The notes beneath the pieces were generated by a model. The model was not told where the DNA came from. It was given only the letters and a program-made list of their open reading frames with translations, and made no database searches. Of a DNA stretch of 64,000 nt, positions 1 to 64,000 are shown piece after piece. The first letter of the stretch is position 1; every line of letters begins with the position of its first letter. The translations under genes were made by a program, and so were the position numbers. The stretch comes from Procambarus clarkii. Its lineage: Eukaryota; Arthropoda; Malacostraca; Decapoda; Cambaridae. Location of the stretch: assembly GCF_040958095.1 (NCBI RefSeq), contig NC_091195.1, forward strand, positions 25,479,974 through 25,543,973. The letters run 5' to 3'.

Positions 1-45
1 AAACTGTCTCCCTCACACTGTCTCCCTCACACTGTCTCCCTCACA
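1..45. repeat. 14-bp tandem repeat, partial, at window edge
   Basis: Three head-to-tail copies of ACTGTCTCCCTCAC reach the left edge, so the array probably continues outside the window. Confidence 0.8.
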
Positions 46-756
46 GATATCTGACCTCTGCTGTAAGGGGGGGCGGGGTGTCTGCTGTAAAGGGGGCGGG
101 GTGTCTGCTGTAAGGGGGGGGTGTCTGCTGACCCCTGCTGTGAGGGGGGGGGTGTATGCTGTAAGGGGGCGGGGTGTCTGCTGTAAGGGGGGGGTGTCTG
201 CTGACCTCTGCTGTAAGGGGGGGTGTCTGCTGACCTCTGCTGTGAGTGGGGTGTCTGCTGACCTCTGCTGTAAGGGGGGGGGGGTGTCTGCTGACCTCTG
301 CTGAAAGGGGGAGAGGGTGTGCTGACCTCTGCTGTAAGGGGGCCGGGTCTGCTGAAAGGGGGGGGGGGTGTCTGCTGTAAGGGGGGGTGTCTGCTGACCT
401 CTGCTGTAAGGGGGGCGGGGTGTCTGCTGTAAGGGGGGGTGTCTGCTGACCTCTGCTGTAAGGGGGGCGGGGGTGTCTGCTGTAAGGGGGGGGGGTGTCT
501 GCTGACCTCTGCTGTAAGGGGGGCGGGGTGTCTGCTGTAAGGGGGGGGTGTCTGCTGACCTCTGCTGTAAGGGGGGGGTGTCTGCTGACCTCTGCTGTAA
601 GGGGGGGGTGTCTGCTGACCTCTGCTGTAAGGGGGGCGGGGTGTCTGCTGTAAGGGGGGGTGTCTGCTGACCTCTGCTGTAAGGGGGCGGGGGTGTCTGC
701 TGTAAGGGAGGGTGTCTGCTGACCTCTGCTGTAAGGGGGGGGTGTCTGCTGACCGG
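45..756. repeat. G-rich minisatellite
   Basis: Irregular tandem array built from CTGCTGTAAGGGGG and GTCTGCTGACCT modules, with G runs of 5 to 10 bases on the plus strand. Unit length varies because the G runs vary and because the GACCTCTGCTG module is sometimes missing. The 245-codon reverse-strand frame across it (repeating QQTPPPYSRG-like residues) is a low-complexity by-product, not a gene. The G runs could form quadruplexes. Confidence 0.92.
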
Positions 757-999
757 CCCATCATGGGGTCCTCTTAAGCATCAACATAATACAAAGATAA
801 GACTCTCTCAAGTTGGGCCAAGTTAGGCCCGCCATTTAAGTTGGGAACGGCAGCAAAGTGACGGGTCAAAGTTCCAACGGCATCACCTTTGTTGTGTGCT
901 GACTACACCTGTAGGAGGCAGCACCTCTTTAGCTCCTGGGACCCGCCTCTCTTGCTAAGCTAGTTTGCCTCTAGTATATCTACTACATCAATTTCTCTC

Positions 1000-1001
<2 letters not shown>
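757..1001. other. Unique spacer
   Basis: Single-copy sequence with no coding signal. The stretch near 890-960 (CTCCTGGGACCCGCCTCT) resembles the reverse-strand form of the CR1-type LINE tail seen at 37.1 and 55.9 kb (TTTGGTCCCGCCTCT) and may be an old remnant; this is only a suggestion. Confidence 0.5.
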
Positions 1002-1032
<31 letters not shown>

Positions 1033-1079
1033 ACACACCACACAACACACACACACACACACACACACACACCACACAC

Positions 1080-1124
<45 letters not shown>

Positions 1125-1149
1125 ACACACACACCACACACACCACACG

Positions 1150-1211
<62 letters not shown>
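1002..1211. repeat. (CA)n microsatellite with CCACAC interruptions
   Basis: About 210 bp of CA dinucleotides broken by ACCACACA and CGCACG variants. The 5'-truncated end of the first CR1-like LINE begins directly at its right edge. Confidence 0.97.
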
Positions 1212-1214
<3 letters not shown>

Positions 1215-2389
1215 TTATGGCAGACTGCATATTTCTGGACTGCCAAAAAGCCTTTGATACAGTACCGCACATGAGACTGCTGTTCAAGCTCGAGAGGCAG
1301 GCGGGGGTGGGGGGAAAGGTCCTAGCATGGATAAGGAACTACCTAACAGGAAGGAGCCAAAGAGTTACGGTAAGGGGCGAGAAGTCGGACTGGCGAACAG
1401 TAACAAGTGGAGTACCACAAGGATCGGTGCTGGGACCAATTCTATTTCTTGTATATGTTAACGACATGTTTACAGGCGTAGAGTCCTACATGTCGATGTT
1501 TGCAGATGACGCAAAGTTGATGAGAAGAGTTGTGACAGATGAGGATTGCAGGATCCTCCAAGAGGACCTGAACAGGTTGCAGAAATGGTCAGAGAAATGG
1601 CTACTGGAATTCAACACGAGGAAATGTAAAGTTATGGAAATGGGACTTGGAGATAGGAGACCAAAGGGACAGTACACAATGAAGGGGAACAGCCTACCTG
1701 TAACGACGCGTGAAAGAGACCTGGGGGTGGACGTAACACCTAATCTATCTCCTGAGGCACATATTAATAGGATAACGACAGCAGCGTACTCTACACTGGC
1801 AAAAGTTAGAACATCATTCAGAAACCTATGTAAGGAGCCATTTAGGGCGCTTTACACTGCCTACGTAAGGCCAGTCTTAGAGTATGCCGCCTCATCATGG
1901 AGTCCCCATCTGAAGAAGCATATAATGAAACTGGAAAAGGTTCAGAGGTTTGCAACGAGACTCGTCCCAGAGCTTCGAGGGATGGGGTATGAGGAGCGCC
2001 TGAGGGAACTGTGCCTTACGACACTAGAAAGAAGAAGGGAGAGGGGGGACATGATAGGAACGTATAAGATACTCAGAGGGATTGACAGAGTGGACATAGA
2101 CGAAATGTTCACACGGAATAGTAACAGAACGAGGGGACATGGATGGAAGCTTGAAACTCAGATGAGTCACAGAGATGTTAGGAAGTTTTCTTTTAGCGTG
2201 AGAGTAGTGGGGAAATAGAATGCACTTCAGGAACAGATTGTGGAAGCAAATACTATTCATAATTTTAAAACCAGGTATGATAGGGAAATGAGACAGGAGT
2301 CATTGCTGTAAACAACCGATGCTCGAAAGGCGGGATCCAAGAGTCAATGCTCGATCCTGCAGACACAACTAGGTGAGTACAACTAGGTG

Positions 2390-2394
<5 letters not shown>
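1212..2394 (+). mobile_element. CR1-like LINE, 5'-truncated copy 1
   Basis: Non-LTR retrotransposon fragment holding the reverse transcriptase palm and thumb, a short 3' UTR (GTAAACAACCGATGCTCGAA region) and a 3' end of two direct repeats of ACAACTAGGTGAGTAC. CR1-clade elements characteristically end in short direct repeats rather than poly(A), which fits. It lacks ORF1, the endonuclease and the RT fingers, as expected from aborted target-primed reverse transcription. It lies head-to-tail with a second copy starting at 2464, with only (CA)n between them. A related but diverged 3' end occurs at 52.1-52.3 kb. Confidence 0.88.
1217..2311 (+). pseudogene. Reverse transcriptase remnant of CR1-like LINE copy 1
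   Basis: One reading frame encodes RT motif A (FLDCQKAFDTVPH), motif B (SGVPQGSVLGPILF), the catalytic FADD box near nucleotide 1500, then the thumb and C-terminal segment characteristic of CR1 and L2 types (ERDLGVDVTPNLSPEAHI, VRPVLEYAASSW, GYEERLRELCLTTLERRRE, RTRGHGWKLE). The N-terminal fingers are missing because the copy is truncated. A TAG at 2216-2218 replaces the Trp codon present in copy 2 (KWNAL). The frame then continues to the natural stop at 2309-2311. So this copy has one nonsense change and no frameshift that I can see, which suggests a fairly recent insertion. It is not a host gene. Confidence 0.87.

Positions 2395-2463
<69 letters not shown>
2393..2463. repeat. (CA)n microsatellite between two LINEs
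   Basis: About 70 bp of pure CA repeat continuing directly from the last GAGTAC of LINE copy 1 and ending where LINE copy 2 starts. Confidence 0.97.
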
Positions 2464-2465
<2 letters not shown>

Positions 2466-3785
2466 GAAAAAACCTGGTAACACATCTGGAGAGAAGGGAC
2501 TTCGTGACAAATCGCCAACATGGATTCAGGGAGGGTAAATCTTGCCTTACAGGCTTGATAGAATTCTACGATCAGGTGACACAGATTAAGCAAGAAAGAG
2601 AGGGCTGGGCGGACTGCATTTTCTTGGATTGTCGGAAAGCCTTTGACACAGTACCGCATAAGAGGCTGGTACATAAGCTGGAGAGACAGGCAGGTGTAGC
2701 TGGTAAGGTGCTCCAGTGGATAAGTGAGTATCTAAGCAAGAGGAAGCAGAGAGTTACGGTGAGGGGTGAGACCTCCGATTGGCGTGAAGTCACCAGTGGA
2801 GTCCCACAGGGCTCTGTACTCGGTCCTATCTTGTTTCTGATATATGTAAATGATCTCCCGGAGGGTATCGATTCATTTCTCTCAATGTTTGCGGACGATG
2901 CTAAAATTATGAGAAGGATTAAAACAGAAGAGGACTGTTTGAGGCTTCAAGAAGACCTAGACAAGCTGAAGGAATGGTCGAACAAATGGTTGTTAGAGTT
3001 TAACCCAACCAAATGTAATGTAATGAAGATAGGTGTAGGGAGCAGGAGGCCAGATACAAGGTATCATCTGGGAGAGGAAATTCTTCAGGAGTCAGAGAAG
3101 GAAAAAGACTTGGGGGTTGATATCACGCCAGACCTGTCTCCTGCAGCACATATCAAGCGGATAACATCAGCGGCATATGCCAGGCTGGCCAACATACGAA
3201 CGGCATTCAGAAACTTGTGTAAAGAATCATTCAGAACTTTGTATACCACATGTCAGGCCAATCCTGGAGTATGCAGCCCCAGCATGGAGTCCATATCTAG
3301 TCAAGGATAAGACTAAACTGGAAAAGGTTCAAAGGTTTGCCACCAGACTAGTACCCGAGCTGAGAGGTATGAGCTACGAGGAGAGACTAAGGGAATTAAA
3401 CCTCACTTCGCTGGAAAACAGAAGAGTTAGGGGGGACATGATCACCACATTCAAGATTCTGAAGGGGATTGATAGGGTAGATAAAGACAGTCTATTTAAC
3501 ACAAGGGGAACACGCACAAGGGGACACAGGTGGAAACCGAGTGCCCAAATGAGCCACAGAGATATTAGAAAGAACTTTTTTAGTGTCAGAGTGGTTGACA
3601 AATGGAATGCATTAGGAAGTGATGTGGTGGAGGCTGACTCCATACACAGTTTCAAGTGTAGATATGACAGAGCCCGATAGGCTCATGAATCTGTACACCT
3701 GTTGATTGACGGTTGAGAGGCGGGACCAAAGAGCCAGAGCTCAACCCCCGCAAACACAACTAGGTGAGTACAACTAGGTGAGTAC
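2464..3785 (+). mobile_element. CR1-like LINE, 5'-truncated copy 2
   Basis: Second member of the same LINE family, reaching further 5' than copy 1 (it keeps the RT finger segment RQHGFREGKSCL). It ends in the same style of tail: a 3' UTR with GGTTGAGAGGCGGGACC and CTCAACCCCCGCAAACACAA, then two copies of the ACTAGGTGAGTACA repeat running into (CA)n. Sequence divergence from copy 1 is considerable, so they are separate insertions of different subfamilies rather than a duplication. The tail matches reverse-strand fragments at 37.13, 55.86 and 56.10 kb. Confidence 0.9.
2467..3680 (+). pseudogene. Reverse transcriptase remnant of CR1-like LINE copy 2
   Basis: The frame from 2467 encodes RT domains 2 to 5: RQHGFREGKSCL, motif A FLDCRKAFDTVPHKR, motif B TSGVPQGSVLGPILFL, catalytic FADD (near 2890), then DLGVDITPDLSPAAHI. 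Near nucleotide 3250 the frame shifts (TACCACATGTCAGG lacks bases relative to copy 1), and the thumb and C-terminus continue in another frame (VRPILEYAAPAWSPYL, SYEERLRELNLTSLE, RTRGHRWKPSAQMSHRDIRK as separate blocks) to a TAG at 3678-3680. One frameshift and no other obvious lesion: a young but inactive copy. Confidence 0.88.
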
Positions 3786-3802
3786 ACACACACACACACA
3801 CA
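3784..3802. repeat. Short (CA)n after LINE tail
   Basis: About nine CA dinucleotides continuing the GAGTAC end of LINE copy 2, followed immediately by a SINE body. Confidence 0.9.
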
Positions 3803-3954
3803 TCCCCCAGGCTCGTAGCAGCTGTCTAACTCCCCGGTACCTGTTTATTGCTAGGTGAAAAGGGGCATTAAAGTGAAAGAAACCCCCATTGTTTCTCGCC
3901 GGCGCCGGGAATCGAACCCCGGACCACAGATTATCAATTATAACACAGCCGGCC
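3803..3954 (-). mobile_element. tRNA-derived SINE, partial
   Basis: On the reverse strand it shows a tRNA T-arm/B-box (GGGGTTCGATTCCCGG), a GAGAAACAATGG linker, a TTTCTTTCAC core, and the ACCTAGCAATAAACAGG / GTTAGACAGCTG body. The same body occurs at 3962, 34680 and 56190. Only the 3' half of the tRNA head is recognisable. It is an old, diverged copy. Confidence 0.78.
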
Positions 3955-3961
3955 ATTCCTT

Positions 3962-4173
3962 GAGGTTATCTTGAGATGATTTCGGGGCTTTAGTGTCCCC
4001 GCGGCCCGGTAATCGACCAGGCCTCCATACCCCAAGGAAGCAGCCCGTGACAGCTGACTAACACCCAGGTACCTATTTTACTGCTAGGTAACAGGGGCCA
4101 TCAGGGTGAAAGAAACTCGGCCCATTGTTTCTCGCCGGCGCCCCAGGATCGAACCCGGGACCACAGGATCACA
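3962..4173 (-). mobile_element. tRNA-derived SINE, near-complete body
   Basis: Reverse strand order: B-box CCCGGGTTCGATCCTGG, linker GCGAGAAACAATGGG, core TTTCTTTCACCCTGATG, TACCTAGCAGTAAAATAGG, CAGCTGTCACGGGCTGC, GAGGCCTGGTCGATTACCGG, and the 3' end ATCATCTCAAGATAACCTCA. The tRNA head is cut near the anticodon loop. ATTCCTT occurs at both edges (3955-3961 and 4174-4180) and may be a target-site duplication, although CCTTGAGG may belong to the SINE end itself. Confidence 0.82.
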
Positions 4174-4248
4174 ATTCCTTCCCAACCAGCTGTTGTCATT
4201 ATGGTTAACCATTAACGGGTTTCAATGGGGAGTTTGACCCCCATGGGG

Positions 4249-4644
4249 GGTCTTACCCCCCTCTCTCTCTCCCCATCACACCCCCCTCTCCCCCCATCGC
4301 ACCCCTCTCCCCCATCACCCCCCCCCTCTTATCACCCCCCCTCTCCCCCCATCACCCCCCTCTCCCCCCTCCCCCCATCACCCCCCCTCCCATCACCCCC
4401 CCTCTCCCCCCTCCCATCACCCCCCTCTCCCCCCTCCCATCACCCCCCCTCTCCCCCCTCCCCCCATCACCCCCTCCCATCACCCCCCCTCTCCCCCCTC
4501 CCCCCATCACCCCCCCTCTATCCCCCCATCACCCCCCCCTCTTATCACCCCCCCTCTCCCCCATCACCCCCCTCCCATCACCCCCCTCTCTCCCCCCCTC
4601 CCCCCCCCAAGCCACCATTGTCACCCCCAAAAAGCACTTTTCCC
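4249..4644. repeat. C-rich minisatellite (CCCCCCTCTCCCCCATCA)
   Basis: Imperfect tandem runs of CCCCCCATCA and CCCCTCTCCC, almost free of G on the plus strand. Strong strand asymmetry and repeated runs of 4-8 C give it i-motif and quadruplex potential. The proline/serine-rich 141-codon frame is a by-product. Confidence 0.93.
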
Positions 4645-4804
4645 ACCTGATATAAACGCCATTGTGTCTTTTGTCTCCCGCAAACACGGACAAACAAACA
4701 CTCAGCCAATAACTACGTTTTTTTGCTTCGTTTTTGCATTTTTTAATGTTTTGTGTTTGTCAGTGTCGACCAAATGCGTCATGTGAGTGACGTGTTAAAC
4801 CCGA
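4645..4804. other. Unique spacer
   Basis: AT-richer single-copy sequence with T runs (TTTTTTTGCTTCGTTTTTGC). No coding or RNA signal seen. Confidence 0.6.
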
Positions 4805-7800
4805 ACCATCTGGGGTCTGCTAGGTGCCCCCAGCCACCAGCTGGGGTCTGCTAGGAGCCTCCAGCCACCAGCTGGGGTCTGCTAGGTGCCCCCAGTCACC
4901 AGCTGGGGTCTGCTAGGAGCCTCCAGCCACCATCTGGGGTCTGCTAGGTGCCCCCAGCCACCATCTGGGGTCTGCTAGGAGCCTCCAACCACCAGCTGGG
5001 GTCTGCTAGGTGCCCCCAGCCACCAGCTGGGGTCTGCTAGGAGCCTCCAGCCACCAGCTGGGGTCTGCTAGGAGCCTCCAGCTGGGGTCTGCTAGGTGCC
5101 TCCAGCCACCAGCTGGGGTTTGCTAGGTGCCTCCAGCCACCAGCTGGGGTCTGCTAGGTGCCCCCAGCTGGGGTCTGCTAGGTGCCACCAGCTGGGGTCT
5201 GCTAGGTGCCACCAGCTGGGGTCTGCTAGGTGCCACCAGCTGGGGTCTGCTAGGTGCCACCAGCTGGGGTCTGCTAGGTGCCACCAGCTGGGGTCTGCTA
5301 GGTGCCACCAGCTGGGGTCTGCTAGGTGCCACCAGCTGGGGTCTGCTAGGTGCCACCAGCTGGGGTCTGCTAGGTGCCACCAGCTGGGGTCTGCTAGGTG
5401 CCCCCAGCCACCAGCTGGGGTCTGCTAGGTGCCCCCAGCCACCAGCTGGGGTCTGCTAGGTGCCCCCAGCCACCAGCTGGGGTCTGCTAGGTGCCCCCAG
5501 CCACCAGCTGGGGTCTGCTAGGTGCCCCCAGCCACCAGCTGGGGTCTGCTAGGTGCCTCCAGCCACCAGCTGGGGTCTGCTAGGTGCTGCCAGCCACCAG
5601 CTGGGGTCTGCTAGGTGCCGCCAGCCACCAGCTGGGGTCTGCTAGGTGCCGCCAGCCACCAGCTGGGGTCTGCTAGGTGCCGCCAGCCACCAGCTGGGGT
5701 CTGCTAGGTGCTGCCAGCCACCAGCTGGGGTCTGCTAGGTGCCTCCAGCCACCAGCTGGGGTCTGCTAGGTGCCCCCAGCTGGGGTCTGCTAGGTGCCAC
5801 CAGCTGGGGTCTGCTAGGTGCCACCAGCTGGGGTCTGCTAGGTGCCACCAGCTGGGGTCTGCTAGGTGCCACCAGCTGGGGTCTGCTAGGTGCCACCAGC
5901 TGGGGTCTGCTAGGTGCCCCCAGCCACCAGCTGGGGTCTGCTAGGTGCCCCCAGCCACCAGCTGGAATCTGCTAGGTGCCCCCAGCCACCAGCTGGAATC
6001 TGCTAGGTGCCCCCAGCCACCAGCTGGGGTCTGCTAGGTGCCCCCAGCCACCAGCTGGGGTCTGCTAGGTGCCCCCAGCCACCAGCTGGGGTCTGCTAGG
6101 TGCCCCCAGCCACCAGCTGGGGTCTGCTAGGTGCCCCCAGCCACCAGCTGGGGTCTGCTAGGTGCCCCCAGCCACCAGCTGGGGTCTGCTAGGTGCCTCC
6201 AGCCACCAGCTGGGGTCTGCTAGGTGCCGCCAGCCACCAGCTGGGGTCTGCTAGGTGCCGCCAGCCACCAGCTGGGGTCTGCTAGGTGCCGCCAGCCACC
6301 AGCTGGGGTCTGCTAGGTGCTGCCAGCCACCAGCTGGGGTCTGCTAGGTGCCTCCAGCCACCAGCTGGAGTCTGCTAGGTGCCCCCAGCCACCAGCTGGG
6401 GTCTGCTAGGTGCCCCCAGCCACCAGCTGGGGTCTGCTAGGAGCCTACAGCCACCAGCTGGGGTCTGCTAGGTGCTGCCAGCCACCAGCTGGGGTCTGCT
6501 AGGAGCCTCCAGCCACCAGCTGGGGTCTGCTAGGTGCCCTCAGCCACCAGCTGGGGTCTGCTAGGTGCCTCCAGCCACCAGCTGGGGTCTGCTAGGAGCC
6601 TCCAGCCACCAGCTGGGGTCTGCTAGGTGCTGCCAGCCACCAGCTGGGGTCTGCTAGGAGCCTCCAGCCACCAGCTGGGGTCTGCTAGGTGCTGTGAGCC
6701 ACCAGCTGGGGTCTGCTAAGTGCCTCCAGCCACCAGCTGGGGTCTGCTAGGTGCCTCCAGCCACCAGCTGGGGTCTGCTAGGTGCCTCCAGCCACCAGCT
6801 GGGGTCTGCTAGGTGCCTCCAGCCACCAGCTGGGGTCTGCTAGGTGCCCCCAGCCACCAGCTGGGGTCTGCTAGGTGCCCCCAGCCACCAGCTGGGGTCT
6901 GCTAGGTGCCCCCAGCCACCAGCTGGGGTCTGCTAGGTGATCCCAGCCACCAGCTGGGGTCTGCTAGGTGATCCCAGCCACCAGCTGGGGTCTGCTAGGT
7001 GATCCCAGCCACCAGCTGGGGTCTGCTAGGTACCTCCAGCCACCAGCTGGGGTCTGCTAGGTGCTGCCAGCCACCAGCTGGGGTCTGCTAGGTGCTGCCA
7101 GCCACCAGCTGGGGTCTGCTAGGTGCCCCCAGCCACCAGCTGGGGTCTGCTAGGTGCCCCCAGCCACCAGCTGGGGTCTGCTAGGTGCCTCCAGCCACCA
7201 GCTGGGGTCTGCTAGGTGCCTCCAGCCACCAGCTGGGGTCTGCTAGGTGCCTCCAGCCACCAGCTGGGGTCTGCTAGGTGCCTCCAGCCACCAGCTGGGG
7301 TCTGCTAGGTGCCTCCAGCCACCAGCTGGGGTCTGCTAGGTGCCTCCAGCCACCAGCTGGGGTCTGCTAGGTGCCGCCAGCCACCAGCTGGGGTCTGCTA
7401 GGTGCCGCCAGCCACCAGCTGGGGTCTGCTAGGTGCCGCCAGCCACCAGCTGGGGTCTGCTAGGTGCTGCCAGCCACCAGCTGGGGTCTGCTAGGAGCCT
7501 CCAGCCACCAGCTGGGGTCTGCTAGGTGCTGCCAACCACCAGCTGGGGTCTGCTAGGTGCTGCCAGCCACCAGCTGGGGTCTGCTAGGTGCCGCCAGCCA
7601 CCAGCTGGGGTCTGCTAGGTGCCGCCAGCCACCAGCTGGGGTCTGCTAGGTGCCTCCAGCCACCAGCTGGGGTCTGCTAGGTGCCTCCAGCCACCAGCTG
7701 GGGTCTGCTAGGTGCCTCCAGCCACCAGCTGGGGTCTGCTAGGTGCCTCCAGCCACCAGCTGGGGTCTGCTAGGTGCCTCCAGCCACCAGCTGGGGTCTG

Positions 7801-7926
7801 CTAGGTGCCTCCAGCCACCAGCTGGGGTCTGCTAGGTGCCGCCAGCCACCAGCTGGGGTCTGCTAGGTGCCGCCAGCCACCAGCTGGGGTCTGCTAGGTG
7901 CCCCCAGCCACCAGCTGGGGTCTGCT
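4805..7926. repeat. 31-bp minisatellite (CACCAGCTGGGGTCTGCTAG)
   Basis: About 3.1 kb, roughly 100 copies. The full unit is 31 bp with an invariant CACCAGCTGGGGTCTGCTAG core and a variable linker (GTGCCCC, GTGCCTC, GTGCCGC, GTGCTGC, GAGCCTC, GTGATCC). Two blocks (about 5150-5400 and 5770-5910) use a 24-bp unit lacking CAGCCAC. The block order 24-bp, then CCC, CTC, CGC linkers recurs, which suggests segmental duplication within the array of roughly 600 bp. Confidence 0.97.
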
Positions 7927-9125
7927 TGGTGCTAGGTTAAGTTAGGGTGGGGCAGGATAAGTTACGGTGAGGCAGGATAAGTTACGGTGAGGCAGGATAA
8001 GTTAGGGTGAGGCAGGATAAGTTAGGGTGGCTAGGATAAGTTAGGGTGGCTAGGATAAGTTTGGGTGAGGCAGGAGAAGTTAGGGTGAGGCAGGATAAGT
8101 TACGGTGAGGCAGGATAAGTTAGGGTGAGGCAGGATAAGTTAGGGTGGCTAGGATAAGTTAGGGTGGCTAGGATAAGTTAGGGTGGCTAGGATAAGTTAG
8201 GGTGAAGCAGGATAAGTTAGGGTGGCTAGGATAAGTTAGAGTGAGGCAGGATAAGTTAGGGTGGGTAGGATAAGTTAGGGTGAGGCAGGATAAGTTAGGG
8301 TGAGGCAGGATAAGTTAGGGTGGCTAGGATAAGTTAGGGTGGCTAGGATAAGTTAGGGTGGCCAGGATAAGTTAGGGTGAGGCAGGATAAGTTAGGGTGG
8401 CCAGGATAAGTTAGGGTGAGGCAGGATAAGTTAGGGTGGCCAGGATAAGTTAGGGTGAGGCAGGATAAGTTAGGGTAGGCAGGATAAGTTAGGGTAGGCA
8501 GGATAAGTTAGGGTGAGGCAGAATACGTTAGGGTAGGCAGGATAAGTTATGGTGGGCAGGATAAGTTAGGGTGGGGCAGGATAAGTTAGGGTAAGCAGGA
8601 TAAGTTAGGGTGGGGCAGGATAAGTTAGGGTAGGCAGGATAAGTTAGGGTGGGGCAGGATAAGTTAGGGTAGGCAGGATAAGTTAGGGTGGGGCAGGATA
8701 AGTTAGTGTGGGGCAGCATAAGTTAAGGTGGGGCAGGATAAGTTAGGGTAGGCAGGATAAGTTAGGGTGGGGCAGGATAAGTTAGGGTAGGCAGGATAAG
8801 TTAGGGTGGGGCAGGATAATTTAGGGTAGGCAGGATAAGTTAGGGTGGGGCAGGATAAGTTAGGGTGGGGCAGGATAAGTTAGGGTAGGCAGGATAAGTT
8901 AGGGTGGGGCAGGATAAGTTAGGGTGGGGCAGGATAAGTTAGGGTGGGGCAGGATAAGTTAGGGTGAGGCAGGATAAGTTAGGGTGGGGCAGGATAAGTT
9001 AGGGTAGGCAGGATAAGTTAGGGTGGGGCAGGATAAGTTAGGGTGGGGCAGGATAAATAAGGGTAGGCAGGATAAGTTAGGGTGGCCAGGATAAGTTAGG
9101 GTGGCCAGGATAAGTTAGGGTAGGC
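7927..9125. repeat. 19/20-bp minisatellite (AGGATAAGTTAGGGTGGGGC)
   Basis: About 60 copies of AGGATAAGTTAGGGTGRGGC (20 bp), or a 19-bp form with TAGGC or GGCT. Each unit holds TTAGGG, which resembles telomeric hexamer or the arthropod TTAGG pentamer, but there is only one per unit. It abuts the preceding 31-bp array with almost no spacer. Confidence 0.96.
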
Positions 9126-9255
9126 AAGTCACACATCTCTGTGGCTCATGTGGGTACTCAGTCCCCACCTGTGTCCCTTTGTACCACGTCAATTCCTCTG
9201 AGAATTTTGTAGGTAGTGATCATGTCTAGTCTTACTCTTCTATCTTCCACCTGAG
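9126..9255 (-). mobile_element. CR1-like LINE relic, RT C-terminal piece
   Basis: Read on the reverse strand, AGACATGATCACTACCTACAA, split by indels from GGGACACAGGTGG and ATGAGCCACAGAGATGT, parallels the C-terminal RT region of the LINE at 3430-3560 (GACATGATCACCACATTCAA, GGGACACAGGTGG, ATGAGCCACAGAGATAT). Only about 130 bp survives between two arrays. Confidence 0.72.
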
Positions 9256-9417
9256 ACCATATTCATCAATATTCCATTATATTCCTTGACATTCCAGCAT
9301 ATACCAGTAATTAAAAATGCCTCGGGAGCGCCGCCCCCCCCCCACCACCTCCTGCTGGAATGTTCCAGGACTCACTGGAACTTACTGGATGAGCCGAGTT
9401 CATCTCACTGAGTTAAG
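9256..9417. other. Unique spacer
   Basis: Short single-copy stretch with a C9 run near 9335. The phrase CATTCCATTATATTCC/CATTCCAGCATATACC is weakly repeated. Nothing else recognised. Confidence 0.55.
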
Positions 9418-11090
9418 ATGATCTTCCAGCAGGTCTTCCAGGTCTTCCAGGTCTTCCACCAGGTCTTCCAGGTCTTCCAGCAGGTCTTCCGGGTCTTCCA
9501 CCAGGTCTTCCAGGTCTTCCAGCAGGTCTTCCAGGTCTTCCAGCAGGTCTTCCAGCAGGTCTTCCAGGTCTTCCACCAGGTCTTCCAGCAGGTCTTCCAG
9601 GTCTTCCAGCAGGTCTTCCAGGTCTTCCAGCAGGTCTTCCAGGTCTTCCAGGTCTTCCAGCAGGTCTTCCAGGTCTTCCAGCAGGTCTTCCGGGTCTTCC
9701 AGCAGGTCTTCTGGGTCTTCCAGTAGGTCTTCCGGGTCTTCCACCAGGTCTTCCGGGTCTTCCACCAGGTCTTCCGGGTCTTCCACCAGGTCTTCCGGGT
9801 CTTCCAGCAGGTCTTCCGGGTCTTCCAGCAGGTCTTCCAGCAGGTCTTCCGGGTCTTCCAGCAGGTCTTCCGGGTCTTCCAGCAGGTCTTCCGGGTCTTC
9901 CACCAGGTCTTCCGGGTCTTCCACCAGGTCTTCCGGGTCTTCCAGCAGGTCTTCCGGGTCTTCCAGCAGGTCTTCCAGGTCTTCCACCAGGTCTTCCAGG
10001 TCTTCCAGCAGGTCTTCCGGGTCTTCCAGCAGGCCTTCCAGCAGGTCTTCCAGGTCTTCCAGCAGGTCTTCCGGGTCTTCCAGCAGGTCTTGCAGCAGGT
10101 CTTCCAGGTCTTCCAGCAGGTCTTCCAGGTCTTCCACCAGGTCTTCCGGGTCTTCCAGCAGGTCTTCCAGCAGGTCTTCCAGGTCTTCCAGCAGGTCTTC
10201 CGGGTCTTCCAGGTCTTCCAGCAGGTCTTCCAGCAGGTCTTCCGGGTCTTCCAGCAGGTCTTCCGGGTCTTCCAGCAGGTCTTCCGGGTCTTCCAGCAGG
10301 TCTTCCAGGTCTTCCAGGTCTTCCACCAGGTCTTCCAGGTCTTCCAGCAGGTCTTCCGGGTCTTCCACCAGGTCTTCCGGGTCTTCCACCAGGTCTTCCG
10401 GGTCTTCCAGCAGGTCTTCCAGGTCTTCCAGCAGGTCTTCCGGGTCTTCCACCAGGTCTTCCAGGTCTTCCAGGTCTTCCAGCAGGTCTTCCGGGTCTTC
10501 CAGCAGGTCTTCCGGGTCTTCCAGCAGGTCTTCCGGGTCTTCCAGCAGGTCTTCCGGGTCTTCCAGCAGGTCTTCCGGGTCTTCCACCAAGTCTTCCGGG
10601 TCTTCCACCAAGTCTTCCAGGTCTTCCAGCAGGTCTTCCAGGTCTTCCAGGTGTTCCAGGTCTTCCAGCATGTCTTCCAGGTCTTCCACCAGGTCTTCCG
10701 GGTCTTCCAGCAGGTCTTCCGGGTCTTCCACCAGGTCTTCCGGGTCTTCCAGCAGGTCTTCCAGGTCTTCCACCAGGTCTTCCGGGTCTTCCACCAGGTC
10801 TTCCAGGTCTTCCAGCAGGTCTTTCGGGTCTTCCACCAGGTCTTCCGGGTCTTCCAGCAGGTCTTCCAGGTCTTCCAGCAGGTCTTCCGGGTCTTCCACC
10901 AGGTCTTCCAGGTCTTCCACCAGGTCTTCCAGGTCTTCCACCAGGTCTTCCAGGTCTTCCAGCAGGTCTTCCAGGTCTTCCAGCAGGTCTTCCAGGTCTT
11001 CCACCAGGTCTTCCAGGTCTTCCAGCAGGTCTTCCAGGTCTTCCACCAGGTCTTCCGGGTCTTTCAGCAGGTCTTCCGGGTCTTCCACTG
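9418..11090. repeat. 9/12-bp compound minisatellite (GGTCTTCCAGCA)
   Basis: About 1.67 kb built of GGTCTTCCA (9 bp) and GGTCTTCCAGCA or GGTCTTCCACCA (12 bp), usually alternating as a 21-bp pair. All length variants I checked are multiples of three, so the reverse strand stays open for 562 codons with a seven-residue acidic pattern (EDLLEDP). The 5'-most in-frame codon of that frame is GTG, not ATG, and the first ATG lies about 420 bp inside the array. No splice or promoter evidence, so it is not annotated as a gene. Confidence 0.95.
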
Positions 11091-11257
11091 GGGTTCCAGC
11101 CCCACCAGGTCCTGGACAGTCCAGGGTGGTCTAACTAGGACTTCCAGAACTGCCTCTGGAAGTCTGGAACGAGAGGTCCAGTCCAGACCTGAGCGGAATC
11201 TTCTTCCATTTATCAAGTAAAGCCAAATCTCTGTCCCAGCAATTGTAAAGGGCTTCC
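11091..11257. other. Unique spacer
   Basis: Single-copy sequence with a weak duplication of GGTCCAG and TCTGGAA motifs. No feature recognised. Confidence 0.5.
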
Positions 11258-13500
11258 TTGCCCTTTCCAAGCACCCATTGGCTCTATTCCTGCATTCCCA
11301 GCACCCATTGGCTCTATTATTGCCTTTCCCAGCACCCATTGGCTCTATTCCTGCTTTCCCAGCACCCATTGGCTCTATTATTGCCTTTCCCAGCACCCAT
11401 TGGCTCTATTCCTGCTTTCCCAGCACCCATTGGCTCTATTCCTGCTTTCCCAGCACCCATTGGCTCTATTCCTGCTTTCCCAGCACCCATTGGCTCTATT
11501 ATTGCCTTTCCCAGCACCCATTGGCTCTATTCCTGCTTTCCCAGCACCCATTGGCTCTATTATTGCCTTTCCCAGCACCCATTGGCTCTATTATTGTATT
11601 TCCCAGCACCCATTGGCTCTATTATTGTCTTTCCCAGCACCCATTGGCTCTATTCCTGCTTTCCCAGCCCCCATTGGCTCTATTCCTGCTTTCCCAGCAC
11701 CCATTGGCTCTATTATTGTCTTTCTCAGCACCCATTGGCTCTATTCCTGCTTTCCCAGCACCCATTGGCTCTATTATTGTCTTTCTCAGCACCCATTGGC
11801 TCTATTATTGCCTTTCCCAGCACCCATTGGCTCTATTATTGTCTTTCCCAGCACCCATTGGCTCTATTATTGTCTTTCTCAGCACCCATTGGCTCTATTA
11901 TTGTCTTTCTCAGCACCCATTGGCTCTATTATTGTCTTTCCCAGCACCCATTGGCTCTATTCCTGCTTTCCCAGCCCCCATTGGCTCTATTCCTGCTTTC
12001 CCAGCACCCATTGGCTCTATTATTGTCTTTCCCAGCACCCATTGGCTCTATTATTGCCTTTCCCAGCACCCATTGGCTCTATTCCTGCTTTCCCAGCACC
12101 CATTGGCTCTATTATTGTCTTTCCCAGCACCCATTGGCTCTATTATTGTCTTTCTCAGCACCCATTGGCTCTATTATTGTCTTTCTCAGCACCCATTGGC
12201 TCTATTATTGTCTTTCTCAGCACCCATTGGCTCTATTATTGTCTTTCCCAGCACCCATTGGCTCTATTCCTGCTTTCCCAGCCCCCATTGGCTCTATTAT
12301 TGTCTTTCCCAGCACCCATTGGCTCTATTATTGCCTTTCCCAGCCCCCATTGGCTCTATTATTGCCTTTCCCAGCACCCATTGGCTCTATTATTGTCTTT
12401 CCCAGCACCCATTGGCTCTATTATTGCCTTTCCCAGCACCCATTGGCTCTATTATTGTCTTTCCCAGCACCCATTGGCTCTATTATTGTCTTTCTCAGCA
12501 CCCATTGGCTCTATTCCTGCTTTCCCAGCACCCATTGGCTCTATTCCTGCTTTCCCAGCACCCATTGGCTCTATTCCTGCTTTCCCAGCACCCATTGGCT
12601 CTATTATTGTCTTTCCCAGCACCCATTGGCTCTATTCCTGCTTTCCCAGCACCCATTGGCTCTATTATTGTCTTTCTCAGCACCCATTGGCTCTATTATT
12701 GTCTTTCTCAGCACCCATTGGCTCTATTCCTGCTTTCCCAGCACCCATTGGCTCTATTATTGTCTTTCCCAGCACCCATTGGCTCTATTATTGTCTTTCT
12801 CAGCACCCATTGGCTCTATTCCTGCTTTCCCAGCACCCATTGGCTCTATTATTGTCTTTCCCAGCACCCATTGGCTCTATTATTGTCTTTCCCAGCACCC
12901 ATTGGCTCTATTATTGCCTTTCCCAGCACCCATTGGCTCTATTATTGCCTTTCCCAGCACCCATTGGCTCTATTATTGCCTTTCCCAGCACCCATTGGCT
13001 CTATTATTGCCTTTCCCAGCACCCATTGGCTCTATTATTGTCTTTCCCAGCACCCATTGGCTCTATTATTGCCTTTCCCAGCCCCCATTGGCTCTATTAT
13101 TGCCTTTCCCAGCACCCATTGGCTCTATTATTGTCTTTCCCAGCACCCATTGGCTCTATTATTGCCTTTCCCAGCACCCATTGGCTCTATTATTGCCTTT
13201 CCCAGCACCCATTGGCACTATTCCTGCTTTCCCAGCACCCATTGGCTCTATTATTGACTTTCCCAGCACCCATTGGCACTATTCCTGCTTTCCCAGCACC
13301 CATTGGCACTATTCCTGCTTCCCCAGCACCCATTGGCTCTATTCCTGCTTTCCCAGCACCCATTGGCTCTATTCCTGCTTTCCCAGCACCCATTGGCTCT
13401 AATACTGCTTTCCCAGCACCCATTGGCTCTAATACTGCTTTCCCAGCACCCATTGGCTCTAATACTGCTTTCCCAGCACCCATTGGCTCTAATACTGCCT
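11258..13500. repeat. 30/31-bp minisatellite (AGCACCCATTGGCTCTATT)
   Basis: About 73 copies of AGCACCCATTGGCTCTATT followed by either CCTGCTTTCCC (30 bp) or ATTGYCTTTCC/TC (31 bp). Three plus-strand frames of 650-730 codons run through it because the unit lacks stops. Mixed 30 and 31-bp lengths scramble frame, so it is not coding. On the reverse strand every unit presents GAGCCAATGGG, a CCAAT-box match. Confidence 0.97.
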
Positions 13501-13601
13501 ACCTCACACATACAGCCACTAAACATCAGACTGCAGCACCAAGCCATCAGGGCGTGGAACACCATCCTAATGTTAGAGGACCCAATGTTAGACAGGTTAC
13601 T
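13501..13601. other. Unique spacer between arrays
   Basis: About 100 bp of single-copy sequence (CACCAAGCCATCAGGGCGTG region). No match recognised. Confidence 0.5.
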
Positions 13602-15250
13602 CCAAGATGAGACGCCCCACTCCCACAGCTGGTGGCCCAAGATGAGACGCCCCACTCCCACAGCTGGTGGTCCAAGATGAGACGCCCCGCTCCCACAGCT
13701 GGTGGCCCAAGATGAGACGCCCCACTCCCACAGCTGGTGGTCCAAGATGAGACGCCCCGCTCCCACAGCTGGTGGCCCAAGATGAGACGCCCCACTCCCA
13801 CAGCTGGTGGCCCAAGATGAGACGCCCCGCTCCCACAGCTGGTGGCCCAAGATGAGACGCCCCACTCCCATAGCTGGTGGCCCAAGATGAGACGCCCCGC
13901 TCCCACAGCTGGTGGCCCAAGATGAGACGCCCCGCTCCCACAGCTGGTGGCCCAAGATGAGACGCCCCACTCCCATAGCTGGTGGTCCAAGATGAGACGC
14001 CCCACTCCCATAGCTGGTGGCCCAAGATGAGACGCCCCACTCCCACAGCTGGTGGCCCAAGATGAGACGCCCCGCTCCCACAGCTGGTGGCCCAAGATGA
14101 GACGCCCCACTCCCACAGCTGGTGGCCCAAGATGAGACGCCCCGCTCCCACAGCTGGTGGCCCAAGATGAGACGCCCCACTCCCACAGCTGGTGGCCCAA
14201 GATGAGACGCCCCGCTCCCACAGCTGGTGGCCCAAGATGAGACGCCTCACTCCCACAGCTGGTGGTCCAAGATGAGACGCCCCACTCCCACAGCTGGTGG
14301 CCCAAGATGAGACGCCCCACTCCCACAGCTGGTGGCCCAAGATGAGACGCCCCACTCCCACAGTTGGTGGCCCAAGATGAGACGCCCCACTCCCACAGCT
14401 GGTGGCCCAAGATGAGACGCCCCACTCCCACAGCTGGTGGCCCAAGATGAGACGCCCCACTCCCACAGCTGGTGGTCCAAGATGAGACGCCCCACTCCCA
14501 CAGCTGGTGGCCCAAGATGAGACGCCCCGCTCCCACAGCTGGTGGCCCAAGATGAGACGCCCCGCTCCCACAGCTGGTGGCCCAAGATGAGACGCCCCAC
14601 TCCCACAGCTGGCGGCCCAAGATGAGACGCCCCACTCCTACAGCTGGTGGTCCAAGATGAGACGCCCCGCTCCCACAGCTGGTGGTCCAAGATGAGACGC
14701 CCCGCTCCCACAGCTGGTGACCCAAGATGAGAAGCCCCACTCCCACAGCTGGTGGCCCAAGATGAGACGCCCCACTCCCACAGCTGGTGGCCCAAGATGA
14801 GACGCCCCGCTCCCACAGCTGGTGGCCCAAGATGAGACGCCCCACTCCCACAGCTGGTGGCCCAAGATGAGACGCCCCACTCCCACAGCTGGTGACCCAA
14901 GATGAGACGCCCCACTCCCACAGCTGGTGGCCCAAGATGAGACGCCCCACTCCTACAGCTGGTGGCCCAAGATGAGACGCCCCACTCCCACAGCTGGTGG
15001 CCCAAGATGAGACGCCCCACTCCCACAGCTGGTGGCCCAAGATGAGACGCCCCGCTCCCACAGCTGGTGGCCCAAGATGAGACGCCCCACTCCCACAGCT
15101 GGTGGCCCAAGATGAGACGCCCCACTCCCACAGCTGGTGGTCCAAGATGAGACTCCCCACTCCCACAGCTGGTGGCCCAAGATGAGACGCCCCACTCCCA
15201 CAGCTGGTGGCCCAAGATGAGACGCCCCACTCCCACAGCTGGCGGCCCGA
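13602..15250. repeat. 35-bp minisatellite (AAGATGAGACGCCCCACTCC)
   Basis: About 47 copies of a 35-bp unit: AAGATGAGACGCCCCRCTCC then CACAGCTGGTGGYCC. The main variation is CCCAC/CCCGC, a transition at a CpG, and GGCCC/GGTCC. Reverse-strand frames of 310-580 codons (HLGPPAVGVGRLILG-like) are by-products. The reverse complement shares CCACCAGCTG with the unit at 4.8-7.9 kb. Confidence 0.97.
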
Positions 15251-15251
15251 G

Positions 15252-15902
15252 ACGCTATCATAACATCGTGTCAGCAAGGCGGACAGCCCGCCTGCTATCA
15301 TAACATGGTGTCAGCAAGGCGGACAGCCCGCCTGCTATCATAACATGGTGTCAGCAAGGCGGACAGTCCGCCTGCTATCATAACATGGTGTCAGCAAGGT
15401 GGACAGCCCGCCTGCTATCATAACATGGTGTCAGCAAAGTGGACAGCCCGCCTGCTATCATAACATGGTGTCAGCAAGGCGGACAGCCCGCCTGCTATCA
15501 TAACATGGTGTCAGCAAGGCGGACAGCCCGCCTGCTATCATAACATCGTGTCAGCAAGGCGGACAGCCCGCCTGCTATCATAACATGGTGTCAGCAAGGC
15601 GGACAGCCCGCCTGCTATCATAACATGGTGTCAGCAAGGCGGACAGCCCGCCTGCTATCATAACATGGTGTCAGCAAGGCGGACAGCCCGCCTGCTATCA
15701 TAACATGGTGTCAGCAAGGCGGACAGCCCGCCTGCTATCATAACATCGTGTCAGCAAGGCGGACAGCCCGCCTGCTATCATAACATGGTGTCAGCAAGGC
15801 GGACAGCCCGCCTGCTATCATAACATGGTTTCAGCAAGGCGGACAGCCCGCCTGCTATCATAACATGGTGTCAGCAAGGCGGACAGCCCGCCTGCTATCA
15901 TA
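15252..15902. repeat. 40-bp tandem repeat (GCTATCATAACATGGTGTCA)
   Basis: Sixteen nearly identical 40-bp copies: GCTATCATAACATGGTGTCA followed by GCAAGGCGGACAGCCCGCCT. Each unit contains GGCGGACAGCCCGCC, a short stem-forming sequence. It joins the 35-bp array at 15250 without a spacer. Confidence 0.97.
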
Positions 15903-16322
15903 AGATGAGATTTCTGTGTGATGTTCCAGAGGGTGAAGTGTGTGCGTGCGTGTGTGTGCGTGTGTGTGCGTGAGTGCGTGCGTGCGAGCGAGCCTTACCT
16001 TGCGCGGGAGAACACGGAGCCGGATAGCTGAAAATAAAAAAAAACAAAAGAATTACAAATCGTAGCGACGGAAACCTGATTAATTCTGGCGTCAAATACA
16101 ATATAATTTAATTCATCATTATTATATATTAAACTATACATAGTGTATATATAAACACTATATTATGGTCCATATACTTATAGGGGAATACTGGAGCTGA
16201 ACCGCCTATGATCTCCCCCACACACACACGTGTCATCCTGCAAAGTTTAGTGTGGCTAGCCACTAGCGTCTGATTTAGTATAGTTTTGTGGTAAATATTA
16301 CCTCCTTTATACTATATATAAA
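15903..16322. other. Unique spacer with GT/GC-rich tract
   Basis: Holds an imperfect GTGTGTGCGTGCG tract at about 15938-15992, then AT-rich sequence with TATATAA motifs near 16130-16160 and 16312. No coding frame or RNA gene recognised. Confidence 0.6.
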
Positions 16323-17749
16323 CACCTGTGTTGTGTACAGTACACCTGTGTTGTGTACAGTACACCTGTGTTGTGTACAGTACACCTGTGTTGTGTACAG
16401 TACACCTGTGTTGTGTACAGTACACCCGTGTTGTGTACAGTACACCCGTGTTGTGTACAGTACACCCGTGTTGTGTACAGTACACCCGTGTTGTGTACAG
16501 TACACCTGTGTTGTGTACAGTACACCCGTGTTGTGTACAGTACACCTGTGTTGTGTACAGTACACCTGTGTTGTGTACAGTACACCCGTGTTGTGTACAG
16601 TACACCCGTGTTGTGTACAGTACACCCGTGTTGTGTACAGTACACCCGTGTTGTGTACAGTACACCCGTGTTGTGTACAGTACACCCGTGTTGTGTACAG
16701 TACACCCGTGTTGTGTACAGTACACCCGTGTTGTGTACAGTACACCCGTGTTGTGTACAGTACACCTGTGTTGTGTACAGTACACCTGTGTTGTGTACAG
16801 TACACCCGTGTTGTGTACAGTACACCCGTGTTGTGTACAGTACACCTGTGTTGTGTACAGTACACCCGTGTTGTGTACAGTACACCCGTGTTGTGTACAG
16901 TACACCCGTGTTGTGTACAGTACACCTGTGTTGTGTACAGTACACCTGTGTTGTGTACAGTACACCTGTGTTGTGTACAGTACACCTGTGTTGTGTACAG
17001 TACACCCGTGTTGTGTACAGTACACCTGTGTTGTGTACAGTACACCCGTGTTGTGTACAGTACACCTGTGTTGTGTACAGTACACCTGTGTTGTGTACAG
17101 TACACCCGTGTTGTGTACAGTACACCTGTGTTGTGTACAGTACACCCGTGTTGTGTACAGTACACCCGTGTTGTGTACAGTACACCCGTGTTGTGTACAG
17201 TACACCTGTGTTGTGTACAGTACACCCGTGTTGTGTACAGTACACCTGTGTTGTGTACAGTACACCTGTGTTGTGTACAGTACACCTGTGTTGTGTACAG
17301 TACACCCGTGTTGTGTACAGTACACCCGTGTTGTGTACAGTACACCTGTGTTGTGTACAGTACACCTGTGTTGTGTACAGTACACCCGTGTTGTGTACAG
17401 TACACCCGTGTTGTGTACAGTACACCCGTGTTGTGTACAGTACACCCGTGTTGTGTACAGTACACCTGTGTTGTGTACAGTACACCTGTGTTGTGTACAG
17501 TACACCCGTGTTGTGTACAGTACACCTGTGTTGTGTACAGTACACCCGTGTTGTGTACAGTACACCTGTGTTGTGTACAGTACACCTGTGTTGTGTACAG
17601 TACACCTGTGTTGTGTACAGTACACCCGTGTTGTGTACAGTACACCTGTGTTGTGTACAGTACACCCGTGTTGTGTACAGTACACCTGTGTTGTGTACAG
17701 TACACCTGTGTTGTGTACAGTACACCCGTGTTGTGTACAGTACACCTGT
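16323..17749. repeat. 20-bp satellite (CACCYGTGTTGTGTACAGTA)
   Basis: About 71 copies of CACCYGTGTTGTGTACAGTA. Length is perfectly constant and the only variation I find is C or T at position 5, which makes or destroys a CpG. The unit contains GTGTACAGTACAC, a perfect inverted repeat around a central A. Frames on both strands of 466-509 codons are open through it because the unit has no stop in most registers; not coding. Confidence 0.98.
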
Positions 17750-18055
17750 TTAATTGACTGTTCTCTCACACACTCCAAACACAACATTTATATTATATTC
17801 AAAGTTGACACACTCAAGGTCAATAATATTTGTAACACCTCTGAGAAATTCCAGTGAAAATCATTAGTTTTTAAGCCATTTTATTCTTCAAGAATAATAC
17901 CATTACTCTCTTTATAAACCGTTAATTAGATTTTGTGGTATTTTGAAGGTAAGATCCAGAGCGATATTCTCTAATTATTTTTGGATATGTAACTGGAGTC
18001 ATATTTTGTTTGGAGCCGATGTTCGAGATCTTTCTGAAGTATTTGCTCAAGGTTA
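17750..18055. other. AT-rich unique spacer
   Basis: Single-copy AT-rich sequence. Contains no clear gene. The LINE fragment that follows may begin a little before its recognisable coding part. Confidence 0.55.
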
Positions 18056-18400
18056 ACTGAAATTGCTGACCTGGAGAGCGTGCAGAGAGCCTTTACTGCT
18101 AGAATCCACTCAGTAAAACACCTAAACTATTGGGACCGACTTAAGAGCCTAAATCTGTACTCCCTTGAGCGCAGGCGGGAGAGATACATAATAATTTACA
18201 CGTGGAAAATATTAGAGGGGCTGGTCCCAAACCTGCACACAGAAATAACATCACATGAGACCAGGAGGCATGGCAGGATGTGCAGAATACCCCCGTTGAA
18301 GAGCAGAGGTGCAACAGGTACTCTGAGAGAGAACTCTATCAACATCAGAGGCCCGAGACTGTTCAACACGCTTCCACTACACATAACTGGCCGACCCCTC
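18056..18400 (+). mobile_element. LINE relic, C-terminal end of RT protein
   Basis: The frame at 18080-18400 encodes QRAFTARIHSVKHLNYWDRL, SLERRRERYIIIYTWKILEG, LVPNLHTEI, and KSRGATGTLRENSINIRGPR, which lines up with the LINE at 33.36-33.88 kb (QRTYTARIDEIKHLNYWDRL, SLERRRERYQIIYTWKILEG). Everything upstream is missing. After FNTLPLHITGRPLTVFKREL the sequence repeats on itself and becomes the 18.3-22.3 kb array. The same family therefore occurs twice in the window, both times with amplified 3' coding sequence. Confidence 0.85.
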
Positions 18401-21400
18401 ACAGTGTTCAAGAGAGAACTATCAACATCAGAGGCCCGAGACTGTTCAACACGCTTCCACTACACATAAGGGACATAACTGGCCGACCCCTCACAGTGTT
18501 CAAGAGAGAACTATCAACATCAGAGGCCCGAGACTGTTCAACACGCTTCCACTACACATAACTGGCCGACCCCTCACAGTGTTCAAGAGAGAACTATCAA
18601 CATCAGAGGCCCGAGACTGTTCAACACGCTTCCACTACACATAAGGGACATAACTGGCCGACCCCTCACAGTGTTCAAGAGAGAACTATCAACATCAGAG
18701 GCCCGAGACTGTTCAACACGCTTCCACTACACATAACTGGCCGACCCCTCACAGTGTTCAAGAGAGAACTATCAACATCAGAGGCCCGAGACTGTTCAAC
18801 ACGCTTCCACTACACATAAGGGACATAACTGGCCGACCCCTCACAGTGTTCAAGAGAGAACTATCAACATCAGAGGCCCGAGACTGTTCAACACGCTTCC
18901 ACTACACATAACTGGCCGACCCCTCACAGTGTTCAAGAGAGAACTATCAACATCAGAGGCCCGAGACTGTTCAACACGCTTCCACTACACATAAGGGGCA
19001 TAACTGGTCGACCCCTCACAGTGTTCAAGAGAGAACTATCAACATCAGAGGCCCGAGACTGTTCAACACGCTTCCACTACACATAAGGGACATAACTGGC
19101 CGACCCCTCACAGTGTTCAAGAGAGAACTATCAACATCAGAGGCCCGAGACTGTTCAACACGCTTCCGCTACACATAAGGGGCATAACTGGCCGACCCCT
19201 CACAGTGTTCAAGAGAGAACTATCAACATCAGAGGCCCGAGACTGTTCAACACGCTTCCACTACACATAACTGGCCGACCCCTCACAGTGTTCAAGAGAG
19301 AACTATCAACATCAGAGGCCCGAGACTGTTCAACACGCTTCCACTACACATAAGGGACATAACTGGCCGACCCCTCACAGTGTTCAAGAGAGAACTATCA
19401 ACATCAGAGGCCCGAGACTGTTCAACACGCTTCCGCTACACATAAGGGGCATAACTGGCCGACCCCTCACAGTGTTCAAGAGAGAACTATCAACATCAGA
19501 GGCCCGAGACTGTTCAACACGCTTCCACTACACATAACTGGCCGACCCCTCACAGTGTTCAAGAGAGAACTATCAACATCAGAGGCCCGAGACTGTTCAA
19601 CACACTTCCACTACACATAAGGGACATAACTGGCCGACCCCTCACAGTGTTCAAGAGAGAACTATCAACATCAGAGGCCCGAGACTGTTCAACACGCTTC
19701 CACTACACATAACTGGCCGACCCCTCACAGTGTTCAAGAGAGAACTATCAACATCAGAGGCCCGAGACTGTTCAACACGCTTCCACTACACATAACTGGC
19801 CGACCCCTCACAGTGTTCAAGAGAGAACTATCAACATCAGAGGTCCGAGACTGTTCAACACGCTTCCACTACACATAAGGGGCATAACTGGCCGACCCCT
19901 CACAGTGTTCAAGAGAGAACTATCAACATCAGAGGCCCGAGACTGTTCAACACGCTTCCACCACACATAAGGGACATAACTGGCCGACCCCTCACAGTGT
20001 TCAAGAGAGAACTATCAACATCAGAGGTCCGAGACTGTTCAACACGCTTCCACTACACATAAGGGGCATAACTGGCCGACCCCTCACAGTGTTCAAGAGA
20101 GAACTATCAACATCAGAGGCCCGAGACTGTTCAACACGCTTCCACTACACATAAGGGGCATAACTGGCCGACCCCTCACAGTGTTCAAGAGAGAACTATC
20201 AACATCAGAGGCCCGAGACTGTTCAACACGCTTCCACTACACATAAGGGACATAACTGGCCGACCCCTCACAGTGTTCAAGAGAGAACTATCAACATCAG
20301 AGGTCCGAGACTGTTCAACACGCTTCCACTACACATAAGGGGCATAACTGGCCGACCCCTCACAGTGTTCAAGAGAGAACTATCAACATCAGAGGCCCGA
20401 GACTGTTCAACACGCTTCCACTACACATAAGGGGCATAACTGGCCGACCCCTCACAGTGTTCAAGAGAGAACTATCAACATCAGAGGCCCGAGACTGTTC
20501 AACACGCTTCCACTACACATAAGGGACATAACTGGCCGACCCTTCACAGTGTTCAAGAGAGAACTATCAACATCAGAGGCCCGAGACTGTTCAACACGCT
20601 TCCACTACACATAAGGGACATAACTGGCCGACCCCTCACAGTGTTCAAGAGAGAACTATCAACATCAGAGGTCCGAGACTGTTCAACACGCTTCCACTAC
20701 ACATAAGGGACATAACTGGCCGACCCCTCACAGTGTTCAAGAGAGAACTATCAACATCAGAGGCCCGAGACTGTTCAACACGCTTCCACTACACATAAGG
20801 GACATAACTGGCCGACCCTTCACAGTGTTCAAGAGAGAACTATCAACATCAGAGGCCCGAGACTGTTCAACACGCTTCCACTACACATAAGGGACATAAC
20901 TGGCCGACCCCTCACAGTGTTCAAGAGAGAACTATCAACATCAGAGGCCCGAGACTGTTCAACACGCTTCCACTACACATAAGGGACATAACTGGCCGAC
21001 CCCTCACAGTGTTCAAGAGAGAACTATCAACATCAGAGGCCCGAGACTGTTCAACACGCTTCCACTACACATAAGGGACATAACTGGCCGACCCTTCACA
21101 GTGTTCAAGAGAGAACTATCAACATCAGAGGCCCGAGACTGTTCAACACGCTTCCACTACACATAAGGGACATAACTGGCCGACCCCTCACAGTGTTCAA
21201 GAGAGAACTATCAACATCAGAGGCCCGAGACTGTTCAACACGCTTCCACTACACATAAGGGACATAACTGGCCGACCCTCACAGTGTTCAAGAGAGAACT
21301 ATCAACATCAGAGGCCCGAGACTGTTCAACACGCTTCCGCTACACATAACTGGCCGACCCCTCACAGTGTTCAAGAGAGAACTATCAACATCAGAGGCCC

Positions 21401-22256
21401 GAGACTGTTCAACACGCTTCCACTACACATAACTGGCCGACCCCTCACAGTGTTCAAGAGAGAACTATCAACATCAGAGGCCCGAGACTGTTCAACACGC
21501 TTCCACTACACATAAGGGACATAACTGGCCGACCCCTCACAGTGTTCAAGAGAGAACTATCAACATCAGAGGCCCGAGACTGTTCAACACGCTTCCACTA
21601 CACATAACTGGCCGACCCCTCACAGTGTTCAAGAGAGAACTATCAACATCAGAGGCCCGAGACTGTTCAACACGCTTCCACTACACATAAGGGGCATAAC
21701 TGGCCGACCCCTCACAGTGTTCAAGAGAGAACTATCAACATCAGAGGCCCGAGACTGTTCAACACGCTTCCACTACACATAACTGGCCGACCCCTCACAG
21801 TGTTCAAGAGAGAACTATCAACATCAGAGGCCCGAGACTGTTCAACACGCTTCCACTACACATAAGGGACATAACTGGCCGACCCCTCACAGTGTTCAAG
21901 AGAGAACTATCAACATCAGAGGCCCGAGACTGTTCAACACGCTTCCGCTACACATAAGGGACATAACTGGCCGACCCCTCACAGTGTTCAAGAGAGAACT
22001 ATCAACATCAGAGGCCCGAGACTGTTCAACACGCTTCCACTACACATAAGGGACATAACTGGCCGACCCCTCACAGTGTTCAAGAGAGAACTATCAACAT
22101 CAGAGGCCCGAGACTGTTCAACACGCTTCCGCTACACATAAGGGACATAACTGGCCGACCCCTCACAGTGTTCAAGAGAGAACTATCAACATCAGAGGTC
22201 CGAGACTGTTCAACACGCTTCCACTACACATAACTGGCCGACCCCTCACAGTGTTC
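18340..22256. repeat. 83/92-bp satellite derived from a LINE 3' coding region
   Basis: About 44 tandem copies. Each unit runs TATCAACATCAGAGGCCCGA, GACTGTTCAACACGCTTCCA, CTACACATAA, an optional AGGGACATA-type 9-bp insert, then CTGGCCGACCCCTCACAGTG and TTCAAGAGAGAAC. In the LINE frame this is the INIRGPRLFNTLPLHI(RDI)TGRPLTVFKREL segment. Repeat boundaries fall on GAGAACTCTATCAACATCAG versus GAGAGAACTATCAACATCAG, near-identical sequences at the two ends of the unit, which suggests the first duplication used this homology. Both unit lengths occur, alternating in the left part and mostly 92 bp in the middle. Because 83 and 92 are not multiples of three, the protein frame is lost. Confidence 0.93.
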
Positions 22257-22260
22257 AATG

Positions 22261-25200
22261 GAAGAACACTGTAGAACACTGAAGAACACTGTAGAACACT
22301 GTAGAACACTGAAGAACACTGAAGAACACTGAAGAACACTGTAGAACACTGAAGAACACTGAAGAACACTGAAGAACACTGTAGAACACTGAAGAACACT
22401 GAAGAACACTGTAGAACACTGAAGAACACTGAAGAACACTGAAGAACACTGAAGAACACTGAAGAACACTGAAGAACACTGAAGAACACTGTAGAACACT
22501 GAAGAACACTGAAGAACACTGAAGAACACTGAAGAACACTGTAGAACACTGAAGAACACTGTAGAACACTGAAGAACAATGTAGAACACTGAAGAACACT
22601 GAAGAACACTGAAGAACACTGTAGAACACTGAAGAACACTGAAGAACACTGAAGAACACTGTAGAACACTGAAAAACACTGAAAAACACTGAAGAACACT
22701 GAAGAACACTGAAGAACACTGTAGAACACTGTAGAACACTGAAGAACACTAAAGAACACTGAAGAACACTGTAGAACACTGAAGAACACTGAAGAACACT
22801 GAAGAACACTGAAGAACACTGTAGAACACTGAAGAACACTGAAGAACACTTAAGAACACTTAAGAACACTGTAGAACACTGAAAAACACTGAAAAACACT
22901 GAAGAACACTGAAGAACACTGAAGAACACTGTAGAACACTGAAGAACACTGAAGAACACTGAAGAACACTGAAGAACACTGTAGAACACTGAAGAACACT
23001 GTAGAACACTGAAAAACACTGAAGAACACTGAAGAACACTGAAGAACACTGTAGAACACTGAAGAACACTGAAGAACACCAAAGAACACCAAAGAACACT
23101 GAAGAACACCAAAGAACACTGAAGAACACTAAAGAACACTGTAGAACACTAAAGAACACTGTAGAACACTAAAGAACACTGGAGAACACTAAAGAACACT
23201 GTAGAACACTAAAGAACACTGTAGAACACTGAAGAACACTGGAGAACACTGAAGAACACTGAAGAACACTGAAGAACACTGTAGAACACTGTAGAACACT
23301 GTAGAACACTAAAGAACACTGGAGAACACTGAAGAACACCAAAGAACACCAAAGAACACTGAAGAACACCAAAGAACACTGAAGAACACTGAAGAACACT
23401 GTAGAACACCAAAGAACACCAAAGAACACCAAAGAACACTGAAGAACACCAAAGAACACTGAAGAACACCAAAGAACACTGTAGAACACCAAAGAACACT
23501 GTAGAACACCAAAGAACACTGTAGAACACCCAAGAACACTGTAGAACACCAAAGAACACTGTAGAACACCAAAGAACACTGTAGAACACCAAAGAACACT
23601 GAAGAACACCAAAGAACACTGAAGAACACCAAAGAACACCAAAGAACACTGTAGAACACCAAAGAACACCAAAGAACACTGTAGAACACCAAAGAACACT
23701 GTAGAACACCAAAGAACACTGTAGAACACCAAAGAACACTGAAGAACACCAAAGAACACTGTAGAACACCAAAGAACACTGTAGAACACCAAAGAACACT
23801 GTAGAACACCAAAGAACACCAAAGAACACTGAAGAACACCAAAGAACACTGTAGAACACCAAAGAACACTGTAGAACACCAAAGAACACTGAAGAACACC
23901 AAAGAACACTGAAGAACACCAAAGAACACTGTAGAACACCAAAGAACACTGTAGAACACCAAAGAACACTGAAGAACACCAAAGAACACTGAAGAACACC
24001 AAAGAACACTGAAGAACACCAAAGAACACTGTAGAACACCAAAGAACACTGTAGAACACCAAAGAACACTGAAGAACACCGAAGAACACCAAAGAACACT
24101 GAAGAACACCAAAGAACACTGAAGAACACCAAAGAACACTGTAGAACACCAAAGAACACTGAAGAACACCAAAGAACACTGAAGAACACCAAAGAACACT
24201 GTAGAACACCAAAGAACACTGTAGAACACCAAAGAACACTGAAGAACACCAAAGAACACTGTAGAACACCAAAGAACACTGAAGAACACTGAAGAACACC
24301 AAAGAACACTGTAGAACACCAAAGAACACTGTAGAACACCAAAGAACACCAAAGAACACTGTAGAACACCAAAGAACACTGAAGAACACCAAAGAACACT
24401 GTAGAACACCAAAGAACACCGAAGAACACCAAAGAACACCGAAGAACACCAAAGAACACCAAAGAACACCAAAGAACACTGAAGAACACCAAAGAACACC
24501 AAAGAACACTGTAGAACACCAAAGAACACCGAAGAACACCAAAGAACACCGAAGAACACCAAAGAACACCGAAGAACACCAAAGAACACTGAAGAACACT
24601 GAAGAACACCAAAGAACACTGAAGAACACCAAAGAACACTGTAGAACACCAAAGAACACCGAAGAACACCAAAGAACACCGAAGAACACCAAAGAACACT
24701 GAAGAACACCAAAGAACACCAAAGAACACCAAAGAACACTGAAGAACACCAAAGAACACTGAAGAACACCAAAGAACACTGAAGAACACTGAAGAACACC
24801 AAAGAACACTGAAGAACACCAAAGAACACTGAAGAACACCAAAGAACACTGAAGAACACCAAAGAACACTGAAGAACACCAAAGAACACCGAAGAACACC
24901 AAAGAACACTGAAGAACACCAAAGAACACTGAAGAACACCAAAGAACACTGAAGAACAGCAAAGAACACCAAAGAACACCGAAGAACACCAAAGAACACC
25001 GAAGAACACCAAAGAACACTGAAGAACACCAAAGAACACTGAAGAACACCAAAGAACACTGAAGAACACCAAAGAACACTGAAGAACACCAAAGAACACT
25101 GAAGAACACCGAAGAACACCAAAGAACACCGAAGAACACCAAAGAACACCGAAGAACACCAAAGAACACCGAAGAACACCAAAGAACACTGAAGAACACC

Positions 25201-27842
25201 AAAGAACACTGTAGAACACCAAAGAACACTGAAGAACACCAAAGAACACTGAAGAACACCAAAGAACACCAAAGAACACTGAAGAACACCAAAGAACACT
25301 GTAGAACACCAAAGAACACTGTAGAACACCAAAGAACACTGTAGAACACCAAAGAACACCAAAGAACACTGTAGAACACCAAAGAACACTGTAGAACACC
25401 AAAGAACACTGTAGAACACCAAAGAACACCGAAGAACACTGTAGAACACCAAAGAACACTGTAGAACACCAAAGAACACCGAAGAACACCAAAGAACACC
25501 AAAGAACACCGAAGAACACTGTAGAACACCAAAGAACACTGTAGAACACCAAAGAACACCGAAGAACACCAAAGAACACTGTAGAACACCAAAGAACACT
25601 GTAGAACACCAAAGAACACCAAAGAACACTGTAGAACACCAAAGAACACTGTAGAACACCAAAGAACACCAAAGAACACTGTAGAACACCAAAGAACACT
25701 GTAGAACACCAAAGAACACCAAAGAACACTGTAGAACACCAAAGAACACTGTAGAACACCAAAGAACACCAAAGAACACTGTAGAACACCAAAGAACACT
25801 GTAGAACACCAAAGAACACCAAAGAACACTGTAGAACACCAAAGAACACTGTAGAACACCAAAGAACACCGAAGAACACTGTAGAACACCAAAGAACAGC
25901 AAAGAACACTGTAGAACACCAAAGAACACTGTAGAACACCAAAGAACACCAAAGAACACTGTAGAACACCAAAGAACACTGTAGAACACCAAAGAACACC
26001 GAAGAACACTGTAGAACACCAAAGAACACTGTAGAACACCAAAGAACACCAAAGAACACTGTAGAACACCAAAGAACACTGTAGAACACCAAAGAACACT
26101 GTAGAACACCAAAGAACACTGTAGAACACCAAAGAACACTGTAGAACACCAAAGAACACTGTAGAACACCAAAGAACACCAAAGAACACTGTAGAACACC
26201 AAAGAACACTGTAGAACACCAAAGAACACCAAAGAACACTGTAGAACACCAAAGAACACTGTAGAACACCAAAGAACACCAAAGAACACTGTAGAACACC
26301 AAAGAACACTGTAGAACACCAAAGAACACCAAAGAACACTGTAGAACACCAAAGAACACTGTAGAACACCAAAGAACACCGAAGAACACTGTAGAACACC
26401 AAAGAACACTGTAGAACACCAAAGAACACCAAAGAACACTGTAGAACACCAAAGAACACTGTAGAACACCAAAGAACACCAAAGAACACTGTAGAACACC
26501 AAAGAACACTGTAGAACACCAAAGAACACTGTAGAACACCAAAGAACACTGTAGAACACCAAAGAACACCAAAGAACACTGTAGAACACCAAAGAACACT
26601 GTAGAACACCAAAGAACACCAAAGAACACTGTAGAACACCAAAGAACACTGTAGAACACCAAAGAACACTGTAGAACACCAAAGAACACTGTAGAACACC
26701 AAAGAACACCAAAGAACACTGTAGAACACCAAAGAACACTGTAGAACACCAAAGAACACTGTAGAACACCAAAGAACACTGTAGAACACCAAAGAACACT
26801 GTAGAACACCAAAGAACACCAAAGAACACTGTAGAACACCAAAGAACACTGTAGAACACCAAAGAACACCAAAGAACACTGTAGAACACCAAAGAACACT
26901 GTAGAACACCAAAGAACACTGTAGAACACCAAAGAACACTGTAGAACACCAAAGAACACTGTAGAACACCAAAGAACACTGTAGAACACCAAAGAACACC
27001 GAAGAACACTGTAGAACACCAAAGAACACTGTAGAACACCAAAGAACACCAAAGAACACTGTAGAACACTGTAGAACACCAAAGAACACTGTAGAACACC
27101 AAAGAACACCAAAGAACACCAAAGAACACCAAAGAACACTGTAGAACACCAAAGAACACTGTAGAACACCAAAGAACACTGTAGAACACCAAAGAACACT
27201 GTAGAACACCAAAGAACACCAAAGAACACTGTAGAACACCAAAGAACACTGTAGAACACCAAAGAACACCAAAGAACACTGTAGAACACCAAAGAACACT
27301 GTAGAACACCAAAGAACACTGTAGAACACCAAAGAACACTGTAGAACACCAAAGAACACTGTAGAACACCAAAGAACACTGTAGAACACCAAAGAACACC
27401 AAAGAACACTGTAGAACACCAAAGAACACTGTAGAACACCAAAGAACACCAAAGAACACTGTAGAACACCAAAGAACACCAAAGAACACCAAAGAACACC
27501 AAAGAACACTGTAGAACACCAAAGAACACCAAAGAACACTGTAGAACACCAAAGAACACCAAAGAACACTGTAGAACACCAAAGAACACCAAAGAACACT
27601 GTAGAACACCAAAGAACACTGTAGAACACCAAAGAACACTGTAGAACACCAAAGAACACCAAAGAACACTGTAGAACACCAAAGAACACCAAAGAACACC
27701 AAAGAACACCAAAGAACACTGTAGAACACCAAAGAACACCAAAGAACACTGTAGAACACCAAAGAACACCAAAGAACACTGTAGAACACCAAAGAACACC
27801 AAAGAACACTGTAGAACACCAAAGAACACTGTAGAACACCAA
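22261..27842. repeat. 10-bp satellite (NNAGAACACY)
   Basis: About 558 copies of a decamer with almost no length change over 5.6 kb. Three forms dominate: GAAGAACACT, GTAGAACACT and AAAGAACACC. The left part (to about 23080) is only the first two, and the AAAGAACACC form appears after that. From about 25.6 kb a 50-bp higher-order unit (GTAGAACACC, AAAGAACACT, GTAGAACACC, AAAGAACACC, AAAGAACACT) recurs. All three reverse-strand frames stay open for more than 1,500 codons (CSLVFYSVLW-like), purely because the decamer has no stop on that strand. Confidence 0.98.
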
Positions 27843-27916
27843 AATGTCCCCAATTCTATCCTATTTAGCCAAGGAGTAAATGGGCTAAATTGAGAGAAAA
27901 AATTGAGAAACTTATC
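27843..27916. other. Short unique spacer
   Basis: About 70 bp of single-copy DNA separating the 10-bp and 20-bp arrays. Confidence 0.6.
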
Positions 27917-28537
27917 TCTGTACTCTGAGTACTGAGACAGTACTCAGAGTACTGAGACAGTACTCTGAGTACTGAGATAGTACTCTGAGTACTGAGACAG
28001 TACTCAGAGTACTGAGATAGTACTCTGAGTACTGAGACAGTACTCAGAGTACTGAGATAGTACTCTGAGTACTGAGATAGTACTCTGAGTACTGAGATAG
28101 TACTCTGAGTACTGAGACAGTACTCAGAGTACTGAGATAGTACTCTGAGTACTGAGACAGTACTCAGAGTACTGAGATAGTACTCTGAGTACTGAGATAG
28201 TACTCTGAGTACTGAGACAGTACTCAGAGTACTGAGATAGTACTCTGAGTACTGAGACAGTACTCAGAGTACTGAGACAGTACTCAGAGTACTGAGACAG
28301 TACTCTGAGTACTGAGACAGTACTCTGAGTACTGAGACAGTACTCTGAGTACTGAGACAGTACTCTGAGTACTGAGACAGTACTCTGAGTACTGAGACAG
28401 TACTCTGAGTACTGAGACAGTACTCTGAGTACTGAGACAGTACTCAGAGTACTGAGACAGTACTCTGAGTACTGAGACAGTACTCTGAGTACTGAGACAG
28501 TACTCAGAGTACTCAGTCAGTACTCTGAGTACTGCGA
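27917..28537. repeat. 20-bp satellite (TACTCTGAGTACTGAGACAG)
   Basis: About 31 copies of TACTCWGAGTACTGAGAYAG. It contains overlapping palindromes: AGTACT in each unit, and CAGTACTCAGAGTACTG, an inverted repeat around one central A, in units with CAGAG. The 12-mer TCAGAGTACTGA is shared with the unrelated-looking array at 44.75-49.64 kb. Confidence 0.96.
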
Positions 28538-28850
28538 TACTGGTATACACTGCACCGTATGGTTGTAATTCTAGTGAGGCTCGTGATACAACCTGCTCAC
28601 CATCAGAGTTCAATGGATCAAATAACTTGAAACAATTTAATTAAACAAATATACACGTATTAAATTTCAATGGAATGATTATTTCAATGGAATAGTTGAG
28701 TGAATTGCCCACACATTGCCGGGGTCACCCTGCAAAGCCCCGACACAGAGGTGGGGGGGGGATTAAACAATATATTACCATATTTTCCTCAGGGAAGGAT
28801 TTTGTTAATACAATTTAACATTTTTGTGGAGTATTGTCTAGCTGTCCTCC
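28538..28850. other. Unique spacer
   Basis: AT-rich single-copy sequence containing a G9 run near 28755. Duplicated phrase TTTCAATGGAATGATTATTTCAATGGAATAG at 28666-28695 in two parts. No gene signal recognised. Confidence 0.55.
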
Positions 28851-31262
28851 TGTGTGGGCCAGTGTGGGACCAGTGTGGGCCAGTGTGGATCAGTGTGGAT
28901 CAGTGTGCACCAGTGTGGATCAGTGTGGGCCAGTGTGGATCAGTGTGGGCCAGTGTGGGCCAGTGTGGATCAGTGTGGATCAGTGTGGATCAGTGTGGAT
29001 CAGTGTGCACCAGTGTGGATCAGTGTGGGCCAGTGTGGATCAGTGTGGGCCAGTGTGGGCCAGTGTGGATCAGTGTGGATCAGTGTGGATCAGTGTGGAT
29101 CAGTGTGGATCAGTGTGGATCAGTGCGGATCAGTGTGGATCAGTGTGGGCCAGTGTGGATCAGTGTGGACCAGTGTGGACCAGTGTGGGCCAGTGTGGGC
29201 AAGTGTGGATCAGTGTGGGCCAGTGTGGGCCAGTGTGGATCAGTGTGGGCCAGTGTGGATCAGTGTGGGACCAGTGTGGGCCAGTGTAGATCAGTGTGGG
29301 CCTGTGTGGATCAGTGTGGGACCAGTGTGGGCCAGTGTGGACCAGTGTGGGCCAGTGTGGATCAGTGTGGGCCAGTGTGGGCCAGTGTGGATCAGTGTGG
29401 GCCAGTGTGGACCAGTGTGGGCCAGTGTGGATCAGTGTGGGCCAGTGTGGATCAGTGTGGGCCAGTGTGGATCAGTGTGGATCAGTGTGGGCCAGTGTGG
29501 GCCAGTGTGGACCGGTGTGGGCCAGTGTGGGCCAGTGTGGATCAGTGTGGGCCAGTGTGGACCGTTGTGGACCGGTGTGGGCCAGTGTGGATCAGTGTGG
29601 GCCAGTGTGGATCAGTGCATGTGGGCCAGTGTGGGCCAGTGTGGATCAGTGTGGGCCAGTGTGGATCAGTGTGGGCCAGTGTGGGCCAGTGTGGGCCAGT
29701 GTGGGCCAGTGTGGGCCAGTGTGGATCAGTGTGGGCCAGTGTGGATCAGTGTGGGCCAGTGTGGATCAGTGTGGGCCAGTGTGGGCCAGTGTGGGCCAGT
29801 GTGGGCCAGTGTGGGCCAGTGTGGGCCAGTGTGGGCCAGTGTGGGCCAGTGTGGGCCAGTGTGGATCAGTGTGGGCCAGTGTGGATCAGTGTGGGCCAGT
29901 GTGGGCCAGTGTGGGCCAGTGTGGGCCAGTGTGGGCCAGTGTGGATCAGTGTGGGCCAGTGTGGATCAGTGTGGGCCAGTGTGGATCAGTGTGGGCCAGT
30001 GTGGATCAGTGTGGGCCAGTGTGGATCAGTGTGGGCCAGTGTGGGCCAGTGTGGGCCAGTGTGGGCCAGTGTGGATCAGTGTGGGCCAGTGTGGGCCAGT
30101 GTGGATCAGTGTGGGCCAGTGTGGATCAGTGTGGGCCAGTGTGGGCCAGTGTGGGCCAGTGTGGGCCAGTGTGGATCAGTGTGGGCCAGTGTGGATCAGT
30201 GTGGGCCAGTGTGGATCAGTGTGGATCAGTGTGGGCCAGTGTGGGCCAGTGTGGATCAGTGTGGGCCAGTGTGGATCAGTGTGGGCCAGTGTGGATCAGT
30301 GTGGATCAGTGTCGATCAGTGTGGACCGGTGTGGACCGGTGTGGGCCAGTGTGGATCAGTGTGGACCGGTGTGGACCGGTGTGGGCCAGTGTGGATCAGT
30401 GTGGGCCAGTGTGGATCAGTGTGGGCCAGTGTGGATCAGTGTGGATCAGTGTGGATCAGTGTGGATCAGTGTGGACCGGTGTGGACCGGTGTGGGCCAGT
30501 GTGGATCAGTGTGGACCGGTGTGGGCCAGTGTGGATCAGTGTGGACCGGTGTGGACCGGTGTGGACCGGTGTGGGCCAGTGTGGATCAGTGTGGACCGGT
30601 GTGGACCGGTGTGGACCGGTGTGGGCCAGTGTGGATCAGTGTGGACCGGTGTGGACCGGTGTGGACCGGTGTGGGCCAGTGTGGATCAGTGTGGACCGGT
30701 GTGGACCGGTGTGGACCGGTGTGGGCCAGTGTGGACCGGTGTGGACCGGTGTGGACCGGTGTGGACCAGTGTGGATCAGTGTGGACCGGTGTGGGCCAGT
30801 GTGGATCAGTGTGGACCGGTGTGGGCCAGTGTGGATCAGTGTGGACCGGTGTGGACCAGTGTGGATCAGTGTGGACCGGTGTGGACCAGTGTGGATCAGT
30901 GTGGACCGGTGTGGGCCAGTGTGGATCAGTGTGGACCGGTGTGGACCGGTGTGGACCGGTGTGGGCCAGTGTGGATCAGTGTGGACCGGTGTGGACCGGT
31001 GTGGACCGGTGTGGGCCAGTGTGGACCGGTGTGGACCGGTGTGGACCGGTGTGGGCCAGTGTGGATCAGTGTGGACCGGTGTGGACCGGTGTGGACCGGT
31101 GTGGGCCAGTGTGGACCGGTGTGGACCGGTGTGGACCGGTGTGGGCCAGTGTGGATCAGTGTGGACCGGTGTGGACCGGTGTGGACCGGTGTGGATCAGT
31201 GTGGATCAGTGTGGACCGGTGTGGACCGGTGTGGACCGGTGTGGGCCAGTGTGGACCAGTTT
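28851..31262. repeat. 10-bp satellite (CAGTGTGGRY)
   Basis: About 240 decamers in three main forms: CAGTGTGGGC, CAGTGTGGAT and CGGTGTGGAC. The CGGTGTGGAC form is rare before 30.3 kb and dominant after it, so the array has a left-to-right gradient. Three plus-strand frames of 660-920 codons (WISVGQCGPVWASVDQCG-like) are by-products of a stop-free unit. Confidence 0.97.
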
Positions 31263-31640
31263 CCACAGGTTCATCTGTTTCTAAATGTAAAGTTATGATC
31301 AGCAAACTGGTTCATGCAGAAGTCTTTAAAGCTACCTTACTGTGGGGGGCAGCTCATACATACGTACGTACATACATACATACATACATACATACATACA
31401 TACATACATACATACATACATACATACATACATACATGCTCCCACCAGCACCATACATAGCCCTATAAAATATTCATGTCTATTTGGGTCTGACATCTGT
31501 CCGGATATCGAATTCAGGCCCAATCGGTTTTGTTCAGACAATGTGTTGGGATATTGGTCACCTCTGACCCCTGACTGTGCTGGAGGTCAAAGGTCACCAC
31601 TGACCCCCCCCCCCCACTGACCTCTCACAATACACCATAC
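31263..31640. other. Unique spacer with (CATA)n and nuclear-receptor-like half sites
   Basis: Contains a (CATA)n tetranucleotide at about 31357-31437 with two CGTA variants, then single-copy sequence. At 31584-31596 is AGGTCAAAGGTCA, a perfect direct repeat of the AGGTCA half site spaced by one base, with further TGACC/GGTCA copies at 31556-31569 and 31601-31605. Whether this is regulatory is unknown. Confidence 0.7.
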
Positions 31641-31641
31641 T

Positions 31642-31692
<51 letters not shown>
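31642..31692. repeat. (CA)n microsatellite
   Basis: About 25 CA dinucleotides without interruption. Confidence 0.96.
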
Positions 31693-31694
<2 letters not shown>

Positions 31695-31751
31695 CCTGAC
31701 CATAGGCCTCGACCCCACCATACCCAGGTCCCACTGTCTCCACTACCACTG

Positions 31752-31807
31752 TGGAGACTACCACCAGGTCGACCACCAGGTCGACCACCAGGTCGACCAC
31801 CAGGTCG
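31752..31807. repeat. 12-bp tandem repeat (ACCACCAGGTCG)
   Basis: Four to five copies of ACCACCAGGTCG at the end of a short unique stretch just upstream of a LINE. Confidence 0.9.
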
Positions 31808-31861
31808 AGCTCAACACAGACTCCTGAACCACCCACGACCTGAACCTGAAACAGGGACCTG

Positions 31862-34077
31862 AAACAAGCCTAAGCAGGGAGATGGAAGAAATAGAACAAA
31901 CGTTGAAGCGATCATATGAGTCTAAGGAAATGGAATTGGAACAGAAAGCTATACAAGAGATAAGGAAAAATCCGAAATATTTTTTCACATACGCAAAATC
32001 CAAATCCAAAACCTAGACCAGTATTGGACCGTTAATTACAAATGAAGGTACGTACACAGAGGACAACAAAGAGATTAGTGAACTTCTAAGAAGCCAGTAT
32101 GAGGCTATGTTTAGCACACCAATAAACAACATGAAAGTTGATGACCCAGACAGCTTCTTTATGAATGACATTCAAGCTGCAGATAATATAACGGATATTA
32201 CCACAAACTCGGAAGACTTTGAAAGAGAAATTGATAATATGCCTATGCACTCAGCTCCTGGGCCTGACTCATGGAATTCAATATTGATAAAGAAATGTAA
32301 AGTACCAGTAGCGAGAGCACTCAGCGTAATATGGAGAAAGAGCCTGGATACAGGGGAGATACCAGCAGCACTTAAATCTGCAGATATAGCTCCGTTGCAC
32401 AAGGGGGGGAGTAAAGCCTTGGCAAAAAATTATAGGCCAGTTGCACTAACATCACACATAATAAAAGTGTTTGAAAGAGTGATTAGGAATCAAATTTCTA
32501 GTTTTATGGAAAATAATGAGTTACACAATCCAGGACAACATGGATTTAGAGCGGGAAGATCCTGTCTGTCACAGTTACTCAACCACTATGACAAAATCAC
32601 AGAAGCCCTAGAAGAAGAGCAAAATGCAGATGTTGTATACACAGACTTTGCAAAGGCGTTCAACAAATGTGACCATGGCGTGATAGCTCACAAAATGAGG
32701 TCAATGGGAATAACTGGTAAAGTAGGACGCTGGATACTCAATTTCCTGTCGAACAGAACGCAAAGAGCAACAGTCAATCAGATAAAATCGAGTCGGAGCG
32801 CAGTTAAAAGCTCTGTACCTCAAGGTACAGTCCTTGCACCACTGCTGTTCCGTATTCTCATATCAGACATAGACAAAAACACAAGTCACAGTTTCGTGTC
32901 GTCCTTTGCAGATGACACAAAAATCAACATGAAAATTATCTCTGCTGAAGACATTGAAAAACTACAAATAGATATCAACAAAGTTTTCGACTAGGCAGCA
33001 GAAAATAACATGATGTTTAACAGTGATAAATTCCAGGTACTCAGGTACGGCAAAAATGAGAACATTAAACATAATACAGAGTACAAAACACAATCGAATC
33101 TTCCCATAGTAGAAAAACAGCATGTCAAGGATTTGGGAATAATGATGTCCGACGATCTAACGTTTAGGGAGCATAACCAAGCAAATATTGCGTCAGCCAG
33201 AAAAATGATCGGATGGATTACGAGAATTTTCAAATCCAGGGATCCCATCACAATGGTTGTACTCTTCAAGTCACTTGTGTTGTCCCGTCTCGAGTACTGC
33301 TCAGTACTCACTTCCCCCTTCAGAGCAGGAGAGATTGCTGAAATAGAGGGAATACAGAGAACATATACGGCACGCATAGACGAGATAAAACACCTAAATT
33401 ATTGGGATCGTCTCAAAGCTCTCCAAATGTACTCTCTAGAAAGGAGACGAGAGAGATACCAAATAATATACACATGGAAAATACTGGAGGGTCAGGTCCC
33501 AAATCTACACAGTAAAATAACAACGTACTGGAGTGAACGATAAGGAAGAAAATGCAGAATAGAACCAGTGAAGAGCAGAGGTGCCATAGGCACAATCAGA
33601 GAACACTGTATAAACATCAGAGGTTCAGTGAAGAGCAGAGGTGCCATAGGCACAATCAGAGAGCACTGTATAAACATCAGAGGTCCAGTGAAGAGCAGAG
33701 GTGCCATAGGCACAATCAGAGAACACTGTATAAACATCAGAGGTTCAGTGAAGAGCAGAGGTGCCATAGGCACAATCAGAGAACACTGTATAAACATCAG
33801 AGGTCCAGTGAAGAGCAGAGGTGCCATAGGCACAATCAGAGAACACTGTATAAACATCAGAGGTCCGCGGTTGTTCAACGTCCTCCCAGCGACTATAAGA
33901 AATATTGCCGGAACAACCGTGGACATCTTCAAGAGGAAACTAGATAGTTTCCTCCAAGGAGTGCCGGACCAACCGGGCTGTGGTGGGTATGTGGGTCTGC
34001 GGGCCGCTCCAAGCAACAGCCTGGTGGACCAAACTCTCACAAGTCAAGCCTGGCCTCGGGCCGGGCTTGGGCAGTAG
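31862..34077 (+). pseudogene. Reverse transcriptase remnant of the 32-34 kb LINE
   Basis: One frame throughout. Linker: IRKNPKYFFTYAKSKSK. RT: PGPDSWNSILIKK, LHKGGSKALAKNYRPVALTS, GQHGFRAGRSCLSQLLNH, motif A YTDFAKAFNKCDH, motif B SVPQGTVLAPLLF, catalytic FADD near 32910, then KDLGIMMSDDLTFREH and SRLEYCSVLTSPFRAGEIAE. Three in-frame stops interrupt it: TAG at 32014, TAG at 32992 (the position of an expected Trp before AAENNMMFN) and TAA at 33541. I see no frameshift. Point decay without indels, plus in-frame repeats, suggests moderate age. Confidence 0.87.
33566..33868. repeat. 60-bp in-frame tandem duplication inside the LINE (five copies)
   Basis: Five copies of a 60-bp unit (GTGAAGAGCAGAGGTGCCAT, AGGCACAATCAGAGAACACT, GTATAAACATCAGAGGTYCA), each coding VKSRGAIGTIREHCINIRGS or -RGP. 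The LINE fragment at 18.3 kb has this segment once (KSRGATGTLRENSINIRGP), so single copy is the likely ancestral state. Copies differ at one or two sites only. Confidence 0.95.
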
Positions 34078-34671
34078 AACAACTCCCAGAACCCCATCAA
34101 CCAGGTATATGTGGGCCTGCGGGCCGCTCCAAGCAACAGCCTAGTGGACCAAACTCTCACAAGTCAAGCCTGGCCTCGGGCCGGGCTTGGGCAGTAGAAC
34201 AACTCCCAGAACCCCATCAACCAGGTATATGTGGGCCTGCGGGCCGCTCCAAGCAACAGCCTGGTGGACCAAACTCTCACAAGTCAAGCCTGGCCTCGGG
34301 CCGGGCTTGGGCAGTAGAACAACTCCCAGAACCCCATCAACCAGGTATATGTGGGCCTGCGGGCCGCTCCAAGCAACAGCCTGGTGGACCAAACTCTCAC
34401 AAGTCAAGCCTGGCCTCGGGCCGGGCTTGGGCAGTAGAACAACTCCCAGAACCCCATCAACCAGGTATATGTGGGCCTGCGGGCCGCTCCAAGCAACAGC
34501 CTGGTGGACCAAACTCTCACAAGTCAAGCCTGGCCTCGGGCCGGGCTTGGGCAGTAGAACAACTCCCAGAACCCCATCAACCAGGTATATGTGGGCCTGC
34601 GGGCCGCTCCAAGCAACAGCCTGGTGGACCAAACTCTCACAAGTCAAGCCTGGCCTCGGGCCGGGCTTGAC
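33985..34671. repeat. 120-bp tandem repeat at the LINE 3' end (about six copies)
   Basis: Unit starts recur at 33987, 34105, 34225, 34345, 34465 and 34585 (GTATATGTGGGCCTGCGG). Each unit contains GCTCCAAGCAACAGCCTGGT, TCACAAGTCAAGCCTGGCCT, CGGGCCGGGCTTGGGCAGTA and CCCCATCAACCAGGTA. The last copy stops after GCCGGGCTTG. The first copy overlaps the LINE's own stop codon, so this array covers the end of the ORF and its 3' UTR. Confidence 0.95.
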
Positions 34672-34679
34672 AAACGAGT

Positions 34680-34830
34680 AGACTTTCTTTCACCCTGATG
34701 CCACTGTTCACCTAGCGGTAAATAGGTACCTCGGAGTTAGACAGCTGCCACGGGCTGCTTCCTAGGGGTGGAGGCCTGGTCGAGGACCGGGCCGCGAGGA
34801 CGCTGAGCCAAGTCCGATTACAACTTCCTT
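34680..34830 (+). mobile_element. tRNA-derived SINE body without its head
   Basis: Plus-strand order: TTTCTTTCACCCTGATGCC, CACCTAGCGGTAAATAGGT, AGTTAGACAGCTGCCACGG, GCTGCTTCCTAGGGGTGGAG, GCCTGGTCGAGGACCGGGCC. It matches the reverse complement of the SINE at 3962-4173. The tRNA-like 5' head is absent; the SINE begins directly after the last 120-bp LINE repeat. Confidence 0.8.
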
Positions 34831-34865
34831 ATTTCACAGAAAGTAAAGTTAGAGCCCCATAGGTC

Positions 34866-35935
34866 CACACCTGCCTCAACCCACACCTGCCTCACCCCAC
34901 ACCTGCCTCAACCCACACCTGCCTCAACCCACACCTGCCTCAACCTACACCTGTCTCAACCCACACCTGCCTCAACCCACACCTGCCTCAACCCACACCT
35001 GTCTCAACCCACACCTGCCTCACCCCACACCTGCCTCACCCCACACCTGCCTCACCCCACACCTGCCTCAATCCACACCTGCCTCACCCCACACCTGCCT
35101 CAGCCCACACCTGCCTCAACCCACACCCGCCTCAACCCACACCCGCCTCAACCCACACCTGCCTCACCCCACACCTGCCTCACCCCACACCTGCCTCACC
35201 CCACACCTGCCTCAATCCACACCTGCCTCACCCCACACCTGCCTCACCCCACACCTGCCTCAATCCACACCTGCCTCACCCCACACCTGCCTCAGCCCAC
35301 ACCTGCCTCAACCCACACCTGCCTCAACCCACACCTGCCTCAACCCACACCTGCCTCAATCCACACCTGCCTCACCCCACACCTGCCTCAGCCCACACCT
35401 GCCTCAACCCACACCTGTCTCAACCCACACCTGCCTCACCCCACACCTGCCTCACCCCACACCTGCCTCACCCCACACCTGCCTCAATCCACACCTGCCT
35501 CACCCCACACCTGCCTCAATCCACACCTGCCTCACCCCACACCTGCCTCAGCCCACACCTGTCTCAACCCACACCCGCCTCAACCCACACCCGCCTCAAC
35601 CCACACCTGCCTCACCCCACACCCGCCTCAACCCACACCCGCCTCAACCCACACCCGCCTCAACCCACACCCGCCTCAACCCACACCCGCCTCAACCCAC
35701 ACCCGCCTCAACCCACACCCGCCTCAACCCACACCCGCCTCACCCCACACCCGCCTCAACCCACACCCGCCTCACCCCACACCCGCCTCAACCCACACCC
35801 GCCTCACCCCACACCCGCCTCACCCCACACCCGTCTCACCCCACACCTGCCTCACCCCACACCTGCCTCACCCCACACCTGCCTCAACCCACACCTGCCT
35901 CACCCCACACCTGTCCACACCACACCTGCGCCTAC
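34866..35935. repeat. 16-bp minisatellite (ACACCTGCCTCAACCC)
   Basis: About 67 copies of ACACCYGCCTCAMCCC. Variation is confined to C/T at CCYGCC (a CpG), A/C in CAMCC and CCTC/TCTC. The CCCGCC form is concentrated in the block at about 35570-35830. Confidence 0.96.
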
Positions 35936-36118
35936 GCCCACAGCCCTCGGGGCCCTAAACAGACCCGCATGTCATTTCTGAAGTTCAAAACAAAAGCCGT
36001 TATCTCCTCCACCAATCCGGGCGAGGCGCGTCATCAAAGGAACCAATTACAACAGCCGCTGACTCAACCGCCACACAGAAAGCCAATATTAATGGGTTTT
36101 CGCCTCTGTGTGAGGAGG
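35936..36118. other. Unique spacer
   Basis: Single-copy DNA containing GCCAATATTAATGGG. No gene recognised. Confidence 0.55.
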
Positions 36119-36952
36119 ATGGGCCATGTTGGGCCATGCTGGGCCATGTTGGGCCATGCTGGGCCATGTTGGGCCATGCTGGGCCATGCTGGGCCATGTT
36201 GGGCCACGCTGGGCCATGCTGGGCCATGTTGGGATATGTTGTACCATGCTGGGCCATGGTGGACCATGCTGGTCCATGCTGTACCATGCTGGGCCATGTT
36301 GGACCATGCTGGTCCATGCTGTACCATGCTGGGCCATGCTGTACCATGCTGGGCCATGCTGTACCATGCTGGGCCATGCTGTACCATGCTGGGCCATGCT
36401 GTACCATGCTGGGCCATGTTGGGCCATGCTGTACCATGCTGGGTCATGCTGGACCATGCTGGGCCATACTGGGCCATGCTGTACCATGCTGTGCCATGTT
36501 GGACCATGCTGGGCCATGCTGTACCATGCTGGGCCATACTGTACCATGCTAGGCAATGCTGTACCATGCTGGGCCATGCTGTACCATGCTGGGCCATACT
36601 GCGCCATGTTGGACCATGCTGTACCATGTTGGGCCATGCTGTACCTTGCTGGGCCATGCTGGGCCATGTTTGGCCATGCTGTATCATGCTGGGCCATGTT
36701 GTACCATGCTGGGCCATGTTTGGCTATGCTGTACCATGCTGGGCCATGTTGTACCATGCTGGGCCATGCTGGACCATGCTGGGCCATGCTGTACCATGCT
36801 GGACCATGCTGGACCATGCTGGGCCATGCTGTACCATACTGGACCATACTGGACCATGCTGTACCATACTGGACCATGGTGTACCATGCTGCGCTACGTT
36901 GTACCATGCTGGACCATGCTGTACCATGCTGGACCATGCTGGACCATGATAT
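36119..36952. repeat. 10-bp satellite (GGGCCATGCT / GTACCATGCT)
   Basis: About 83 decamers: GGGCCATGCT, GTACCATGCT, GGACCATGCT and variants with TT or ACT endings. The left 100 bp is only GGGCCATG(C/T)T, then alternation with GTACCATGCT sets in, giving a 20-bp higher-order period in places. Frames on both strands (HAGPCWAMLGH-like) are by-products. Confidence 0.96.
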
Positions 36953-37268
36953 AAGCCGCCATGATTGAGGGAAAGATGCACTGATTCCGTAACTGTGATC
37001 GGAAGTGCTGGCTGAGTTCCGACCCAGACACTTAAGATGATCTTAACTTAAGACGTTAAGGATCTCAACGAGACAAAGTTCTTGGATAAACTCATTTCGG
37101 GAAGTGTCGCTTGAAGTGCTTACTGACCTAGTTGTGCTTGCGGGGGTTGAGCTCTGGCTCCTTGGTCCCGCCTCGTCCAGCCGGTCTGGGACTGTCTAAT
37201 GACTCAGGTGACTGTTAGACTGTCATCTGACGACCCTAACGATCTGTCTAACGACTGTCAACACCTGT
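36953..37268. other. Unique spacer with a LINE-tail fragment
   Basis: Single-copy sequence. At about 37129-37172 it contains ACCTAGTTGTGCTTGCGGGG and TTGAGCTCTGGCTCCTTGGT, the reverse-strand 3' tail of the CR1-like LINE (compare 3715-3770). Around 37175-37265 is an imperfect GACTGT/GTCTAACGACTGTC duplication. Confidence 0.65.
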
Positions 37269-39108
37269 CACTGGGAATGTCTTAGCTTAGAGCTAGGAAT
37301 GTCTTAGAGCTGGGAATGTCTTAGCTTAGAGCTGGGAATGTCTTAACTTAGAGCTGGGAACGTTTTAGCTTAGAGCTGGGAATGTCTTAGCTTAGAACTG
37401 GGAATGTCTTAGCTTAGAGCTGGGAATGTCTTAGAGCTGGGAATGTCTTAGCTTAGAGCTGGGAATGTCTTAGCTTAGAGCTGGGAATGGCTTAACTTAG
37501 AGCTGGGAATGTCTTAGCTTAGAACTGGGAACGTTTTAGCTTAGAGCTGGGAATGTCTTAGCTTAGAACTGGGAATGTCTTAGCTTAGAGCTGGGAATGT
37601 CTTAGCTTAGAGCTGGGAATGTCTTAGCTTACAGCTGTGAACGTCTTAGCTTAGAGCTGGGAATGTCTTAGAGCTGGGAATGTCTTAGCTTAGAGCTGGG
37701 AACGTCTTAGCTTAGAGCTGGGAACGTCTTAACTTAGAGCTGTGAATGTCTTAGCTTAGAGCTGGGAATGTCTTAGCTTACAGCTGGCAATGTCTTAGAG
37801 CTGGGAATGTCTTAGCTTAGAGCTGGGAACGTCTTAGCTTAGAGCTGGGAATGTCTTAGCTTAGAGCTGGGAATGTCTTAGCTTAGAGCTGGGAATGTCT
37901 TAGCTTAGAGCTGGGAATGTCTTAGCTTACAGCTGGGAACATCTTAGCTTAGAGCTGGGAATGTCTTAGCTTACAGCTGGGAATGTCTTAGAGCTGGGAA
38001 TTTCTTAGCTTACAGCTGGGAATGTCTTAATTTAGAGCTGGGAATGTCTTAGCTTAGAGCTGGGAACGTCTTAGCTTAGAGCTGGGAATGTTTTAGCTTA
38101 GAGCTGGGAACGTCTTAGCTTAGAGCTGGGAATGTCTTAGAGCTGGGAATGTCTTAGCTTAGAGCTGGGAATGTCTTAGCTTACAGCTGGGAATGTCTTA
38201 GAGCTGGGAATGTCTTAGCTTAGAGCTGGGAATGGCTTAACTTAGAGCTGGGAATGTCTTAGCTTAGAGCTGGGAACGTCTTAGCTTAGAGCTGGGAATG
38301 TCTTAGCTTAGAGCTGGGAATGTCTTAGCTTAGAGCTGGGAACGTCTTAGCTTAGAGCTGGGAATGTCTTAGAGCTGGGAATGTCTTAGCTTAGAGCTGG
38401 GTACGTCTTAGAGCTGGGAATGTCTTAGCTTACAGCTGGGAACGTTTTAGCTTAGAGCTGGGAATGTCTTAGCTTAGAGCTGGGAACGTCTTAGCTTAGA
38501 GCTGGGAACGTCTTAACTTAGAGCTGGGAACGTCTTAGCTTAGAGCTGGGAATGTCTTAGCTTAGAGCTGGGAACGTCTTAGCTTAGAGCTGGGAACGTC
38601 TTAGCTTAGAGCTGGGAACGTCTTAACTTAGAGCTGGGAACGTCTTAGCTTAGAGCTGGGAATGTCTTAGAGCTGGGAATGTCTTAACTTAGAGCTGGGT
38701 ACGTCTTAACTTAGAGCTGGGAATGTCTTAGCTTACAGCTGGGAACGTCTTAACTTAGAGCTGGGAATGTCTTAGCTTACAGCTGGGAATGGCTTAACTT
38801 AGAGCTGGGAACGTCTTAGCTTAGAGCTGGGAACGTCTTAACTTAGAGCTGGGAATGTCTTAACTTAGAGCTGAGAATGTCTTAGCTTAGAGCTGGGAAT
38901 GTCTTAACTTAGAGCTGAGAATGTCTTAGCTTAGAGCTGGGAATGTCTTAGAGCTGGGAATGTCTTAGCTTAGAGCTGGGAACGTCTTAGAGCTGGGAAC
39001 GTCTTAGAGCTGGGAACGTCTTAGAGCTGGGAACGTCTTAGAGCTGGGAACGTCTTAGAGCTGGGAACGTCTTAGAGCTGGGAACGTCTTAGAGCTGGGA
39101 ACGTCTGG
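37269..39108. repeat. 22/17-bp minisatellite (GAGCTGGGAATGTCTTAGCTTA)
   Basis: About 90 copies. The 22-bp unit is GAGCTGGGAAYGTCTTAG followed by CTTA; a 17-bp form lacks CTTAG. The array ends in nine consecutive 17-bp units with AACGTC. ATGTC/ACGTC variation is again a CpG transition. Confidence 0.95.
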
Positions 39109-39307
39109 AGGAATAATAGAGCCAATGTCTAGAGTAACAACAATAGTGGAGAAGGAAAGGAATAGAGTATAAAGAGCTCCAAAGAGCAGTAAAGAGCGTC
39201 GTGAAGCTCTCAAATCTGGCAGCAGTTAACAGTGCCTGAAATAGGCCTAAGGGGCTGATAAACAAAGGGTAAATAATGGGGAAGGGTTGTCAATATTTAG
39301 GTCATGA
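39109..39307. other. Unique spacer
   Basis: AG-rich single-copy sequence (GGAGAAGGAAAGGAATAGAG). Nothing recognised. Confidence 0.5.
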
Positions 39308-39475
39308 TGCCCAACCACTTCGGGTAGAGCGACGGTCTGGCGGCATGCAGGTCCGAGTTCAATCCCCGACTGTCTATATGGTTGTCAGGATAGTACTTAT
39401 CCTGTCCCCTTCCCAGTTCCATAGACCCATTGGAAATACATATGTAATTATGGTATTAAATAAATGACAGTATTA
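39308..39475 (+). mobile_element. tRNA-derived SINE, second family
   Basis: Begins CCCAACCACTTCGGGTAGAG, with an A-box-like GGGTAGAGCGACGG, an internal GGCATGCAGGTCC, a B-box GAGTTCAATCCCC and then TTATCCTGTCCCCTTCCCAG. Relatives at 52.0 kb (reverse) and 60.14 kb (plus) share the ACCACTT start, ATGCAGGTC and GTTCAATCCCCGA. Confidence 0.72.
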
Positions 39476-39554
39476 AAACACTTGTTCTACGGGACTGTTG
39501 GTGCTGCTCTGAAGACTTACTGTCAAAATTTTAGATTCAATGCCGGACAGATCT
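39476..39554. other. Unique spacer
   Basis: Short single-copy sequence leading into the 83-bp array. Confidence 0.5.
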
Positions 39555-40705
39555 AACCGCGGGGGTCACCGAGCTGCTTCTGCTGAATGGTCCTGTCATT
39601 TCCTGCTGTGTTCCTGGCAGGTAAACACGTCTTAACATACCCTGGGGTCACGTAGCTTCCTCTGCTGAATGGTCCTGTCATTTCCTGCTGTGTTCCTGGC
39701 AGGTAAACGCCTCTTAACATACCCTGGGGTCACGTAGCTTCCTCTGCTGAATGGTCCTGTCATTTCCTGCTGTGTTCCTGGCAGGCAAACGCCTCTTAAC
39801 ATACCCTGGGGTCACGTAGCTTCCTCTGCTGAATGGTCCTGTCATTTCCTGCTGTGTTCCTGGCAGGCAAACGCCTCTTAACATACCCTGGGGTCACGTA
39901 GCTTCCTCTGCTGAATGGTCCTGTCATTTCCTGCTGTGTTCCTGGCAGACAAACGCCTTCTAACATACCCTGGGGTCACGTAGCTTCCTCTGCTGAATGG
40001 TCCTGTCATTTCCTGCTGTGTTCCTGGCAGACAAACGTCTTCTAACATACCCTGGGGTCATTTAGTTTCCTCTGCTGAATGGTCCTGTCATTTCCTGCTG
40101 TGTTCCTGGCAGACAAACGCCTTCTAACATACCCTGGGGTCATTTAGCTTCCTCTGCTGAATGGTCCTGTCATTTCCTGCTGTGTTCCTGGCAGGCAAAG
40201 CACGTCTTAACACAGCCTAGGGTCATTTAGCTTCCTCTGCTGAATGGTCCTGTCATTTCCTGCTGTGTTCCTAGCAGGCAAACGCCTTCTAACATACCCT
40301 GGGGTCATTTAGCTTCCTCTGCTGAATGGTCCTGTCATTTCCTGCTGTGTTCCTGGCAGACAAACGCCTTCTAACATACCCTGGGGTCATTTAGCTTACT
40401 CTGCTGAATGGTCCTGTCATTTCCTGCTGTGTTCCTGGCAGACAAACGCCTTCTAACATACCCTGGGGTCATTTAGCTTCCTCTGCTGAATGGTCCTGTC
40501 ATTTCCTGCTGTGTTCCTGGCAGGCAAACGCCTCTTAACATACCCTGGGGTCACGTAGCTTCCTCTGCTGAATGGTCCTGTCATTTCCTGCTGTGTTCCT
40601 GGCAGACAAACGCCTTCTAACATACCCTGGGGTCACGTAGCTTCCTCTGCTGAATGGTCCTGTCATTTCCTGCTGTGTTCCTGGCAGGCAAACGCCTCTT
40701 AAAGC
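39555..40705. repeat. 83-bp tandem repeat (CTGCTGAATGGTCCTGTCAT)
   Basis: About 14 copies of an 83-bp unit: CTGGGGTCACGTAGCTTCCT, CTGCTGAATGGTCCTGTCAT, TTCCTGCTGTGTTCCTGGCA and GRCAAACGCCTTCTAACATACC. Copies differ mainly in CACGTAG/CATTTAG, CTCTTAA/CTTCTAA and GGTAAAC/GACAAAC. No coding potential recognised. Confidence 0.96.
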
Positions 40706-40888
40706 AGCACATCACAGACAAAACAAGAGTAAAAGAGAGGACTCACCAGCAACTGTGGAGGCTCTTGTGTTCCCCACACGAGGCAGATGTTGTAGAGCCA
40801 GGAGCAGGAGAGGCCTCTAGGAGCTGACCACAACTACATTATCATACTTGAACACATAGTGGAGGCCAAGGAGGTGGTTGGGCAAGTG
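40706..40888. other. Unique spacer
   Basis: Single-copy sequence between two arrays. No feature recognised. Confidence 0.5.
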
Positions 40889-43800
40889 GAGGACCAGGTG
40901 GACCAGACCAGGTGGACCAGACCAAGTGGACCAGACCAAGTGGACCAGACCAGGTGGACCAGACCAGGTGGACCAGACCAGGTGGACCAGACCAGGTGGA
41001 CCAGACCAGGTGGACCAGACCAGGTGGACCAGACCAGATGAACCAGACCAGGTGGACCAGATCAGGTGGACCAGACCAGATGAACCAGACCAGGTGGACC
41101 AGACCAGGTGGACCAGACCAGATGAACCAGACCAGGTGGACCAGACCAGGTGGACCAGACCAGATGAACCAGACCAGGTGGACCAGACCAGGTGGACCAG
41201 ACCAGATGAACCAGACCAGGTGGACCAGACCAGATGAACCAGACCAGATGGACCAGACCAGATGGACCAGACCAGATGAACCAGACCAGGTGGACCAGAC
41301 CAGATGAACCAGACCAGGTGGACCAGACCAGGTGGACCAGACCAGGTGGACCAGACCAGATGAACCAGACCAGGTGGACCAGATCAGGTGGACCAGACCA
41401 GGTGGACCAGACCAGGTGGACCAGACCAGGTGAACCAGACCAGGTGGACCAGACCAGATGAACCAGACCAGGTTGACCAGACCAGATGGACCAGACCAGA
41501 TGAACCAGACCAGGTGGACCAGACCAGATGAACCAGACCAGGTGGACCAGACCAGATGGACCAGACCAGGTGGACCAGACCAGATGAACCAGACCAGGTG
41601 GACCAGACCAGATGGACCAGACCAGATGAACCAGACCAGGTGGACCAGACCAGATGAACCAGACCAGGTGGACCAGACCAGATGGACCAGACCAGATGGA
41701 CCAGACCAGGTGGACCAGACCAGATGAACCAGACCAGGTGCACCAGACCAGGTGCACCAGACCAGGTGCACCAGACCAGGTGGACCAGACCATGTGGACC
41801 AGACCATGTGGACCAGACCAGGTGGGCCAGACCAGGTGGACCAGACCAGATGAACCAGACCAGGTGGAGCAGACCAGACCAGATGGACCAGACCAGGTGG
41901 ACCAGAGCAGATGAACCAGACCAGATGAACCAGACCAGATGAACCAGACCAGGTGGACCAGACCAGATGAACCAGACCAGATGAACCAGACCAGATGAAC
42001 CAGACCAGGTGGACCAGACCAGATGAACCAGACCAGGTGGACCAGACCAGATGAACCAGACCACGTGGACCAGACCAGGTGGACCAGACCAGATGAACCA
42101 GACCAGGTGGACCAGACCAGATGGACCAGACCAGATGAACCAGACCAGGTGGACCAGACCAGATGAACCAGACCAGGTGGACCAGACCAGATGAACCAGA
42201 CCACGTGGACCAGACCAGGTGGACCAGACCAGATGAACCAGACCAGGTGGACCAGACCAGGTGGTGGTGGACCAGACCAGGTGGACCAGACCAGGTGGAC
42301 CAGACTAAATGAACCAGACCACGTGGACCAGACCAGGTGGACCAGACCAGGTGGACCAGACCAGATGAACCAGACCAGATGAACCAGACCAGGTGGACCA
42401 GACCAGATGAACCAGACCACGTGGACCAGACCAGGTGGACCAGACCAGGTGGTGGGCCAGACCAGGTAGACCAGACCAGATGGACCAGACCAGGTGGACC
42501 AGACCAGGTGGACCAGACCAGGTGGACCAGACCAGGTGGTGGACCAGACCAGGTGGTGGACCAGACCAGGTGGACCAGACCAGGTGGTGGACCAGACCAG
42601 GTGGACCAGACCAGATGAACCAGACCAGGTGGACCAGACCAGATGAACCAGACCAGATGAACCAACCAGATGAACCAGACCAGATGGACCAGACCAGGTG
42701 GACCAGACCAGGTGGACCAGACCAGATGAACCAGACCAGGTGGACCAGACCAGATGAACCAGACCAGATGAACCAGACCACGTGGACCAGACCAGGTGGA
42801 CCAGACCAGATGGACCAGACCACGTGGACCAGACCAGGTGGACCAGACCAGATGGACCAGACCACGTGGACCAGACCAGATGGACCAGACCACGTGGACC
42901 AGACCAGATGAACCAGACCAGATGAACCAGACCAGATGAACCAGACCAGGTGGACCAGACCAGATGGACCAGACCAGATGGACCAGACCACGTGGACCAG
43001 ACCACGTGGACCAGACCAGGTGGACCAGACCAGATGGACCAGACCAGATGAACCAGACCAGGTGGACCAGACCAGACCAGGTGGACCAGACCAGATGAAC
43101 CAGACCAGGTGGACCAGACCAGATGAACCAGACCAGATGAACCAACCAGATGAACCAGACCAGATGGACCAGACCAGGTGGACCAGACCAGGTGGACCAG
43201 ACCAGATGAACCAGACCAGATGAACCAGACCACGTGGACCAGACCAGGTGGACCAGACCAGATGGACCAGACCACGTGGACCAGACCAGGTGGACCAGAC
43301 CAGATGGACCAGACCACGTGGACCAGACCAGGTGGACCAGACCAGATGGACCAGACCACGTGGACCAGACCAGATGAACCAGACCAGATGAACCAGACCA
43401 GATGAACCAGACCAGGTGGACCAGACCAGATGGACCAGACCAGATGGACCAGACCACGTGGACCAGACCAGGTGGACCAGACCAGGTGGACCAGACCAGA
43501 TGGACCAGACCAGATGGACCAGACCAGATGAACCAGACCAGGTGGACCAGACCAGATGAACCAGACCAGGTGGACCAGACCAGATGAACCAGACCAGGTG
43601 GACCAGACCAGATAAACCAGACCAGATGAACCAGACCAGATGGACCAGACCAGATAAACCAGACCAGATGAACCAGACCAGATGGACCAGACCAGGTGGA
43701 CCAGACCAGGTGGACCAGACCAGATAAACCAGACCAGATGAACCAGACCAGATGGACCAGACCAGATGGACCAGCCCAGATGAACCAGACCAGGTGGACC
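40889..43800. repeat. 14-bp minisatellite (GACCAGACCAGGTG)
   Basis: About 208 copies of a 14-bp unit, GACCAGACCAGGTG or GACCAGACCAGATG(A/G), with CACGTG and GGTGGTG variants. Blocks of about 430 bp look duplicated: the rare AACCAACCAGATGAACC variant appears in the same context at about 42660 and 43140. Reverse-strand frames of 948-994 codons (SGLVHLVWSTW-like) are by-products. Confidence 0.96.
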
Positions 43801-44565
43801 AAGACAGAAAACACTGGACTTGGCAAGAAAGTCCCAGAATGTCAGAAAACAGTCATAGTGAGAAAGATGGTTTCGCACCGCAGGAATGAGACAAGTGGGG
43901 TCCCACAAGGCTCAGTCTTGGGCCCGCTACTATTACCAAGACCCACACGGGGTGAGGTCCTGCACATCAATGGTTACACACGACGACGCCAAGCAGAAGA
44001 AAAATGTAAAAACAGAAGATGATTGTAGTGAGTTATAGAAGGACCTTGACATGCTCCGGCACTCGACAAATGGTTGCGAGACTTTAATCCCAACAAATGC
44101 AAGGTAATGAACATAGGGAAGGGAAGATGAACATAATTGAAAGTGAACAAAAAGTGAACATTATTCCGTCACCAGAAGCAGTCAACACTCACGAGACGCT
44201 GACAAACATCACATCATTGTTGGGAACCCTAAATCATCACTCTTCAAGCTACACAACCTTCGTCAGACCAGTAAGGCATTGTGCAGCACCAGCATGTTAA
44301 GCTCACCGTATGAAACAAGACAAAAATAGAACAAATACAGATATTTGCCACCAACCTGGTGCTAGAGCTGAGAGGGTTAAGCTCTAAGGACTGGCTAATG
44401 GAACTAGATGTCACAAACCTATAGATAGAAGACCCAGAGGGAATATGATCACAACATACAAGATACTGAGGCTGATAGTCACAGTGGACAATGCCAGTCT
44501 CTCTAAACAGTGAACAATTAGGACGAGAGGACATTAGTGGAAGCTAGAAACAAATGTGGCAAGTG
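43801..44565 (+). mobile_element. Decayed CR1-like LINE fragment
   Basis: Scattered frames still show RT pieces in order: TSGVPQGSVLGPLL (motif B) near 43895, DFNPNKCKVMNIGKG near 44085, SYTTFVRPVRHCAAPA near 44250 (compare LYTAYVRPVLEYAAS in the intact copies), and ATNLVLELRGLSSKDWLMEL near 44350. Multiple frame changes and stops. It is clearly older than the copies at 1.2-3.8 kb. Confidence 0.8.
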
Positions 44566-44751
44566 TAATGTAATATTTGTACCATATACGGGTTGTCGAC
44601 ACACAGAGCCACGTACGTCAGCCCGTGGTGGTGACGGCAGCGACACCCACATTATCAACATTCTGGTACATAAGGTTATTTAGGATTTTATAATGACAAG
44701 AGTGTAGATAATGAACCGATATTAACTGGACCCTTTTATCCAGGACCTCAG
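44566..44751. other. Unique spacer
   Basis: Single-copy sequence following the LINE relic. No feature recognised. Confidence 0.5.
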
Positions 44752-47700
44752 AGTACTGACTGGATGTGACCATCAGAGTACTGACTGGATGTGACCATCA
44801 GAGTACTGACTGGATGTGACCATCAGAGTACTGACTGGATGTGACCATCAGAGTACTGACTGGATGTGACTGACCATCAGAGTACTGACTGGATGTGACC
44901 ATCAGAGTACTGACTGGATGTGACTGACCATCAGAGTACTGACTGGATGTGACCATCAGAGTACTGACTGGATGTGACCATCAGAGTACTGACTGGATGT
45001 GACTGACCATCAGAGTACTGACTGGATGTGACTGACCATCAGAGTACTGACTGGATGTGACTGACCATCAGAGTACTGACTGGATGTGACTGACCATCAG
45101 AGTACTGACTGGATGTGACTGACCATCAGAGTACTGACTGGATGTGACTATCAGAGTACTGACTAGATGTGACCATCAGAGTACTGACTGGATGTGACCA
45201 TCAGAGTACTGACTGGATGTGACTGACCATCAGAGTACTGACTGGTTGTGACTGACCATCAGAGTACTGACTGGATATGACCATCAGAGTACTGACTGGA
45301 TGTGACCATCAGAGTACTGACTGGATGTGACCATCAGAGTACTGACTGGTTGTGACCATCAGAGTACTGACTGGTTGTGACCATCAGAGTACTGACTGGT
45401 TGTGACCATCAGAGTACTGACTGGTTGTGACCATCAGAGTACTGACTGGTTGTGACCATCAGAGTACTGACTGGTTGTGACCATCAGAGTACTGACTGGT
45501 TGTGACCATCAGAGTACTGACTGGTTGTGACCATCAGAGTACTGACTGGTTGTGACCATCAGAGTACTGACTGGATGTGAGTGACCATCAGAGTACTGAC
45601 TGGATGTGAGTGACCATCAGAGTACTGACTGGATGTGACCATCAGAGTACTGACTGGATGTGACCATCAGAGTACTGACTGGATGTGACCATCAGAGTAC
45701 TGACTGGATGTGAGTGACCATCAGAGTACTGACTGGATGTGACCATCAGAGTACTGACTGGATGTGACCATCAGAGTACTGACTGGATGTGACCATCAGA
45801 GTACTGACTGGATGTGACCATCAGAGTACTGACTGGTTGTGACCATCAGAGTACTGACTGGTTGTGACCATCAGAGTACTGACTGGATGTGACCATCAGA
45901 GTACTGACTGGTTGTGACCATCAGAGTACTGACTGGATGTGACCATCAGAGTACTGACTGGATGTGAGTGACCATCAGAGTACTGACTGGATGTGACCAT
46001 CAGAGTACTGACTGGATGTGACCATCAGAGTACTGACTGGATGTGACCATCAGAGTACTGACTGGATGTGACCATCAGAGTACTGACTGGTTGTGACTGA
46101 CCATCAGAGTACTGACTGGATGTGATCATCAGAGTACTGACTGGATGTGACCATCAGAGTACTGACTGGATGTGACCATCAGAGTACTGACTGGATGTGA
46201 CCATCAGAGTACTGACTGGATGTGAGTGACCATCAGAGTACTGACTGGATGTGACCATCAGAGTACTGACTGGATGTGACCATCAGAGTACTGACTGGAT
46301 GTGACCATCAGAGTACTGACTGGATGTGACCATCAGAGTACTGACTGGATGTGAGTGACCATCAGAGTACTGACTGGATGTGACCATCAGAGTACTGACT
46401 GGATGTGACCATCAGAGTACTGACTGGATGTGACCATCAGAGTACTGACTGGATGTGAGTGACCATCAGAGTACTGACTGGATGTGACCATCAGAGTACT
46501 GACTGGATGTGACCATCAGAGTACTGACTGGTTGTGACTGACCATCAGAGTACTGACTGGATGTGACCATCAGAGTACTGACTAGATGTGAGTGACCATC
46601 AGAGTACTGACTGGATGTGACCATCAGAGTACTGACTGTATGTGACCATCAGAGTACTGACTTTATGTGACCATCAGAGTACTGACTGGATGTGAGTGAC
46701 CATCAGAGTACTGACTGGATGTGACCATCAGAGTACTGACTGGATGTGACCATCAGAGTACTGACTGGATGTGAGTGACCATCAGAGTACTGACTGGATG
46801 TGAGTGACCATCAGAGTACTGACTGGATGTGAGTGACCATCAGAGTACTGACTGGATGTGAGTGACCATCAGAGTACTGACTGGATGTGAGTGACCATCA
46901 GAGTACTGACTGGATGTGAGTGACCATCAGAGTACTGACTGGATGTGAGTGACCATCAGAGTACTGACTGGATGTGAGTGACCATCAGAGTACTGACTGG
47001 ATGTGAGTGACCATCAGAGTACTGACTGGATGTGAGTGACCATCAGAGTACTGACTGGATGTGAGTGACCATCAGAGTACTGACTGGATGTGAGTGACCA
47101 TCAGAGTACTGACTGGATGTGAGTGACCATCAGAGTACTGACTGGATGTGAGTGACCATCAGAGTACTGACTGGTTGTGACTGACCATCAGAGTACTGAC
47201 TGGATGTGATCATCAGAGTACTGACTGGATGTGACTGACCATCAGAGTACTGACTGGATGTGACCATCAGAGTACTGACTGGTTGTGACTGACCATCAGA
47301 GTACTGACTGGATGTGACCATCAGAGTACTGACTGGATGTGACTGACCATCAGAGTACTGACTGGATGTGACTGACCATCAGAGTACTGACTGGATGTGA
47401 CTGACCATCAGAGTACTGACTGGATGTGATCATCAGAGTACTGACTGGTTGTGACTGACCATCAGAGTACTGACTGGATGTGACCATCAGAGTACTGACT
47501 GGTTGTGACTGACCATCAGAGTACTGACTGGATGTGACCATCAGAGTACTGACTGGATGTGACTATCAGAGTACTGACTGGATGTGACTATCGGAGTACT
47601 GACTAGATGTGACCATCAGAGTACTGACTGGATGTGACTGACCATCAGAGTACTGACTGGATGTGACTGACCATCAGAGTACTGACTGGATGTGACCATC

Positions 47701-49636
47701 AGAGTACTGACTGTATGTGACTATCAGAGTACTGACTGGATGTGACCATCAGAGTACTAACTGGATGTGACTGACCATCAGAGTACTGACTGGATGTGAC
47801 CATCAGAGTACTGACTGGATGTGACTGACCATCAGAGTACTGACTGGTTGTGACCATCAGAGTACTGACTGGATGTGACCATCAGAGTACTGACTGGATG
47901 TGACCATCAGAGTACTGACTGGATGTGAGTGACCATCAGAGTACTGACTGGATGTGAGTGACCATCAGAGTACTGACTGGATGTGAGTGACCATCAGAGT
48001 ACTGACTGGATGTGAGTGACCATCAGAGTACTGACTGGATGTGAGTGACCATCAGAGTACTGACTGGATGTGAGTGACCATCAGAGTACTGACTGGATGT
48101 GAGTGACCATCAGAGTACTGACTGGATGTGAGTGACCATCAGAGTACTGACTGGATGTGAGTGACCATCAGAGTTCTGACTGGATGTGAGTGACCATCAG
48201 AGTACTGACTGGATGTGAGTGACCATCAGAGTACTGACTGGATGTGAGTGACCATCAGAGTACTGACTGGATGTGACTGACCATCAGAGTACTGACTGGT
48301 TGTGACTGACCATCAGAGTACTGACTGGTTGTGACTGACCATCAGAGTACTGACTGGTTGTGACTGACCATCAGAGTACTGACTGGTTGTGACTGACCAT
48401 CAGAGTACTGACTGGTTGTGACTGACCATCAGAGTACTGACTGGATGTGAGTGACCATCAGAGTACTGACTGGATGTGAGTGACCATCAGAGTACTGACT
48501 GGATGTGAGTGACCATCAGAGTACTGACTGGATGTGAGTAACCATCAGAGTACTGACTGGATGTGACCATCAGAGTACTGACTGGTTGTGACTGACCATC
48601 AGAGTACTGACTGGTTGTGACTGACCATCAGAGTACTGACTGGTTGTGACTGACCATCAGAGTACTGACTGGTTGTGACTGACCATCAGAGTACTGACTG
48701 GATGTGAGTGACCATCAGAGTACTGACTGGATGTGAGTGACCATCAGAGTACTGACTGGATGTGAGTGACCATCAGAGTACTGACTGGATGTGACCATCA
48801 GAGTACTGACTGGATGTGACCATCAGAGTACTGACTGGATGTGACCATCAGAGTACTGACTGGATGTGACCATCAGAGTACTGACTGGATGTGACCATCA
48901 GAGTACTGACTGGATGTGACCATCAGAGTACTGACTGTATGTGACTGACCATCAGAGTACTGACTGGATGAGACCATCAGAGCACTGACTGGATGTGACC
49001 ATCAGAGTACTGACTGGGTGTGACCATCAGAGTACTGACTGTATGTGACTGACCATCAGAGTACTGACTGGATGAGACCATCAGAGCACTGACTGGATGT
49101 GACCATCAGAGTACTGACTGGATGTGACCATCAGAGTACTGACTGGATGTGACCATCAGAGTACTGACTGGATGTGACCATCAGAGTACTGACTGTATGT
49201 GACTGACCATCAGAGTACTGACTGGATGAGACCATCAGAGCACTGACTGGATGTGACCATCAGAGTACTGACTGTATGTGACTGACCATCAGAGTACTGA
49301 CTGGATGAGACCATCAGAGCACTGACTGGATGTGACCTTCAGAGTACTGACTGGATGTGACCATCAGAGTACTAACTGGATGTGACCATCAGAGTACTGA
49401 CTGGGTGTGACCATCAGAGTACTGACTGGGTGTGACCATCAGAGTACTGACTAGATGTGACCATCAGAGTACTGACTGGATGTGACCATCAGAGTACTGA
49501 CTAGATGTGACCATCAGAGTACTGACTGGATGTGACTATCAGAGTACTGACTGGATGTGACCATCAGAGTACTGACTGGATGTGACTGACCATCAGAGTA
49601 CTGACTGGATGTGACCATCAGAGCACTGACTGGATG
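44752..49636. repeat. 25/29-bp satellite (CATCAGAGTACTGACTGGAT)
   Basis: About 4.9 kb, roughly 180 copies. The core CATCAGAGTACTGACTGGAT is followed by GTGAC (25 bp) or GTGACTGAC / GTGAGTGAC (29 bp). TTGTGAC units and GTGAGTGAC units occur in homogeneous blocks, e.g. GTGAGTGAC at about 46760-47160 and again at 47920-48250, suggesting local amplification. TGACTGGATGAGACCATCAG with AGCACTG marks a younger higher-order block at 48960-49320. Confidence 0.97.
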
Positions 49637-49915
49637 CCTACATATACACATCATTTACTAGAGAACCATCTACATAAAAGGTACACATAAGTGATGCAAC
49701 ACACACTGTACATATGGACCAGCCGGAGTGCAGTTAATAACTTGATAAGGTCATTTTGGTCGGTAATTGCCTCCTGGGAAGCTAATTAGCAGCAGAAATC
49801 TAATTAATTAGTATGATAAAACTTATTACCATGATCTGATTGGTTTAAATGGGCTGCTAATACACGATTACCCGTGATCTGACTGGCTTAACTGGCTTAC
49901 TGATACACGACTTAT
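49637..49915. other. AT-rich unique spacer
   Basis: Single-copy sequence (GGTAATTGCCTCCTGGGAAG, TCTAATTAATTAGTATG). ATTACCCGTGATCTGACTGG resembles ATTACCATGATCTGATTGG just upstream. No gene recognised. Confidence 0.55.
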
Positions 49916-51414
49916 TCTGGCAGCGTGGCTTGGCTCCGCCCAATAAGTCTGGCAGCGTGGCTTGGCTCCGCCCAGTAAGTCTGGCAGCGTGGCTTGGCTC
50001 CGCCCAGTAAGTCTGGCAGCGTGGCTTGGCTCCGCCCAATAAGTCTGGCAGCGTGGCTTGGCTCCGCCCAGTAAGTCTGGCAGCGTGGCTTGGCCCCGCC
50101 CAGTAAGTCTGGCAACGTGCCTTGACCCCGCCCAGTAAGTCTGGCAGCGTGGCTTGGCTCCGCCCAGTAAGTCTGGCAGCGTGGCTTGGCTCTGCCCAGT
50201 AAGTCTGGCAGCGTGGCTTGGCTCCGCCCAGTAAGTCTGGCAGCGTGGCTTGGCCCCGCACAGTAAGTCTGGCAGCGTGGCTTGGCTCCGCACAGTAAGT
50301 CTGGCAGCGTGGCTTGGCTCCGCCCAGTATGTCTGGCAGCGTGGCTTGGCTCCGCCCAGTAAGTCTGGCAGCGTGGCTTGGCTCCGCCCAGTAAGTCTGG
50401 CAGCGTGGCTTGGCTCCGCCCAGTAAGTCTGGCAGCGTGGCTTGGCTCCGCCCAGTAAGTCTGGCAGCGTGGCTTGGCTCCGCCCAGTAAGTCTGGCAGC
50501 GTGGCTTGGCCCCGCCCAGTAAGTCTGGCAGCGTGGCTTGGCTCCGCCCAATAAGTCTGGCAGCGTGGCTTGGCTCCGCCCAGTAAGTCTGGCAGCGTGG
50601 CTTGGCCCCGCCCAGTAAGTCTGGCAACGTGCCTTGGCCCCGCCCAGTAAGTCTGGCAGCGTGGCTTGGCTCCGCCCAGTAAGTCTGGCAGCGTGGCTTG
50701 GCCCCGCACAGTAAGTCTGGCAGCGTGGCTTGGCCCCGCACAGTAAGTCTGGCAGCGTGGCTTGGCTCCGCACAGTAAGTCTGGCAGCGTGGCTTGGCTC
50801 CGCCCAGTAAGTCTGGCAGCGTGGCTTGGCTCCGCCCAGTAAGTCTGGCAGCGTGGCTTGGCTCCGCCCAGTAAGTCTGGCAGCGTGGCTTGGCTCCGCC
50901 CAGTAAGTCTGGCAGCGTGGCTTGGCCCCGCCCAGTAAGTCTGGCAGCGTGGCTTGGCTCCGCCCAGTAAGTCTGGCAGCGTGGCTTGGCTCCGCCCAGT
51001 AAGTCTGGCAGCGTGGCTTGGCTCTGCCCAGTAAGTCTGGCAGCGTGGCTTGGCTCCGCCCAGTAAGTCTGGCAGCGTGGCTTGGCCCCGCACAGTAAGT
51101 CTGGCAGCGTGGCTTGGCTCCGCCCAGTAAGTCTGGCAGCGTGGCTTGGCCCCGCCCAGTAAGTCTGGCAGCGTGGCTTGGCTCCGCCCAGTAAGTCTGG
51201 CAGCGTGGCTTGGCCCCGCCCAGTAAGTCTGGCAGCGTGGCTTGGCTCCGCCCAGTAAGTCTGGCAGCGTGGCTTGGCTCCGCCCAGTAAGTCTGGCAGC
51301 GTGGCTTGGCTCCGCCCAGTAAGTCTGGCAGCGTGGCTTGGCTCCGCCCAGTAAGTCTGGCAGCGTGGCTTGGCTCCGCCCAGTAAGTCTGGCAGCGTGG
51401 CTTGGCTCCGCCCC
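49916..51414. repeat. 32-bp minisatellite (GGCAGCGTGGCTTGGCTCCG)
   Basis: About 47 copies of a 32-bp unit: GTCTGGCAGCGTGGCTTGGC, then TCCGCCCAGTAA. Variants are CCCCGCCC, TCTGCCC, CACAGTAA and AATAA. Because three units equal 96 bp, reverse-strand frames of 390-535 codons pass through. Not coding. Confidence 0.97.
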
Positions 51415-51751
51415 TTACTGCATGTTGCCACCTGTACGTCACAGTTTAATAATGCATTACGCAAGCCTTTAATTTGGCCTTAATTACAAGGCGACATAAG
51501 CGAGGTATACACATGTCACACGGGTGAGAGTGTATAAATATTCATATGAATGATTCATTCCCTATCACCCTCGCTGGCCGTTATGTATATTTAGCGATGT
51601 ATTATATTATATTATATTATATTATATTATATTAGGGTTGAAGTCCAGTACTGCGGAAGTGCGTGACGTCTCCCTCATCACATCAGTATCTACACTGACT
51701 TTATCTACTGATATCATCTACATCCGTTGATGTAGAAAGATATCAGTATCA
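51415..51751. other. Unique spacer with (ATTAT)n
   Basis: Single-copy AT-rich sequence with a pentanucleotide run of ATTAT (about seven copies, 51597-51636). No gene recognised. Confidence 0.7.
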
Positions 51752-51902
51752 GGGTGGGGTTGGGCGGGGCGGGGCGGGGTGGGGTGGGGAGGGGCGGGGT
51801 GGGGTGGGGAGGGGCGGGGCGGGGAGGGGCGGGGCGGGGTCGGGGGCGGGGCGGGGTCGGGGGCGGGGCGGGGTCGGGGCGGGGTCGGGGCGGGGTCGGG
51901 GC
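51752..51902. repeat. G-rich (GGGGY)n tract, quadruplex-capable
   Basis: About 150 bp of GGGGC, GGGGT and GGGGA pentamers and GGGGTCGGGGC blocks, with no four consecutive non-G bases over most of its length. This is a textbook quadruplex-forming composition on the plus strand. Confidence 0.93.
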
Positions 51903-51999
51903 CGCCCCCCTCTCCTCATTACTGTATGTTCTTACTCGATCTGTCTCTGTAATGATAATTACCACCATTAATGGTGGTGGTTGTGGTGGTTGTGGTGAA

Positions 52000-52066
52000 G
52001 GTTGCCCAACCACTTAGACGATCGGGGATTGAACGCGGACCTGCATGACAGAGGCAACAGAGAGGT
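52000..52066 (-). mobile_element. tRNA-derived SINE head, second family
   Basis: Read in reverse it gives GTCATGCAGGTCCGCGTTCA, ATCCCCGATCG and TAAGTGGTTGGGC, matching the SINEs at 39.3 and 60.14 kb. Only the head region is left. Confidence 0.65.
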
Positions 52067-52089
52067 TCACAATGAATACCATTAAAACA

Positions 52090-52334
52090 ACAGGACATGG
52101 GTAGCCTGAGTCATAGAGACGTTAAGACGTAAACATTTAGCGTAAGAGCAATGGGTCGTTGGAATGACCTAAAGGAGCAGGTTGTTGGGGCTAACTCCTG
52201 TTATCATTTTGAAACTTGATATGATAACGAAATAGGACAAGAGTCATTGCTGTAAACAACCGATAGCTACGAAGGCGGGGTCCAAGAGCTTATGATCGAC
52301 CCAGCAGGCACAACTGAGTACTAAAAAGTGCGTA
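52090..52334 (+). mobile_element. CR1-like LINE 3' end
   Basis: Parallels the 3' end of LINE copy 1 (2150-2394): GAGTCATAGAGACGTTA, ATTTAGCGTAAGAGCAATGG, AGAGTCATTGCTGTAAACAA, CCGATAGCTACGAAGGCGGG and CACAACTGAGTAC. The RT C-terminus is degraded. The tail runs directly into the 26/27-bp array instead of (CA)n. Confidence 0.8.
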
Positions 52335-54908
52335 CATGGCCACATAAAGCCCTGACACACAAGGGCCACATAAAGCCCTGACACACAAGGGCCACATAAA
52401 GCCCTGACACACAAGGGCCACATAAAGCCCTGACACACAAGGGGCCACATAAAGCCCTGACACACAAGGGGCCACATAAAGCCCTGACACACAAGGGGCC
52501 ACATAAAGCCCTGACACACAAGGGGCCACATAAAGCCCTGACACACAAGGGGCCACATAAAGCCCTGACACACAAGGGGCCACATAAAGCCCTGACACAC
52601 AAGGGGCCACATAAAGCCCTGACACACAAGGGCCACATAAAGCCCTGACACACAAGGGGCCACATAAAGCCCTGACACACAAGGGGCCACATAAAGCCCT
52701 GACACACAAGGGGCCACATAAAGCCCTGACACACAAGGGGCCACATAAAGCCCTGACACACAAGGGGCCACATAAAGCCCTGACACACAAGGGGCCACAT
52801 AAAGCCCTGACACACAAGGGCCACATAAAGCCCTGACACACAAGGGGCCACATAAAGCCCTGACACACAAGGGGCCACATAAAGCCCTGACACACAAGGG
52901 CCACATAAAGCCCTGACACACAAGGGCCACATAAAGCCCTGACACACAAGGGGCCACATAAAGCCCTGACACACAAGGGGCCACATAAAGCCCTGACACA
53001 CAAGGGCCACATAAAGCCCTGACACACAAGGGCCACATAAAGCCCTGATACACAAGGGGCCACATAAAGCCCTGACACACAAGGGCCACATAAAGCCCTG
53101 ACACACAAGGGGCCATATAAAGCCCTGACACACAAGGGGCCACATAAAGCCCTGACACACAAGGGGCCATATAAAGCCCTGACACACAAGGGGCCACATA
53201 AAGCCCTGACACACAAGGACCACATAAAGCCCTGACACACAAGGGCCACATAAAGCCCTGATACACAAGGGCCACATAAAGCCCTGACACACAAGGGCCA
53301 CATAAAGCCCTGACACACAAGGGGCCACATAAAGCCCTGACACACAAGGGGCCACATAAAGCCCTGACACACAAGGGCCACATAAAGCCGTGATACACAA
53401 GGGGCCACATAAAGCCCTGACACACAAGGGCCACATAAAGCCCTGACACACAAGGGGCCATATAAAGCCCTGGGCCATATAAAGCCCTGACACACAAGGG
53501 GCCACATAAAGCCCTGACACACAAGGGCCACATAAAGCCCTGACACACAAGGGGCCACATAAAGCCCTGACACACAAGGGCCACATAAAGCCCTGACACA
53601 CAAGGGCCACATAAAGCCCTGATACACAAGGGCCACATAAAGCCCTGACACACAAGGGCCACATAAAGCCCTGACACACAAGGGGCCACATAAAGCCCTG
53701 ATACACAAGGGGCCACATAAAGCCCTGACACACAAGGGCCACATAAAGCCCTGACACACAAGGGCCACATAAAGCCCCGACACACAAGGGCCACATAAAG
53801 CCCTGATACACAAGGGGCCACATAAAGCCCTGACACACAAGGGCCACATAAAGCCCTGACACACAAGGGGCCACATAAAGCCCTGACACACAAGGGGCCA
53901 CATAAAGCCCTGACACACAAGGGCCACATAAAGCCCCGACACACAAGGGCCACATAAAGCCCTGACACACAAGGGGCCACATAAAGCCCTGACACACAAG
54001 GGCCACATAAAGCCCTGATACACAAGGGGCCACATAAAGCCCTGATACACAAGGGGCCACATAAAGCCCTGACACACAAGGGGCCACATAAAGCCCTGAC
54101 ACACAAGGGCCACATAAAGCCCTGATACACAAGGGGCCACATAAAGCCCTGACACACAAGGGCCACATAAAGCCCTGACACACAAGGGCCACATAAAGCC
54201 CTGATACACAAGGGGCCACATAAAGCCCTGATACACAAGGGGCCACATAAAGCCCTGACACACAAGGGGCCACATAAAGCCCTGACACACAAGGGCCACA
54301 TAAAGCCCTGATACACAAGGGGCCACATAAAGCCCTGACACACAAGGGCCACATAAAGCCCTGATACACAAGGGGCCACATAAAGCCCTGACACACAAGG
54401 GGCCACATAAAGCCCTGATACACAAGGGGCCACATAAAGCCGTGATACACAAGGGGCCACATAAAGCCCTGATACACAAGGGCCACATAAAGCCGTGATA
54501 CACAAGGGGCCACATAAAGCCCTGACACACAAGGGCCACATAAAGCCCTGATACACAAGGGGCCACATAAAGCCCTGACACACAAGGGGCCACATAAATC
54601 CCTGATACACAAGGGGCCACATAAAGCCCCGACACACAAGGGTCACATAAAGTCCCGACACGCAAGGGCCACATAAAGCCCTGACACACAAGGGGCCACA
54701 TAAATCCCTGATACACAAGGGGCCACATAAAGCCCCAACACACAAGGGCCACAAAGTCCCGACACGCAAGGGCAACATAAAGTCCCGACACGCAAGGGCC
54801 ACATAAAGCCGCAACACACAAGGGCCACATAAAGCCCTGACACACAAGGGCCACATAAAGTCCCGACACGCAAGGGCAACATAAAGCCGCAACATACAAG
54901 GGCCACAT
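52335..54908. repeat. 26/27-bp satellite (GGCCACATAAAGCCCTGACA)
   Basis: About 97 copies: GGCCACATAAAGCCCTGACA followed by CACAAGG, with or without one extra G. CTGATACAC and CCCGACAC variants cluster to the right. The 26 versus 27-bp difference is a single G, so the three reverse-strand frames (CGPLCVRALCGP-like, 770-910 codons) constantly exchange and are not coding. Confidence 0.97.
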
Positions 54909-55348
54909 ACCGCGCGTGGCGGTGCTAAAGTAAAGGCATAAAGGTTTACGGTCCCCGTAATGTATACTGCGTACACCTGGTCTTACTCTCCCAGCTGGGC
55001 CAGCGGGGAGGGGCAGGAGTCAGGGAGAGAGAGAAGGGGTAGTGAGAGAGGAGAGAGAAGGGAAGGGAGTGAGGGGGAGAGAGAGAGAAGGGGAAGTGAG
55101 AGATGAGAGAGAAGGGAAGTGAGTGAGGGAGAGAGAGAGGAGTTCGAGTGCGATGAATTAGGGTTGAAGGCTCGCTGATTAGGGACTCAAAAGCAGCCAT
55201 TTCCCTGTTTGAGCGCCGCGGTGTTGCGGTGCAGAGGGGGAACATTTGCCGTTTATGGGTAATTAATATCCAGATGGACGGTGAAGATATCCACCCATGT
55301 GGAACAATATCCAGGTGGTATCCATTATTGGATATTGTATCAATATTC
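54909..55348. other. Unique spacer with purine-rich tract
   Basis: Contains a GA-rich tract at about 55013-55143 made of two imperfect copies of about 52 bp (GAGAGAGAAGGGGTAGTGAG, GAGAGAAGGGAAGGGAGTGA), which could adopt triplex structure. The rest is single copy, with GATATCC/GGATATTG words around 55285-55340. No gene recognised. Confidence 0.65.
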
Positions 55349-55384
55349 GTGGTATCAATATCCATTATTGGATATTGATACCAC
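55349..55384. repeat. Perfect 16-bp inverted repeat, 4-nt loop
   Basis: GTGGTATCAATATCCA at 55349-55364 and its exact reverse complement at 55369-55384, with TTAT between them. Part of a neighbourhood of GATATTG and CAATATCC words. Confidence 0.9.
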
Positions 55385-55770
55385 AGATGGATCAATAGCC
55401 ATCGATCTTTTGGTCGACACAGAATTTTGTCCAGTATATTGGCTACCTACCTTGTGTAGCCGGGGATCAAGAGCCCCGCGGCCCGGTCTCCGACAAGGCC
55501 TCATCGTCTGGTCAACCAGGTTGTTTCAGTGGTAATGTTTGGCTAATGCTGGATGCCAGTGGCAGGAGTTCTTAGATCGTAATGTATTTTTGTATGAACT
55601 GAATACTTTCCTTCAATTCAATTCACTACAGAGAGAAAACAATGGAACTCGACCGATTTTTGGTCACATTCGTACAGAAATGTGAGAGGAATTTTGGGCC
55701 GTTGTTCATTCTTATTTTATTCATCACATTAATGTGAAGCATAAGTATTTTCTTCAGTGTTTCTGAGGGC

Positions 55771-55774
<4 letters not shown>
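55385..55774. other. Unique spacer, possible SINE/LINE-tail relic
   Basis: CCCCGCGGCCCGGTCTCCGA followed by CAAGGCCTCATCGTCTGGTC (about 55475-55515) resembles the reverse of the SINE 3' region (GAGGCCTGGTCGAGGACCGG). Otherwise single copy with no coding signal. Confidence 0.5.

Positions 55775-55853
<79 letters not shown>
55775..55853. repeat. (GT)n microsatellite
   Basis: About 39 uninterrupted GT dinucleotides at the 3' end of a reverse-strand LINE tail. Confidence 0.97.
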
Positions 55854-55856
<3 letters not shown>

Positions 55857-56024
55857 TAGTCACCTATTTGTGCTTGCGGGGGTTGAGCTCTGGCTCTTTG
55901 GTCCCGCCTCTCAACTGTCAATCAACTGGTGTACAGATCCCTGAGGCTATTGGGCTCTATCATATCTACACTTGAAACTGTGTATGGAGTCAGCCTCCAC
56001 CACATCACTGCCTAATGCATTCCA

Positions 56025-56028
<4 letters not shown>
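55854..56028 (-). mobile_element. CR1-like LINE 3' end (short 5'-truncated copy)
   Basis: On the reverse strand: AAATGGAATGCATTAGGCAG, TGATGTGGTGGAGGCTGACT, TTTCAAGTGTAGATATGATA, then the UTR CAGTTGAGAGGCGGGACCAA and CTCAACCCCCGCAAGCACAA. It matches 3600-3780 of LINE copy 2 closely. It encodes only the last residues KWNAL to CRYDRAQ. It begins exactly at a (CA)n tract. Confidence 0.9.

Positions 56029-56101
<73 letters not shown>
56029..56101. repeat. (GT)n microsatellite between two LINE tails
   Basis: About 36 GT dinucleotides, ending in TTTACTAGTTGTG of a second reverse-strand LINE tail. Confidence 0.97.
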
Positions 56102-56103
<2 letters not shown>

Positions 56104-56180
56104 ACTAGTTGTGTTTTTGCGGGGGTTGAGCTTTGCTCTTTCGGCCCGCCTCTCAACTGTCAATCAACTGTTTACTAACT
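56102..56180 (-). mobile_element. CR1-like LINE 3' UTR fragment
   Basis: Reverse strand reads AGTTGATTGACAGTTGAGAG, GCGGGCCGAAAGAGCAAAGC, CTCAACCCCCGCAAAAACAC, AACTAGTAAA, then (CA)n. Same family as the neighbouring tail but a separate copy. Confidence 0.82.
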
Positions 56181-56189
56181 ACTTTTTTT

Positions 56190-56288
56190 TCCCACACCAC
56201 ACACACCCCAGGAAGCAGCCCGTGACAGCTGACTAACTCCCAGGTACCTATTTACTGCTAGGTAACAGGGGCACTTAGGGTGAAAGAA
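56190..56288 (-). mobile_element. SINE, 3' half (interrupted by the LINE at 56289-59263)
   Basis: Reverse strand: TTCTTTCACCCTAAGTGCCC, CTGTTACCTAGCAGTAAATA, GGTACCTGGGAGTTAGTCAG, CTGTCACGGGCTGCTTCCTG, ending near GGGAAAAAAAAGTAG. It is the body of the tRNA-headed SINE whose 5' half lies at 59264-59370. The two halves share TTAGGGTGAAAGAA at the break (56275-56288 and 59264-59277). Confidence 0.88.
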
Positions 56289-56359
56289 GTAAGTAATTAT
56301 CAAAAGAAGGCACCAAACCGGGAAGGCTATGTAGCACCATCAAATACGCAAAATAATCA

Positions 56360-59263
56360 GAGGGCGCTAAATATCACCAAGGATGCCAATACGAGAACAA
56401 AAACGCATAAGGCGAACGATATCAAAAGTATCCGAGTCACCAAGAATTCTATCGAGGGACAGGTGACCGCGAGGGGAGGTCGGAAAGCAAGACACACGCT
56501 CGTCCTGGAAGTCAGGACATTCAAGAAGGACATGCACGACCGTAAGAGGGACAATGCAACTAGGACAATAAGGGGCAGGGCGGCGCTCCATCAAGTGACC
56601 ATGGGTTAAGCGAGTATGGCCAATACGCAACCTCGCCAGAGCTGTTTCCCACCGCCGGTTACGGTGGAAGGAGGACGGCCACGAGGAAACACAACATTTA
56701 AGAGTACGTAGCTTGTTACCAGTAACAGACCAACCTGTCCTCTTAAAAAGAACGTCGCTTTTGGCCGTTTGTCCGTATGGCCGAATTTGGACGTAATTTG
56801 GAAATGAAAATAAATTTGGGATTTTTTTTTTCAACAACAGTAAGTTAAGGGTCCTCTGATAGGTTAGGTGGGCAGGAAATTCTCAAAGTTTCAAAACGTT
56901 ATGAAAAACGTGAATTTAAAGTGTCCTCTTATAACCTCTGCACGTAGGCCAGACGACTCAAATAGAAAACGGAACAGAACGTCACTTTTGTGAGTCGATT
57001 TCATTTCAAATTACGTCCAAATTTGGCCATAGTGCGCATACGAGCCAAAAGTGACGTTCTTTTTAAGAGGACGGGTTGAACAGACAACCAAGAAGCCTGC
57101 CAACGGGTAAGGACTGAGGAATGGATAACCGGGTAAAAGTCGGAATACGAAATGCCTTTACGAGAGATGGGACAAGAGCGGACAGCTTCCTTGGCGGCAG
57201 CATCCGCACGCTCATTTAAAGACACACCAATATGGCTGGGAACCCAACAAAACTCAACCGACTTAAATTTACTGTGAACGAGAAACAGCCAATGCTGGAT
57301 CTCGACAACTACTGGATGAACCGGATTAAAGGACCCGAGAGCCATGAGGGCACTACGAGAGTCAACAACAACTACAAAGGAAGACTGACAACGAGAAAGC
57401 AGGAGACGAAGAGCATAGAGAATAGCATAAAGTTCCGCTGTAAAGATGCTAGTCTCCGGAGGCAAGCGACACATATAACTGTGATCAGGAAAAACAACAG
57501 AGTAGCCAACACCGACCGCTGACTTAGACCCATCGGTGAAGACAGAAACGGAGCGGGAGTGAGAAGAAAAGTGCTCGAGGAAAAGGCGTTTTAGAACCGT
57601 AGGAGGGGTAAAAGCTTTAGTGATACGGGTCAAGGATGTACAAAACCGTGGAAGACGGACCCTCCACGGGGGCAAAGAAGGAACAACACGAGGAGAAACA
57701 TTAGAAACACGAACGGAAAGAGAATCCTGTAAACGAGATAACCGGACAGAAAGAGGGAGGTGGTGAAGAGGAACAGGACCGCAGGAGGGGTAAAAGTTAA
57801 AGCACGGCAGAGGCGAGAGGAAGGATGTTGTAAGGATCGCGCAAGATAGCGAAGACAGTAGCGATCACGGCGGTCCTGGAGAGACAGGAAGCCAGTGTCA
57901 ACATATAAGCTAAGGACGGGAGTCGAACGAAAGGCACCAGAACTGAGGCGCAACCCAGTATGGTGCAAAGCATCAAGACGGCGAAGAGTAGAAGGAGAAG
58001 CAGACGAGTAAGCAGGGCAACCATAATCGAGCTTAGACAGGACGAGAGAGGAATGTAAAGCAAGGAGAGTGCGCCTATCTGCCCCCCAAGAAGTATGGGA
58101 CAAGACCCGAAGGAGGGTAAGGGCCTTAGAGCACTCAACACGAAGGTAAGAGATATGGGGAGACCAAGACAAACGAGTGTCAAGGAATAACCCCAAAAGC
58201 TTCGCGGAATCTTTGTACTCAAGGGGATGACCGTAAAGTGACAAAGAGGGACGAAGAACAACCCGTTTCCGCGTAAAAGTCATGGCACAAGTCTTAGAAG
58301 TAGAGAACTTGAAGCCATGACCTGTGGCCCAAGACGACACGGCATCAATCGCAAGTTGAAGCCGGCGTTGAAGGAGAGGCGAATCATCACCCTGACAACA
58401 AAGGGTAAGATCATCGACATAGAGAGCAGAGAAGACACCAGAAGGAAGAGAGGAAAAAAGACCATTGAGGGCAACCAGAAAAAGAGTAGTGCTCAGAACA
58501 CTACCCTGGGGCACACCTTCGTATTGCTGAAAAGAGGGAGAGAGCGCGGTACCAAGGCGCACCCGAAAGGAACGACGAGAGAGGAAGCTGCGGAGAAAGA
58601 GAGGGAGATGACCACGAAGGCCAAAAGAATGAAGATGAGATAGGATATGATAACGCCAAGTGGTGTCGTAAGCCTTTTCCAGGTCAAAAAGGACGGCAAC
58701 AACGGAGGTCTTCGCAGCAAAAGCAGTACGAATATAGACCTCCAAGTTCACCAGGACATCTGTCGTGCTGCGGCACTTGCGGAAACCAAATTGAGAAGGG
58801 GAGAGGAGGTGATGGTGTTCCAGGAACCACATCAGACGAACGTTAACCATACGTTCAAAGAGTTTGCAGACACAACTTGTGAGAGCAATAGGGCGAAAGT
58901 CCTTAGGGGAAGTACCCAGAGACCCCGGTTTGCGAACAGGGAGGACAACGGCATCGAGCCAGTCCTCAGGGACTAACGACGACTCCCAGATCCGATTATA
59001 CAGACTCAGTAAATACTGAGACGTGCTCGGAGGGAGATGGCGAAGCATCTCATAATGAATACCATCGGAGCCCGCCGCCGTAGAACCGCAGAGGGCCAGG
59101 GCAGAACGAAGTTCAGAGAGAGAGAAGGGATCATTATAGGGAAGCTGAAGACGAGTGCAGAAATCTAAAGGACGAGACTCAAGGACAGGTTTACGAAGAA
59201 GGAAAGATTGGGGAAGATGAAGACCAGAGCTAACAGAAGAAAAGTGGGAACCCAGTTCGGAAG
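56360..59263 (-). pseudogene. RT-RNase H polyprotein remnant of the I-like LINE
   Basis: The first frame (59263 down to about 57780) encodes RT: SDGIHYEMLRHL, KDFRPIALTSCVCKLFERM, LLSPSQFGFRKCRSTTD, motif A VLFDLEKAYDTTW, motif B YEGVPQGSVLS, motif C LYVDDLTLCC. A frameshift lies near 57.75-57.80 kb. The next frame carries RNase H with all four expected acidic residues in context: VFTDGSKS, TAELYAI, VDSRSALM and NERADAAAKEA, plus WVPSHIGVS. After the MITE the frame resumes with LARLRIGHTRLTHGHLM and a CX2CX7HX4C knuckle (CPSC ... H ... C in LLECP). One frameshift and one insertion; no internal stop seen in the RT part. Confidence 0.9.
56731..57078. mobile_element. MITE (non-autonomous DNA transposon), 348 bp
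   Basis: Terminal inverted repeats of about 80 bp: CAACCYGTCCTCTTAAAAAG, then AACGTCRCTTTTGGC, diverging slightly, then AAATTTGGACGTAATTTG. A 7-bp target-site duplication, AACAGAC, lies at 56724-56730 and 57079-57085. There is no coding capacity. Internal copies of GTCCTCTTA and GAACGTCACTTTTG repeat parts of the TIR. Removing the element and one duplication leaves a continuous LINE reading frame (LSVTGNK across the site), which confirms the borders. The superfamily is not determined; the 7-bp duplication leaves several possibilities. Confidence 0.9.
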
Positions 59264-59370
59264 TTAGGGTGAAAGAAACTTTGCCCATTTGTTTCTGCCT
59301 CGTGCGGGAATCGAACCCGCGCCACAGAATTACGAGTCCTGCGCGCTATCCACCAGGCTACGAGGCCCCT
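59264..59370 (-). mobile_element. SINE, 5' half with tRNA-like head
   Basis: The reverse-strand tRNA-like head at 59366-59297 folds well: acceptor GCCTCGT with ACGAGGC (seven perfect pairs), anticodon stem CAGGA/TTCTG around loop CTCGTAA, T-arm GCGGG/CCCGC around TTCGATT. The anticodon would be CGT (Thr). A-box TAGCCTGGTGG and B-box GGTTCGATTCC are intact, so a Pol III promoter is plausible. The D-arm is one base short of standard. It continues as AGAAACAAATGGGC and TTTCTTTCACCCTAA, the SINE core, where the LINE is inserted. It is a SINE rather than a functional tRNA gene because it reads straight into the SINE body. Confidence 0.88.
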
Positions 59371-59398
59371 GTTTGTGTGTGTGTGTGTGTGTGTGTGG
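59371..59398. repeat. (GT)n microsatellite
   Basis: About 12 GT dinucleotides directly upstream (in SINE orientation) of the tRNA-like head. Confidence 0.92.
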
Positions 59399-60137
59399 TT
59401 CAGAATACATTGAAGAAATGTCAACAATCTTTGAGATTGCCTCTAGGTTAAAGTATTCTAAATGTGTTATGTGAATGTCTCCTGAATGAGGTTTACAAAT
59501 CTGCCTGTGCAAATATCCTCCGTTCTTACATCGTGGGCCTCACAGTCTATTGCTTTTAAGATGAAGTCCCCCAGTATCAACAGTCATGATTCATCTTTAT
59601 CTACTTTTACCATAATCTCTCTCATGACCATTATGAGGCCCTCTCGTTTGTCACCCAGTTCCTCTTTTTTCTATGTGTTGCTTGCTGGTGGGCTGTAGGC
59701 ATTTGAAATTATCAGTTTATCATCCTGATTCCAGACCGGTAATGCCATTATGTCAACTTCTCGAGAGTTGTAGAGTATTAACTTTCTTACCTCGAGGTGT
59801 TGTTTCACCAGCACCGCCACTCGTCCTCCTCCTCCGCTAGTGTTCCCGTCACATCTCCACACTGAGGAGCTCCTATACCTCCTCATTTGTAATATTTTCT
59901 TCAAGTTTTGTCTCTGTTATTGCGACAATATCTGGGACCTTAAGCTGAATTATGTCTCATAGTTCCAATGTTGTTTATCTCACGCCATCTATGTTATCAC
60001 TTGTCAGGAACATGTTTCCCTTTGTCCTTTACTCCTCGCTGCCCCTGAGGATTGTGTTGGTCTGTTTTTATGGACCATTTCACTGGCTTTCCAGTCCCTA
60101 ACACTTTGTAGAAGTTTTGTTTATATTTTTCTTCATT
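59399..60137 (-). mobile_element. LINE endonuclease-domain remnant
   Basis: Reverse-strand frames give the apurinic-like endonuclease of a non-LTR element: VPDIVAITETKLEENITNEE near 59900, GGRVAVLVKQHLEVRKLILY, NSREVDIMALPVWNQDDKLI, ISNAYSPPASN near 59700, then HRQICKPHSGDIHITHLEYF near 59480. The Glu of TETKL is the conserved catalytic position of this family. Several stops and frame changes break it. It probably belongs to the CR1-like family in this window, but no RT is attached: the next sequence is the (GT)n and the SINE. Confidence 0.82.
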
Positions 60138-60303
60138 TAACCAACCACTTGGGGTGGACGGTAGAGTGCTGGTCTCGCTTCATGCAGGTCAGCGTTCAAT
60201 CCCCGACCGTCCAAGTGGTTAGGCACTATTCCTTCCCCCTGTCCCATCCTAACTCCTTATCCTGATCCTTTCCCAGTGCTATATATTCGTAATGGCTTGC
60301 CGT
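60138..60303 (+). mobile_element. tRNA-derived SINE, second family, inserted in the LINE
   Basis: Starts AACCACTTGGGGTGGACGGT, with GGTAGAGTGCTGG (A-box-like), CATGCAGGTCAGCGTTCAAT (B-box region), CCCCGACCGTCCAAGTGGTT, and the body TCCTTATCCTGATCCTTTCC and CAGTGCTATATATTCGTAATGG. The first and last parts of the head are complementary (AACCACTTG with AAGTGGTT, GGACGGT with ACCGTCC), giving an extended acceptor stem. It lies on the opposite strand to the LINE pieces on both sides. Confidence 0.82.
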
Positions 60304-60567
60304 TGTCTCCTGACTATTCCATTCCAATCTCCATTTCTATTCTCATTAAGACGTTTCGCTTCATCAAGGTTTGTTTTAAGCTTTTCTCTGTCTACCTTTG
60401 AGAGGTGTTGTCTTATTGACCAAAGTTTACATTCATCACACTGCAAGTTCCTGGCAGTTCTACGCACTTCCGTCATGTGTTTCACTCCATTAAATGTCAC
60501 CTTTAAGAGGCGGTTCTTGTCTCTCATATCTTCCTATCCTCCTAAGATCACTCCCATTTTCCTGTGA
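60304..60567 (-). pseudogene. LINE ORF1-like C-terminal remnant
   Basis: An 82-codon reverse-strand frame: KNRLLKVTFNGVKHMTEVRR, TARNLQCDECKLWSIRQHL, SKVDREKLKTNLDEAKRLNE, NRNGDWNGIVRRQ. The charged, helical TIRQHLS-like and DREKLK text resembles, from memory, the end of the first ORF of CR1/L2-type elements. Its position just upstream of the endonuclease (with the SINE between) fits. The last residues may be SINE sequence. No zinc knuckle visible. Confidence 0.55.
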
Positions 60568-60915
60568 ATTTATGCCTTCTCCTAAACCAACTATACCCGG
60601 ACCCTTGAGACTACGACCCCCAAGCGCAGTCCACTCAGCCGCGAGGCCACCACATATGTGTGTGTGTGTGTGTTTAACATTGTTTACATCACGTGAATGA
60701 GACCAAGATGAAGGGCATAACCATAACTATATTCAGTTATCCTCCTTAGCTCTGGTTCCACAGCCACACAGACAGGCACAGACAGAGAAAGCCACAGACA
60801 GACACAGACCGCAGCACTGACTCGTACTCCATTCAAACCGACCTCAATAGCATGAGTATTTACCCTCAACATGAATGAAACCACACAAGTCTAAGCTTAA
60901 TTGGGTACCGAAGCT
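60568..60915. other. Unique spacer
   Basis: Contains a short (GT)n at 60656-60673, a CACAGACAG-rich stretch at 60763-60812 (ACAGACAGGCACAGACAG), and single-copy sequence. No gene recognised. Confidence 0.6.
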
Positions 60916-63900
60916 GTCCACAAGTTTACTGTGTCACCAGGTTGTGGTCCAAAAGTTTACTGTGTCCCCAGGTTGTGGTCCACAAGTTTACTGTGTCCCC
61001 AGGTTGTGGTCCACAAGTTTACTGTGTCCCCAGGTTGTGGTCCACAAGTTTACTGTGTCCCCAGTTGTGGTCCACAAGTTTACTGTGTCCCCAGGTTGTG
61101 GTCCACAAGTTTACTGTGTCACCAGTTGTGGTCCACAAGTTTACTGTGTTCCCAGTTGTGGACCACAAGTTTACTGTGTTCCCAGTTGTGGACCACAAGT
61201 TTACTGTGTTCCCAGTTGTGGACCACAAGTTTACTGTGTTCCCAGTTGTGGTCCACAAGTTTACTGTGTTCCCAGTTGTGGTCCACAAGTTTACTGTGTT
61301 CCCAGTTGTGGACCACAAGTTTACTGTGTTCCCAGTTGTGGACCACAAGTTTACTGTGTTCCCAGTTGTGGACCACAAGTTTACTGTGTTCCCAGTTGTG
61401 GTCCACAAGTTTACTGTGTTCCCAGTTGTGGTCCACAAGTTTACTGTGTTCCCAGTTGTGGACCACAAGTTTACTGTGTCACCAGTTGTGGTCCACAAGT
61501 TTACTGTGTTCCCAGTTGTGGACCACAAGTTTACTGTGTTCCCAGTTGTGGTCCACAAGTTTACTGTGTTCCCAGTTGTGGTCCACAAGTTTACTGTGTT
61601 CCCAGTTGTGGTCCACAAGTTTACTGTGTCACCAGGTTGTGGTCCACAAGTTTACTGTGTCACCAGTTGTGGTCCACAAGTTTACTGTGTCACCAGTTGT
61701 GGTCCACAAGTTTACTGTGTCACCAGTTGTGGTCCACAAGTTTACTGTGTCACCAGTTGTGGTCCACAAGTTTACTGTGTCATCAGTTGTGGTCCACAAG
61801 TTTACTGTTTCCCCAGGTTGTGGTGCACAAGTTTACTGTGTCCCCAGGTTGTGGTCCACAAGTTTACTGTGTCCCCAGGTTGTGGTCCACAAGTTTACTG
61901 TGTCCCCAGGTTGTGGTCCACAAGTTTACTGTGTCACCAGTTGTGGTCCACAAGTTTACTGTGTCACCAGTTGTGGTCCACAAGTTTACTGTGTCACCAG
62001 TTGTGGTCCACAAGTTTACTGTGTCCCCAGCTGTGGTCCACAAGTTTACTGTGTCACCAGTTGTGGTCCACAAGTTTACTGTGTCACCAGTTGTGGTCCA
62101 CAAGTTTACTGTGTCCCCAGCTGTGGTCCACAAGTTTACTGTGTCCCCAGCTGTGGTCCACAAGTTTACTGTGTCCCCAGCTGTGGTCCACAAGTTTACT
62201 GTGTCCCCAGCTGTGGTCCACAAGTTTACTGTGTCCCCAGGTTGTGGTGCACAAGTTTACTGTGTCACCAGTTGTGGTCCACAAGTTTACTGTGTCCCCA
62301 GGTTGTGGACCACAAGTTTACTGTGTCCCCAGGTTGTGGTCCACACGTTTACTGTGTCCCCAGGTTGTGGTCCACAAGTTTACTGTGTCCCCAGGTTGTG
62401 GTGCACAAGTTTACTGTGTCCCCAGGTTGTGGTGCACAAGTTTACTGTGTCCCCAGGTTGTGGTCCACAAGTTTACTGTGTCACCAGTTGTGGTTCACAA
62501 GTTTACTGTGTCCCCAGCTGTGGTCCACAAGTTTACTGTGTCCCCAGGTTGTGGTGCACAAGTTTACTGTGTCCCCAGGTTGTGGTGCACAAGTTTACTG
62601 TGTCCCCAGCTGTGGTCCACAAGTTTACTGTGTCCCCAGGTTGTGGTGCACAAGTTTACTGTGTCACCAGTTGTGGTCCACAAGTTTACTGTGTCCCCAG
62701 GTTGTGGTGCACAAGTTTACTGTGTCCCCAGTTGTGGTGCACAAGTTTACTGTGTCCCCAGCTGTGGTCCACAAGTTTACTGTGTCCCCAGCTGTGGTCC
62801 ACAAGTTTACTGTGTCCCCAGCTGTGGTCCACAAGTTTACTGTGTCCCCAGCTGTGGTCCACAAGTTTACTGTGTCCCCAGCTGTGGTCCACAAGTTTAC
62901 TGTGTCCCCAGGTTGTGGTGCACAAGTTTACTGTGTCACCAGTTGTGGTCCACAAGTTTACTGTGTCCCCAGGTTGTGGACCACAAGTTTACTGTGTCCC
63001 CAGGTTGTGGTCCACAAGTTTACTGTGTCCCCAGGTTGTGGTCTACAAGTTTACTGTGTCCCCAGGTTGTGGTCCACAAGTTTACTGTGTCCCCAGGTTG
63101 TGGTGCACAAGTTTACTGTGTCCCCAGGTTGTGGTGCACAAGTTTACTGTGTCACCAGTTGTGGTCCACAAGTTTACTGTGTCTCCAGGTTGTGGTGCAC
63201 AAGTTTCCTGTGTCACCAGTTGTGGTCCACAAGTTTACTGTGTCCCCAGGTTGTGGTGCACAAGTTTACTGTGTCCCCAGGTTGTGGTGCACAAGTTTAC
63301 TGTGTCCCCAGGTTGTGGTGCACAAGTTTACTGTGTCACCAGGTTGTGGTGCACAAGTTTACTGTGTCACCAGGTTGTGGTGCACAAGTTTACTGTGTCC
63401 CCAGTTGTGGTGCACAAGTTTACAGTGTCACCAGTTGTGGTCCACAAGTTCACTGTGTCACCAGTTGTGGTCCACAAGTTTACAGTGTCACCAGTTGTGG
63501 TCCACAAGTTTACTGTGTTCCCAGTTGTGGACCACAAGTTTACTGTGTTCCCAGTTGTGGTCCACAAGTTTACTGTGTCCCCAGGTTGTGGTCCACAAGT
63601 TTACTGTGTCACCAGTTGTGGTCCACAAGTTTACAGTGTCACCAGTTGTGGTCCACAAGTTTACTGTGTTCCCAGTTGTGGTGCACAAGTTTACTGTGTC
63701 CCCAGGTTGTGGTGCACAAGTTTACTGTGTCCCCAGGTTGTGGTCCACAAGTTTACTGTGTCACCAGTTGTGGTCCACAAGTTTACTGTGTCACCAGTTG
63801 TGGTCCACAAGTTTACTGTGTCACCAGTTGTGGTGCACAAGTTTACAGTGTCACCAGTTGTGGTCCACAAGTTTACTGTGTCACCAGTTGTGGTCCACAA

Positions 63901-64000
63901 GTTTACTGTGTCACCAGTTGTGGTCCACAAGTTTACTGTGTCCCCAGTTGTGGTGCACAAGTTTACTGTGTCACCAGGTTGTGGTGCACAAGTTTACTGT
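60916..64000. repeat. 30/31-bp satellite (CCACAAGTTTACTGTGT), open at window end
   Basis: About 100 copies of GTCCACAAGTTTACTGTGTC followed by CCCAGGTTGTG (31 bp) or CCCAGTTGTG / ACCAGTTGTG (30 bp). GTTCCCAGTTGTGGACC units are concentrated at 61140-61620; GTGCACAAG units are commoner to the right. Reverse-strand frames (NLWTTTGDTV-like) are by-products. It continues beyond the window. Confidence 0.97.

Follow-up and report, generated by a model that had tools for sequence, protein, structure and literature searches.

Organization of the nested locus

The window, by which we mean the whole 64,000-nucleotide stretch that was analysed (G000:C46:25479974-25543973), almost certainly contains three nested jumping genes, a SINE split by a LINE that was in turn later split by a MITE. 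Using comparison copies drawn from the same 4.03-Gb assembly, we observed directly the borders of the elements, both duplications, the empty sites, the order of insertion, the LINE tail and the LINE truncation. The relative order is SINE, then LINE, then MITE because empty sites were found in other copies, both for the SINE (26 of 27 loci) and for the part of the LINE that carries the MITE (34 of 43 LINE loci), in agreement with the order proposed in a preliminary description of this DNA. The positions first given are right for the LINE and its 14-bp repeat as well as for the MITE and its 7-bp repeat; the claim of precise borders for three families holds for the MITE, while small corrections apply to the left border of the SINE, to the idea of a fixed LINE end and to the duplication length of exactly 14 bp. 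The nesting is clean but ordinary retrotransposon behaviour, and the three-way nest has no function of its own, being debris left behind by three active families. These findings leave the working model of SINE, LINE or MITE elements unchanged; for annotation they are useful in that three abundant families of a genome very rich in repeats now have exact borders and relative ages, and the LINE has its true 3' tail and target preference.

The SINE and its uninterrupted copies

The SINE lies on the minus strand. Its 3' (body) half occupies 56100..56288, with a GT-repeat tail extending left to about 56026, and its 5' half (59278..59368) holds the tRNA head, identified by ARAGORN as a minus-strand tRNA-Thr(cgt) at 59296-59366. 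Searching the genome with the left half gave 697 first-look candidates, and all 40 of those scored matched, revealing a dispersed, high-copy SINE with the same borders. We fetched 27 of the 39 other places among these 40, a sample that favours close copies and in which several loci (a cluster on C9 and a pair on C77) may be copies of one another. All 27 align to at least 56140 and the best seven to 56097 or beyond, about 56097 being the limit in the shortest of the seven. The left border originally set at 56190 was therefore too short. In all seven best copies the right half directly continues the left half; together with the ARAGORN head, this supports a tRNA-headed SINE split at its core, as had been suggested.

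Intact SINEs that continue across the break and hold the site only once had been named as the expected support, and they were found at 26 of the 27 other loci and in 3 of 3 further SINEs of the window (3789-3930, 4026-4179 and 34670-34770). The sole locus that does not read through, L026, has a LINE of this family inserted at the identical base, so the proposed junction is not in substance contradicted. The element resembles tRNA-derived SINEs in its intact tRNA-like head, conserved body, microsatellite-like tail and very high copy number, and no decapod SINE of matching sequence turned up in the literature searched. The window copy ends in GT repeats, and inspection by eye found no clear pair representing the SINE's own target-site duplication. 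The relatives at 3789-4179 of the window form a pair, close together and in the same orientation. Along roughly 84 kb of C9 (G000:C9:47729231-47813130), SINE copies are spaced about 10 kb apart, which suggests a tandemly repeated large unit.

A 5'-truncated, RNase H-bearing LINE with a variable tail

The element between the SINE halves is an APE-type non-LTR retrotransposon with RNase H, lying at 56289..59263 on the minus strand with its 3' end at 56289 and comprising 2620 bp of LINE sequence proper when the MITE and one AACAGAC are left out. The RNase H-bearing LINE of the preliminary description was confirmed by minus-strand matches to RVT_1 (E=1.4e-33) and RNase_H (E=3.9e-11) and by alignments to other copies. 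The two domains are in different frames: the RT-holding frame (57630..59263) belongs to an ORF at 57630-59345 that runs on through SINE sequence, and the RNase H-holding frame (57001..57864) is cut by the MITE, both on the minus strand. The RT also matches LINE-1 ORF2p chains (E about 4e-12). Two longer copies measure about 6.3 kb (as the sum of fetched pieces), so the whole element is roughly 6.3 kb long and the window LINE, with 2.6 kb left, is 5'-truncated and lacks more than half of it, from the 5' part. An AP-endonuclease domain, absent from the 5'-truncated window LINE, is present upstream of the RT in the long copy L093 (Exo_endo_phos_2, E=8.4e-19). Direct repeats of 15 bp and 16 bp bound the two long copies at both ends, and the LINE shows variable duplication length (14, 15 and 16 bp) and frequent 5' truncation, some copies retaining only the last 141, 189 or 199 bp before the 3' end.

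A search with the 3' 200 bp of the LINE returned 47 candidates, 40 of which were scored; several matches on other contigs are 100% identical, indicating that the family was active recently. Among the best 30 of the 40 scored loci, window included, the 3' end is common to all 30 and the flanks mostly differ. GTAAGTAATTATC is present letter for letter in 24 of the 30, and past it come zero to two further TTAC units and then differing DNA; the tail is a (TTAC)n repeat whose length varies between copies, (TTAC)1-3. The expectation that no LINE 3' end would extend past 56289 thus needs qualifying, since many copies do extend past the matching base, but by tail units only, which does not in substance contradict the proposed border.

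The LINE ends at 189-199 bp were also considered as LINE-tailed SINEs, a reading that we rejected, as unrelated DNA lies beyond them and their appearance is that of truncated copies. The LINE breaks off at 189 bp in L041 and L059 and at 199 bp in the L050 group; within that group, L050, L053, L054 and L055 have one flank and their length in common and were counted as one insertion. Further RT-like stretches of the window (32329-33489, 1229-1963 and 2474-3163), about 25% identical to the LINE RT, come from other retroelement families.

We take the LINE to be of the I-like kind, putatively of the I or Nimb clade. It resembles I-superfamily LINEs (I, Nimb, R1 and relatives) in having an AP endonuclease, RT, RNase H and a short tandem-repeat 3' tail and, as judged by eye, an ORF1 with CCHC-like knuckles and a C-terminal CCHC-like motif. 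The nearest sequence relatives found are 44-46% identical and lie in contigs catalogued under a Sulfurovum MAG and a Solemya symbiont. The genome-contig search, with 17 candidate stretches, returned three distant relatives (L001, L002 and L003); these animal-type LINE sequences in contigs catalogued under the Sulfurovum MAG and the Solemya gill symbiont are probably host DNA within bacterial assemblies. No matches were found in the phages and viral contigs searched.

Recurrent LINE insertion at one SINE base

The same-base LINE at L026 qualifies the nesting account, being a coincidence that a wholly random inserter would rarely produce. Allowing at most one mismatch, AGGGTGAAAGAAGTAAGTAA occurs at 12 genome places (L094-L105), 8 of them exact, against 4 matches for the backwards control. 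All 12 are SINE-LINE junctions at one identical base, and their left flanks group them into about seven independent insertions (C46, C32, C52, C76 with four copies, C93, C256, and C79/C81 with three copies). These events include an old one, in which the LINE part is about 87% identical to the others, as well as young ones. L026, which is among them, came from the 27 SINE loci, which had been fetched on other grounds. Such recurrence could mean that the LINE is partly site-specific, recognising the SINE core (GGGTGAAAGAAG) and using the SINE as a dispersed safe harbour. We nevertheless consider this unlikely. The LINE 3' end has 16,789 genome matches (backwards control, 0), of which the 12 same-base junctions represent under 0.1%, and 29 distinct LINE insertions sit outside the SINE site. 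Moreover, the same closing eight bases, GAAAGAAG, stand before the shortest tail form at nine places, of which the window alone figures among the 12 SINE junctions.

LINE abundance and local sequence context may account for the recurrence. The set of 29 distinct insertions was obtained from 38 rows by removing 9 (8 at the SINE site and L054 as a duplicate), with target ends entered by hand. Ten of the 29 targets end in AAG compared to a background of 1.6%, a 21-fold excess. LINE abundance and this AAG preference already predict roughly 2.8-11 same-base hits, an order-of-magnitude check that assumes 1-4 SINE sites per 64 kb, takes its density from one 64-kb window, and counts a final G that may belong to the LINE tail. 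Since about seven insertions in 12 places were seen, targeting of the SINE need not be invoked, and the site-specific LINE that L026 had brought up was set aside. It is correspondingly improbable that the LINE endonuclease has a preference for the SINE core over and above that for the local AAG, one that would turn the SINE into a semi-specific landing site; if it had, LINEs would have piled up on the SINE repeatedly over a long time.

One published account (PMC4640811) names rRNA genes, tRNA genes, transposons and microsatellites among the known LINE targets, and it also describes weakly specific families. The LINE studied here resembles target-specific LINEs (R2, Tx1, R1 clades and Utopia) in having inserted repeatedly at a single base within a repeat and differs from them in that only 12 of its 16,789 3' ends are at the site, a proportion that fits a loose preference.

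The LINE target-site duplication

TTAGGGTGAAAGAA occurs exactly at 56275-56288 and at 59264-59277, both on the minus strand, the left copy perhaps running to 56289. Allowing up to two mismatches, the window holds five matches to it compared to 0.37 expected by chance, and the other three lie in the three window SINEs that read through the break; in 26 of the 27 SINE loci the site is single. AGGGTGAAAGAA has 29 matches within the 27 SINE loci, 27 of them followed by G and 2 by A. In the window, the following base is A in the right half (59278) and G in the left half (56289). The duplication may be 14 or 15 bp long, because next to the right copy stands an A instead of the G usual in the SINE, and the G at 56289 may belong either to the SINE, giving a 15-bp duplication with one later change, or to the LINE tail. 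The 14-bp duplication first described thus stands as an exact match at both places, with a length that may be 15 bp. We give almost no credence to the view that the halves are two separate SINE fragments flanking the LINE, with the 14-bp match being shared SINE sequence and no duplication: SINEs are frequent locally, with three further copies in 64 kb and a core conserved among them, but the overlap between the halves is exactly the 14 bp present at both LINE borders, the LINE begins and ends at this repeat, the two halves share an orientation and add up to one complete SINE, and TTAGGG is found in both where many SINE copies have TCAGGG or CATAGGG.

For the nested insertion, the sequence points to target-primed reverse transcription, by which an I-like APE-type LINE would have hit the tRNA-headed SINE. 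The nicked SINE strand ending ...GGGTGAAAGAA(G) would have primed on the (UUAC)n tail of the LINE RNA, with the primer end AA(G) pairing with the UUAC tail. Copying of the LINE would then have been abandoned after 2.6 kb, causing the 5' truncation, and repair would have left the 14-15 bp duplication. These enzymological steps (priming, nick and repair) are inferred from the letters of the DNA. At a later time, a cut-and-paste MITE with 7-bp duplications inserted into the LINE, in the part that carries RNase H.

The MITE inside the LINE

The MITE, a 348-bp element with terminal inverted repeats, lies at 56731..57078 between matching copies of AACAGAC at 56724..56730 and 57079..57085. Its inverted ends are 35 bp long and 94% complementary, and it is a non-autonomous DNA transposon without coding capacity. 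The genome search gave 2991 candidates, in keeping with a high copy number; among the 40 copies scored, 35 start at base 1 and 5 at bases 2-4, and all 40 reach base 348. An exact 7-bp duplication flanks 23 of 30 MITE loci, amounting to about 15 distinct sites after removal of copied flanks, and the remaining seven have one duplication of 6, one of 3 and five with none.

At 34 of 43 loci the LINE is uninterrupted at the MITE site, with AACAGAC present once and no MITE; the 43 include the window twice and one C256 place twice (L026 and L101). The other nine are the window itself (L033 and L095) and seven copies truncated before the site (L041, L050, L053, L054, L055, L059 and L100). Where both flanking LINE segments are intact in MITE-less copies (L032 and L034), they overlap by exactly 7 bases, and the LINE frames flanking the MITE are in phase once 355 bp are left out. 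These results corroborate the earlier report of a 348-bp MITE with its own 7-bp duplication inside the LINE. On the small contigs C489, C947 and C672 (L065-L070 and L072-L074), the MITE occurs in repeated copies with common flanks, several kb apart, and there it apparently belongs to a larger unit that is either tandem or dispersed.
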